Shown here piece after piece: positions 1 through 64,000 of a stretch of 64,000 nt of DNA. Origin of the DNA: Mesodorylaimus sp. YZB2_4 (Eukaryota > Nematoda > Enoplea > Dorylaimida > Dorylaimidae). The stretch spans positions 372,001 to 436,000 of the forward strand of contig JASANH010001518.1 of assembly GCA_030248295.1 (NCBI GenBank). The letters are read 5' to 3'. The position numbers and the translations under genes are program-made. The notes below the pieces were generated by a model that searched no databases, had not been told where the DNA came from, and worked only from the letters and a program-made list of their open reading frames with translations. Positions within the stretch are counted from its first letter, which is position 1; every line of letters starts with the position of its first letter.

Positions 1-816
1 GCTAACCCTGATAATTACACGCATGAGCTTATTGCGCCTTCCGCTTTTAATTAGAATGAACAGCCATGGCGCACCCTTCGAGCCAGCCATTATTGAGCAA
101 TGACGACATCTTCTCGTGCATTTCCTGTCTTCGTACAATTCGAAACTCTGACAGTAAGTGACAAGAAACGAAGAGAAGCTGTTCGATTGATGAAGAGATA
201 TGGACATGAGGCAAAGGCTCCTCATCTGCACCACCGCCCTATGACGAGGAGTGACGAGCACCCGCATGTTGGATCTAAGACGGCTCCAACCTGACTGAAG
301 GCAAGTGGGACAGCGGCTTACATCACAACAATTGCTAGATATCAAGACAGGGTGAACGGCAGCAGGCACAGTGATAGTCAAAGCCAAGTGGTCCAAACAA
401 TTCCACACACTTCGCACAGGCGAGTTCGTCACAAATTGCCCTTGTCTGATAATGGCATACTGTAACCGCTATACCTCTATATTATTTAGCTGGGGCATTG
501 GTTTTGATGGTACGGAAGAGGTAAACAGATAGGGCTTGCCTTTTTATTATATTTCTGCACATCCAATCGGGCTCTAATGCCAACCTCCGAATTTGAATTG
601 GCGCTTGAAAAGCAAGTTCTACGCGTCTTATTTTACTTCTGACTGTCCGGCTGCTAAGCGTGCCTTCGACAAATCCTAATTTTTATTTTAACTTCTTTTA
701 TCAAAAAATGTACTGACATTGGATTTGAAACCAAGAAACTTGTATGAAAGAGTCATTTCAGCATCCGTCGATCGCCTTCGGGATCACATTGTTTAACTAG
801 ATCGGTGCTTGTTGGT
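1..816. other. No gene recognised; upstream flank of the CPAP-like gene
   Basis: Only short open frames without family resemblance or paired splice signals are present. The last part is presumably promoter and 5' UTR of the CPAP/SAS-4-like gene that starts at 817. No TATA box is evident. Confidence 0.5.
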
Positions 817-3799
817 ATGAGTATCGAAAACGATAAAAAACCGTTTCCGTTTCTTCGAAAAGGTGACGGCCTTTTGCGTTATTCATCCCTCAAATATCCA
901 TATTACAAGAAAAGTTATTCTACTGTTAATTGTAAAAACTTTACGCCAATGCCTGACATCGAGCCGGAATTCGAGTTAACTGAAAACGGAGCCAGGACTC
1001 AAATAAGTAACGGGTTGGCTACAGTGGGCGATTCTGGTAGAGGTAGTTCGGCTGCTCACGATGAAGCCCACAACGATCATCACGTCCAGTTCGACGTAGG
1101 AGGCACGCCTAAGGAACATAGCGATTCACTGGAACCGTCGCTGATGGATCAAAGGATCGCGTGGGAGGTGAAGGAGCAGGTATGTGCGGCAGTTTGAGTT
1201 TCGGGCGGCTCCTCGAATACAAAATTCAGAAATGAAAAAAGTGCTTGGAAAATCTCTGAGTGTTGCGTTAAGTGTTATTGATCTCACGTTAGTTTCACAG
1301 CTCCAATTCCCAACAATAGGCTAAACGTCTGATTGATAGTCTCACATAGCCTCTTTCAGAGGGAGCATTTGGAAGCTAATCATTTCGAAGCTTTGGAACG
1401 ATTTCTGGCTGCAATGAATTCTACATTGAAAAGTGATAGTTCTCCCTTGTACAGAGCGGTGAGTGTATTACGGCACTCCATTGGTTACCCATAATCATCG
1501 ATCTCTTTTAGGGTCTTTCAGCGAATCACACGCCAGCTAGGGATGAAGCTAAGGAATCTCTACAAAGTAAGTATATAAACATACCTGGTATGCCTGGGTG
1601 CTGAATGTTCAGGCGTTTTAGGATTTGCGCCGTCGTCCGATGTACAAAACAGTTCGCCTTCAGTTAATTTTGCGGAAAGGTCACCTGCAGATCGTGTTTT
1701 ATCGCCGCCTCCACCAGCGCAGTCTGGTCGGATACCCGAAGCAACGGCCCCCACGACATCTTTTAGCAATGTAGTAGTGATTGCTTTCTTTTTTTATGAT
1801 CTATTTAAGCTATTCATATTATATTTATGCATACTTCAGCCTGCTCTGTGGAGAATTCCGCAACCAGATCTTCTTTTTCCGCCAACGTTTCGACCTTTGT
1901 TTCGGCCTCCATTATCGGTTGCTAATCATCCGGCAGCAAACACCGCAGCCATGACAGATATCGAGAGGGAACTGCGTGCCCTTATGATCAGTTTGGAACG
2001 AGATGCTGACGAACTACAACGTCGACGGGCATTGCTAGATGAGGTGAGTTTTCCTCACATATTTTCTGATGAACCTTGAAAGTAATTTTTTTCTATTCAG
2101 CATGCTGAAGCGACGAAGAAACAAATTTGCGCCGAACGGCAAAGCATAGAGCAAGAAAAAGAGGTGTTGAAGATTCAGCGAATGAAAATCGAGCAGGACA
2201 AGAACGACTTGTTGACGCATCGAGCAAAGATGGAAGAAGAAATCAAAACGAAACTGGAAAAGTGCGAGAAATCCCAAGAAGAAATCAAAGTGCTTCAGTC
2301 AGTGTTATTTCCCGTCCTATGATTAGTTGCTGCTGCGAAATACACCTGATCTTTTTTAGGTCGGAGTGCCAGCTCCTGAAGAAGAAACTTGTTGAACAGA
2401 AGAAGCAATCTGGTGAAGAGATCTCGGCTGTGCAGCAACAGGTAAGATTGGTACGTGGGTTAGATGCCTGTCCTTCATGCTGTGTCGGCTGGCACCTGGG
2501 TAAAACGCCTGATGATTTCTTAGATTGCTAGACTGCTGGATAGCGTAGTAATGTCATGCTGTGCTGTGATTGGAAATGGAAAGAAAATGTGCTCCAATTA
2601 CATTTTCAAAACTCAGTGATGTGATTTTTACTGCATGCGTACGAAAATCCTTGATTTAGGTTATTGACCTACAGCGCCAGGCGGTGGAATCAGATTCGAG
2701 GGCCAGTTCATTTCGGGCACAAATCACTAAACTGAAACAAGAATGTCAACAGTTCAAGGAAGAAGCGGATGCAGCTAAAGGTCGAATCAATTTGCTTGAG
2801 AGCTCCAACGAACGCCTGAGAGCAGAAAACTCTCAATTACGGATCCATTATATGGAACAACGGGAGAAGGCCGGGGGGGACGGGCCTGTACACAACAAGT
2901 GTTTGAAGCCGGCACTCCCGATCGTGGGTGACCACGGACGGATGACTCATTCGCAAACCCCAAAATGTGTTCGATTCGCTGATGAACCAACAACATTCCG
3001 TCGCACAAAGGATTTTTGTGCTCAAGCGGCTGGGCCGTCAGATATGGCCACTCAGACATCGTTTTTGGAGACTGCGCCATCAATGGACAATAATTGGCCA
3101 GCTGAAAACAATCCTGTTAGTCGAGCGGCAGTTTTTCTAAACGGATGTTCTGGACGACTGCTCTGTTTCAGATGATAGAACGCGACATCGGCGGTGGCAG
3201 AAAAGAGATCATCTATCCGAATAACACTGTGCAGATTCGAGATAAGGATGGAGCGGAAACATTCAATTATGCCAGCGGCGATGTGCTGCGGTGTTTGCCC
3301 GATGGCACCAAGGTATGCATGCGTGTTTTTGCAACTAAAATTAAACTTGAAACTTAGCATTTCAGATCTATCATTCAGCATCTGACGGCAGGACGGAGAT
3401 CCGGAATGCAGATGGGACACTCATTGTTAAGAACACTGATGGCACGTCAGAGAAATATAAATTCATGCCAGACGGCGCAGAGATCGTGACTTACTCGAAT
3501 GGCACCATAGTGGAGAAAAGACCGTACGGTTTGGAGGTGGCTTATTTGTACGATAAGAGCAAGGAGACACGATGTAGTCATTATACGGTACGTCGAATTG
3601 ATAATTCCGTAGTTATTGTACAACAGGCTCAAGGTCTTCTCCGATTTAGCTCAGAGAATTTCCAAGCGGCGATATGAAAAAGCTATTCGCTGACGGGTCA
3701 ACAGAGACGAGACTACTGTGTGGCCGAGTGCGCGTAAAAGATGCTCAGGGAAACGTCATCAAGGACGTGGACGAATATCCAAGTCGATCTCCGCCTTGA
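817..3799 (+). CDS. CENPJ: CPAP/SAS-4-like centriole assembly protein (TCP10/G-box C-terminus)
   Basis: Eleven exons give 708 aa with every phase matching: 817-1179, 1360-1458, 1512-1566, 1613-1770, 1840-2043, 2101-2297, 2360-2441, 2660-3115, 3172-3312, 3366-3587, 3650-3799. The start is the ATG at 817. Near the N-terminus is KPFPFLRKGDGLLRY, which resembles a short conserved CPAP/TCP10 motif. Exons 6-8 encode a long charged coiled coil. The last three exons form the T-complex/G-box beta repeat, with successive strands such as IYPNNTVQIRDKDG, IRNADGTLIVKNTDG, VTYSNGTIVEKR and FADGSTETR ending in VRVKDAQGNVI. That repeat is diagnostic of CPAP/CENPJ and TCP10 proteins, which scaffold tubulin onto the centriole wall and bind STIL/Ana2. 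The protein is shorter than vertebrate CPAP (over 1,300 aa), and no convincing PN2-3 tubulin-binding region was located. Exon 4 has a second acceptor in the same frame (exon from 1620). Confidence 0.85.
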
Positions 3800-4306
3800 A
3801 GATGCCTTCTTTGCTATTTATGGGTTCGTCTTGCTTCGAATGTATTGGGTGTCCAGGGATTGGCGAACTGTACGTATTTCACTTCGCTTTGTAGTTCTAA
3901 AGTTTTGTTCCATTTCAAGTGTTTGTAAACAAAGAACAGAACACATCTCGAGTGGAAACAACATATTGACTGGGTACAAATAACCAGACCAGAATGACCC
4001 ATGGGGCGTACTGGAAATACTCGGATAATAGCTTGACGAAATCATTATTTCAAACTGGTCCGAGGCGGGCCGGGGGAAGCTAAAATTTGCTGCCTATTTT
4101 GGGACGCGAGTTTTACCAAACAATGATTTTACTCCCAAACACACTTGAGTACATGGAATTCATTCAATGAGCATAGTTTCCACTTATTGTACCCTCCTCC
4201 TTAGCAGGATCTCCGTGGGTGGGCTAGCCACATACTGTTGCAGCACGAGTACATAAGTCCACACTAAGCAAACCAGGTAGGGGGGGGGGGGGGGGGGGAA
4301 CTAAGT
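3800..4306. other. Convergent intergenic region with a poly-G tract
   Basis: Lies between the 3' ends of the CPAP-like gene (+) and the Arg/Ser-rich frame (-). It contains an uninterrupted run of about 20 G at roughly 4279-4298. No gene was seen. Confidence 0.6.
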
Positions 4307-5383
4307 TTACGGTAACAACCTGTGTGAAGTTCGGGATCTGAAGTTGGTCCTTCTTTCTTTGTCAGCTTTTCGACGGGACAAAAATTTATGCAAGACGACC
4401 TCTGGGTCGCTGTCAGTGTCGCTGATTGGCTGTGGTGGGTCTGGTGGGTGATGGGCACTGGTGCCCAATGGTCGCATGTTGACTGGCGACGATGCAGACT
4501 TGCGTCGACCATATTCATTCCTACCCGATCCGAATAACGAGCCACTGGTTAGGAAGGGTGTCATGGATGTAGGGACGTGCGATGGCGGTGGAATGAGCGG
4601 CTGTCGCATGCTCTTGGCTTGGTCCAAGTATTCGATGATGGCTGCCACTTGGTGTCTGTTATAGGCTGGTGGGCTGACGGGTGGCCGACTTGGGATAACT
4701 TGGGTGAATGGGGGTGTCAGGGGTCGCTGTATGATGTATTGGGTAGGTAATGGTGCTGGGGCTGGTTGAGGATGCGTATGCGGGTGCGGGTGGTGTCGGC
4801 GGGTCTTGCTGGCATAACGTCGTGGTTCTGGTTCGTCGTACGAATCGCTCTCTGATTCGCTGCTGCCGGTACGCCTATGTCGCGATCCGCTTCGTCGTCT
4901 TCGATGTTTGCTTCTGGTCGAGCCTCGTTTGCGGTGCCTATAATGCCTTCGATCGTCGTCGCTCTCGCTGCTGCCATCATCTCGGCTCCGATGGGATCGT
5001 CGGGACTCTGGCTGCGATATTGGTCTTTCTTTAGATTTGCTGCCGTCTGGGCTTTGGTGGACATCGTTCGGTGTCAGCACAGTCAAGACGACGCTGTTCA
5101 GTGGTGGATTCTTGACGGTTCTTGGCTCTAACGGTTGTTTCGTTAAACCATCGTTTCGATGTTCGCCTCGACTCATGTTCTTTGTGGTGGGTGGCGGAAT
5201 GTTGGGTGTTGTCTTGGTGTTCCTATTTTCGTCCACTGATCTCGTCTCCCTGATTGCTTTCGAGCCACTGCTCGCGCCTTTGTGGGCGCGTTGCCTCAAG
5301 TCGTCCTCGGTGGCAATCGTCCGGATTGAGGCTTGATCATATTCCGTCTTTCCATTTGGTCGGTGTGACTTGAGTGTTGGCAT
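4307..5383 (-). CDS. Arg/Ser/Pro/His-rich low-complexity protein, unknown
   Basis: One continuous frame of 358 aa from the first ATG (5383). The frame stays open upstream to about 5431, so an upstream coding exon is possible. After a short polar N-terminus comes an acidic and Arg/Ser-rich stretch (ESDDDRRHYRHRKRGSTRSK, then RRRRSGSRHRRTGSSESESD) reminiscent of nuclear RS-type proteins. A His/Pro segment, a Pro-rich segment (QRPLTPPFTQVIPSRPPVSP) and a basic C-terminus follow. No folded domain is recognisable. The composition suggests a nuclear or RNA-associated disordered protein, but nothing more can be claimed. The 3' end lies close to the poly-G tract, and the final residues could change if the CAG/GTTG near 4320 acts as a splice donor. 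Confidence 0.5.
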   Translation of the reverse strand: MPTLKSHRPNGKTEYDQASIRTIATEDDLRQRAHKGASSGSKAIRETRSVDENRNTKTTPNIPPPTTKNMSRGEHRNDGLTKQPLEPRTVKNPPLNSVVLTVLTPNDVHQSPDGSKSKERPISQPESRRSHRSRDDGSSESDDDRRHYRHRKRGSTRSKHRRRRSGSRHRRTGSSESESDSYDEPEPRRYASKTRRHHPHPHTHPQPAPAPLPTQYIIQRPLTPPFTQVIPSRPPVSPPAYNRHQVAAIIEYLDQAKSMRQPLIPPPSHVPTSMTPFLTSGSLFGSGRNEYGRRKSASSPVNMRPLGTSAHHPPDPPQPISDTDSDPEVVLHKFLSRRKADKERRTNFRSRTSHRLLP

Positions 5384-7198
5384 TGCAGCATACCAACTTG
5401 GCAGTAGTCTATACAATAACTTACTGAACACGTTCGAGGCTACTCAGACGTAATCTACGATCAATAAGCTCATTGCTTCGTCGCTAACCTACTCATAAAG
5501 CGCTTTTTCAGACACCAGTTCGAGACCCATGGTCGCCTAGCTGCCAGAATCTGTTGCTAGTAGCTTGGCAGCTCGGAGTATACTCGTACCTGTTGGAAGA
5601 GGTTCCCGATTATTGATGCATTTAGGACAAGTAGACCGAGTCACTTTTTAGCCCGAGATGCTCTCATGTCTGTGCTGAGCGCACGATGGGGACTTGTCCT
5701 GAGGAAGCCAGTTTTCGAGAAGTCAATTACGCCAAAAATACTTTTCCCTGCTTATTCCTTGCCGAAAAGCTGCATTCATCAGGAGGTTCGCATACAGCAT
5801 ACCGCCTGCGTAATTATGTTCAAAGTGCTTTGGATACGATAGAGCGTCAACAGCGGGTATTGCACTGAAGCATGGTGGAATCGGTAGTGAATATCCTAAG
5901 TGGCATCATTTAGCGAAGGCATCAGTGTCACATGCACATAATTATAAATGCACTATTCGCATAGATCATTGACTCACGCATGCGCGACACAGATTCCTGA
6001 GACCTCTGATACCCGTCAAACTTATTCCGCAGTTCCGTCGTGCTTGGTTCTGAACATGGACGAAGTCAAAGTGGCGCCTCCGCGCTCTTGTTTATTCTCG
6101 TACGAGACTCGATTGGCATCGGGTTACGGTGCCATCGCGTTTCCCAAACCGAGTACGAGATTTGCACGAAGGCAGGAATTCCTTCAGGGTGAAACAAAAC
6201 TGAGCCGCGCATAAGAGAGAAATATGGTAAGAATTAGGCCACGATAGCACTAAAAAGTTGAACTGAAGGGATATGGGATTCCTGCAAGACTGCCGAAGAA
6301 TTCTTTGATTTTGGAATATGAAAGAATACCGGGTACCCTAAGATTGACGTGAGCAAAGGTGAGCACAATCTGCCGACCATCTGGGACTTTGCCAAATTAT
6401 ACATAGCTCACGCAAGTGTTGGCACTGTACACTACTGGTTCGAGTTCTGCAGTGCGATCCACATGGTTTTGCACTGAAGGCTCCACTCAACGTGATCACA
6501 CAGCGGCAGTATTCAAGAACAGACCTTTCCAAGGCAAAAGTTCATTCACGACAAACGCTTGCGATGGACCAACAAAAAGTCATTTCCATACAAATAGGCC
6601 TTTCAAACATTTTATCTACAGATTAGAGATGACGTCGGTAGGGGTGGATGAGTAAGTCGGGTCAGGTAATTTGAGCAAGGTCAGCGCGTGGAATCGGTTC
6701 AATTTTCGGCGAGGTTATGTTCTTTGAAATGCATTGTGTTTGACGTCAGATTGGGCGAGTTGTGTGTGAATTCTAGGCTGGTAACCTTGTTTCCTGTGCT
6801 TGCGCATTGACGAAAGTGAGCGAAAATCGGTAATAGTTTCAGTAAAATGATGACGTAGGCAATTGAAGGTGAGCGATTCTGGGTCAACATAAATGGCGTT
6901 AGACATATTTGGCCAAAAGAAAATGAGAAGAATATTTAGACAATATCTTGCACGGAACGGGAAGACCCAGAAACCGTCGGCTAAGCGTGTCGCATCAGAC
7001 AAACACGGCACGACTGACACTCTCCGTGGTCAGTTCGTAACCCACCGTTGCCTACTTTCCCACTTCATTTAAAGACGCTCGGATTTCCTTGGACGAGAAT
7101 AGTTTACCCTCTCTGCTCGACTACTGCGGCGGCTCATTAAGAGGTCCTTGCGGTCATTGTGATAAGGATTATCCCACAGCACGCATCCCTGGTCAATC
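5384..7198. other. Intergenic, nothing recognised
   Basis: About 1.8 kb with several short frames of 60-100 codons on both strands. None has a recognisable motif, signal peptide or paired splice sites. The right end should contain the promoter of the Gly-rich matrix gene. Confidence 0.5.
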
Positions 7199-9879
7199 AT
7201 GACGAGGAAGCGTGTTGCGCTCTTGCTCATATGCGCCTTCGCAATTTGGCCAGCCTATGGCCAAATCTTCGGTCAACCTAGCCTTCCCCTAGGAGGATTC
7301 GGAGGTGGATTAGGCGGCGGCGGTTGCGGAGGTGGCGGTGGAGGATGCGGCGGTGGTGCCTTCCAAAGTGGAGGTGGCGGTGGCGGTGGTGGCAGTAGAG
7401 GTGGAGCCATTTTCGGACCACCCAGTTTGCCTTCATTCGGCGGCGGGTGCCAGCCTCCATGCGGAGGAGGTGAGTGCTATGTCGTATATAGGAGTACACA
7501 CTGGCACTGGAACTGTGAGAGACACTTAACCACTGAACTGTGAGGGATAGATGCCATGATATCATGTGCACAATATAATATATGAGCCCATTCCAGGAGG
7601 AGGAGGAGGCGGCGGCGGCGGCGGCGGTGGTTACGGAGGTGGAGGCGGTGGATACGGCGGCGGTGGAGACAGTGGCGGCTATGGGGGTAAGTCACGCACC
7701 TGGCCATTTTAATGAGCTGACTAAAATGTAGTACGATGCATGGCATGGCTAGAACTGATTAGCTAGCTGGTTCTCTGTGCGTCTTTCTGTGACCTGACGA
7801 CTGACAGTGCTTTCGCAGATGAATGAGCACGTAACATAGAAAGCGACTAATAGCTTGATGGTCTGTGCTTTTCTGGTATTAACAGGCGGGGATATAGATC
7901 TTGGCGGTTTTCCACTCAAAATTCAGCGAGTGCAACAGAAGTTTGATCGACTAATGGCGCAAAAAAGCAACGTGCGGTCGAGCTTTGGCCGTCGCCCCGC
8001 TGGCCGGCTGTCCCTAGGTGACGGCTATAGCGGAGGTGAGGGCCCATGCATGTCAACTTACTGTTCTGTCGTTTGCTAACCCGTCACGACGACCCGCCAC
8101 ACCATATATAGCATTCTTTTAGGCGACAGCGGTGGAAGCTACGGAGGAGACAGTGGAGGCTATGGAGGCGGTAGTCAACAGGCTGGCAGCCAGCAAGGCG
8201 GCTATGGAGGCGGCGACCCAGGCGGATATGAGGGCAGCCAACAGGCTGGCAGCCAGCAAGGCGGCTATGGAGGCGGCGACCCAGGCGGATATGGGGGCAG
8301 CCAACAGGCTGGTAGCCAGCAAGGTGGCTATGGAGGCGGTGACAGTGACGGATATGGCGGCGGTGACCCCGGCGGATATGGTGGCAGTCAACAGGCCGGA
8401 AGCCAACAAGGTGGCTATGGAGGTGGTGACCCAGGTGGATATGGCGGTGACAGCGGAGGATACGGTGGCAGTCAACAGGCTGGTAGTCAACAGGGTGGAT
8501 ATGGAGGCGGCGATCCAGGTGGATATGGCGGTGACAGTGGCGGATATGGCGGCAGTCAACAGGCTGGTAGCCAGCAAGGTGGCTATGGAGGCGGTGATAG
8601 TGACGGATATGGCGGCGGTGACAGTGGCGGATATGGCGGCAGTCAACAGGCTGGTAGTCAACAGGGTGGATATGGAGGCGGTGACCCAGGTGGATATGGC
8701 GGTGACAGCGGCGGATATGGCGGCAGTCAACAGGCTGGTAGCCAGCAAGGGGGCTATGGAGGCGGCGACAGTGACGGATATGGTGGTGACAGCGGAGGGT
8801 ATGGCGGCAGCCAACAAGCCGGTAGCCAGCAAGGCGGATATGGTGGTAGCCAGCAAGCTGGCAGTCAACAAGGAGGATATGGCGGCGGTAAGTTATTATC
8901 TGAATATTTACCTTACAGTCCAATGCTAGTTTGGAAAAAAAGACAACGTTAAAAAGAAGACGACTGACGCAGTAACTTATTTTTAATGTTTTTAGATGGC
9001 GGGTATGGTGGAGGACCACCAAAACCTCCAGGCGGCGGACCCCCGCGGCCACCAGCAGGCGGCGGCGGCGGTCCACCTCAACCCCCAGCAGGCGGCGGCG
9101 GCGGTCCACCTCAACCCCCAGCAGGCGGCGGCGGCGGTCCACCTCAACCCCCAGCAGGCGGCGGCGGCGGTCCACCTCAACCCCCAGCAGGCGGCGGCGG
9201 CGGTCCACCTCAACCCCCAGCAGGCGGCGGCGGCGGTCCACCTCAACCCCCAGCAGGCGGCGGCGGCGGTCCACCTCAACCCCCAGCAGGCGGCGGCGGT
9301 GGTCCACCTCAACCCCCAGCAGGCGGCGGCGGCGGTCCACCTCAACCCCCAGCAGGCGGCGGCGGCGGTCCACCTCAACCCCCAGCAGGCGGCGGTGGCG
9401 GTCCACCTCAACCCCCAGGAGGCGGCAGTGGCGGTGCGCCTCAACCTCCAGGTGGAGGCTATGGAAAGCCCCCGTCTCCGCCAAGCTATGAAAACAAAGC
9501 TCCTGCGACCCAGAAACCATATGTGGCTTCTCCTCCCCCTCCTCCTCCCCCACCACCTCCACCTCCACCACCTCCACCTCCACCTCCTCCTCCCCCACCA
9601 CCTCCACCTCCACCACCACCACCTACACCACCACCACCACCACCACCACCACCTCCACCACCACCACCACCACCACCTCCTGTCTCTCCTCCACCTCCAC
9701 AACCACCAGGACCTTCTGATAACAAGCTTCCAGCAACGCAGAGGCCCTACGTTCCTTCTCCAGCACCAGCTACGGCTGCTCCTCCGCAGCCTCCTAGTTA
9801 TGGACCTTCTCCTGCTCCTCCTAAACCTCCATCATACGGGTCCTCACCGAAACCGTACTTCGAGAGGCTCCGAAAATAG
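7199..9879 (+). CDS. Secreted Gly/Gln/Pro-rich repeat protein (cuticle or matrix type)
   Basis: Five exons give 719 aa: 7199-7469, 7597-7686, 7886-8035, 8123-8887, 8996-9879. All four introns are phase 1 and split a glycine codon or a G|AT codon. The N-terminus [21 protein letters not shown] is a signal peptide, apparently cleaved before QIFGQPSLP. Exons 1-2 are poly-Gly with scattered Cys. Exon 3 holds the only non-repetitive segment ([20 protein letters not shown]). Exon 4 repeats [19 protein letters not shown] units about ten times. Exon 5 has eleven nearly exact 11-residue units ([11 protein letters not shown]), then two long poly-proline runs split by TPP, and a PSYG/PKPPSYG tail ending [11 protein letters not shown]. 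Low-complexity structural proteins of this kind are typical of cuticle, eggshell or adhesive secretions; the actual tissue cannot be inferred. Long frames on the opposite strand here are shadows of the repeats. Confidence 0.8.
8123..8887 (+). repeat. Degenerate coding repeats, [13 protein letters not shown] units
   Basis: About ten copies of a unit of roughly 65-85 bp encode [15 protein letters not shown] with variable [14 protein letters not shown] or DSDGYGG spacers. The copies differ at synonymous sites, so they are older than the 33-bp array in the next exon. Confidence 0.85.
9055..9417 (+). repeat. 33-bp coding minisatellite, 11 units
   Basis: Eleven head-to-tail copies of a 33-bp unit encode [11 protein letters not shown]. 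The copies are almost identical, with one or two synonymous changes visible, for example GGC to GGT. This points to recent expansion or homogenisation and to likely length polymorphism. Confidence 0.9.
9529..9690 (+). repeat. CCT/CCA microsatellite encoding poly-proline
   Basis: A near-pure array of CCT and CCA codons gives two long proline runs separated by a single Thr. It is purine/pyrimidine asymmetric and probably unstable in length. Confidence 0.85.
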
Positions 9880-11095
9880 CAGAGCGATACTGTAGTTCAT
9901 AATTGAAATTTGCTTGATTTTTCCTGAAGATACGCCACGTCGACAAGTTTCTTGTATGGATTGCCTTCTGACTTGCGATTCAAAATTCACTCTTCACGTT
10001 TAGTTGCAGGAAGACTGTTAGCTTTGTGGATATGCAATGTGCTCTGACTTCATGAGATATGCATAGGCTAACCAATTTCTATGTTATTACGGTGTACATA
10101 ATTACTTATGCATTTGGATATGGCATGTGACTGATGCTCACTCGCCTGGTTCCTCCTTTACCGTTATCGACTGCCGAAGTAGATAGACATCCTGTTTTGT
10201 GCTCATCCTCAGTGCTGAATTGCATATAAGATGGATACTGGATCTTGACTTTGACGAGCTCACCGACAGTCGTTCAATGCCCGACTCCGAGATGAAACGT
10301 AACATTAATAGGCCATTACTCTTTGCAGCAACTTTCTGCAAGTTCCCCTGCTCTACTGGACTGTGCACGGGGCAGAAGTCACGCGCTGAGGTATCACAGT
10401 AACCTAGACTCGTTGGCCTGACTTGCAACTGCATTAGCGAAAGTGGAACAGTTAGGTCATTTTGCAAGCCTAATGTAAACTCATTTTCTTGAGCCCCGGC
10501 ACGCCTATTGTAACTGTGCCAATTTCGCGCCCGGCTGATCTTCATTCAATTTAGAAAAACTCAGGGTAACTTGAAATTGAGGTGACATGCTGTAAGTAGA
10601 CGATGGCCAATTTTATGGTATTGAGGACAAGAGATTTTGAGGACGCTGCGTACAAAGGGGGAGTCTGAGCGAGAGGTGAATGACGATTCGTTTCCATTAT
10701 ACCTGAGCACTCGGGCAAACGCAAGAGCGCGTTCCAGTTTTTATTTTCAAACAGTGTTTGCTGATAATGGCTTTACTTATTGCGGAGGCGTTTGGCCAAT
10801 GGCGTTTTTCCTTTCATATTATTGCCCAGCGCTGCGGGTCGTGTCTGCGTATGACACCATCTGATCAGACCAAACGGCGTGACCAATGGCGAAGAGGATT
10901 TCCTATTTCTCGAGGCCGACTACCTGCGAACTGTTTGCACTGCTGACCTACTGCCTCGTAAAGCAGTGGCGGCGTCTTTTTTGAACCAACCAACTTTACA
11001 GTACTTTTGACTCCTCCACGAGGCGCAGGCGGTAGTTAGAAATAGTACGCTGCCCTTGAGTGTGCTATCAGTCGCTATCATCGTATCGTCATCAA
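9880..11095. other. Spacer between the two matrix genes
   Basis: No convincing gene. A short frame near 10770 begins MALLIAEAFGQWRFSF, slightly signal-like, but it has no further support. Confidence 0.45.
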
Positions 11096-14000
11096 ATGAA
11101 GGTCCTTCGAGTAGTCATACTGGATTTTTATGTATTGCTCAGCCTAGCATTGTTGGTTCGGAGCCAACAAGGTAAAATATATTTTATGTGACTTGCCTAA
11201 AGCGTAAAATGGGTCCAACACCTACCTTCTCAAGACATCCTTCTGTATCTCGCTTTGTCTAAACAGGCTCGCTTCTTCTCTTTCCCTGGTTTACCTTGTC
11301 TTCATAGTCGGCACAACCGTTTTGGATCACAGGCTAACTGTCTTGAGAGCTGCATGATCTCTAGGAGCACGAGAACGCAATGTTTCGCCGCCGGCTAACC
11401 TGCCCCCTGGCATCAGCGAGCCTGGCGAGGATGCGCAACCCTCTCGAGCACCAACACACTATTCCCCCATTGACACTCACAGTCCCGCTGCAACATTGTC
11501 ACCTGGAATTCATGCTTACATTGTCACCCCAACTTACCCTACACCACCTACGGCTTCGCCTGGTGCCCACATTGCTGGATATGGTCCGCCCGCCACTGAG
11601 ACAAACTTTCCATCAACGGCTCCGCCTTCTACCCAAACGCCAACACAAACTTCTTCGACAGCTTCAGAGCGAAACTCCTCTTCACCAAAAGAAAGAGAAA
11701 GGACAACTCTTGCTGCACCTTCTGGTCTCCCAAACGGGGTATCCCCTCCTGGAGCTGAGAATGAAACGGCTAAGACTAGAGAGACTACTAGTGCTTCCAC
11801 ATCGCGTCCTGGCTTTGGTGTTCGTGTTCCATCCGGTTTGCCACCCAGTGTGTCCCCGCCGGGGCCTGGTGATGGATACGGCTTGCCTGAAAAAGCCCTC
11901 GCCAGCACTGTCTTGTCATTAGCTCGCAGATCGTATCAGAGCAGTACTATCAGTTCCACCAGGATTAAAGCATCAGCGAGTGCTGTCCGCAGTGAAAGAG
12001 ACAAGTCCGGTAAAGACTATGTTTCGAATGATCTCACCACAGGTGGCTACGGCTTCAACGAGCATAGCAGTAGCGGTCCGTCTCCGGGCTCTTCGATTTT
12101 TGCCCCGTCAACCCTTCCCACTGGCATTTCGACGCCAGGTCCGGACGGTATTGCATCAACATCACTCACCAATGGCTACGGCTCTGCATACAGCAGTGGG
12201 TCAACTAACGGAGGGCCCAGCAGTACATCGAGTTCTTCCAGTACAGTTTCGTCCACTACAATTGTTACGTTGTCTACAACCGCAGTTCCCCAACTTAGTA
12301 CAGCTCACATTTCTGCTCCAGGCAGTTCTAGGGCTACTCTTCCTCCGGCGAGCCCTCCTCCAAATGAAGAGTCAGGAACGGTTGGTTATGGCAATGGGGA
12401 GACGACAACTGCGGTCAGTACCTCATTGCCATCAGACACATCGCCGGCCGTGAGTTCAACCACGGTTGAAGCCCCTGGCAATTTGCCTCCAGGAATTTCT
12501 CCCCCGCCTGATGAGGAAAAAGAGATCATCACATCTACCGAGGGCGACGGTATCGACACTGACGGCAACGAAAAGCCGGGGTCAGGGCCCTCAGGGCTCA
12601 TTTCAGCGCCTAGTGCACTGCCTCCTGCCATAGCACCACCAGGAGACGTGGACTCTGGTGAGGATTCCACCCCTTCTCCTGAATCAGAGGAAGAGGCACT
12701 GCAGATTGCGCCAAAAAAGAGCATCTTACCAGCAGGTCCCTCAGGAAGACCGCCTCTGAGCAAGCTTCCCTCAAAAACTGGTGGCCGTCACACTACTTCT
12801 GGCCCAAGGCTTACCACACCAAAGTCTAAAACAGGCAAACCACATTCTGGCGTGGATGTCACTGACGACCATTCAAGCAGCATTAGCGTGTCAAAAAAAG
12901 TGACCAAGAAAATACCTGCCGCCAATAGACGCCACAACGTAACCACGAGCAAGAAGACTACATCGTCAAAGTTGTCAGCTGTTAGAAGCAGGTTTCCAGC
13001 GGGCGACAAGACTACGCATTCGTCGAAATCGTCATCTGAGACAAGGACCAGTGGAAAAAAGCTTCCAAAAAAGTCGAAAGGCAATATTAGCGACGTGGAT
13101 ATTTCTGGGAAACTAACCACGCCATTCCACCCTCGACCTACAATTTTGATCGCAACACTTCCACCCTCGAGACATCTTACCTTACCTCCCTCACTGCCTT
13201 CCGTGAATGCAGCCCTTGCAAGGCATTCCGCTACCACCACTTCACCTGTCACCCGTTCTGCACCTGCGCAGAGAGCGAATAGCCCTTCTACTCTTCAAAT
13301 TGTACGGTCACCCTCTCGACAAGCAGCTCCCGTTAATTCAGCGACAGCATCGTCGACCACTACCTCGGCGCCCGTGACCCTACAACGAGCCGATGCGAAG
13401 CCAGTCTTATCAGTGTCGAGCAGCTATGTGAAATCGTCTGTGATCGCTGCCCCTGGCGGATTACCTCATGGCATTTCACCTCCCGGGGATTCTGGCTACA
13501 CTACGATATCATATGCTGTATGATGTTGGCAGGCTCCTCAGAGAACATCGCTGGATATGCTCTTACTCTTCTAGAAAGTCCCAGGCCCGGCTCCAGTTGG
13601 TCCGGCATATATTGCTCAACCAGCCCCAGGTACATAAACCTGTTTCACTCCATCAGACAAGCAGACAGACTCCTCCTGGTCCCTCTTAGGCCTCTCTTAC
13701 ATTGGAAACGGGCGGCCACCAGGACATATTGCAAGCGGAATCGGTCCACCGAGCTCGCCATCAAGTGCCTCTGCCCCTAGTCCAGCGCGTCCGAGCGGAT
13801 ACGGCTTCCCACCATCTGATCAAAGCTCATACGGTAGGCACAGGCAGTCACAGCAATAGTACATAATAGTTGGAGGAGGTGCGTGATACTGCGCCAATAC
13901 ATTTAGGACCTTCCATAAACCCCAACTGTGTCGATGTCCACCCGAAGTGCGATTATTTTGTGACAAATGGCAAATGCAAGAATCCACGATTCTCAGCTTT

Positions 14001-15160
14001 CGTGCGCCAGGTTTGCCCTCGCTCGTGTAGTGCATGCGAAGGTGGGATGACTGATTTCTGTAGCCTGTCCCCGGACCACCCCTCAATTTTCCCGTCACTG
14101 ACTCTTTTAGTATATGCGTACGGTTTCCATTCCGCAGGGGGAACGCTCGGAGGATATGGTGGTCCAGCAACAGGAGGCACTTACGGATCGGTTGGAGGCG
14201 GCGGCTACTCAGGTAAGGCTGCAATAACCTTCACTTCCTTCTGTCTATGAAAATGTTGACGCAGGTGGAAAACCTGGAATCGGCCCTGGGGACTACTACT
14301 TCGGCCCACCAACATTGCCACTCGGACCGCCAGTAGGACCACCGGGATGTTGCGGAGGATCGCCTAGTGGCAGCGGAAATTATGGTCCAGGTGGAGGAGG
14401 AAGTTATATACCAGGTGCGGCGATTTTTGCTGGTATGTGCATGTGCATGTGCATAGGCGCGGGTAGCAGTTGGAAAGCGCAGAAAAGCACCGGGTTTATG
14501 ACCTGCATCTTCAACTTTGCCAGCTCTATAGGTAACATTCCATCAGGGCCCGGCGGAACCTATGGCGACGGCCAGCAACCAGGAGGTTATGCAGACGGGA
14601 CAGGATGCGGTACTGGGGGCTGCTCTGCTGGCGGTGGGGGATATCCACCCTCTGGAGCAGATGGATGCGGTGCAGGAGGATGTCAGCCCGGAAACAGCAA
14701 TCAAGGACCAGTTGGCTGCGGAGCTGGTGGGTGCGATCAGGGCATTGGACAACCCGCTGGTGGATACAGCAGCGGGAGTGGCGGGGATGGGTGCACGCCT
14801 GGAGGATGTGGATCAGGACCTGGATATGGAGGAACAGGTCAGCCAGTCGGAACTTACAGCGGCGGAACACTCGGATGCGGCAGCGGGGGATGCGGACAAG
14901 GGACTGTGCTGCCGCCATATCGACCCGGAGGCCCTGGAACAGGTGGATATAAAAGTAAGACCCCGCTTTCTACTAAAATGACGTTCCACCTTCCATCTAA
15001 ACTGGTATGTTCAAATTATGCCTGTCCAGTTCTACTTGAGCAATAGTTTCCAGCTTGTTCTTCGCAAAACAATTGCTGCACAACAGGGTTCAGTTGCTTT
15101 GAGGCAAAAATCGTGGACACAGTACACCAGGTGTCCACTAGAAGGAAGGAAAAAACTTAA
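11096..15160 (+). CDS. Secreted mucin-like matrix protein with ShKT domain and Cys-Gly repeats
   Basis: Exons: 11096-11171 (signal peptide MKVLRVVILDFYVLLSLALL), 11365-13517, 13575-13629, 13690-13833, 13907-14041, 14138-14212, 14265-14414, 14532-14954 and probably 15054-15160, giving 1105 aa. If the donor at 14955 is not used, the frame stops at 15046. Exon 2 (about 717 aa) is Ser/Thr/Pro-rich like a mucin and carries seven copies of a P-x-x-LP-x-G-I-S-x-PG motif (for example APGGLPHGISPPGDSGY), followed by a Lys-rich block. Exon 5 encodes one ShKT domain with six Cys (CVDVHPKCDYFVTNGKCK, then VCPRSCSAC). Exon 8 is Gly-rich with five CGxGGC-like repeats. The proposed last exon adds a Cys-rich tail (TCSSQNNCCTTGFSCFEAK). 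All introns are phase 1 except the second, which is phase 0. It is probably an extracellular matrix or cuticle component related to its upstream neighbour. No catalytic domain was seen. Confidence 0.7.
13907..14041 (+). other. ShKT domain exon (phase 1-1 module)
   Basis: A 135-nt symmetric exon encodes the complete six-cysteine ShKT fold and little else. The order and spacing of the Cys match the family: C-x7-C-x8-C, then C-x3-C-x2-C at the end. An exon of this kind can be shuffled without a frameshift. Confidence 0.85.
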
Positions 15161-16114
15161 AAATTGACGTATTCGACAATCTTGAAAGCTAAATGCCAGG
15201 TGGCGTGTGTAAGGCGCCAGCGCGATTAGGAATTGACGTTATGCAGCAGAGCATACGATGGTCTTTGTTCGTGCTAGGGCGTCGCGTCTAGTAACGCCCC
15301 TATAACAATGCCACAAGTGAATTTTTCCCTTTTTAGGAAAACTTCATAAACGGTTCATCAAGCTAAGTGCCAAGAAATCGGGATGACTAACAACGCTTGA
15401 CTAGAAGAAATACGCCTTCACTGATTCCTAGCCATACGTAAAATCGTCATTTGACCACATTGTTATGTCTATCCATGATGTAAATCTTGGCAATCAACAG
15501 AGATTAATTTTGACTGCTCCAGTCCATTTGAAGCCAATTTGGCAGGTATTCCATAAATCGCTTCGAAATATTTTAATGATTTAAGACTTGAGGTTTAAGG
15601 TTGAAAAATTTTAGTATGCACGTATTGAGCACTCAGGAATAATTTCTTAGTAGGAAACCAGCGATTAACAAGTTCGGTGAAAGCCGTTAATCATTTGCTT
15701 CGCGAAATCACTGAACCAGATTCACCGAACTAAGGTGCTTCACAGTAGGCGCACTTCCATGTCGCTTTGCCTTGACTTGAGGAGATAGTGCAGAAATGAA
15801 AGGAAAACCAAAACGACTAGATATGGGATATTCCCATGGCATTAAGCAGAGCGAGAAAAACAAACTGTCATTACTCCCACCAGAAACAAGTAGTGCTCTA
15901 AAGTGCCAAAGTAATGGCGGAGAATAATCGACAACGAAATTTTCTTTCTCGATCAAAGAGAAGTATTATGGACAAAGTGAATAATTGTCTCCCAAGTCAA
16001 TATAAAATCTTTTAGTGTTCCACGTTGTATATTAATATACTTTACTAGACTTTTCTTTTCTCATATACGTTTCACGGCTGCATACTCTGTTGCCAAAAAA
16101 TCAGCGATACCCGA
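15161..16114. other. Intergenic, nothing recognised
   Basis: AT-richer DNA with only short frames. It separates the matrix gene cluster from the left arm of the inverted duplication. Confidence 0.5.
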
Positions 16115-16117
16115 TCC

Positions 16118-17143
16118 TCACAAACTACTCAAATGGTCTTTAACCTGCTGCCTCGTCAAACGCTGGAAGCCACCGACTTTGCGGCACACGCCGATTTCCA
16201 CATTCTCATCCGTCATTCCAACATCGAAGGTCTCTTTCAAACTCAACAAGGCCGTGTGAATCGCATCGTCCAGCTCCAACGCCTCAGTGTATCTGAAATC
16301 AAACAAAAGTATGATTCGGGAGGTCCAACGTCATAAAATGCATTTACCGTTTCTCCAAGAACGTGCGACCATTAATGAAATTCTTTCCTAACGCAGTGGC
16401 TTTCCAAGCAAAGTAAGAGCCCTATAAAATGCAAACACCGCAATCAGACTCCACGGTCAAAGTCCACAAATGCACTCGACCAACCGATGGATCGCATTGA
16501 AACAAGTAGGGACGCTTGTCGTCCCAGCCGGCGATCAGTAAAGACACTCCGAAAGGGCGAACCCCTCTGCAAGAACGGATATCGAAGGCGTAAGAATAGA
16601 AAAGACATCTAAATTGCCCACCCCGTCTGGGTGTATTCTTGGACAACGCCGGCCAATTCTTGCACGAGCTGAGTCGTGGGCATCAGTTCCCCGTGAGTCA
16701 AACGATATCGCTGGGCGATCTTGCGAGCGTAACCCACCAAAACCCTGAAATTCGGAAATGATTGCATTACATCTAAAATTCCTCAGAGAAAGCCTTTGCC
16801 ACTTAAAAGAAGACCACATTAACCACAAAATCTCTCTTCTGACCTGAAGTCGGGCCCCATTCCGCTGTACACCATGCCGATGTGGTCGTCGATCTTTTCC
16901 ACTTTTCGCACAGTTCCTTCTTCGTACAGAATCGAATTCACTTTATTTTCCGCCGCCAATACGACGCCATCTTTGGCTGAAAAAAATACGATTGGCTCGA
17001 AAAAAGAAGGGAGAGGACTGCGACTCACCTTTGATTCCGACGGAGGGGCCCCCGGAATTGACGGCGGCCAAAGCGTACTCAATTTGGACAAGCTTCCCCG
17101 ACGGACTGAAAGTGGTCAACGAAAAACTGTATCGCTCCGTCAT
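16118..17143 (-). CDS. PSMA2: Proteasome subunit alpha type-2, left copy
   Basis: Six exons read on the minus strand: 17143-17029, 16976-16844, 16744-16622, 16566-16485, 16421-16348, 16292-16118, giving 233 aa (the family is usually 234). The protein starts [20 protein letters not shown], which carries the proteasome alpha N-terminal signature. It contains [49 protein letters not shown] and the C-terminal VKDHLSSL. It forms part of the outer heptameric ring of the 20S proteasome; alpha subunits are not proteolytic. Introns are 52 to 62 nt. All splice sites are intact and no stop is present, so the copy looks functional. It differs from the right copy by one residue (QEL here, QEV there). The RING/RBZ gene lies 352 bp upstream on the same strand. 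Confidence 0.95.
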
Positions 17144-17495
17144 TCTTTACTGTCGAACAGAAAGGCTAAAACTTTCAACAAAATTGAACAAAGTTCTATC
17201 AAAACTAGCGATCAAAAAACACAAGCACTCATAAAATCGATCGAAGTAGGATCGCTTCGGCTCCTGCGCCGCCTCGTAAAACGTATGGCGGATGGCGCGA
17301 AATTCAATGCGGAGACCCTTCGCCGTGCTCCCACTGTGTACCCGCCATTCAGTATATGCCATATGCTTACGCCGCACACAAAACAACTGTTAACTTTTAT
17401 TACATTTTGTTCAAATTTTTTTCGTTTTCAATTTTCGAAGCAAACACAATGACCCAGCCTTCTCCCATACACACTATTATCGAAAATCGCCGAGT

Positions 17496-18197
17496 TCACC
17501 GAGTGGTCGAAGGAACGGAAGAGAGCAATTGGATTTGATCGAAAATGAGCGCCTCGTCGACATAGCTGATCTGGACGCGAGGATGGAGACGGGGACACGG
17601 ACTCGGGCACCAGCGACAGTAGGTTCGGAAGGCGTAGTTATAATAGTTGCACGAGGGACAGTTCCAATCGCCTCTGTTCCACTGCGAGGGAGAAGTCACG
17701 GCCATCACAGCCTCAAGCGCCGCTGAGTCGCCAATCAACAAAGCGTAGATCCCTGCCCGAGCTTCCCCTGCGCTGAAAGATCAGAGGCGCTTCTAACTGG
17801 TGGTCACAGAGCGCGGTGCTGCTCACCTCGGTTCTTCAAACGACTCCACGCACTCGTTTATTGTGTCCTCTTCGATCGGGGGCTTCACGGCGGATAGCAG
17901 CTGCTGCAGGACGTAGTTGTTGGGCAATAGACTGACCAGACCGCGAGGAAGCAACGTTTCTTGGCGACAGGTCGGGCAACGCATGACTCGCTGAACGACA
18001 AAGGCCGCCTGCTTGATGCCGACCAGGCAACTGTAGCAGTAGCTGTGTCCGCAAGCCAGGACCTTGATCGGTGCACGCAACGTGGCCAAACAGATGGCGC
18101 ACTTGATAAATGCCGTCAACGTTTTCCGCGCGTTAGAACGCTGATCGCCGGGCATTGCCAGAAAGTTTCCAACCGTCAAGTGCGAATCCATCGCCAT
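17496..18197 (-). CDS. RING finger / RanBP2-type zinc finger protein, left copy
   Basis: Two exons (18197-17827 and 17772-17496) give 215 aa. Residues about 33-78 form a C3HC4 RING (CAICLATLRAPIKVLACGHS, then CYSC and RCPTC). After a helical linker (LPNNYVLQQLLSAVKPPIEE), the second exon encodes a RanBP2-type zinc finger (GDWNCPSCNYYNYAFRTYCR, then WC). RING proteins are usually E3 ubiquitin ligases, and RanBP2 fingers bind ubiquitin or RNA. The substrate is unknown, and the RING-then-RBZ order with nothing else is uncommon. It sits head-to-tail with PSMA2, and the pair is duplicated. It differs from the right copy at seven residues, five of them within the first 32. Confidence 0.85.
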
Positions 18198-19494
18198 CGC
18201 TCAATCAAATGCCTACGATTCGCCAAACCGACCTTCACCGCATTCTAATGAACAATGATCGTGGCAATGGCTTGCTGATCTTGCAAAGATTGTAAAGTTA
18301 GCAGAACAGAGTACAAGCCCCCCATATCGGTTCCTGCACCAATTCTTCCAGAGCACACGTCTCCAATGTCACCTGCGCAATTCGCCCTCCGCAATAACCT
18401 AGCAGGCAAATTCCTTGTTGTCCATAACTCTTCAAATACAGCCGCCAAATACAGTCGACAATGATTTCCCAGGAATTCTGTGAAACGCTCATTGGATCTC
18501 TTGCCCGCACTGTTCCTTTCCCGATCCTGCAGCACGTATCTGTCCAGCAATCCAGATAAATGCCCGAGATGCGCTCTGGATTTTAAATATCTTTGAGTAT
18601 CTTCGAATATGCAGCTGCTTGTGGGATGTTTAAACTGGCCTGCCCCATTTCTGCCTTGCCCCTGCATTCCTATCATCCCAGCTGCGAGTATCATTCCTGA
18701 TGGCCGGACCGAATTGCGCGAATCGAAGTGTCACACATTTCAGGCTTCAGGGTACCCGCGTAACACGCCTTTTTCCCATGCAAAGAGCCTTGGAAATGGT
18801 GATAAAGGCGCTTTCTTTGTCGGGTGCTCAACAAGCAACGATGGTAAATATCGGGTCCAGTGTACTAAGCCTTCTAATACGAATTTGAAGCTTGGAGGAC
18901 TAGATCAGCGAGGTGATTTGCGCCTAGAGCCGCGTGCGAAAGACTGTGTCGCAAGACATGTCCTTCGCGGGGGGGGGGGGGGTCACTTCCTTTATCGTTT
19001 TTCTCTCTTTGTTGCCTGATTAATTTTTGAGTCTTGCTAAATCGAATGAGCAGCTTATGTGCTTTGGAGAATCCTATGGCCTGTCCTGCCATATTTAGGA
19101 AGGTGCCCAAAATGACTTGGTTAAAGTTCCTCGACTGAGGATAAAAGAGGCGATCTGTCATTTGTCAGATAGGTTCCAACATGTGTCAAATCAAAGTTCT
19201 GTGAGCTGCTGACACATACGTGCGTGCATGCTGTGCAAAACGACGCGACTGTTGGAACCAAGGGTGATCGGAAGGAGGCAAGTAAGGCTACTCGACTAGC
19301 AACGGAGCAAACATGAGAACACCCACAAACTAGGGTGGTCACATGATCATGCCACATACACAGTCAGGATCAGTCATGCTTGCCTACTTTACGATCTCTT
19401 TACTGCTTTGCGAATGTGTGCGATCCATTACGCGTCCAGGTATGCGCTGCCCACGTTTGCGACACATCGATAGATATTTTCTCCTTTCGTCGAA
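18198..19494. other. Flank of the left arm; no gene identified; poly-G tract
   Basis: The region 18245-18700 is open in two minus-strand frames (up to 149 codons), but neither is recognisable. Only the first part to about 18340 is shared with the right arm. A run of G occurs at about 18969-18982. A plus-strand ATG at about 19377 opens a short signal-like frame (MLAYFTISLLLCECVRS) that cannot be spliced in phase to the next gene. Confidence 0.45.
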
Positions 19495-20676
19495 ATGGCT
19501 AAAATAATGATCAAGCGTATTTTTAAAAAACTTGATTTATCTTCTTGGCTATTGACCGTTTTTCGAGGAGTTTCGTTCATATGGTTGATCAGCTGGGATT
19601 CAGATAGCCTTTACCCTCTGCGTTCCGATCCAACGCGACTGCAGTTGTCGGAGTTCAAAGAGTCGAGCTTGTTAAGATACATTCAATCGAACTGCCCCTA
19701 TTTCAAATATGTCAGCAATTTGCATCCGTCCGATTTTCGAAGCAAAGCCGATTTGTGCTGGCGGGAACGAAGACTAATGGGTGAACGGTATTTGCGACAC
19801 AATCCGTTCAACATGGATGATCAACTATTATGCAAAGATCTGCTACGTCAATGCCGAGGCAAGTATCGCGTAACGAAATGCCCGAAATTGAAACGCGATG
19901 GGGCTCGCATTCTCGAAAAGTGCTTCTACAGTTTCATCGAAATCACGAAATTTGAAGCGAATAATCTGCAAAAACTACGACGAGGTATTATTGAGAGTTC
20001 GGCTGTTGGTTTGGCTGTCATCAGCTACGGTTGTGAATCGAATCCCTTTCTCCACGCACTTTGGCAACGCTACAGCAAATCTGGTATTCCGTTCTCGATC
20101 CTATGTCCTCAAAGCGGCGACACGTACCCTGCTATCGAATTAGCATCGAGTGGAGGAGCGAAATTGGCGTTGGGTTTGATTAGCAAGAGGGAAAATTACG
20201 CCCAAACAAATCAACTGAAATTGGCCGAGCAGCTAGAAGTGGCTATGCTGATGCTATCCAAGGGCAGCAGCACTTTGAGTATCGTCCTATTCTGTTTGAC
20301 CACTGGCGCAGTGATCACCTATCTTCTTATATCGGACGTTGTCATGAAACTGGAAGGAAGTCTACTCGTGTGGTTGCCATTCTTGATATTGGTCGCTCCG
20401 AGCATCGGTCCAATGTTTCTTCCTCAAGTTTTCTGGCTGAGCTCGCTGAGAGAATGGCGGCGTCGCTTGATCTGGCTCTTTCCAATGAATTCATTGATTC
20501 GTCTTGAAGCTCATCCGTTTATTTACGCCATACTTTATTTTCTTATCTACGGGCCGCTAATCGAGGTAATAACGAACTTCTTGAAAAATTTGATTTGGCC
20601 AAAGCCGAAGATATTTATTTTTGTGTCTATAATGCTCAATTTGCTTCAATGTGGTGTGACGGGTATTGTAGGATAG
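19495..20676 (+). CDS. Orphan multipass membrane protein, single exon
   Basis: An uninterrupted frame of 393 aa from the ATG at 19495; an in-frame TAG lies just upstream. A hydrophobic N-terminal segment (WLLTVFRGVSFIWLIS) is followed by about 240 residues containing several Cys. The C-terminal part has four hydrophobic spans: LSIVLFCLTTGAVITYLLI, LLVWLPFLILVAPSIGPMFL, FIYAILYFLIYGPLIEVI and KIFIFVSIMLNLLQCGVTG. This suggests a luminal or extracellular domain anchored by a membrane bundle. It is not recognised as a known family. It has no introns, unlike nearly every other gene here, so it may be retroposed or a fast-evolving lineage-specific gene. AATAAA occurs at 20838. Confidence 0.6.
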   Translation: MAKIMIKRIFKKLDLSSWLLTVFRGVSFIWLISWDSDSLYPLRSDPTRLQLSEFKESSLLRYIQSNCPYFKYVSNLHPSDFRSKADLCWRERRLMGERYLRHNPFNMDDQLLCKDLLRQCRGKYRVTKCPKLKRDGARILEKCFYSFIEITKFEANNLQKLRRGIIESSAVGLAVISYGCESNPFLHALWQRYSKSGIPFSILCPQSGDTYPAIELASSGGAKLALGLISKRENYAQTNQLKLAEQLEVAMLMLSKGSSTLSIVLFCLTTGAVITYLLISDVVMKLEGSLLVWLPFLILVAPSIGPMFLPQVFWLSSLREWRRRLIWLFPMNSLIRLEAHPFIYAILYFLIYGPLIEVITNFLKNLIWPKPKIFIFVSIMLNLLQCGVTGIVG

Positions 20677-22199
20677 CGTGATTACGGGGCTACTTGTACT
20701 GCCTGTTCAATAAGATTGATTTCGGGAATGGCCAATGCAGCAAGCCGGTGGGAAGATATGCTTTATACATAGATTCCGCCAATGATTCGAATGGGCAGGT
20801 TCTATTTCAAGTTTTCTTTCCAACATGAAAGAGATTGAATAAATGTGCTGTTGTGTGGTGCATGGTACGAGCGGACGGAAGATAACCCACGTGCAAGGTG
20901 CACTAGCATGACGGCTGTCCGTCACTATCACTGATCACCAGTTTGCTGCTCGGAGAAGCCGTCGTTTGGCGCAGGTTCGGCTTCAAAAGCTTCTGGCGGC
21001 GGGTCTCCTCCTGGCACTATCGGATCGTTGTCCTTGTGCAGATGATGTCCTCCAGGTGGCGCCGCATCCTCCATGGCCGGGTCGCCCAGGGACTGCTCGT
21101 TTTTCCACTCGTCTTCAGAGTATGTTTGATTTCCTTTGTGGGACATGGCCTGGAATAGACCATAAAAGGAAATCTGGGAGTTGATGCGTGATGACACTTA
21201 GGTCGAGCATGCACTGGTTTGCAAGAGGAAAAAATGAGTCTTTTGGCAAGGTTTGAGTGCGAGGATGGAGCGCAGGCTCACGATCCTTTCCATCTAGACG
21301 TGATCAACCGTGGGATGTCCCCCTTCGTAAACACTTTGGTTCCAACCCTAAGAAGAAGGTGTGCCTGACAACCCGCGTGAAACCATCCCCAACTTACTTC
21401 TGCTCTGATTCGATAGCGTCTGAAGTCAAAACCGTATAGCTTATAAGCCCATCAAAACACCAAGCTACTTCACCTGTGAAAACCCTCTGTTCACGAGTTT
21501 GCCAGAACAAACGTTGGCGCGTGACCCAGTTGCCAAGCAGCGAAGGAAACTGTTTGCCACTCTCCTTGTCGATCTACATGATCCATACCGTTACTGGGCA
21601 ACAACCGTTGTCCATATTTGGTGTTTATGCCATCCAACTGCCTGCTTTTTCTTCCTACTTTCCAATAATGGTTTTGAGTCATGCAGGCAGGCGTTCTCTA
21701 AAATCGACGGTTCATGAGCACAACAGATGGTCTTCGGTGAACGTCCTTGGAACCTGATATTAAGACCATCCCTTTCCCTCGGTACCCCCACTGTACCATA
21801 TTCGCAATCCGGTCATGTACTCGAAATGACAGTCCTCGAGGGCACGTCCTCCAGAAATGGCGATTTATTCATTGGTAACGCCAAAACCTGCACCCGCAGA
21901 CTTTCATTATGCAGAAGGCCACGCGATTAGAGTGGAGGACATGGGAAGCAGTACATGAAATGCATACACAAGCAAAAGCATGGCACTACAAACACATACT
22001 GTAGATCGCATACCGTTCTGGATTTGTAATGTCTACCTACTCAAGTTATAAAAATTATATGAAAGAAATTGAGGCAAATCACTGCGGTTCAGGAATGCGA
22101 GTCCATTATGCAAATTGAGCCCTACATTTCGGCTGGCAGTTATTGGGGCAAAACTGAGGAACGTTTCTTCATAGATCTTTCGTTTTGTTCTGGCCAGCA
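20677..22199. other. Mostly featureless; one weak acidic exon candidate
   Basis: Besides the exon-like frame at 20928-21146, nothing in this 1.5 kb is recognisable. It contains the AATAAA of the upstream gene at 20838. Confidence 0.45.
20928..21146 (-). CDS. Possible acidic exon or small gene, unknown
   Basis: A 72-codon frame from the ATG at 21146 has a good acceptor just before it (CTATTCCAG then GCC ATG). The peptide is Gly/Pro/Glu-rich and acidic (MEDAAPPGGHHLHKDNDPIV, ending FSEQQTGDQ). It may be a terminal exon whose upstream part was not found. The four-TM gene on the same strand already has a complete reading frame ending at 22200, so this is not needed for it. Confidence 0.25.
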   Translation of the reverse strand: MSHKGNQTYSEDEWKNEQSLGDPAMEDAAPPGGHHLHKDNDPIVPGGDPPPEAFEAEPAPNDGFSEQQTGDQ

Positions 22200-25100
22200 T
22201 TATGGGGCTCGACCATAAGACTGATGACGAGAGTGAGACGAGTATTCACGATATCCCGAGGTGCCTGCTCTCGCCCCATATTCGTCGCGGCCGTAGCGAG
22301 ATGGCGAATCTTAAAAGCGTGTTATCAGTAATTTTTTAAAATTTAGATGAACTGTGATAAGGCGGAAGAAACATACCGCTTATGGCTTTTAGTTCACGAG
22401 GCTGGGTAGCGTATCCAGATGGAGGATATGATCCATCCCGCTTGGGATGAGGTGACGTACTGTAGGCGTAGTTACTGTAACCATAATTGGTTGGCATAGT
22501 TGGGTAGATGTTGCTGCCTTCCACAATCACTGACTTCTTGTCGGGCTGTAAGAACAGGCATAGGCACGCGGGTGGCGCATCAGTTGGAAATGCTTACCTG
22601 ATCAGCGGGGAATTCTTGTCCTCGACTTTTGGCAAGCAGCCATTGGAAGAAGGCAATCATAATCAAGACCAGTGACATCTAAAACACGCATCGAAAAGGT
22701 AATGTCATATATTGCCATTCTAGTCGTGGTTTGGAGTGCACGGCAGAAAAAATTGGTTCAATGACTTTGAAAAGGCGCCAAGTGACGTGCAAATATGTTT
22801 TGTACCAGGCAAAGGTTCACTGTCCCGCTCTAACTTACGTGAAACAGTTGAAGACCGAGGAAAAAGATTCCAACCGCGATTTTTCGAATATCGCCCTACA
22901 AAATGACACAATTTTCCGTCTTATTATTAAATGATGTATCAATGCGCACAGAATCGAGACCACCCGACTCACGTACACACGCAGTCTCCATATTCAATTA
23001 GAGCCATTAGTCAACATCCTACAGTAATAATGAACTGAAGGACCGATGCTGTAAATCAAAAAGTCATTGCTTTACTTACGCCGCTATAAACGAATATCAA
23101 TATAACGGATATAGTGCCTCGTAAAATGTCCCAACACATCATGCCGATCCAAGGCAAGACCAGCCAAGGGAAGTCCTGAAGCCAGAAAGACCAATATGAG
23201 CTACTTCATTGGCCTGTCTCTAGCTTGATACAGAATTGTCCGATCTGCCTTCTAGCCTGGCTGATAAAAAACCTATAATTTTTATATCCCTGCTGAAGAA
23301 GGCGCAATCTGGGCTACCCGTCAAACCACTGTCCCACAGCCGCAGACTCAAACTCCAAAATGCTGCTTGGATTTTCTAGAAAGACGAATGATACAAATGG
23401 CTAACATACCGCGCAAAGCGCCACAAAAATTAGTATGGCCGAAATGATCAAAAGACTGAAGACGACGATGTTGATGATCAGAACTGGGAACCGGACTGCA
23501 AAGTAATTGGAATCAGAATTTCATTTGCACATGCAAGGGGTACCCGACTTACTTCCAGGGCCATACTTCAGTTCTTCGGTGTACAGGCCCAATGTGTCGA
23601 AATATGGATCGATGATGACAATGGTGTTCTGATCTGGTCGCAGTGTCACTGCTGGCGTATACTTGACTTCTGGATCCGGCTGCCCCGACATAATGCGAGC
23701 TAAACTGGTCGATGCCAATGCAAGGAAGATCAAGTACATGATCTAAAAGGAACGCATCTGATCTGTGTGAACTGCCAGCAGACTGCGTAAGTTGCCCTTG
23801 ATGATTTTACAGGAATTAGGAATTCCCTGACAGACAATAAGAATGTGCTGCTCGATTCTCCGAGGAGGAGTCTGTTACACACGTGACCCGTTATTCAAGA
23901 CCCTGTATTCCCTTTTAGCGCGCAAAAAGTGTACAAGGTCGTGGTGAGTGATTTAATGTCGTGCATATTCAACACAGTAATGCTAGTGCGAGTTTTGCTT
24001 CGTGCACAAACTACGTCAGACAGGTATAGGAGCGAATTTGAGGCAGATGTTTGAAATCCATGTTGGTTGGTTCACGATCAGTGTTCACTGCTTTTATACG
24101 CAATCCGATGGTCGATAAGGCGACAACAAGCCAAGAACTGTACTTTCCCTCTTGTACGTACAGTAGGTCCACAAATTTGGTCTCGTTCTGCTCCGCTCAT
24201 ATTCGTCCAACTAAGTTCAAATCCTCGAGTTCTTACCTCCATTTATTCAAGTCTTTACTCATCTTTCATGAACTATTAGTCCAAACTTTCAAGGGCAAAT
24301 ATGCACTTTTCTAAATTTTCTATACCTTTCTGTCCTTGCATCTTCTCACGATGCAATGAACACTTTTACTCCGTCCTTCGGCTGGGCATGCACATTAGAT
24401 TTTTAAACGTGACGCATCTCGAACGACGTGAAAGGAAACGGAGATTCAGCACCTACATTATCTCGCTTTGTCGCCTCCCTCTCTTCTACCAACTCCCACC
24501 TCGTGCCACTGAACTGGATGTGTACTCTGCCAGTAGCTACTTCGTAGAAGAAGTCAACGTTTTGTTATGAAAAAACAGGCTATGCGAATCGCACGCAGTT
24601 GAATGCATCGAAACGGAAAGTCCTGTCCTGTCCTGTGACTGTCCCCGTCCACCCCTGTACAAAAGAATAGGACTTTCGATTTCGGCATCAACAAGCCCAA
24701 AAAGGCCTTTAGTAGGTTTTGAAAACGGCGCGGTCGACAACCCTGTGCGGAGAAATCAAGGCTTTTTGCCTATTGAAACGAGGGATAGACGAGTGAAAGG
24801 AACTTTCGCTCTCACGAAATTCCATGTTTGGGGACCGTTGGTCACACGTGAGACCTCATTACATTCACGTGCACAGTCAAGAGGGGACTCTCGCAATGGA
24901 CACTTTGCGCCAGTTATGGCATAAAGGGCCAATTAAGATTTGGAGGAAAAAGTCTCTATAGGTGCTATGTCCTAGCGAAGCACTGTACACTACTGTTTCT
25001 TGTTTCGTCTTGCCTGCTGGCAAGATTGATGCTATGCTGCTCAACCTGCTCAATCAAGGCAGCACAATTTACTTACAATGGTGTAAATGGCGATGAGAAT

Positions 25101-25220
25101 AGCAGCCACACGTAAACTGCAGCAGCAGCAATACCGAATTCGGACTTCCACTTTTCCAGTAGTTTTAGTTTTTGTCTCCCAAACATTTCCAGACGCGTCC
25201 CGAGTCACCGTTGCTGGCAT
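22200..25220 (-). CDS. Predicted four-transmembrane protein with Tyr/Ser-rich tail
   Basis: Eight exons give 310 aa with all phases consistent: 25220-25077, 23742-23553, 23495-23410, 23175-23080, 22895-22839, 22678-22598, 22545-22377, 22309-22200. The first intron is 1.33 kb, the longest in the window. The N-terminus carries a four-Cys stretch before TM1 (RYCCCCSLRVAAILIAIYTI), the arrangement seen in LAPTM-like and insect tetraspan families of unknown function. TM2 is FPVLIINIVVFSLLIISAIL, TM3 is WLVLPWIGMMCWDILRGTIS and TM4 spans IRKIAVGIFFLGLQLFHMSL. The loop after TM1 is extracellular or luminal. The C-terminal tail (about 80 aa) is rich in Tyr, Ser and Pro with PSGYATQP-like motifs, suggesting sorting or WW/SH3 contacts. 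The family assignment is tentative; the gene model itself is well supported. Confidence 0.75.
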
Positions 25221-27116
25221 GTCTCAAAAGTTTTGCACCTTTTGGGCTAATAAATCGTAATAGCTACCGATTAATCGAGGAGTCCAGAACAAACTGAAAT
25301 AAAGATCTAACTTGAGAAGTGGCGGGTCTCTGGTCTTGAGGAATGCACCCGTTATGAAGTGGGGACAGCGGAGGATGGTGACGAATCGCCTCGACTCGAC
25401 ACTAACAACTCCAAAAGGTGCCGAATTTTTGTAGGCACACTCGAGCGAGGTAGCTCGTTGTGACTGGAGCGAAGGGCAGTCTTTGCTAGCTAGGTATAGG
25501 TAGTGTATAAAAACAGGAAATTGGTCGATCAGGTTTTCAATGCCGAATAAGTCGTATTGAATGGTTGGCTCGAGTCAAATGACAGGCTACGATTAAACGG
25601 GAGTCGCGTTTCAATGCTGACTCATTTCGCATAGGTTAAACAAAAATGAGAACTATTTTTCCATCAAGCCAGTAACCACCCTTGGAAGTGTCTCTGTCAG
25701 AACACTACTCTTATTCTTGGCTACCCAAACCGTGTGTACAAGAGCCAGTGCGCAGAACCAGATCCGGTCACGACGCCTCAGTAGTCGATGGGAGGAGAAA
25801 TGAAATTTAAAACCGATGCCTATATTCCGACGCCGTACTCGTGTTGACAAAAAGTTGGCCTGACTGAGGAAACTTTTAAAACTGCGGCCGGCGCATCAGG
25901 GCGCAAACGGCCTACTGACTGTACTCTACGTCAACAAGAGATGGTCTCCCAGTGACGCTGGCATACGACAGGCAAGAAACGTTCCTTTCGACCTACATCT
26001 TACACATGCCTAGGTAACGACTCGGAAGGACGAAACCATTTTCTGGCCTCTCTCTTCGATATCAACATTTTTGCCCCTCCTTATATGGTTATACGTAACA
26101 CGCACGCACTTCTCCGAGCCCGCTGAGCCGAGCCATTCTTTCCTTTTTTGCCGGCAGACAGTTGGCGAAGTGACCCGAGGATACGCTCAACTTGTCTTCA
26201 TCAAGACGCACGCACCGAAATGCTCCGCTTAGCACATGAAACATGGAATATGGTTTGTGAGAGTCTATTGGTTACGTCACACTTGTCATATATTCACACA
26301 CAATCTGTACTGGATCATTTTGGAGAATAGTTTAGGCAATTTTGAGCACACGTTGCTTTTTCGCACCTTCGGCCGCTACTCTTGTACGACTAGAAATAAC
26401 ACAAACCAAATTCTAGTAGTTATAGTTTGGACAAGAAATTCAGGTTTCCCTTAAAGAATACTCATCAAAAACTCGTCCGCTCTCGTTTCTTGATTATTTG
26501 AGAGGAACGAATTAACGAGTGCTATTCCTCAAATAAAAGCACTCTTCTATGGCCAAATACGAAAATTAGTATGTTTATGCTGACTAGGCCAAGTTCTCCG
26601 AGAGAGTGAAAACCAGAGCAAAAATGTTTTTCAATTCCCTCTATCCTTCGGAAGACGCGGCGAAAACATGAATTACACGCATTACTAACCAGCCTGCGTC
26701 AGAGTGAAGGAACGTTAAATATGGAATCTTGTAAAACAGTAAAACACGGACACTTTATGGTCCGCTAGGCATCATGTGCGTCAAACAGTTTATGGGCTCC
26801 AACGTGGGCGTTTGGTGCCCACAGGAAACATAGGCATGCTCCAATCAATCTTGACGCAAGCGTGTCCAATAAATACTGCACCCGCTGTGCATTACCAATA
26901 ACCTGGACCAGGCCAATCCTATCGTTACAATAAACAGTCAGAATTGGGTGCCGCTATCTCGAAAGCACTAAAAACCAATTCGATTTACCATGATCGAGAT
27001 ACAATTCGCCCAGTGCAATACATCGCCCCCATCAGTTTATATACGTCTGTCCAGGATGCACACTCACATTCGACTTCGCCATTTCCCCAAGCCCAAGCCG
27101 ATTTCTCTAACCCACT
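25221..27116. other. Intergenic, nothing recognised
   Basis: About 1.9 kb with only short frames. It holds the promoter of the four-TM gene (-) and probably that of the small secreted protein (+). A TATAAAAAC sequence at about 25505 has no associated frame. Confidence 0.45.
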
Positions 27117-27371
27117 ATGCTTCGTTGCGCGCATTTCATTCTGCTTTTGTCGCTAGTCTGCCACAGGTCATTGGTGGAGAGTCAAGGAGGACCGACTACG
27201 CAACCAACAGGAGGGACCACAACACCTGCTCGAGTAATAACGACTGCAGGAGGCGGAGGCAAACCTGGTGGAAGTGGCCACTACACCGTCGCCTGTCCCT
27301 TTACCGTATTGTCAATGATCCTATTTCTCTGGAGCAAGCCATGGACCTTACGAGTAGTAGGAAACGAGTGA
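27117..27371 (+). CDS. Small secreted or GPI-anchored-like Thr/Gly-rich protein
   Basis: A frame of 84 aa. The N-terminus MLRCAHFILLLSLVCHRSLV is a plausible signal peptide, followed by a short Thr/Gly/Pro segment (GGPTTQPTGGTTTPARVITT). A hydrophobic C-terminus (CPFTVLSMILFLW) could be a GPI-attachment or membrane signal. No homology is recognised. It is short and lacks a conserved domain, so confidence is moderate to low. A SINE lies about 250 bp downstream. Confidence 0.4.
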   Translation: MLRCAHFILLLSLVCHRSLVESQGGPTTQPTGGTTTPARVITTAGGGGKPGGSGHYTVACPFTVLSMILFLWSKPWTLRVVGNE

Positions 27372-27617
27372 TATATGCCTGACCATGTTGGCAGCAGATA
27401 GTACTATGTCATATACCATATCGCCACAATTTGTTAGGTTTTCTTTTCTACTCTGGGGCTGCACTGTACTGTAACGTGCAATGTTGGGTTTAGACTATTT
27501 GCAACGCAGCTAGCATGTACTCGACCTACTGTGGCCTCGTAAGTAAAGCTGTGTAATTATGCCTGTGCGAGAAGCTGGGATTGCAAAATATTCTCAGGTG
27601 GTAAAACAGATCACTAC

Positions 27618-28072
27618 CCTCTCCTTCGAGCCACATGTGAGCCACCAACCACTGTGGCGCGGCGGCTGCTGAGGTACAGTGGCTGGGAGCACTCGAGGGT
27701 GACGGGACACATACTAAACGATTTACCAGGCCGCGAGTCGAGCACCCACCAAGCCACGAGACCTGTCTTCCGTACTGCTTGGTAGCGAGTAACTGGGCTC
27801 GCCCTGGGTTCTACCTCCAGTGACAGAGGTCGGTTTGCACGCCACTCTGTGGGTGACTCATTCGGTGCAGTCGAGGTCCTGCGGTCCTGTGGACTGCCGA
27901 ACACTGGCAAGATTCGACAGCCGCCATCGTCCGAGGAAGCGTGCCCAGTCCAAGACGTCCGTGTGTGGAGGTGCGTGAAGTCGAGGCGCACACAGGGACG
28001 CTGCTGGGTGCGCTGGTCCTGCACGCCCTTGCTTGAAAGGCTGACTGCTGACCCGCTAGAGGCAAAACGGAC
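27618..28072 (+). mobile_element. tRNA-derived SINE, copy A (plus orientation, divergent)
   Basis: Aligns by eye with the reverse complement of copy B. Shared blocks are an A-box-like GTGGCGCGGCGG near 27655, the body around GAGGTCGGTTTGCACGCCA and GTGGGTGACTCA, GTGTGTGGAGGTGC, and the end CGCTAGAGGCAAA. Extra sequence sits between the A-box region and the B-box-like GGGTTCTACCTCC. No coding capacity. Confidence 0.7.
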
Positions 28073-28531
28073 GACGCTCAAGCAGGGAAGTTCTCACAAT
28101 TTTTAAAAATGACAAAAATGGCTCTGGCGAGCTTTGACTTAAATGTGACCAAGGTGCTCAAACAGTTCACCATCAGACCGGGCGACATAAATCCGGCCTT
28201 ACTGTGCCCGCCGTTTTACGTTTACCAGATGTCAGTTCAAGACCCAGCCCAACGACCCAATGCAAGTTTTTGAAAGGGGACAACAAATTGCTCAATCCCA
28301 AAGCCAAAGTCGTCCCAACGTATCACTGCATTTTCTAAATGCCAGCAGCAGTTCGAGTTTTGAAGTCGAATCGCACAAGCCAGTAAACCAGTGGGGCTGA
28401 CTCACAGGTAAAGCACACAGTTCCCCATTCCCGAAACGTTCCATAATCTTACGAACCATGACCATGACATTCACGCAGCACTGAAGCTCTGCTGCCAAAA
28501 GAAGCTATAAATTCAACAATACTGGGTTCAT

Positions 28532-30872
28532 TCACTTCAATCGATTCCTCAGTTCGTTAACGAGTTCTTCTCTCTTTACCGTCCATTCTTCCCTCGTTTC
28601 AACCTGTCGAACCTTGACTACTCCTTGCTTCAACTCGTCTTCCCCCAAAATTAGCACTAACGGGATTCCCTCATCTTCGCAATATTGTAGCTGATCCAGT
28701 AGCTTCGGGTTGGCCTTGTAGGACATCTCCGTCTAAAACATTCAGTCATCACCACATGGCTGAACGTTTACAAACCGTAATTATACCTTGATCTTGGCGT
28801 CCCACAAAACCCGACAAAGTTTCATTCGTTCTCGCATGAGATTCTTTTGTGCAGATGCGACGAAAACCTCAGTTCCAGAAACTCGAAATTTCTCTTTGTT
28901 TTCTTTCTCTTTATCCTGAAGTTGTAAATTATTGTACACGAAAAAGGACATCCACTCTATTTACATCTGCAATCTACATACCTTTAGTTTCTGTTCCATA
29001 ATAGCAAAGATCCTTTCGATACCAATACTGACACCGACGCATGGAACGTCCTTGCCACTCGGATCAAACACACCCACCAACTTGTCGTACCGTCCTCCTC
29101 CTGCCACTGAGCCAACACCACCAGCCATCATTTCATCAGAGCCGACTCCAACGTTAGCTGCCTCCGCATTCACCACCCCATTTGCATCGCCGCCATCCAT
29201 AATATCACTGATACCGGCGCTCGCATATCCTGAACCAAATACGAACTTTGTATCACTAGCGCCGACCGTAATAACGCTTACCTTTGATGACAGCTTCGTA
29301 AATTGTTCCTGTATAATAGTCCAAACCACGGGCCAGACTAGGTTCGAATACCATTACATTGCTCAACCCGTAAACGTCTCCGAAACCGAAAAGGATCTCC
29401 AACTGATCCAAGGCTTCTTTAGCATCTTTCCGTTGGTACAAGGACGAATCAGACTTCAATAAAGCGAGCAATTCAGACGAGGACATATTGGGATTACGGT
29501 CTAGAAAAGAAATCGTTAGAGAACGATACAAAATCAACCAGCCTGAACTAACTATACCTACCTTTCAATAAGACATAGTTTCCTACTTGTTCAGCCACTT
29601 CCGACGATAGCTGCCGTTCGTTCGTAAGTTCCTTTCGAACCTCTTCCCAAGGTGTCTTGTCTAACTTATCGATCGAGGTGCATACTGACTTGAACTTTTC
29701 GCCAGGTACGCCACACACAGCCAGCATGCCATCGAGTAACATTCGATGATTGACTTTTACCTCGAATTCTCCAAGATCCAATTCCGACAATATTTCGGAC
29801 GTAATTCTTAGGCATTCGGCTTCGGGCAGTAACGGCTCGTATATGCCAGCAATGTCAAAATCCTGGAATCAAATAGCATGAAAACTAAAACGGTGATGCG
29901 CTTGCGCGTCTGGCTTACACATTGATAAAATTCTCGATATCTCCCACGTGTCATTGCTGGATTATCACGTCGATACACTTTAGCTATTTGATAACGTTTG
30001 AAATTCTTTAATTTATTGATTGCCACATAGCGGGCGAAAGGAACCTGTAAAAAAAGAATCAGAGTATTTATCGAAGTGTTTAACTGCAATCAGCTTACCG
30101 TCAAATCATAGCGCAAAGCTAGTTTTTCTCCTCCTTGATCCTCCAACTCGTAAATAAGTTTTCCACCTTCCTCGCCGTATTTTCCAGTCAGAGTTTCCTG
30201 AAATAATAAGGTAAACTCAGCTTTTCTGGGGAATTCACGAAATTATTTAATCCTGCTCACCTTCAGCTCAAACACTGGTGTGTCGATCGTCTTTGCGCCG
30301 TGGCGTTTAAAGCAGTCAACAACGACGTTTAGTACCTACAAAACGGCTAATCAACGATACGACGAAAAAAGTTTCATGACCTCAGGAAGAAAATGAGGTT
30401 TCGGAACAGGTGCAGTCAAATCCATTTTAGGATAAAGGATTCTCCCATACCAAATTATAGGACAGTACTCCGTGAATGAGGTACAGGAATTACAGGACAG
30501 GTTTTTATACCTTTTCTCGAATGGCCATTTCTCTCGGCGCATAGTCACGTGTTCCTTTCGGAGTCTTCAAAACGAACTTTTTCGGAGCGTTATCACCGGT
30601 GGCAACGAGAGCTTTCAACGCAAGAAGCTTGTTCACTTCTTCTTGTATCTAAACAAAGTTTAAACAGGGATTAGCCTACCCACATACGTCATAAACAGCT
30701 GCATAGATACTGTCATATCGCAAGAAAGACAGGAATAACAGATTTTGAAAAATAAAAAATTTCCCTACGTCGGACTTACCTTTGTCTGATCTGCTTTCTC
30801 TGATTTTAGTTGCCTTACAACGTTGCCTTGCTGCCGAATCTTCTCCGCTATCTCCGCTTGATCGTTACTCAT
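28532..30872 (-). CDS. HARS1: Histidine--tRNA ligase, cytoplasmic (WHEP domain)
   Basis: Ten exons give 542 aa: 30872-30780, 30648-30511, 30335-30261, 30197-30099, 30044-29919, 29862-29562, 29500-29282, 29229-28982, 28915-28787, 28732-28532. The N-terminal WHEP domain spans residues 1 to about 45. The class II core follows: [20 protein letters not shown], motif 2 [14 protein letters not shown], the histidine-binding [23 protein letters not shown], and motif 3 in [11 protein letters not shown]. The anticodon-binding domain contains LWDAKIK and [20 protein letters not shown]. The enzyme charges tRNA-His in the cytosol. The sequence is about 35 aa longer than human HARS1; part of the excess is a Gly/Ala-rich insertion between TIYEAV and [10 protein letters not shown]. 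No mitochondrial presequence is seen from this start. It is divergent from EIF4B. Confidence 0.95.
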
Positions 30873-31533
30873 TGCTGATTTTTGCCGATGAAATTGGAAT
30901 GACTTGAACTTCGATGTCCAACACACAAATCTAGCAGCCGGGATTTAAGTGATCGAAAGATCTTCACTCGCGGTCACTGTTCTGATTGGCAAATAATATG
31001 GGACTAATCGCGGGAAGTTTTAAGCCGAAAGAATTTCGTCATCAGCATGACGATGACAGTCGATTCCACGTTTTCTGTGGGCGGAAAACGGTGAGAGTAA
31101 ATATGAGTTGCAGGTTAAAAACCTGTATCAAGAAAGACCAAAATAGTTAGCTAGAATTTTAAAAACCTAAATTTTAGGTCAATCTCTCAGTTTGAAAAAG
31201 ACTAGGGATCATAGATTTATTCTGTTGCGAAAAATTAGTTTCCTCATATCTGAAACAAGCCCCGTGCGACGCCGCTTATGACAAACGAGCCTCGAATTAT
31301 CTCCGTCATTTCTATGTTGCACAGCCGACGAGCCAAAAACGAAAACGAAAACGGATGGCTGGGACTTCGTAGTCTATTTGCATGGGAGTAAATGCGGAAA
31401 AATTGTTTCCGTACAAGGAAATTATTTCAAAGACGGTTTATCGCCAACTGTATTTGTTCACTCGATTAATTTTCCGTCAAAATTTAATTTAAGTTGGTTT
31501 CACGAAATTGAGTGAAGGGATTTGCTTCAAAAG
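30873..31533. promoter_or_regulatory. Shared 661-bp divergent promoter of HARS and EIF4B
   Basis: The two translation-related genes start in opposite directions from this segment. No TATA box is near either start, as expected for housekeeping genes. No open frame of note. Confidence 0.5.
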
Positions 31534-34500
31534 ATGGCGTCGACAAATTCTCCGGCGACGGCGACGGCGGCGGCGGCGGCTGCTGCAGCTGCTGCAGGAG
31601 CATCCGGCGGTGTAACGAAGAAAGGAAAAATGAAGGGTAAAACGGTAGATTTGACAGAATTTTTAAATAAGCCGATTAACTGGGCGGAAGAAATGGAGGA
31701 GTTGTCGTTGACTCCTGCTGATCCAGAACACAGCGCTGGTTACGGTGGCGATTATGGAGGAATTATCGAGGCGCGGACGGAAATTATTACGAAACGAAGT
31801 CTCTTGCCAACCGCTCCAAAGGCCGCTTTGTCCACTAGCGTCGATACAAATCGCGTTCCAATGACAGCTCCATTTAGCGCTTACATTGGGAATGTTAGCT
31901 ATGATGCAAGTGAAGACGATATCGTCCGATTTTTTAAGGACTTAAAGGTAATATCGTAGCGAATGAGGAGGTCCTAGAGCTGATTAACTTTTGTTTTTCC
32001 TAATAGGTGGTAAACACGCGTTTGATGCGAGAAGGACCGCGTGTTAAGGGTTATGGATACGTGGAATTCGAAACTCGCGATGATTTAATCGAAGCTTTAG
32101 GCATGAATAAGCAGGTACATAAGAACTCTTTTATGAAGTCTGTTCTTTGCCAAAACGGATCTTCTGACTATTACAGCGTTTGTTGAATCGAGAGGTAAAG
32201 ATCGATTTGGCTGATCGCCCGGAAGAACATACGCAACGGCAACAGTCGGGCAGTTATGGTGCGGGTCGGGGTGGTCGACAGCAACGTGGATACGATTCGG
32301 ATAAAGGTCGCGATCGAGAGCAGGAAACATCTGGTGACTGGCGAATGAGCGCACGGGCACCAGTCGGCCCGCCGTCGCCGTACGAAGATGATCGTCGCTC
32401 TCAGCCTAGAATGATGGGGCCTCCTCGTCCACCTCAGCCGCCCGGGCCTGGGCAAATTGGATATGGCTATCAGCAACCGCCGCAAGGTTATGGTCCTCCC
32501 TCTTATGGCCCTCAGCAAGGATATGGCCGCCGACAGCCGATGGACGACTATGGCCAGTATGGTCGGTCGAGTGGGTACGAAAGCGATTACACCAGTGGCC
32601 GGGGATATGGCGGTGGATACGATCAGTATCCGATGATGCGACAGGCGTCCTATTCGAGCCAATATAGCGGTTATGCCAGTGATCGAGAGGGAGCTGCTGG
32701 TGGTGGTGGTGGCGGAGGCGGAGGCGGAGGCGGAGGCAGCTATCGTCGAGGAGGCCAGCCAGGCAGCGCTGGCTTTTACGGTTCAATGCGGCGAGAATAT
32801 AGAGGAGGTACATTAATTATTGTGTGACTTCTCGTATGTAAATTGTATCATTGATTGGTATTCCAGGTGATCGTCGACCACCTGCGCAGCATGTGGTAAG
32901 TGATCGCTATCAAGGTTATCCACCGCAGCAATACGAAGATGGCTCGCAACCCTATTACCAAGATGGATATGGTGGCGGTGGGCGCGACAGCTTTCGTCAG
33001 CAGAGGTCGCGTGGCGGTTACGATAACCGTCGAAATGCACCATCTCGTGATGCTTACGGAGGTGGAGGATACGATCAACCCTATTCCAGCGGTGGTCGTC
33101 GAGCCGATGAGCGCTTGTCGAGCGTCGACACAACGGATGGTCATGACACGACGGGTAAAATGGGTTTTTGTGCTGGCTTGCTTTGTGTTCAGGGTCAGGG
33201 TACATACAAATTAAGGGGTGCCTTCTTTGTATTGCTGAAGGGTCGGAAAAAGTGGTCATTTTCACTTTAGCCAGTCGACCAAAGGAGCGGCCTCGACTGG
33301 CGTTACAACCTCGATCATTGCCGCCGCCGGCTCCAGCTCCAGCTCCACCTGCACCAGTACCCGATGTCGCTGAGGCAGCTGAACAAGATCAGCAACAGAC
33401 GCAGCCAGCATCAGCCAGTCGTCCACGCGCCACTGCTTCTTCCGCAGAGGTTTTTGGAGGAGCCCGTCCAGTGGATACGTCTGCGCGTGAACGCGAAATC
33501 GAGGAAAAACTCATGAAGGAAAGAGAAGAGTTTCGCCGACGCGAAGAAGAAGAAAGAAAACAACAGCAGCAATCGCATCAGCGAGAAAATTTACGAAAAT
33601 CATCGTCTTCGAACTTTGTTCCAGAGTAAGTGTTTATTACGGATACGATGTTAGTCCTCTGCGGAATGCCTTCTCTATTACTTTAAGGCGGACAGGCAAC
33701 TCTGGTAGGCGTCGTACATCGGATTCTCAGTCCAGCACTGGCGGAGCGACTCATTTGAAAAGTAAGAAATGTTTCTTTCTGTCGTCTTAAAATGCTGATT
33801 CGTGATTGTTATGCGTTTGAGGCCCACTTGAGCCATCTGGTCGAGACGAAGGAGAAGAACAGTCGAATGGACAAGTGAAGATTTTGCAGCGCGCGCACAC
33901 TGTTCCAGAGGGTGGCGGCCCCGAATCCGTGGACAGTGAACAGGAGCGTGGATATCGGCGTCAACCACAGGCCAATTCTGTTCAGTCGTCGCAAAACTAT
34001 TGGTCGAATCAGAATCGTCGACGCGGTGGCCAGCGAACCGAGCCTCAAGACGACTCGACTGGTGCATCGGAGCCACCATCGTCGAAGTCAGTAGATATTG
34101 ATTCAGAAGAAATTCAAGTAGGCGAGGGAGAAACTCCTTCGAACATTTCTGACAGACAACGAGGTGGCAGTCAAAGTAAATCGTCAGAAACTGATCAGGA
34201 ACGGCGGCCGCACGACGACCAGGAAGACGATGCTGTTTTTAAAGCGCATTCGCAGCAACCGCGACATCAACAGCACTATGGAGGTCACAGAGGACGCGGT
34301 GCAAGGGGCGGACGTGGCGGTGGCCATTATCAACATCATTACCATCAAGAGCAATCGACGTTGCCTCCACGATTTGCTAGAGAGCGCGATCAGCAACAGT
34401 TCGCTCGTCGCGGAAGCAGTCAGACTGACGATGGCCAAGAACAGTACTCTGATAAGCGGCGGTCATCGAAGGAACTAGTTATAAGACGAGGTGGGCAAGG

Positions 34501-35002
34501 TAAGTTTAAGTTTTCGATCGATCATTTTGTGCCTTGTGAGATGAAATCTGGTATCAGGTACGCTGAGCCCAGCTACTGGTGGACGCCGCGGCGGTTCATC
34601 CGGTCGTCCATTGCATCAGAGGACTGGTAGCCGTGAGCGAGAGCATCATCAGAGGGGAGGCGGTCGTCGTCATCCTCAGAATCCACCTCAACAACGACGA
34701 GGTTCCGCCGATTCGGGATTGGTCGCATCTCAGCAGCCAGATGACTCGCAAGCGGCCCAAAAGCCACCGTCTGGCACACGTCGACAACAACAGCCGAATG
34801 CTCCAGGATCGCGTAAGTCATCGGCGACGCCAGCTGTTCCAGTAGCGGATCCGCCTCCTGTGGTAAGTCGAAGCGTTGATCGAACTGAGCTTACTGTACA
34901 TTAGAGGTATAGGGAGTTTGGATTGGATAGTCGAATGTTTGTGTTCTTTAGTCTTTCGAATCCAAAAACAAGTTCGAGATGTTGAATATGGACGAGGACT
35001 AA
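31534..35002 (+). CDS. EIF4B: Eukaryotic translation initiation factor 4B
   Basis: Nine exons give 967 aa: 31534-31947, 32007-32114, 32177-32807, 32867-33154, 33271-33625, 33688-33761, 33822-34499, 34558-34862, 34952-35002. After a poly-Ala N-terminus comes the eIF4B/4H signature KGKTVDLTEFL. An RRM follows, with RNP2 (AYIGNV) and RNP1 (KGYGYVEF). A long Arg/Tyr/Gly-rich (DRYG-like) region with a poly-Gly run comes next. The conserved segment RPRLALQPRSLP, then VFGGARPVDTSAREREIEEK, is diagnostic of eIF4B. The C-terminus is disordered and RGG-rich and ends SKNKFEMLNMDED. eIF4B stimulates the eIF4A helicase during 43S recruitment. It is longer than human eIF4B (611 aa), mainly in the low-complexity parts. 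Possible poly(A) signal at 35513. Confidence 0.9.
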
Positions 35003-36446
35003 GCAGAGACGGGCGATCCATGTCAGGCAATGGAAAAAGGAAAAGTAAAAATTGTTGACTTTGTTTTTTTGGGGGCTTGCTTTGCATTTTTTGCGTTTTG
35101 TTAGATTTTTCTGTGTTGCCCTGTGTGTAATGTGAGTTTGCTGAAGTTGCGGACATGCCGCACTGCAGTTTCGAAAGCATTAAGGGAGTTTCTGAACCTT
35201 TTGGGTTGATTCAAAATTTAAAAGTATCAAGATTTTGTTTGCTTTTGTCTTATATAATACTCGTGCTTGTCTTGTGTGCGTCGTATTGCATGGTCTCCAT
35301 GTATACTGCGATGAGCGAATATGGCGAATGTTCCACGAAGGTATTCTACCTTATGGATGTATTTCCGTTTAAAGATAGAGTTTCTGTCTGAGAATGCGAA
35401 GATAGGGAAATTTTCGCTTTTGAGTGTAGGGGTTGAATAAGTTGATGGAAGTAGAGGTGTGGGGTGGAGTGATATACGAGTAGATGTTGACCTTGTACAT
35501 AACATGCCATAGTAATAAAGGATTGATGGAGAGGGCTAGTACATCTGGGACGGCCTGCTTTGTTTCGTTGTGGGCCGATGTTTTGTTTAAGAAATTTGCT
35601 TTTGAAGACAGTTTCCAGTTGGCGATTCTTGTACGCATATTCAAACTAGATGAACAATTTTGCATCCGGGATGGCTCGTGCTACGCTGTGCGAATTTTGG
35701 CACTATTTTGGCGAAACATGATTTTTTGGCATGCAATGAGATAACACCTTTGGGCAAATTAAAGTCTGATGGCGAGGAAGCAAAGGCACACGATGGAATA
35801 TGTTTTTAAGAACTGATTGCTGGTCAATTTGAATGGCATTGCCAGCAGCAGAGCAAGACAGCAGCTATTGACAACTGGCCCCGCTTTGTTCTCTAATTAG
35901 CCTCTTTCTTTGGCCTCGAACAAGGCGATGCTGAACAACTTTTTGTGCCAGGATGGCAATTGCGCGAAAGGATGGCCTTGCAAACTTTTTCAGATTTACA
36001 AGGAGACTGCAATAGAATAAAGTGCAACGAAATAGGGCCCTCCAGGCACTTTGTTCCAGTTCTATCAAGAGTGCTTCCAAAAGTGGTCAATTAGTTTTCA
36101 TCCTTTCCACAATTGCCATTGAGGGCTTGCCTCCTTTTCTAAGGAGGAAGAGGCGAGTAGGCGTGGCGAGACTTGATAAGCAGCATCAGCGATTACAATT
36201 TGTTAGGGCAAGCGGCTGGTGGTCTGGGCCACTCAGGCCAGGTGAGCAGTTACCTGGTGAGTGTTCGACTCACGAGTAAATCATCTCGTGGGAAAGGTTG
36301 CCTTCCCCCTCGAGCGCACACCTCTGCTGCGATGTGGTGAGCATTAAGATGACGTGTGGCGGAAACTTACTGTCCTGGTTTCAGGCCATCCCTACTAAAT
36401 TTGTCAGACCCCTACTAAACCCCCAGGCTTTGTCAGACTCGATGGC

Positions 36447-36494
36447 CCTACTAAACCTGCAGGCCATCGAGATTGCCTGCAGGTTTACAGTAGG
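36447..36494. repeat. Inverted repeat / hairpin
   Basis: Left arm 36447-36464 pairs with right arm 36475-36494 around a 10-nt loop. Only a 2-nt bulge interrupts about 18 bp. The core is CCTGCAGGC facing GCCTGCAGG. Two further CCTACTAAA motifs lie just upstream (36390-36420), and a nested GATGGCC/GGCCATC pair overlaps the left arm. Confidence 0.75.
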
Positions 36495-37536
36495 TGCCTT
36501 TGATTTACTTACGAGTAGGTACTATGACAGAAACAAACACGCATAATTAACGTGGAGACGACGTCAGAAACGGAGCTGCCTGAGGGCTCGCGTTCTTGGT
36601 CCACTTACAATTACTAGAGATAAGAAGAAAAAGTGTCGGCGGATGCACCAGAAAATATGAGATAGCCGTAAGGCATTCAATGTCATGCGATCGTCATGCC
36701 GGTAGATTGCCACGCACAAATGCTCTCATCGTGAGCCCCTGATTACTAGTGCAAGGTATGTGAGATCGGAGGGGCCCCACTAATTTTGCCCTAAGCGCTC
36801 ATGACAGAACCAGGAAAATTGAGCAAAGTTCCTGGAGGGCCTATTTCGCTGCGTCGGCGTCTCCATTACATTCTTGTAGTCTCATTGTGAACCTGACAAA
36901 ATTTATAAGGGCCATCCTTAGAACTCAAAAAGATAACCAGAATCGTTGCACGATAACCCGTTGTAAAAGCAGACTGCATCTCCTGCTCGAAACTTTTCAG
37001 CCCTACCTTATTGTTTGACAAGTAAGATTTTAAATGTGGCACTAATCAGAAGCTTGGTCATAAGAACAAGGTATTGCGTAGGCCTCGACAAAGTCCCGAA
37101 TGCTGGTATGATTTATGGAGCTTTATAGACTGTCCAGGTCCACTATAATGCGTATCCGTATGCACTCGTGGGATCCTGGGAGAACGTGCCGCCGCTGACA
37201 AGCCATCACTCATAAATGTGTACGTGATTAAAACCAGAGCGGACTGGCTGTGAGCGGTGTAATTATGAATACCTTTTGGGGTAATCTGAAGATTTTAGTA
37301 GGGGCATCCTGAACACGTCGTCTGAGTTAATAATACCGGAACCACCCCGCCTGTAGTAGTCTCCGTGACGCGCCCACCAAACTCTCCCGTAAGACATTTT
37401 TTGGTGAACCTGACTTGCTCCAACTCGCCGCACCCTGTCCTAAGCGTTAAAACGGATTCTACTGCGGGGAAGAACTGGTCCGCGTACTCAGGTAGGCCCG
37501 AAATGCCCAACCCATGCCCAGCCCGCCAAGTAGACG

Positions 37537-37544
37537 TATAAAGG
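37537..37544 (+). promoter_or_regulatory. TATA box of the patched-related gene
   Basis: TATAAAGG about 95 bp upstream of the ATG at 37633. A TCATTG about 31 nt downstream may be the initiator. Confidence 0.5.
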
Positions 37545-37632
37545 CAGTGGCAGCAGTAGACAATAATCATTGCACACCGTGTAAGGAAAACGAAGACCAT
37601 TTCGCGCCGCATGCCGCTTATGATTGTACGCT

Positions 37633-40574
37633 ATGGGTTGCAAAAAGATTGAGGAAGTGTTGAGATGCATATTCCAGTGGTACGGGGAATTGATGGGGCG
37701 TCATCCTCTTCCCTTCCTCATCATGCCTTTGATTTTTACCCTGATCGTTGGTCCTGGTCTGTTCATTATGAAATACGACGATGATGCTTTCATGATGTTC
37801 ACACCCTATAACTCCCCGTCACGCCGAGAGCAACAAATATCTCGCCATTTTGCCCATACGGCTGATCGCAATTCGACAATCGGTCCTAATGGCAAGATCG
37901 CCTTGCCCATGACCTCCGACGACGATTCGTATACGGACGAGTGGTTTAACATACAAGTGGTGACTAATGACAACCTCATTAACCACCATTCGATGCTTGT
38001 CATCTCCGACTTTGTTAACAAAGTTTATTCAAACTTCACATGCCAAGTGGACCAGTGGATCGAGAACGCAAAGGTGATGGCCAAGGGCCAAGGCTCTTCT
38101 GGTCCTCCCTACACCTTGCACTATCAGCGGGACTTCTGTAATCCAAACCGTGGCTGCTTCCAACTGAACACTGTCATGGACAAACTAACTGATCTTCTCA
38201 ACACTACCAAGTACGGAAATAATTCCAAAGTGCAACTAACGTACCCGGTCATGTACGTATGGGTAAGTCAGTCAAGGCCATGTAAAAAAGCTACTCGAAT
38301 TGAAGGCGTGTTTTCTCTTAGGATCGACCATTCAATTGGGGCCAGTATCTTTTCGGAGTGAAAGTGAATCCAGAAACTGGGAAACTTGAATCGGCTCGAT
38401 TATTAGGTTTGTACTTCCAATTCCAAGTTAAGTTGGACCCCCGCGCGAAAGCTGCAGCTAAATCTTGCCTCCTTCAACTGACTGAACATGTGCTGGCTCA
38501 GAACCGAGACAATGCCGAGCTGAAAAAGGCTAACCTCACATTTTTCGCCTTCAACGAGCCTTATTTGGCTGACGAACTGTCCCGTATACAAGGCTACTCT
38601 ATTCCCTATCTGGTTATCGTCATTGTGATCATCGTAGCTTTCGTCGCTATCTCTTCATTCAAACGGCGTTACGCGCGCTGGAGTCTATTGGGCGCTGGCA
38701 TGGGAGTCCTCACAGTCGGCTTATCACTGCTGGCTTCCTATGGATTCATGTGCTTCTGTGGTCTGTATATGAACTTTATTGTGGCCATCACACCATTCTT
38801 GGTCCTGACTGTCGGCATAGATAATGACTTCCTGATCACATCGGCCTGGCGCCAATCGGCCGATGGCCACTCACCAGTCCACCGCCGCATGGGTCGAGCT
38901 TTCGCTGATTGCGGTCCAAGTCTGACCATCACTAGCTTAAACGATATTTTGTGTTTCAGTGTTGGCTACTTGTCCGACACACCAGCAGTGGCTGATTTCT
39001 GCTTGCATACAGCCGTAGCACTGCTTTTCCGTTTTCTGTTCCAATTGACTTTTTTCGCCGCCATCATGGTCTACATTGGACGCAAGGAAGTTATGATCGA
39101 CCAAGAACCAGCCGAGACCAAGAAACCGCTGTTCGACTTTTTTAAGAGAGCCTCTATCGCCGCTGCTGACCCGGTTCCAAAGAAGACACCATCAGTGCTT
39201 GTAGAGATAACTGATATTCATTCCGTGACTCATCAACTCGCTCCAACGACGGAGCACCACCGAATTCACTCATTTTTTGGTCAAACATACGCCACCTTCC
39301 TTATGCGCAAGAGCGTCCGCATGGTCACGGCTATAATATACGTTGTGTACATTGTAGCTGCTGTATATGGCGCTGCCACGTGGAAAGTCGAAATCACTCC
39401 ACAGAAACTGTTTTTTGACGACTCAATTTTACAGAAAGGTTTTGACGGTGGTGACCATAATGTCAGACCTGAAGCAATCATTGGTCGAGTCTTTGTGACC
39501 ACACCACCTGACTTCCGTTACAAAGCTAATGTCGATAGATTCTTAGAGTTCGTCGAGGACCTGGAGAACTTGGACAACAGCAACTATTCTCGCACGACCG
39601 GCATACACAAAAGTGATTTGACAGATGTGTGGCTTCGTAGCTATAATGACTTCTTCGATAGCCTCCATCCAAGTGATATGGACGAAGTGGGCGACAACGT
39701 TTATAGACCTGATTTCTACGACTACTTACCAGATTTCTTAGAAAGCGCCGATTATAATCGATTCTTACTAAATATTCGATTCAAACAGGAGAACTCCTCG
39801 AGCGATGTCAAACTGGTCAGATTTTACTTTGTAGTGTCCTATTTCCGACCTCCCGAACATGGATACAGCTACGAAGAGCACGTTGACATGCTCCTGCGTT
39901 GGAGAGCTGTATGTCGTAACTACAGTGAGTATGGTGCCATAGTCATCGATTCCTTTTACATGAACCCTTACTTCGATCAAATTATCACTTTGGCACCTGC
40001 TTGTCTCCAAACCATGGGTATCGCTCTGTTATCGATGTCGTTCGTGACAGCTGTCTTCATGCCTCACGTGCGTGGCATGTTCTTCATATGCCTCAGTTTC
40101 TTGTCGGTCGATGTGGGAGTGATCGCTGGCCTGAACATGTGGCGATCAGCTTTGGACCCGACAGCCATGGCATTTTTATTGATGACCATCGGCTTCTCAG
40201 TCTATTACACTGCTCGTGTCTGCTACTGTTACCAAACGGCAGGTAGTTCGTTGAGTAGCGTAGAGAAAATGCGTCGGACAATGGAAACCGTGGGCTGGCC
40301 AATCCTGCAAGGTGCTCTCGCCACCCTGCTAGGCATCTTGCCCATCACATTGGTCACTTGCTACATGATGCGGGTCTTCTATCGTACTGTCATCCTCACC
40401 GTGGTCATTGGCCTAGCGCATGGTCTAATCATCATGCCCACTTTCATGTGCGCATTTGATCGAACGGAGAGTCCGATGGATGCGAAAAGGAGAGAAGCGA
40501 CTAAAACAAAGAAACCTCATCGAAAGAGCATTGTCGACGCATCGCACGATGCGTCATCTGAATGCAGTCAGTAG
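37633..40574 (+). CDS. Patched-related (PTR) membrane protein with sterol-sensing domain
   Basis: Two exons (37633-38262 and 38322-40574) give 960 aa. TM1 (FLIMPLIFTLIVGPGLFIM) is followed by a first extracellular loop with several N-glycosylation sites and Cys. The sterol-sensing domain (TM2-6) starts near IPYLVIVIVIIVAFVAISSF and contains VGIDNDFLITSAWR, the counterpart of the RND/SSD aspartate motif. A short cytosolic segment, TM7 (MVTAIIYVVYIVAAVYGAAT), a second large extracellular domain and TM8-12 follow. The size and twelve-TM plan are typical of PTR proteins. These are numerous in ecdysozoans and are linked to moulting, cuticle and lipid trafficking; the exact substrate is unknown. 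ATTAAA occurs near 40727. A TATA box sits about 95 bp upstream of the start. Confidence 0.9.
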
Positions 40575-41768
40575 GTACTGTATGTCTAGAGTATGTGCGC
40601 TGTATCCAATGATCGCTCCAGCTGGGTACCAGAAATCCTTTGTAAACCGACATTCGGTAAGGCCTCGATCTTCATACGAGTACTGTAACTATTGTATGTT
40701 ATCGTTGTGTGGCTGTCAAATACACGATTAAATGAACCACACCCTCGGCTCACTACCAACACGACTATCTTTTCGTGCCTTCTCAATAACGGTCGGACAA
40801 AGATTACCGCACCTTGCGATTAGTCTCGTTGCTCTGATGAATGTTTGTAGTCGAGTCAGATCAAATTAGACAGGAGTCCCAGTTTTACGTCGTCTGTACA
40901 GTATGAATCTGGCTTCGTATCAAGTTACTGTGCTGGCATAAACTCTTCTCATGTAGGAAAGTGGAGCGCTACATTCCTCAGGGTGATAGAATTCGTCAAG
41001 TACCGGTAGGTAGTTTAGACCTACTGCACTTAATGCATACTTGCCGCGCATGGGATCTCCCTCCCGGAAACTAAACCTGTTCTATGTATACCGACTCTAC
41101 GGCTAGTGGCTGTTACGTTTTGGCGGACCGGATGTGAAGCGCGCATTGATTATACTCTGCTCGGGTTGGCTCAAACGAATGCTAGTGTGTTGTAACGAAG
41201 TAAAAGAAGTCGACAATAGCTGAATACGCATATCCTATTTTGAGTAAACCAGATTCCGTAATAGGGGCCATCAAATTTAGAATATAATAAGCAATGATAT
41301 ATGGAAACTGTCCTCAATTGGAATCAGTAACCGAGCAAGCCATTTTTCTTCGCTACCCAGATACAGAACAACAAGAGGTGTGACTGTCGAGTCGTTGAGA
41401 CTGCGCTGACTTCCGAAAACTTTGGGTTCATTAAAATCCAACCTAACCGCAAAGAGCAAGATATCTTTTCTGGTCTTGACATTGCATGTACATTGCATGA
41501 TCAAATCAGAGCCAAATTAGATCGAATTAAATTGCCATCACTCTTCTCTGCTGGCTCTTTTCGATTGTCAGACACGATTTTTGGAGAATACGGCCCCTGA
41601 TCTCGCCAGTTCGCGAGACAGGTGGAATGCGAACGAGTGTTGTTAATCACTGCGCCCTATTGAAGGCTCCCTGGAAATTTAAAAAACCTGTTCTGACATA
41701 ACTCAAATTTACACTCATTGTCACAATGTCTACAAACTTATGCAGGCAGGGTGGCTCGTTAGAAATGT
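40575..41768. other. Intergenic, nothing recognised
   Basis: Contains the likely 3' end of the PTR transcript. No frame with recognisable features. Confidence 0.5.
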
Positions 41769-43928
41769 ATGCAATTTGCACACTCAAGTCCTGATGTCAA
41801 AGGTTCGAACGCAAACATGAGGAAGGCGTACAAAGTGCAGGAAATCGAGCTACGGAATCAGAGAAATGAGGAAAAGCATGACGACGATAACCTTGAGGAT
41901 GTGGATGCGGACATGGAGAAGGTGCTGGCATTGGGTTTATTCCATGCTATTCTCTTTCTGTGCTTCAATTGGATATCATTCGTGCTGTGCATGAACATGA
42001 TCTTCATGGCATTCGCCAAAATGGAACCGACTGAATGGAACTGCGGGGACGGAAATGCTAGTTTAGAATGGAAATGCCAGCAGATTGATTCTGGTCAGTG
42101 CCAGAACTTTACCTCAGCCGGTCAGTTCTATTCCATTGTCCAAGAGGTGAGGAGTCTAAAGGGATCTGGGGTGTTCTCCGACATCAGCTGTAATATCTTG
42201 TTTCAGTGGAAACTTCTCTGCGATCGAGCCAAGTACTCATTTTTGATCATGACGGTACAAATGCTAGGGTCGCTTTTTGGATCACCCGCTCTAAGTCAAT
42301 TATCTGACATCTTTGGACGGAGGCTGGTCAAGAGTCTTGTTTATGTAGCGATTCTCAGCCCTACGAGCATACTATTTCAGACTATCCTACTTAGCACACT
42401 GCTAATTATCATCACTGGGTTGATATCAGCTTTCTCAACCTCGTGGGAAGCCTTCGCCGTCCTTAGGTACTTGTTGCGCCAGCATCATCGCCTGTAAGAT
42501 TTGATGATTCTGTTAGGTTCATCAACGGGTTTGCTTGCGGAGGAGCTTCGTCAATTAGCTTCGTTTATACTATCGAATTCTTGGCTAAAAAGCATCGCAA
42601 CTGGTTTCTGAACGCAGGTACTGATCGACCATTCAGCTGGCCTTCCAGATCCAAAATCCTCCTTATATCTAGGTGCCTGGTCAATCATGTACGTTGTTCT
42701 GGGAGTAGTGGCCTACCTGATCCCACATTGGAAGTATTTTTCCATTATTACTAACTGTGTTGGAGTTCCTTCACAAGCCATCATCTGGTAAGATATTCTG
42801 CTCTTATCGTGTCCTCATTTTGGCAGGGACAATGGATCAATAGGGTTCTGGGTGAGACTCCACGATGGCTTTTGCAACGAGGCAGGGTGAAAGAAGCGGA
42901 GCTTGAACTCAGGTGGATAGCTCGATTGAATCGACGTACGTTGGATGAACAAACAATTAACAAAGCTCTGCGATGCTCACCATCCGAGAAAAAAGAGGGA
43001 ACGAAGAGGTATACTCTACGACATATATGTTCTACCAAGTCCCTGGCAAGCACAACGATCGTTTTGGACTTTTCCTAGTAAGAGACCAGAAAAATCCAAG
43101 TTAAAAATTTGCTGTAATCACAAAACTTTATTTTTAAGCTTCTGCGTAAGCTGCGTTTTCGGTGCCTCCACATTCAGCATGGACATGGTTACTCTGACGG
43201 GCAACATGTACGCCAACTTCGTCATCATGTCCCTCTTCCGCTTCTTAGCGTGCAACCTGGTAGTCGCTGCTGACTTTTTCATCAAGTAAGCTTGCTCTCC
43301 TGTTTTTAATGCCACGGGTGCCATTATGGTTTTTTTAGAAACTTTGGCCGTAAAGTGGGGTTTTGTGTTCCATTTGCGCTTATTGCCGTACTTTCGTTGG
43401 CAATAATGATCATTACAGTTGCAGGTGAATGATCTTCATGATTACAAGTGGATGGTCCTTCTCATTTCGTGTTGTAGGTCACAACTCGGAACAAGATTTG
43501 GTGCCTGATATACTTATGGTTACAGTCGCCATTGTAGCACAACCGCTTTGGATCATGGTGTGGCTCTCAAACGGCGAAGTATACCCAACTCCAATTAGGT
43601 AAGACATAAATAACACCTTTATCCGTCATATATTGGATACTTATGCGAAAAAGAGCTTAGAAATGCCGCCGTCGGCTTCAATACACTTTTTGAATACATT
43701 GGTGGAGCTGTGGCGCCCCAGATACTATATTTGGTTCGTTCTTATTGTTAGAGAAGTCTTTTGAATAGCTGTACTGATCAAACTTCTTTCGTACAGGGCC
43801 GCTTTTGGAAGGCTGCTCCTTACCTGACCTATACAAGTCTTTCCATCGCCTCCACAATCTCGTATGCCATTTTTATACCCGAGACGAAAGGCAAGCCGTT
43901 GCCAGATAAGATGCCAGATCAAGTATGA
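41769..43928 (+). CDS. SLC22-like organic ion transporter (MFS)
   Basis: Ten exons give 548 aa, the usual SLC22 length: 41769-42146, 42207-42466, 42517-42617, 42673-42787, 42844-43077, 43139-43285, 43339-43424, 43478-43598, 43661-43733, 43797-43928. After a charged N-terminus and TM1, a large extracellular loop carries several Cys. The MFS motif after TM2 appears as LSDIFGRRLVKS. The SLC22 hallmark at the start of the central loop is GETPRWLLQRGRVKEAELEL. TM8 is followed by FGRKVGF, and the last TM by FIPETKGKPLPD. It lies in the plasma membrane and probably carries organic cations, anions or zwitterions such as carnitine; specificity cannot be read from sequence. The exon-5 acceptor is the TAG at 42841-42843, because the nearer CAG at 42826 would bring in a stop. 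AATAAA at 44212. Confidence 0.85.
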
Positions 43929-44361
43929 TTATTCGATTCGCACGTAGTGTTACAAGTGCTCGTTGTGGGCAAAGACAGTCGAGTGCAGACTGGCTGATCA
44001 GAACACTTTTCGTATTTGTAATTTGGCAGAAGTCTTACGTGCACTGTATAAACCGTCTAGCCCTTCTCTTTTCTGTCCATTTGTTCTTACAATCTGCAGT
44101 TCTTACGCAAACCTTCTTTTCTCCAACTGGGAAGAATGCTTTGTCGTTTGCTGGTAAGACAAAGCATCGCCTAACGGCTCAAATGGACACATAGAGGCCA
44201 AACAACCGTTGAATAAAGAGTAGAATAAAGGCGCCAACTAAAAGCAATGAGCTTTCCAAGCTTCAGGTTTGCGAGCATGAGTGTGCTTTCAACAGAATAA
44301 TCTACGGGTGAAACCCTCGTGCCTGATTTTTTCTTTTGTTTCAAATTTTTGTGGGCCAAAG

Positions 44362-44970
44362 CCCGTGTTTGCCTCTAGCCGGCAGGCAGTCAAACCTTCT
44401 AAGCAGGGATGTGCGGGGACGGGCACACACAGCAGCTTCACTTTGCGCGTCTCCGCTAGGAGCACCTCCACACAGGGCATCCTGGACGATACTGGACACC
44501 GACTTCCTCAGACAATGGCGGATGGGCTTTAAAACCTGTCGATGTTCGACAGCCGAGACTGTCTACTCGTTTGATGTCCATCTCTCCACTCGGAGCACCT
44601 CGGCGGTACCGGGTGAGTCACCCACGGCCTGGCGTGCAAGGTCAGCGAGGGTTCGCAAACCGACCTCCATAACTGGGGATCGAACCCGGGACGAGCCCAG
44701 CCACTCGCTCCCAAGCAATACGGAGAAACAAATGCCAAACCGCTGCGCCACCGCGGCCGCCACCTCGTGCCTGATGAGACATGGCGAGTGGGAGAGAATT
44801 ACTGATCTCCCCTGGCTGGGAAACGTCAACCTCTCGCGTTGATGTATCAGCCGCGGGTGCAGTCGCAAGACTTGGCTTGGAGTTTTTGTCCCTCCGACTT
44901 CGGTCGACCACATTCTCTGCCGCGCCTGGCAGGCTTGCTTACACGGGCACAATGCACACTATCAGTTGAC
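44362..44970 (-). mobile_element. tRNA-derived SINE, copy B (best preserved)
   Basis: Read on the minus strand, an A box (GGTGGCGCAGCGG, 44752-44740) and a B box (GGGTTCGATCCC, 44687-44676) are correctly spaced for a tRNA-derived Pol III promoter. About 200 bp upstream of the A box are shared with copy C, including CCGAAGTCGG, GGTTGACGTTTCCCAGCC and CCACTCGCCATG. The body and tail match copies A and C. No coding capacity. Similarity ends about 50 bp before the LDH TATA box. Confidence 0.8.
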
Positions 44971-45019
44971 CGAGTCATGGGTCAATTCGCGAGAACGGAA
45001 GCATCCTGCCAGCTGCGGC

Positions 45020-45027
45020 TATAAAAG
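45020..45027 (+). promoter_or_regulatory. TATA box of the LDH gene
   Basis: TATAAAAG in a GC-rich context, 135 bp upstream of the ATG at 45155. CATTCAAC at about 45044-45051 may be the initiator. The end of SINE copy B is about 50 bp upstream. Confidence 0.6.
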
Positions 45028-45154
45028 CAGAGCAGTCTATTGTCATTCAACGGCCGCAAACAATACACTTCGCCACACAGCTACCATTGTACGTAACGGA
45101 AAGGCGGTTGCCGGTTGCTGACCGAGACGTCTGAATTTCGCGTAGTTGTTATCA

Positions 45155-46663
<1,509 letters not shown>

Positions 46664-47964
46664 CTGTTAGTCTTCGTTTGTGATTTGGAAGATTCACTTT
46701 GGATCTAGTTTGCCGTTTGCTTTCTAACAAGGACCGTATGTTAGTCCGATTGAAATTGTGTTCAATAAATTAGTTATTAGCATGATCTCGTGCGATCGGA
46801 CCATGTTGATGAATAACGGTTGCAATGTTTTTGTGTAATAGCGGGGACACTCATTCTGCTGTAAAATCAGTTTCTACACTTTACGAAAGCTGGGTAACAA
46901 ACGTGTCTACTCTATGTTGGTTATCATTGCCTGGAGTCTGACCTCCCTCCTTGGCTCGCTCTAGCGCAAACTAGGACTGACAATGATCGAAGACTGGCTC
47001 AAGCCACGATGCCTCGAGTTGGGTTTACTTTATTGCCAACCACACCGCGAAGCACAGTGTATAGATTCTCGTGGCGAGAGGACATAAGGGAGCAGTGCTT
47101 TTAAGACGATTCGCTCAAAGGACAATTTCTAGTTCTTTCAAAGAAGAATTCTTGCAACTTAACTTCAATCTCGCTGTTATTAGTCTCAACCCTGACCCCA
47201 ACTACTGAATGTGTGAGGTGGATCGAGTCTCTGAATACCCGTACCCGGCCAGTGCAAAGAAGACGCCAACACCTCATAAAACGGCCTCTGGTCGCACGAT
47301 GCGCATGACTCCCTGGCTGTTAGCTTAGGTCTACCCTACAAGAAAAATTTATAAAACCGAGTTGTGTCGCAAGATTCAGACACATTGCGTCATCAGCGCA
47401 TTCGTTTTAGAAATAATGGTCGCATTCTCGATGATCTCAATTGCACGGCTGAGGCATCTTTCCAACAAACGTCACGTCTTTCGCGTACACTTATTAGAGA
47501 ATTTGATCTCACGGAAAAGTCCGCCTTGCAAGTATTTAGATCCGGTTCCAGAAGGCCTTGTCTGTTATCGCCTTGGCGGTAGGTACTTACGAGTAGTTGC
47601 TGCTGCTTCGAGTGGAAATGCCAATTCTTGAAATTGAATCTTCCATCTGGTTAAGACTCTGTTACTTTACGAACTATACAGTATATCTATTGAAAACAAA
47701 GACGCTGCCAATGTGGCGTCGATGAACCACAAGGAGTAATAAGACACCTTTATTTGCACCATTTAATACCATTTAATCCCTCATTTAATCCCAATCCAAC
47801 CGCCCTAAAAGGGAAGAAAAGAGAGAGGGGGGGGAAAAAAAAGAATCAAAAGGGAGGGGAAGGGAGAAAAAAAGGAGGGGGGCGAAGAAGAGAGAAAAAA
47901 AAGAGAGGATCCTTCCCGCTAATTCGGTCAGTGCTCGCAGTGGGTAGAAGGACTGTCCAGAGAA
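46664..47964. other. LDH 3' UTR and intergenic DNA with a polypurine tract
   Basis: AATAAA at 46764 belongs to LDH. No gene was found in the rest. A G/A-only tract of about 100 nt at 47808-47908 abuts the decayed edge of the right duplication arm. Confidence 0.55.
47808..47908 (+). repeat. Polypurine (G/A) tract
   Basis: About 100 nt of almost pure G and A with only two or three pyrimidines, made of alternating G-runs and A-runs. It is a potential triplex/H-DNA-forming element, about 60 bp before the right arm begins. Confidence 0.85.
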
Positions 47965-48107
47965 TACGAAATGTGGACTTGTACTCTATTTAGCTTACTT
48001 TACACTCTTTGCTGGGAGCAGCAAGATCAGCAAGCCATTGCCACTATCAGTGTTCATGAGAGTGCGGTGGAGGTCGGTTTGGCGAAACGTAGGCATTTGA
48101 TTGAGCG

Positions 48108-48809
48108 ATGGCGATGGATTCGCACGTGACGGTTGGAAACTTTCTGGCCATTCCCGGCGATCAGCGTTCTAACGCGCGGAAATCGTTGGCGGCATTTATC
48201 AACTGCGCCATCTGTTTGGCCACGTTGCGTGCACCGATCAAGGTCCTGGCTTGCGGACACAGCTACTGCTACAGTTGCCTGGTCGGCATCAAGCAGGCGG
48301 CCTTCGTCGTTCAGCGAGTCATGCGTTGCCCGACCTGTCGCCAAGAAACGTTGCTTCCTCGCGGTCTGGTCAGTCTATTGCCCAACAACTACGTCCTGCA
48401 GCAGCTGCTGTCCGCCGTGAAGCCCCCGATCGAAGAGGACACAATAAACGAGTGCGTGGAGTCGTTTGAAGAACCGAGGTGAGCAGCACCGCGCTCTGTG
48501 ACCACCAGTTAGAAGCGACTCTGATCTTTCAGCACAGGGGAAGCTCGGGCAGGGATCTACGCTTTGTTGATTGGCGACTCAACGGCGCTTGAGGCTGTGA
48601 TGGCCGTGACTTCTCCCTCGCAGTGGAACAGAGGCGATTGGAACTGTCCCTCGTGCAACTATTATAACTACGCCTTCCGAACCTACTGTCGCTGGTGCCC
48701 GAGTCCGTGTCCCCGTCTCCATCCTCGCGTCCAGATCAGCTATGTCGACGAGGCGCTCATTTTCGATCAAATCCAATTGCTCTCTTCCGTTCCTTCGACC
48801 ACTCGGTGA
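48108..48809 (+). CDS. RING finger / RanBP2-type zinc finger protein, right copy
   Basis: Two exons (48108-48478 and 48533-48809) give 215 aa, the same architecture as the left copy: RING at about 33-78 and RanBP2 finger in exon 2. Differences from the left copy are V for L at 7, I for M at 15, S for T at 26, A for T at 28, N for K at 32, T for A at 125 and one further T for A shortly after. All zinc ligands are kept, so both copies look functional as putative ubiquitin ligases. PSMA2 follows 350 bp downstream on the same strand. Confidence 0.85.
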
Positions 48810-49159
48810 ACTCGGCGATCTTCGATAATAGTGTGTATGGGAGAAGGCTGGGTCATTGTGTTTGCTTCGAAAATTGAAAACGAAAAAATTTGAACAAAAT
48901 GTAATAAAAGTTAACAGTTGTTTTGTGTGCGGCGTAAGCATATGGCATGTACTGTAAGGCGGGTACACAGTGGGAGCACGGCGAAGGGTCTCCGCATTGA
49001 ATTTCGCGCCATCCGCCATACGTTTTACGAGGTGGCGCAGGAGCCGAAGCGATCCTCCTTGGATCGATTTTATGAGCGCTTGTGTTTTTGATCGCTAGAT
49101 TTGATAGAATTTTGTTCAATTTTGTTGAAAGTTTTAGCCTTTCTGTTCGACAGTAAAGA

Positions 49160-50184
49160 ATGACGGAGCGATACAGTTTTTCGTTGACCACTTTCAGTCC
49201 GTCGGGGAAGCTTGTCCAAATTGAGTACGCTTTGGCCGCCGTCAATTCCGGGGGCCCCTCCGTCGGAATCAAAGGTGAGTCGCAGTCCTCTGCCTTCTTT
49301 TTTCGAGCCAATCGTATTTTGTTCAGCCAAAGATGGCGTCGTATTGGCGGCGGAAAATAAAGTGAATTCGATTCTGTACGAAGAAGGAACTGTGCGAAAA
49401 GTGGAAAAGATCGACGACCACATCGGCATGGTGTACAGCGGAATGGGGCCCGACTTCAGGTCAGAAGAGAGATTTTGTGCTAAAGTGGTCTTCTTTTAAG
49501 TGGCAAAGGCTTTCTCTGAGGAATTTTAGATGTAATGCAATCATTTCCGAATTTCAGGGTTTTGGTGGGTTACGCTCGCAAGATCGCCCAGCGATATCGT
49601 TTGACTCACGGGGAACTGATGCCCACGACTCAGCTCGTGCAAGAAGTGGCCGGCGTTGTCCAAGAATACACCCAGACGGGGTGGGCAGTTTAGATGTCTT
49701 TTCTATTCTCACGCCTTCGATATCCGTTCTTGCAGAGGGGTTCGCCCTTTCGGAGTGTCTTTACTGATCGCCGGCTGGGACGACAAGCGTCCCTACTTGT
49801 TTCAATGCGATCCATCGGTTGGTCGAGTGCATTTGTGGACTTTGACCGTGGAGTCTGATTGCGGTGTTTGCATTTTATAGGGCTCTTACTTTGCTTGGAA
49901 AGCCACTGCGTTAGGAAAGAATTTCATTAATGGTCGCACGTTCTTGGAGAAACGGTAAATGCATTTTATGACTTTGGACCTCCCGAATCATACTTTTGTT
50001 TGATTTCAGTTACACTGAGGCGTTGGAGCTGGACGATGCGATTCACACGGCCTTGTTGAGTTTGAAAGAGACCTTCGATGTTGGAATGACGGATGAGAAT
50101 GTGGAAATCGGCGTGTGCCGCAAAGTCGGTGGCTTCCAGCGTTTGACGAGGCAGCAGGTTAAAGACCATTTGAGTAGTTTGTGA
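49160..50184 (+). CDS. PSMA2: Proteasome subunit alpha type-2, right copy
   Basis: Six exons: 49160-49274, 49327-49459, 49558-49680, 49736-49817, 49881-49954, 50010-50184, giving 233 aa. It is identical to the left copy except for Val instead of Leu in [13 protein letters not shown]. Splice sites and frame are intact. The 3' flank diverges from the left copy immediately after the stop, so the two copies have different 3' UTRs and poly(A) signals (AATAAA near 50261 here). Two intact copies of a core proteasome subunit are unusual, because animals normally carry one, apart from testis-specific paralogues in some insects. Confidence 0.95.
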
Positions 50185-50187
50185 GGA

Positions 50188-51567
50188 GCTTTTTGAATCG
50201 GTGGTTAATTAGCCAGCCTTATAATGGGAATGAAATGTTGATTTATTGAGTATTATAGAATAAAGTTATATTGTTTTTAACGTTATCACAGAATATGATG
50301 TGGACGTATTGTCGTTTGATTCGATGATCGAGGTTTACCCAAAAATGTATGACGTTACAGTAAGGGGTTGGCGCTGTTAATGAAATAACTCCTTGCAAAT
50401 TCCTCTTTGGTGGCTTTAAAAAAAATTTTTTGGGCTCAAAATTTTTTTGCTTGAGTACATTACGTCATGACACCGGCCAGCAGACCTTATAAGTGAGGTG
50501 CTGGGACATAGTCACCAGTAGGAACTCCACACGATGGCATCCTGACTAAACACCGACTTCATCCAATGAGGGCGGGTGGGCTGTGAGCCTTGTCAGTGTT
50601 TGACAGACAAAACTGTCTACTTGTTTGGATTCCGATTCTCTAATTTGACACCTCGACGAGACCAACTGAGTCACCCACGGCCTGATGTGCAAGGCCAGCG
50701 AGCGTTTGAACTTTCACAAACCTACCTCCATCATTGGAGACGAGCCCAGTCGCTCGCTATCAAGCGATACGTAGGTGAACTGTTGCACCGCCGCGACCCT
50801 GGTGGCTATGTAACCCCCCGCCTGGTAGGCCATGGCGAGTGGGAGAGAGTAATCGATACTCTCCCCTGGCTGGGAAACGTCAACCCCTCGGGTTGATGTT
50901 TCAGCCGTAGGTATAGTCGCAAGACTATCCTGCTCCAGTCGGAGTTTTTGTCCCGCCGACTTCGGTCGGCCGCCTCCCTCCCTCCTACGCCTGCCAGGCC
51001 TGGTTACAGCTATTGAGCCAGACCAAATTTTCTTGGCTTAGGAGTGACCAGGTTTGTATGTTACTTATCTCGGTGAGTTCCACAGTTGAATAAACCTTGT
51101 TTGCATGACATTGTTTCAGTTACTTTTTTCAACCCTTTCTCTGCACCATTTATGGTCCGCGGGTCACTTTGACATGTGCCTGGAGCCGGCAGTGTGCCCA
51201 TCGATTGGCACAAGTGGAACGCCGTCAACCTCTCGACTTGATGTTTCACCAGTCTTAGAGTACTGAGTCGGGGTCTGTTGCTCTGAGTGTCATGCCGCCC
51301 CGCGGCACGACCCGCGGATGGTAGTCAGGCGCCTAGACTTGGGAGGTGGCGGTCGCGTGTTAAAACGTGCGCAACACAAGTTCTTGCTGAAAGGGACTCA
51401 CAAGGGGCTTACAAGTTCTGTATTGCGTACTCGTATTCATTATATATTCACGTGCTTCAGATATTGAAGTTGGGTCAACATTTGCGGGTTGTCTAATAGT
51501 CGTTATCTACTCTCTTTTCCTCCTCGCTGGCGGCAGACCGATGGCCGACCCCACAGCCACAATCATC
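50188..51567. other. 3' UTR of PSMA2, SINE copy C, otherwise empty
   Basis: AATAAA near 50261. SINE copy C occupies about 50470-51003. The remaining 0.5 kb before the EF-hand gene's 3' end has no recognisable feature. Confidence 0.6.
50470..51003 (-). mobile_element. tRNA-derived SINE, copy C
   Basis: Same order of blocks as copy B on the same strand: CCTGGCAGGC and CCGAAGTCGG near 50980, GGTTGACGTTTCCCAGCC near 50885, CCACTCGCCATGG, then a tRNA-like head with a degenerate A box and a deleted B box. The body has GTGGGTGACTCA and CAGGATGCCA. More decayed than copy B. Confidence 0.75.
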
Positions 51568-54500
51568 TTATAGCTGGCAGCAAAGCCGTTTCACACAGTC
51601 AGAATAATTTACGAGACCGTTTTTCATACTTTCTTCCGCAAATTTAATGAATTTATTTAATTCCTCTTCGGATAATGGCTCCCCTAGAAGTAAGAAATAG
51701 AGATCAGTGCTGAACCAAGTTGATTTTGGTTTGCTACCAAAATTGGTCAAAATAAAGGTCAGTTCCTCGATACTTATGAGCCCGAGCGAATCCTCGTCAA
51801 ACACTTGAAATGCTGAAGTTAGTTCCTCTTCTGGAAGGGGCGCGTATCTGGAATGCGTAAGCTGGTTACACAGTACTGTAAAGACTAATCGTAAGCCGTC
51901 GACCAGGTCTTACCTCCCCGACCTAACTGCTTGGATGCCTATGAGGCTAAATTCTTGCAAGCTGACAGTATCTTTGGTGGAGCAAAACTGAAAAAAGCAT
52001 GTCTCGGCATAACAAAGAGCACATGAGCCATACTCACCTGCTGGACGATGCTCTGTATTTCGGCTTCTGTCGGGTTCAAATCCAGGCATCGCAGAACATT
52101 TCCTACGTCACTAGCGCAGACAGCTGCTGTAGCAGGGAGAGACCGCATCTAACGAGCAATGGATACTCACGAGACACTTATTGTATTATCCCCAGAATAG
52201 TCAAACGTGTTAAATGCCTGGCTGACTCGCTCGATCAAGCTGTCTTCACCTGCAATTAGCTGCCTCGTTTTAGAATGGGCTGCGGGGAAAAATAGAGAAA
52301 TATTGGGAACGCACCCAAGGAGTCACGAGAGGGGCTTCCTCGTGATTGTGCCCTAGAATTGTTCTTTTCCTAAAAAAGAAACTCAATCAGCTAACTTCAG
52401 GGGGTCAGCTTCGTTTAGACAGGCACCTGCTCCACTGGGGCAGCTAGACGTTTGGAATCATGATGCAATAGAACAATGTTCTCGTTAAGTGCAAGAACGA
52501 AGTTTTCTTGCGCAGCATGGACATGAGCGAGCCCGGGTTTGTTTGCCAGTGTGTGCCCATTTCCGTTCCCGTCATACTGGGCAATATGGTGAGACCCACT
52601 TTGCTCTAGCAGACCGACCTCGATCTCACGCGGTTGCTCAGGGGGCACTTCGCATTTCAATTCAATGCCAGCGGCAAACCCGGTGGTTTGTTCAGACATA
52701 CACCTAATGAACCCCGCTGGCTCTGTGAAGGTGTGGGGGAAAACTCGATGCTCATTCGAAATAATGCCTTGTGCCATAGGTCGTGGTGCGGAGTGCCCTT
52801 CGTCGTAGCTCTCATCTTCTGATTGATACAAAGCTTTGTCCGTCTTGTTTGTGGCAGCATCTAATGCCCGGCCTCTTGCGGCCATAGGCTGCTCCAAGTT
52901 TCTGCTATCTGATTTGATAATCGGAAGAGGTACTTGTGCATGATCGCGTGTCCTCGTCGGCTCGGTTGCAAGGTCATCTGCAAAGACATCACGTTCTGAG
53001 AATGTTTGCTCAGGCATACCCTCGATTTTGCGATGTGTGTCATTGGACTCTTGAACAGTGGCGCGAGCAGACAGTGAATCCGACCAGTGCTGCCGCCCTC
53101 TAGAGAGCAAAACTGTTTCTTGCTTCTCGCAAAGCTCTAATCCTGCGCACTGCGTCATCCTAGATGTGTCACCTTTGCTCGCTTGAAAGTCCATAGCGCT
53201 GATAGGTTCATCCTGGGCCCTGCTGGCCTGTCTTGACTCGGCATCGCCTGTACTTTCGATCATCGCATGTTTGGGCGTGTTCGGGAATTCCGATGGATAT
53301 TCATCAATTGCTACCGTGGCCTCCCCGCGTATGATATTGTCCACGTAGAAAGGTACGCAGGCTAATATTACTTCGCTCCCGTGATCAACAAGTCTTCTCT
53401 CTCGGTTAAGGTCAGTAGTTACGAAGCAACTTAGGGATAGCTTGGTATTGACTGCCTGATGTTTCCATGTTTTGAACTTATTCTTCACGATGTCGAAAAG
53501 CATAACCGGGCTTCTCGACTCCGACAATTGTCCTTGTTGTTTGATACCTTTCCTAGGGGCCTCCGGCTGTTTCGACAGGACGCTTTTGTTTTCACCGTGG
53601 CGGATGATAACATCCTTTGAAAACAGGAGACCTGTCGCTGAGCTGAGAACTTGGACAGTAGTCTCATGGGCAGCATCGATATACAGAATGCTCGCGCCTC
53701 TTTGTGGTCGGATAATTGCTCTTCGGAGACCTGCTGAAGCGCTGTCTTGTCGACTTTGGGAGTCCTGAGCTTGATCAGTTTCCAAATTTCGGATGGCTGG
53801 CCTTTCCACAGGATAGCTTGAAGCACTAGAGGCTGTTAGGACAGCTTCTTCGATATCGGTTGGTTCGAGTTCCGCTTTCAGACTTTTCCCATCTTCGAAT
53901 TCTGACAGATCATCAAGGGGAGTTTCCTGATATTCCCTTGGATCAATGGCACTCCCATTGTCGTCGCAGTCAGTTAAAAGGATTAGAACTGAATCAGGCT
54001 TCTCGGACAGAACCGTTTCATTTGCCCTGCCCCAGTGACGAGAAGAGAGGCATTGCATTTCTTGTTCCTCAGTCTTGTGAAGTCTTGTAGTTTCTGGCCG
54101 AACGACTTGGCCCTGTGAAATGCTTGGCACAGGGTCGGTCTCCGTTTTACCTTTGTTCATTACTGGAATATGCTGGCTGGGATCCATGTCCATATGCTCA
54201 GAATCCATCACTTCAATGTGCTGTTTTGGCAGTGAATTGTCAGTCGTGTCCGATGTGTGCCAAGCAGCGCTGTCGGTTTCAGCAGGTGAGTAAATCTTGT
54301 GGTTGAGGAGGTTAGCAGCTTCGTAGTCTCCTTTGCAATTTTGATAACTTTTCTCCCTTCTGACATAATATGTTGCCTTACCGTTCTCACGACACCTCCC
54401 TTCACAATCGTTTTGCCCAGTGGGACTCTTTTGGTTCGCGTCGGGTACTTCTTGTTTCATCTGGATGGGGTGACAGTCTGAGGAAGCTTTCATATCCATG

Positions 54501-54976
54501 TCTCCATGTCTCTGATTCGGGCTCATGTTTTCGTCATTGGAAAGTTTCAAAGAGACAGCTCCAGTGAACATATAGCTGAACTGAATAGAGGGCATAGCAC
54601 AATGCTGGAGCTCATGTGTGAAGATTGATTGCCCAGAAACTTGATTGATCAGTGCTAGTTGGAGACCAGCGGAGACAATTGCTGACGCTGACTCATCTTT
54701 GCATTCGATCGGAATCGGGTTACTACTTGGAGCTTGCTCCTTCGCTTCACTACTTCGAGCAAGATCAGCTTGGCTTTCGGTTTTGAGCTTGGCTTCTTTC
54801 ACCCCTTCGACGTGGCTGTCCCAGCCACCACTCGTAGCCCTTGCTTCACTATAATTGGGGCTGATATCCTTCATCGAGGTGGGATCAACATTTGATTTTG
54901 GATCGCCCGCTACATCAACCCTGACCGGAGTAGCAAAGTCCACTTTACTCGAGGCGTCCATTTTGGCTAATGACAT
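51568..54976 (-). CDS. Long disordered protein with C-terminal DRC8/EFCAB2-like EF-hand domain
   Basis: Seven exons give 1028 aa with all phases matching: 54976-52427, 52369-52315, 52279-52171, 52110-52038, 51987-51914, 51847-51738, 51683-51568. The first exon alone encodes 850 residues of low-complexity, acidic, Ser/Glu/Gln-rich sequence with no recognised domain. The other six encode a compact four-EF-hand-like module: FDYSGDNTISVSDVGNVLRC, NPTEAEIQSIV, then RYAPLPEEELTSAFQVFDED, ELTFILTNFGEPLSEEEL and NGLVNYSDC. The R-Y-x-P-x-P-E-x-x-L and GEP-x-S-x-EE pattern matches dynein regulatory complex subunit 8 (EFCAB2) better than calmodulin. DRC8 is normally a protein of about 160 aa in the nexin link of motile axonemes. 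Most calcium ligands are degenerate. The ATG at 54961 is an alternative start. The join rests on a 55-nt exon and consistent phases. Confidence 0.7.
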
Positions 54977-57900
54977 CGGGTAAGCAATTAATTTAGATAT
55001 CCGTGCGCTCGAGTTTAGTAATATAGTCACGTAAGGCGTCGTGCCTTTTCTGCAAAATGAGAAGCGTAATTCTCTCTGGAAATTATATTCGTCCTTTTCA
55101 ACTGGTCGTGAGTGGCAGTATTTGATCAGCCGCTGGCAGCTAATGGCTTTGCTTCAGACTTTGCTGGTTCATAGCCAGGGCGGGTTATGTGTTCTCAGGC
55201 TGTTTTACCTTCAGCCAATGCTGAACTGAGATCGAATTCAGCCAATGCTAAGGCGAAAGCGACCTTTTTTTGTAGGGGCATCTAATCTTGAGCGATGCCA
55301 AGAAGACGCTGCTGCTGCTCTTTCAGGCAGGTGTAATACGCATTATTGCTGCGTGCTGCATTTCTTTGTTCTTTTTCATGCATCGGGCACCTTATCTGAG
55401 GCATTGAAATGTCATTACATCCTTCATCAGACTAGACGACCAGTCGTATCCATTAAATCTGCACAATCCGACTGTATAGCTTTCTCCGCACACACATTTC
55501 TGGCTTACCTTTTCATTTGAAAAAGGCAATCTCACGAATTTAGGGCGTACGGAAGTTCTTATTTATGCATGGCTGCCGTAGAGACTTAATTACAGGCACC
55601 TAATACACTTGCACTCGTTACTACAGTATGTCTAGCTAAGTTTGCCAAAATTGGGGGTTGAGTGCCTAATCTTCCACCCTTAGATTGGGCGTGTACAAAT
55701 TATGTCGGCTTGGCTACAGCCATTTATAGGTCGGACGGAATAAGGTATCGCCAGTGACCTCACTAGAAGCCATGTAAGACATGAAAGAAGGTGAAATTGA
55801 AGGTGTTTCTGTTCAAAGGAATTCTCGAAATCACAGGCATCGGAAATTGCATCACATGCACCCATCACGAGCGAACTTGGGTTTTCTGGAGCTGATGGCA
55901 AAGTAGGTGTATCGAATCGCATGTTTTGGCCAAAGTTCCGATTCGAGCATAAGCATCGGCTCTTGTGATTGAGTTGCATCAGTCTCTCTTGTTCGCTGGA
56001 CCGAATAGAAATCGAATTAGTGGTGAAAATAACTCCTTCAAGCACTTATAATATTAGGGGTAGCGCCAATGGTCTGCGTAAACGGGCTGACAAGTGACTT
56101 ATTCTGAGTTCTCCTGCTCCATGTATTTCCGCCTGTGAGGGCGCAGGGTGAGAGCTGTCGTTTTCGCTTCTAGCAGCATAGCGCAGCTTCTAAATTATTT
56201 TTTCCGCAGCTTGCTCCGTGTTTATCACCGAGTGATTATTTGTGGCTCGGTGTGTGGCATGCACGAAGAGGATGCTGACTCGATTTGGCGTATACGAGTA
56301 AAGTGGTCAGGCCATACTGGTTTGTTCGCAGCGAGATTCTTTGACGAGTTCATCTATGTCGCGTGGTGAGCGTGACGGACAAGCACCACGAGGGAGTCGT
56401 TGTGATTTTTCTTTCTCGGACAAAAAGGCATCTCCATTTTCAACTAAAGCTCACCGATGCCTCGTTTAATCAAGGTTTTGTCACGCCTGGCTCCAGTTTT
56501 AGAAACAAATTACGTCCACCTTACAAATTCGAGCCCAAAGTTAATTAATGTATGCCGGACCCTTGTCGCACATGCACCCAAGCAATCGGTGCAATTGCAT
56601 CTTTATTGCTATCGAATTCACGTGTGGCTGCGAATTGCACACTGGTTATGATTATGACTGCATTGGCAGCCACCTATGATCTCTTGTCATAACTACAGTA
56701 TCAAAAAATCTCCGAGCCAACAAAAAAGATGAGCGGTATTGAAGGAATAGCTTATTCTTATTTCGACTAAAGATTTTTTAGCCAGGTAGGATTTTTAGAA
56801 AACTCTTTGGAATTGTTGCTTTTATCGTAGATAGTCAGCAGCCTCTCGCTGCGGGTGTGTATCGAAAGGTCATAGGGACGACACCTGGCCCAAAATGGAG
56901 CATCCTGCACAATGTTTCCTGATTGGGATATTTGTATTAGTCCCAGAAGACCAGTAAGAAATATGTGGAAAACCCACAAAGTTAGCTCCAAATAATATGG
57001 CCTGACAAGAAACTGTGGCATACGATCTGCCCAAAACAGGACCAACGTTCTTCCTCATCAGCCACACTGGTGCATTCAAGTTTTCACGAGACGCGAGACG
57101 CGGGCGCATCAAAGATCACGGCCATCAGCAGGCACAAAATCCTGTCCTATGGAGAGCACTCCACAACTTGCACCAAAGCGTTCTGGCTGTCGGGAGCGAT
57201 GATCCCTCGTATCAGCTATTTTAGGTATTGCGTAAGCCATGGCAACAAGCTGAAAGGGGATGGCTGCTGCTAACTAAATTAGGCCTAGCTGATACCAGTC
57301 AAGCAATTAGAGACTCACTTGTTCCTCCACAGTGCTAACAAGGGTGTAGAAATCAACAGCTTTTATCTTCTTCGAAAACAAGACATTGCTCTTTTTTCTT
57401 TGGGCAAAGTATCGTATCTTATCGTTAAGATTGCTGCGTATGTCGTCTACCCACGGGAACGACTCGAGGGTTTTTCAGTAGGTACCTGTTCCATCTGCTG
57501 GCCAGAGATTTCATGATATTTCTTACGCATGGCTTGCGCCCTTCAGCCGGTCTTCATCTTCGAGGCAATTCGTGCATGCGAGAAATATAAAAGCTGGAAG
57601 ATCCCGAGTTCCTCGAGGTAGACTTAAAACGATAACGACACGGCCGGTATTTGCTGGACGACTGAATCGAATCTTGTTGAGCCTCATACTGTAAGAAGGT
57701 TCTAAGTCTTTGTGCACTTGTCGTTTAAAGCCGACAACTTATTTTCTTTCGATATTATCTTGAAGGTACTCGAATCTCGTAAATAATGCGACCACTCTTC
57801 GTGACTATGTTTTGGAATGCGAAGTCGTTGTCACATGTTTCCAAGTAGGTATCGTTTTTTTTTGCGGGTGTGCGAACAGAGTGGGTATACGCAAGGCGTG

Positions 57901-58120
57901 GATATTATGAATGTTAAGAATGAGGTGGAGGTTGAGAACTCGTATTTGTCATGGTGTTCAGCTTCTTATCACGTCACACTATTTCCTTTGGCTTTCTGTT
58001 GTTGCTCCCAGCGGGAGTAGCCACTCTATGCATAAGGAAGTATTTCCACCGTGCCATGCATCATTTCGCACATGAGAGTCTAATTCAATGTTCCTTCCTT
58101 TCAGCCCCCGACTGGACGAA
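54977..58120. other. Intergenic, nothing recognised
   Basis: About 3.1 kb with scattered short frames on both strands, the longest 121 codons near 55680-56045 (-), without motif or splice support. The right end includes a pyrimidine tract and CAG at about 58104, a possible acceptor for a non-coding 5' exon of the GPCR. Confidence 0.5.
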
Positions 58121-59458
58121 ATGAACTCGAACGAGATCACGTCCACTCTCGTGCCAACACCACCCAAGCAATCGCTATCCGATTACATGCTTCTGATCCT
58201 CCTGGTGGGTTGCATCTGCCTGGGCACTCCTATGTCCATAATGATGATCTTGAGACTTATGCGACGTTTGCAATTACCAACATGCGGCACGTGTCGGCCT
58301 CGGCGCTGCACAAATGGCGCAGATCATTTGGCCCGAGATGGTAGCAATCGAAGTCACAGAAGTCGGCGGGGATCGCTTACACCGTCACTGCCTCGATTGG
58401 AGGCGAGACGGCGTTATGACTGGCTAAAGTTGCAGTTGAACGTGGCCGACCTGATGGTCCTGGTCTTCTACGCATTCAGTAAGGTAGTTTGGACAATGAC
58501 TTACGACTGGAGAGGTGGCGAGATTTTGTGCAAATTAGTACGCTTCCTGAACGTCCTATCATTCCACATGTGCTCAAATTCAGTCGTGTGCATTGGATTG
58601 GAACGGATGATCGCGCTACTTAGACCCTTTCCTTCTACACAACCGTGCATGTCACGTTTTATAGCCAGAGAATATATCATGTTATCAGTATCATGTACGT
58701 TAGCCGTCTTGCTAAGTCTGCCTCAATTCTGGGTTTGGACAGTGGCCGAGATGTCGCCGGATTGGCGGCAATGCGTGACGGTATGGCTGGCAGGCATTCA
58801 ACGCCGAAACAGTCTAAGCGACGAGGAGCTGACATTAGCCGACCTGTACAACATAACCCATCTGATCATGATATTCTGGTTACCCCTGACCGTTATTACG
58901 GTGTGCTATATCGTTATCGTCGTACACGTGATCATGCACTTAAACGAGACTACGGTCAAAGAAGCAAGAGGGGGCTCAGTGCGCAGTCAGGCGGCCGAGG
59001 TGGCGGCGGAAGAACCATCGGACGTGGTGACTTATCGTCGACGTCGTGTCTCGCGCATGCCGAGCATATTCTTATCACCAACTCGTCGCCACCTGTTGGT
59101 TCTGCGTCTGCTGGCCCTGCGTGGCAGACTAAAGTGTGGTCGATTGACACGAGCGTTATGCCGCCAAACGTTGATCGTCCTGACTGCTTACATCGTTTGC
59201 TGGTTGCCATACAATGCGTTCACACTCTGGGCGTACTTCAGCCCTGATCATCATAACCGGTATCGAACTACTGTCAGATTTTTGCAAGAGTTGATCGTGG
59301 TGAACAGTGTTATCAACCCGTTCTTGTACGCCTGCGATGTTTACAATCAGATCGTCCATGAACGATCCCATGGGGAACGGCGTAAATGCGCTTGTTCTGT
59401 TGTGTTATGTCCTTGCAGCCTGGCCGAAGACAGCGAGGCATCGCAGCAGTTTCTGTGA
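58121..59458 (+). CDS. Class A (rhodopsin-like) neuropeptide-type GPCR, GnRH/AKH-like
   Basis: A single exon of 445 aa from the ATG at 58121; the frame is open from 58088, but an acceptor-like CTTTCAG precedes this ATG. TM1 is YMLLILLVGCICLGTPMSIM. TM2 carries LQLNVADLMVLVFY with the conserved Asp. The TM3 Cys is in ILCKLVRFLNVL, and the DRY position reads ERM. ECL2 has RQCVTVW, TM6 has CWLPYNAF, and TM7 has NSVINPFLY. The LNVADLMV, SNSVVCIGLERM and QCVT features resemble the GnRH/AKH/corazonin group, but a closely related peptide receptor group is possible. ICL1 is exceptionally long, about 50 residues, basic and Cys/Arg/Ser-rich. ICL3 is also long and basic. Confidence 0.75.
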   Translation: MNSNEITSTLVPTPPKQSLSDYMLLILLVGCICLGTPMSIMMILRLMRRLQLPTCGTCRPRRCTNGADHLARDGSNRSHRSRRGSLTPSLPRLEARRRYDWLKLQLNVADLMVLVFYAFSKVVWTMTYDWRGGEILCKLVRFLNVLSFHMCSNSVVCIGLERMIALLRPFPSTQPCMSRFIAREYIMLSVSCTLAVLLSLPQFWVWTVAEMSPDWRQCVTVWLAGIQRRNSLSDEELTLADLYNITHLIMIFWLPLTVITVCYIVIVVHVIMHLNETTVKEARGGSVRSQAAEVAAEEPSDVVTYRRRRVSRMPSIFLSPTRRHLLVLRLLALRGRLKCGRLTRALCRQTLIVLTAYIVCWLPYNAFTLWAYFSPDHHNRYRTTVRFLQELIVVNSVINPFLYACDVYNQIVHERSHGERRKCACSVVLCPCSLAEDSEASQQFL

Positions 59459-60948
59459 CACGCTATAATTGTGTCCGGTGATGTGTTGTTCAAAAGATAC
59501 TTATGAGTAAAGAATGCTCGAGCAAAGGCGATGATGTCCTCGTAAGAAAGAATATCCTATGAGCCTGCTCGCCTGTATACGTCGCTAGGCTATAAGTTAG
59601 CTCGCTAATCGTATTGACGTTGTGCCAGAGTACGAATTAATTAAAGTTATCTGAACGAAATAACGCTTTGTCTATGCCGAAGCTCAGTATTATAAATCGA
59701 TTGGATGTGGCACAACACAAATAAGAGCCACGGCTAATCGTGCAATAAACAGTATAATTCTCAAGATGCATAGCGGCATACTCGAACGCAAAGTGAAAAA
59801 CACCCACGCGCCCTCGTTGTCCTTGCTTTTCCTTTGTTGATGCTACCTTTCAAAGCTGAATTAGCGAGAATGTTGACAGAAATCAACATTTGACAACATG
59901 CGCACGAAGCAAGACGGTCATGTTTGGTTATCAGAAGTCTCGAGGGAAATGTTTCTGTCTGGACATCGACAGGGCTTTGAAGGGTGTGTCACCAACCAGT
60001 GGACTCATGCAGCACAACAAAGGCGTTAGTCCAACTTGACGGCCCAGTGAATCTAGCAGGCTTTTGCGTACAGCAAGTCAGTTGCCCTCGCAGGTACCAA
60101 AAGCTGGTGAACTCCAGAGCCTTCCTTACCATGCTGGATATTTCTTCATTTTGAGCATTTTGATCAGCTCTGTTTCCTGCTGCTGATTAGCGATCAAGGC
60201 TGTCTGAAATGCATGTCTTGCACATCACCGTTAACCGTATGCTGCACCAGATGAACTTCGCTTCATCCACAGTAACTAGAGAAGACTAACGATATGCTGA
60301 ATCAGACGAGGACGAAGACCTCATATTTGGCATCGCTGTTTACGCTTACTTCCGTCAAACCTTCTATCGTCAGACGCGAATAGTGCACTCAGCTGGGATC
60401 TCAGGAAGTGATAAGTACCAGCGTAATGAAGATGCCCCCTCCGTGGGCGGTTCGTGATCACTGCCGAGAGAGAGTCCTTACGCAGGTGTTCAGTCAGCAA
60501 AATGCAAAATGCAGTTTCATTCATGCAGTTTCAGACAGCAAAATCCAGCTAGAGCCACTTTCTGCTCACAAGTCAGATGAGTGGGAGTGTGGCGAATTCC
60601 ATAGGTCGTTAGATCGGACGGTTTCTCTACTGCCAACTATGGGGTCTGTTTTCAGCTTAACGCTGCTAAGCCGTGGGAGGCCGTAAGGACATGAAGGGGG
60701 TTCTGTGCATTTGGTATCAGATATCGTGGCCGTTTGTTCGTCTACAGACCCTAATCAATAATGCGGGCGTGATATTAGATCTTTGCATGCTTTCTACTAA
60801 ATCAACTTTCAGTCTTGTTTCTGCAAAGGGTCATACTTTTCTTGCGGCGTCTGAAAGCTCCAATAGAAGGCAAGTCATTTGGATCGAGGGCGAGGCAGTC
60901 AAGGCGGACCTGCCTCTTTGCATTATTTCACTCGATGGGCCCGTCGAG
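59459..60948. other. Intergenic and 5' region of the selenoprotein gene
   Basis: No gene recognised. From about 60673 the selenoprotein frame is open without an intron signal; 60673-60948 is treated here as 5' UTR. Confidence 0.45.
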
Positions 60949-62412
60949 ATGGGCGAGACGGGCGAAAAAGAGAAAACCGTGGACGCAGACCCGACTAAGG
61001 GCTGTACCCATATCCAAGCCGCATTCAAGGAATTACACACCAGCTTAACGGAGAGGTTGGACCGATTTCGGAAAGGTCTGGAATCCAGCCCATCGTTGGA
61101 TCAGTTCATAAAGGAATATTTCCGAAAAGATGAAATTTTTGAGGCCGTTGCTGGGCCTTATATCCGTCTCTTCGACTCCCTCGGAGTTGCCAGTAGAGAA
61201 GGCTTGGAGAAGGTCAAAACTGAGTGCATGGAAGACGAAGAAGGAGGTATGGATTTGATCGTGATGAAAGATTACGTAAAGTTTTCTTGCAGGATTGATA
61301 CGCTGTTTGGACGATGTGGAAGCGGTGGAGAAATTGTGGGACGAGCTGCTTTTGGACATTGACAGGCGCATGAATGAGCACAAATCGCAAGATATTCGGT
61401 CAGTTACGCCTGGTAGGGAAGAGAGTTGATTTCGCCTGTTGTGCAGCCTAATCTTGGCTTGTCTTTCTTCGTGTAGATGCGATTGAACTCATAGATTGCG
61501 ACACGGGTAAGCAATCTATCCCTTGAAAAGACCTTGTCTTACTGAGACGACGGACGGACGGGCGACGAAGCACGTGAATGATGCATGTCAGCCCTATTTT
61601 GACTGCATTCCTCCGGTTGGGTCTATCCAAATTGTGCGAGTTTGAGGGATGGAGGTAGCACTCCGTTCGCACATGCACTTCACATGCACAACTAACGTTT
61701 AGATGGGGGCGATGCATTGGGACTTCCGTTTCGTGCAGCCAAGCCATTACTCTTTTAATGTTCAGCACATTCTTTTGTAGAAAAAGCAATCACCTTGAAA
61801 TCATGTTTGGATTCGAAAACGTTAACAGAGAAAACAAGCGAGAATGGACAACGACCCATTCAATACACGCTCTTTGTTCTGCTTCGCTTTTATGGATGAG
61901 GAGCTTGAGAGAAGTTTGTCGCCCAAGTGCAGGAAAACGCCTCGCAGTTCTTGAACAACGGGTGTAACATTGTTATTGTATGCAAGGGGTCCAAGGAAGG
62001 TGGCAAGAAATGGAGAGCACGAGTCGGCCTTAGCCTACCTGTCCTGGCTGATGAAAGATCTCATTTTGTTGAAAGCTTCGATTTTCCGAGATCCGTTTGG
62101 AACGCGGCTAGAACGGATGTGTGCTACATTTTAGCTTGTAAAGTCAAGATGGATTCTCTACCCAATGAAGATCCGAATGCTGACTTTTTTCAAATGGGGG
62201 GCGAAATCCTGATGGATGCCAGTGGCAACGTGCTGCACTTGCACAGATGTCAGACACCCGAGGACAGACCAACTTGTCAAGACCTGATGCAATTGGTCAA
62301 CAGTGCATCCAGGGCGACAGATACGAGCAATCGCGTGGAAAAGAGCGAGACGAAAGAGTTTCAGCGCAAAGAGAAATCACGAGGATGCGTCAAACTGTGC
62401 GTGCTGGTGTAA
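60949..62412 (+). CDS. SELENOL: Selenoprotein L: Prx-like2 selenoprotein with a UxxU redox motif
   Basis: Four exons, all joined in phase 1: 60949-61246, 61293-61412, 61477-61506 and 61781-62412, giving 359 aa with two in-frame UGA codons (61897-61899 and 61906-61908) read as selenocysteine. The N-terminal 150 residues are helical (LDQFIKEYFRKDEIFEAVAG, then KLWDELLLDIDRRM). The thioredoxin-fold Prx-like2 domain follows: YTLFVLLRFYG-U-GA-U-EKF, CNIVIVCKGS, LPVLADERSHFVE, and MGGEILMDASGNVLHLHRCQ with TPEDRP. The UGAU segment sits exactly where Prx-like2 proteins carry their CxxC redox motif. Selenoprotein L is known to form a diselenide at this motif. Flanking conservation continues on both sides of each UGA, and a SECIS element lies 9 nt after the TAA, so these are not ordinary stops. 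Upstream in-frame ATGs make the start uncertain. Confidence 0.85.
61897..61908 (+). other. Double selenocysteine recoding site (UGA-GGA-GCU-UGA)
   Basis: Two UGA codons separated by two sense codons encode U-G-A-U. The frame before them (TLFVLLRFYG) and after them (EKFVAQVQENASQFLN) is the Prx-like2 active-site strand and helix, so both must be decoded for the protein to be made. Confidence 0.85.
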
Positions 62413-62420
62413 GGGGTCGC

Positions 62421-62485
62421 GAGTGCTTATGACGGTGAAAGCGTAAACTTCCATCGGAAGCTGCTTTGGCCTGATGCATGCACTT
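62421..62485 (+). promoter_or_regulatory. SECIS element, type 2
   Basis: Helix I: GAGTGC (62421-62426) with GCACTT (62480-62485). Internal loop TT facing GCAT. Non-Watson-Crick core: ATGA (62429-62432) opposite TGAT (62472-62475). Helix II: GGTGAAAGCG (62434-62443) with TGCTTTGGCC (62462-62471), including G-U pairs and one G-G mismatch. Conserved AAA at 62445-62447, 12 nt after ATGA. Apical ministem CTTCC (62448-62452) with GGAAG (62456-62460) over a 3-nt loop, which makes it type 2. Core bases, spacing and position all meet the eukaryotic SECIS consensus. Confidence 0.85.
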
Positions 62486-63503
62486 GAGTTTTGAAAGTGC
62501 GCAGTTGTTGTTCGTGGTGCCGTGCAGTAGATACAAGTGTGGAATATGGAAGACAATTTCAGTTTGCAGTGCCAGAGTAAACTGTGAAAAACGTTGTAAT
62601 AGCCTTCTCGGCAGGCACTCCTAACACATGCTACTAGCAGAACTGTGGCACCCAGCCGGAAATACCTTCTCTCACGACCTGTAGGGGTTGTTTATTCTGA
62701 TCAATGTCCAGAGAGGTGCGTTTTAAGCCTGCGGCAAGGTAGCCATGTGGGTACACATCCGCCCGGCCTCAACATGGGTAGCGTCCTAAACAAGTAAGGA
62801 CGCTCGCTGGCTGGAATGAAGTATGAGCACCTGAAAGACTACGTGTGGATGAGGAAGTTTGAGACGCGTAAAAAGTGGACAAATATGCGCACTATGCGGC
62901 CACGCTCTAAAAATGGGAAGCAAAAAGAAGGTATTCTAGTGGCTACGTCAGACAAGATACATGACGCCAAAATTCCGAACAGGGCGCGGTCGATGGCATG
63001 CTCCCGTACGCGTAGCGTGAGTCGTACCTGTGATGGCTCGATTTGGCCCAAAAACGAGTTGCATCATTGCAGAAATTGCGAGGCACACCCGAGCACATGC
63101 CATAGCAATCGGCTGCACCCTTGGCAAGGCAGTTGACAATGATGGTAAACATTGGACATTGCACCTGACAGCAAACCATTCACCCACCCATCCAACCTGT
63201 ACGTGGCTAGAAGCTAGAGAGTGTTACAACGAAAACTGTGTGGAGTGGGCCGTTGCCATAGCCCTCAGCAATTAATTTAACAAAGACTATGTATGGCGCG
63301 AAAAACGCATGACTAGTTTCTCATTGATTTTCTAATGATGTCTGAAAATGGCACGCAAGTACGTTTCTACAGTAGTGACTCAGAAGATTGAAAAGTATTC
63401 AAGTATCGGACGTGCCCGAACAAGCAGAATTTTCTCTCGTGATGGCCTGGTTCACGTGACGTTCGCGCTCTCCGCGTAGAATTGCGCAATAAAGGATGAA
63501 AAG
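62486..63503. other. Selenoprotein 3' flank and intergenic DNA
   Basis: Contains the rest of the 3' UTR. No canonical AATAAA was found close by. Short frames only. Confidence 0.5.
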
Positions 63504-63538
63504 TATAAAAGACCCCGACACCACTCTCACTCATCAGT
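63504..63538 (+). promoter_or_regulatory. TATA box and initiator of a gene at the window edge
   Basis: TATAAAAG at 63504-63511 and an initiator-like TCAGT at 63534-63538, about 30 nt apart, the standard Pol II geometry. Confidence 0.6.
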
Positions 63539-63645
63539 TCAAGTCAGAACAAGAGAGACGAAAACTTGTCTACGTGAGTTTGGTCATCCACTGCCGCTAT
63601 TTTTAGCGGATTCATTTACGATGTCGTGGCAGCCACCAATCGAAG

Positions 63646-63891
63646 ATGTTATGGTTATTATTAGGCCTGCTGCTCGGGCCATCAACCTCCTCACACAAGA
63701 ATTATCAAATATGCATACGCCCAAGCACATGGTATCAAGAATATCCGGACAATCAGCTTACTTGTTCCCATGGCCTGAAAGAGGAGATCAAGTTTTCCAT
63801 GTGCGATGAAGCCCCTCATGCAGAGGTCGTGGACTTTACCTGCTTTAACAGCCTTGTACAAATTAGGAAGTACTGCACAAGACTGCTTTGA
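63646..63891 (+). CDS. Possible small secreted Cys-containing protein
   Basis: An 81-aa frame downstream of the TATA/Inr pair. It starts MLWLLLGLLLGPSTSS, a plausible signal peptide, and the remainder has five Cys (for example NYQICIRP, LTCSHGL and FTCFNSL). An earlier ATG at 63621 opens a different 62-codon frame (MSWQPPIEDVMVIIRPAARA) that overlaps it. It is not clear which is used, or whether introns continue beyond the window. No family recognised. Confidence 0.35.
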   Translation: MLWLLLGLLLGPSTSSHKNYQICIRPSTWYQEYPDNQLTCSHGLKEEIKFSMCDEAPHAEVVDFTCFNSLVQIRKYCTRLL

Positions 63892-64000
63892 TTGGATGCT
63901 TTTCTTGTGCTGTGCAATTTGTGTGTTCTCGCTCTGGTATTACGTCTTGCCAAATTGCATGTGAAGAGTGCTTTAGTGAGAACACACTGGTCTCTGGTTC

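Follow-up and report, generated by a model that had tools for sequence, protein, structure and literature searches.

The stretch of DNA described here (the window, 64 kb at its full length) carries a gene that very probably encodes a nematode selenoprotein L (SelL) and is one of four paralogues in its genome. On balance, we favour the wider reading that a nematode lineage with a broad selenoproteome made SelL into a family of prenyl-anchored membrane selenoenzymes, in which UxxU and UxxS active sites (U, selenocysteine) occur together.

Selenoprotein L is described as having a thioredoxin-like domain with two selenocysteines (Sec) two residues apart, and one SECIS element on the 3' side of the gene (PMC3316567, PMC12822975), and the gene in the window, SelL-A, has the same make-up. 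The present proteins differ from known SelL in their nematode host, in being encoded by four copies, in the UxxS form of two of them and perhaps in a CaaX-type end.

The SelL-A Gene

SelL-A has four exons (Table 1), and the spliced frame from 60949 to 62412 encodes 359 aa with the motif U-G-A-U. The initial annotation had drawn this gene at 60949-62485, and its coordinates and the 359-aa frame were both borne out. The two in-frame TGA codons that it read as Sec are in place, the column of the first being common to the three paralogues, and the paralogue alignment confirmed that conserved family sequence lies on both sides of them. Both codons are inside exon 4 and the flanking frame is conserved in the paralogues, which speaks against an intron that would excise them.

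Table 1. Predicted features of SelL-A, in window positions.
Feature	Position	Strand	Basis
Exon 1, N-terminal region	60949..61246	+	Frame and splice sites; B, C and D have one like it
Intron 1, 46 nt, GT-AG	61247..61292	+	From sequence
Exon 2, holds E..WD.L....D motif	61293..61412	+	Motif positions invariant in 5/5 aligned proteins
Intron 2, 64 nt, GT-AG	61413..61476	+	From sequence
Exon 3	61477..61506	+	Frame and splice sites
Intron 3, 274 nt, GT-AG	61507..61780	+	From sequence
Exon 4, thioredoxin-like SelL domain, tail and stop TAA (62410-62412)	61781..62412	+	Frame, family models
First Sec codon, TGA	61897..61899	+	TGA in same alignment column of B, C and D
Second Sec codon, TGA	61906..61908	+	Matched by TGA in B and by Ser in C and D
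Cys codon and putative palmitoylation site, 4 residues ahead of the Cys of the CaaX box	62386..62388	+	
CaaX-type box CVLV, predicted prenylation site	62398..62409	+	Cys at -4 in 4/4 copies and 2/2 Plectus models
SECIS (Rfam SECIS_1)	62421..62485	+	39.1 bits, gathering 35, E 1.1e-5

The Prx-like2 domain proposed at the outset was recovered by profile search, in which Pfam AhpC-TSA_2 matches exon 4 alone with an E value of 6e-9 and the whole 359-aa protein with 2e-8. The identification as SelL, also proposed there, is supported by the NCBIfam model NF040769 ("SelL-related redox protein"), which matches exon 4 at 88.4 bits with an E value of 4e-25, although this is under its curated cut-off of 120. 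The model ranks first for all six proteins scanned, at 33-88 bits, none of which reaches 120; it was built for prokaryotic annotation and also has matches below its cut-off in seven of 14 control prokaryotes. The assignment to SelL was made through such family models.

An AlphaFold2 model of SelL-A exon 4, computed with one relative and with Cys in place of Sec, is of low confidence (mean pLDDT 54.6, pTM 0.57). In its better part, the structural elements follow the thioredoxin-type order and the Sec sites, residues 39 and 42, begin a helix (40-51); residues 179-209 have a pLDDT below 50. Sequence searches of the PDB gave weak matches only, some to thioredoxin-like proteins (ResA, Rv2238c) and others to unrelated ones taken as chance.

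Four Paralogues with UxxU and UxxS Active Sites

A search of the genome with exon 4 returned four SelL loci among five candidates, and NF040769 finds the same four. SelL-B, SelL-C and SelL-D all lie outside the window. SelL-B (C135, L010) reads RFFEUSSUEDF and ends in CSIL followed by TGA, with a longer model of 374 aa. SelL-C (C36, L009) reads RFFGURISERY and ends in CNLM (348 aa in the longer model for one choice of donor), and SelL-D (C50, L011) reads RFYGUYTSERY and ends in CVIL (330-364 aa in the longer model, depending on the choice of start). The longer models of all three carry an N-terminal region like that of SelL-A, including the E..WD.L....D motif. SelL-A and SelL-B are UxxU proteins; SelL-C and SelL-D are UxxS, and hence not classical UxxU SelL. 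The TGA that ends SelL-B stands about 15 nt before its SECIS candidate and the two TGAs upstream are predicted to be Sec, so that UGA would have two meanings in one mRNA.

Identity among the four copies is 34-48%, and between them and a protein of the nematode Plectus sambesii, A0A914VUT4, it is 28-34% (285 ungapped columns). SelL-A groups with SelL-B (bootstrap 100) and SelL-C with SelL-D (96), and Plectus sits on the branch between the two pairs; since the tree is unrooted, the duplications are undated relative to the split from Plectus. Searches of viral contigs and of prokaryote genomes yielded no relative.

The AhpC-TSA_2 scan lists one further locus, a Cys-type Prx-like2 relative with the sequence FGCQICRW (L033, C22:690620-690931, minus strand). 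It resembles the SelL copies in its match to AhpC-TSA_2 and differs from them in having CQIC in place of UxxU or UxxS and in being unlisted by NF040769.

Could the four genes belong to another selenoprotein branch of the Prx-like2 family, akin to SelU or PRXL2? AhpC-TSA_2 (PF13911) is the family that such proteins share, and it matches all five aligned SelL-type proteins; in addition, SelL-C and SelL-D are UxxS, and prokaryotes are listed with a UxxS form of a peroxiredoxin-like family, cd02970 (PMC13188914). However, SelL-A and SelL-B are UxxU, SelL-A scores 88 bits with NF040769 and 37 bits with AhpC-TSA_2, and NF040769 passes over the Cys-type relative on C22 while listing all four SelL loci. 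We consider such a branch quite improbable, and the genes are treated as SelL below.

The Host Genome and Its Predicted Selenoproteins

The assembly comprises 145 Mb in 1067 contigs. The initial annotation had called the genome ecdysozoan-like, and this could be narrowed to a nematode because 133 matches to the cuticle collagen domain PF01484 were found among 137 candidates. We take this domain to be typical of nematodes; it has no match in the 14 control genomes, all of them prokaryotes. The window's own contig carries one match (C82:15000-15149), and others are on the contigs of SelL-B (C135), tRNA-Sec (C75), both thioredoxin reductases (TrxR; C1) and eEFSec (C3). A search of the genome for SL1 RNA gave no match, nor did it in any of the control genomes, so that this absence carries no weight.

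A COX1 frame that is open under the invertebrate mitochondrial code is present on C73 (L037, C73:253316-254668). There are 14 further COX1 matches, on 11 contigs in all; several contain stops, which may point to inserted mitochondrial DNA or to joins made in assembly.

Two of the nine long ORFs scanned in the window have a recognisable family, and both are of animal type: one encodes a Patched-type protein with a sterol-sensing domain (38325-40571), the other a rhodopsin-type receptor (58079-59455). The segment from 8176 to 9708 consists of GC-rich tandem repeats with units of 63, 84 and 255 nt, a 33-nt unit repeated 12.8 times and CCA-type runs, and carries long ORFs on both strands.

Genes of the machinery for Sec, on which the initial reading depended, are present in the genome. 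tRNA-Sec scores 76.4 bits against a gathering score of 47 and carries GGCUUCAAACC at its anticodon loop, and the fourth domain of eEFSec scores 124 bits and has no match in any control genome. SepSecS-type exons were found as well: the family PF05889 has seven matches at one place, which jointly span model positions 27 to 388, in a family that is not wholly specific, being also over its cut-off in Bacillus subtilis. The SelD model TIGR00476, which has matches in 14 of the 14 controls, gives four exon matches on C283, which at 25-58 bits fall short of its cut-off (125). SPS2 at this locus (L043/L041, C283:12830-14637) has LRGUGCKV in an N-terminal exon upstream of these matches, and is followed by a SECIS that scores 36.8 bits (L041:2089-2154; gathering 35).

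Two TrxR last exons on C1 (L004:1501-1564 and L005:1501-1566), identified by eye, end in NCUS and KCUS and have SECIS candidates of 29.8 and 27.4 bits. TrxR of a filarial nematode and of humans ends in GCUG (PMC8914392), compared with which the final Ser and the missing Gly are unusual. A SelS-like last exon on C67 (L006:1501-1561), also identified by eye, ends in GGGUG in the Sec form and has a SECIS candidate of 27.3 bits; these three SECIS scores, 27.3-29.8 bits, are all under the gathering score. At least eight putative Sec genes are visible in the genome: four SelL, two TrxR, SelS and SPS2.

SECIS Elements

The initial annotation placed a SECIS after the stop codon of SelL-A, and Rfam SECIS_1 does match there (Table 1), beginning 9 nt past the TAA. 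Of the five SECIS_1 matches that a scan of the whole genome lists, the element is the best and the sole one over the cut-off; the scan is a lower bound, with 134 of 2823 candidates scored and the elements of SelL-B, SelL-C, SelL-D and SPS2 unlisted. The folding energy of the surrounding stretch (62405-62520) is unremarkable, with a z score of 0.20 and 117 of 200 shuffles equally or more stable, so that the SECIS of SelL-A rests on the family model.

For the paralogues, Rfam gives 27.6 bits at SelL-B, under the gathering score of 35. At SelL-D, SECIS is the top match, with 18.5 bits and an E value of 0.76 when all 4227 families are run on 488 nt, again short of 35, and at SelL-C, Rfam reports no SECIS at E values up to 10 in 491 nt. 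Of two scans of our own, the first picked out the elements of SelL-A, SelL-D, both TrxR and SelS and missed those of SelL-B and SelL-C. The second, based on duplexes, scored -11.5 at SelL-A, -12.9 at SelL-B, -11.0 at SelL-D, -12.0 at SelS and -5.9 at SelL-C, the last against a background in which 37 of 600 segments, each of 600 nt and drawn at random from the window, had -6.0 or better; it gave nothing at the second TrxR and a different site at the first.

Alignment of the elements, in which the two sides of the helix do not stay in register, revealed a shared extended core, TGACG...AA...GATG. A search for this core together with a helix finds a site on the 3' side of all eight Sec genes. Across the window and loci L021-L026 (both strands; 230,012 nt), the core matches nine times: seven are the sites of those Sec genes whose sites fall in this DNA, all with helix, and two are elsewhere, without one. 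The search supports the SECIS candidate of SelL-C, known from our own scans alone, and is not an independent test, since the core comes from these very elements and SelL-C's own value served as the limit on energy. There is a candidate SECIS 3' of each of the four SelL genes. A further SECIS hit (L007, 22.5 bits) was taken as chance, as the adjoining frame, by eye, is no selenoprotein.

With active sites interrupted by in-frame stops, in a reading known from DNA alone, the SelL genes might be thought to be decaying, the TGAs being plain stops and the frame downstream a relic. This is hardly credible. All six of the stops are TGA and fall at the two redox positions, four in the first column and two in the second; the sequence downstream is conserved though the copies have diverged widely from each other; and the SECIS of SelL-A is over its gathering score in a genome that has the Sec machinery. 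We therefore retain the reading of functional Sec codons, and suggest that the ribosome would decode both UGAs of SelL-A through the single SECIS.

Relatives in Plectus

Among about 5.8 billion proteins, the only matches were two uncharacterised proteins of Plectus sambesii, A0A914VUT4 and A0A914X5M6, in a search that needs shared five-residue words and can miss relatives. Both have the N-terminal region, the SelL-type domain and a CaaX-type end in common with the SelL copies. Unlike these, the Plectus gene models are without the Sec segment: A0A914VUT4 passes from TLFVLLR directly to ENEF, and A0A914X5M6 omits a longer stretch around the segment. This would be explained most simply by a gene caller that steers clear of TGA codons, and the two models suggest how standard annotation hides SelL genes.

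CaaX-Type Tails

A common feature of these proteins, on which the initial annotation is silent, is that they end in a CaaX-type box. A Cys stands at position -4 in all four SelL copies (CVLV, CSIL, CNLM and CVIL, for A to D) and in both Plectus models (CNVM), while the approximately 30 residues before it do not align across the copies. A second Cys is found at -8 in SelL-A and SelL-B and at -7 in Plectus, and SelL-C and SelL-D have Lys-Lys-Ser just upstream. The first "a" is Ser or Asn in three of these and kindred ends (CSIL, CNLM, CNVM), which is looser than the strict CaaX consensus.

MIEN1, a relative of the SelW family and not of SelL, offers a point of comparison. It is geranylgeranylated and ends in CVIL, identical to the end of SelL-D, and the SelL tails as a group resemble those tabulated for Rho proteins and MIEN1 (PMC6738349). 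Its thioredoxin fold (PMC3527542) also recalls the SelL domain, the difference being that MIEN1 is a Cys form without Sec.

These tails could also be fortuitous, in which case the proteins would be true SelL but soluble. Prenylation is a motif call that lies beyond proof by sequence, and a permissive CaaX pattern occurs at three places within the 359 aa of SelL-A. To our knowledge, CVLV, with its final Val, is no textbook prenylation substrate. However, the Cys at -4 is kept in all six proteins amid residues that do not align, homologous copies that do not count as independent cases, and the end of SelL-D is one that is prenylated in MIEN1. A soluble SelL is thus judged unlikely, and a membrane-anchored SelL family in nematodes is the natural reading of the tails. 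In titles and abstract openings of the 15 papers listed, out of 29 that matched, on selenoproteins with CaaX ends or prenylation, no Sec-containing CaaX protein is mentioned, which is a thin basis for a claim of novelty.

How such a family might work can be outlined. The SelL domain would cycle between reduced and oxidised states, through a diselenide where the active site is UxxU (SelL-A and SelL-B) and through one reactive selenol where it is UxxS (SelL-C and SelL-D); thioredoxin and TrxR would probably recharge it. A prenyl group would be attached at the CaaX box, with a second anchor provided by the neighbouring Cys (SelL-A and SelL-B) or by basic residues (SelL-C and SelL-D), and the protein would then sit on the cytosolic face of a membrane as a tethered thiol/selenol oxidoreductase.

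SelL and Selenoprotein Loss in Nematodes

SelL has been tabulated for sponge, Trichoplax, Nematostella, Capitella and amphioxus, and not for Lottia (PMC3473315), and it is known from Ciona ESTs (PMC2874816); among vertebrates it is found in fishes only (PMC3316567). Nematodes are a textbook case of selenoprotein loss. C. elegans has one selenoprotein, for which the whole pathway is kept (PMC2375036, PMC4561486, PMC6155587), and among metazoans SPS-Cys has been reported from nematodes only (PMC4561486). No paper among the literature matches listed deals with SelL in nematodes.

If the present reading is true, a nematode with SPS2 in the Sec form, SelS, two TrxR and four SelL shows that the loss of selenoproteins was not phylum-wide. 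The natural series of UxxU and UxxS proteins lets one ask what a diselenide adds over a single selenol. The shared CaaX-type tails predict that these SelL proteins act at a membrane, and CaaX-anchored selenoproteins, if confirmed, would count as a new selenoprotein type.
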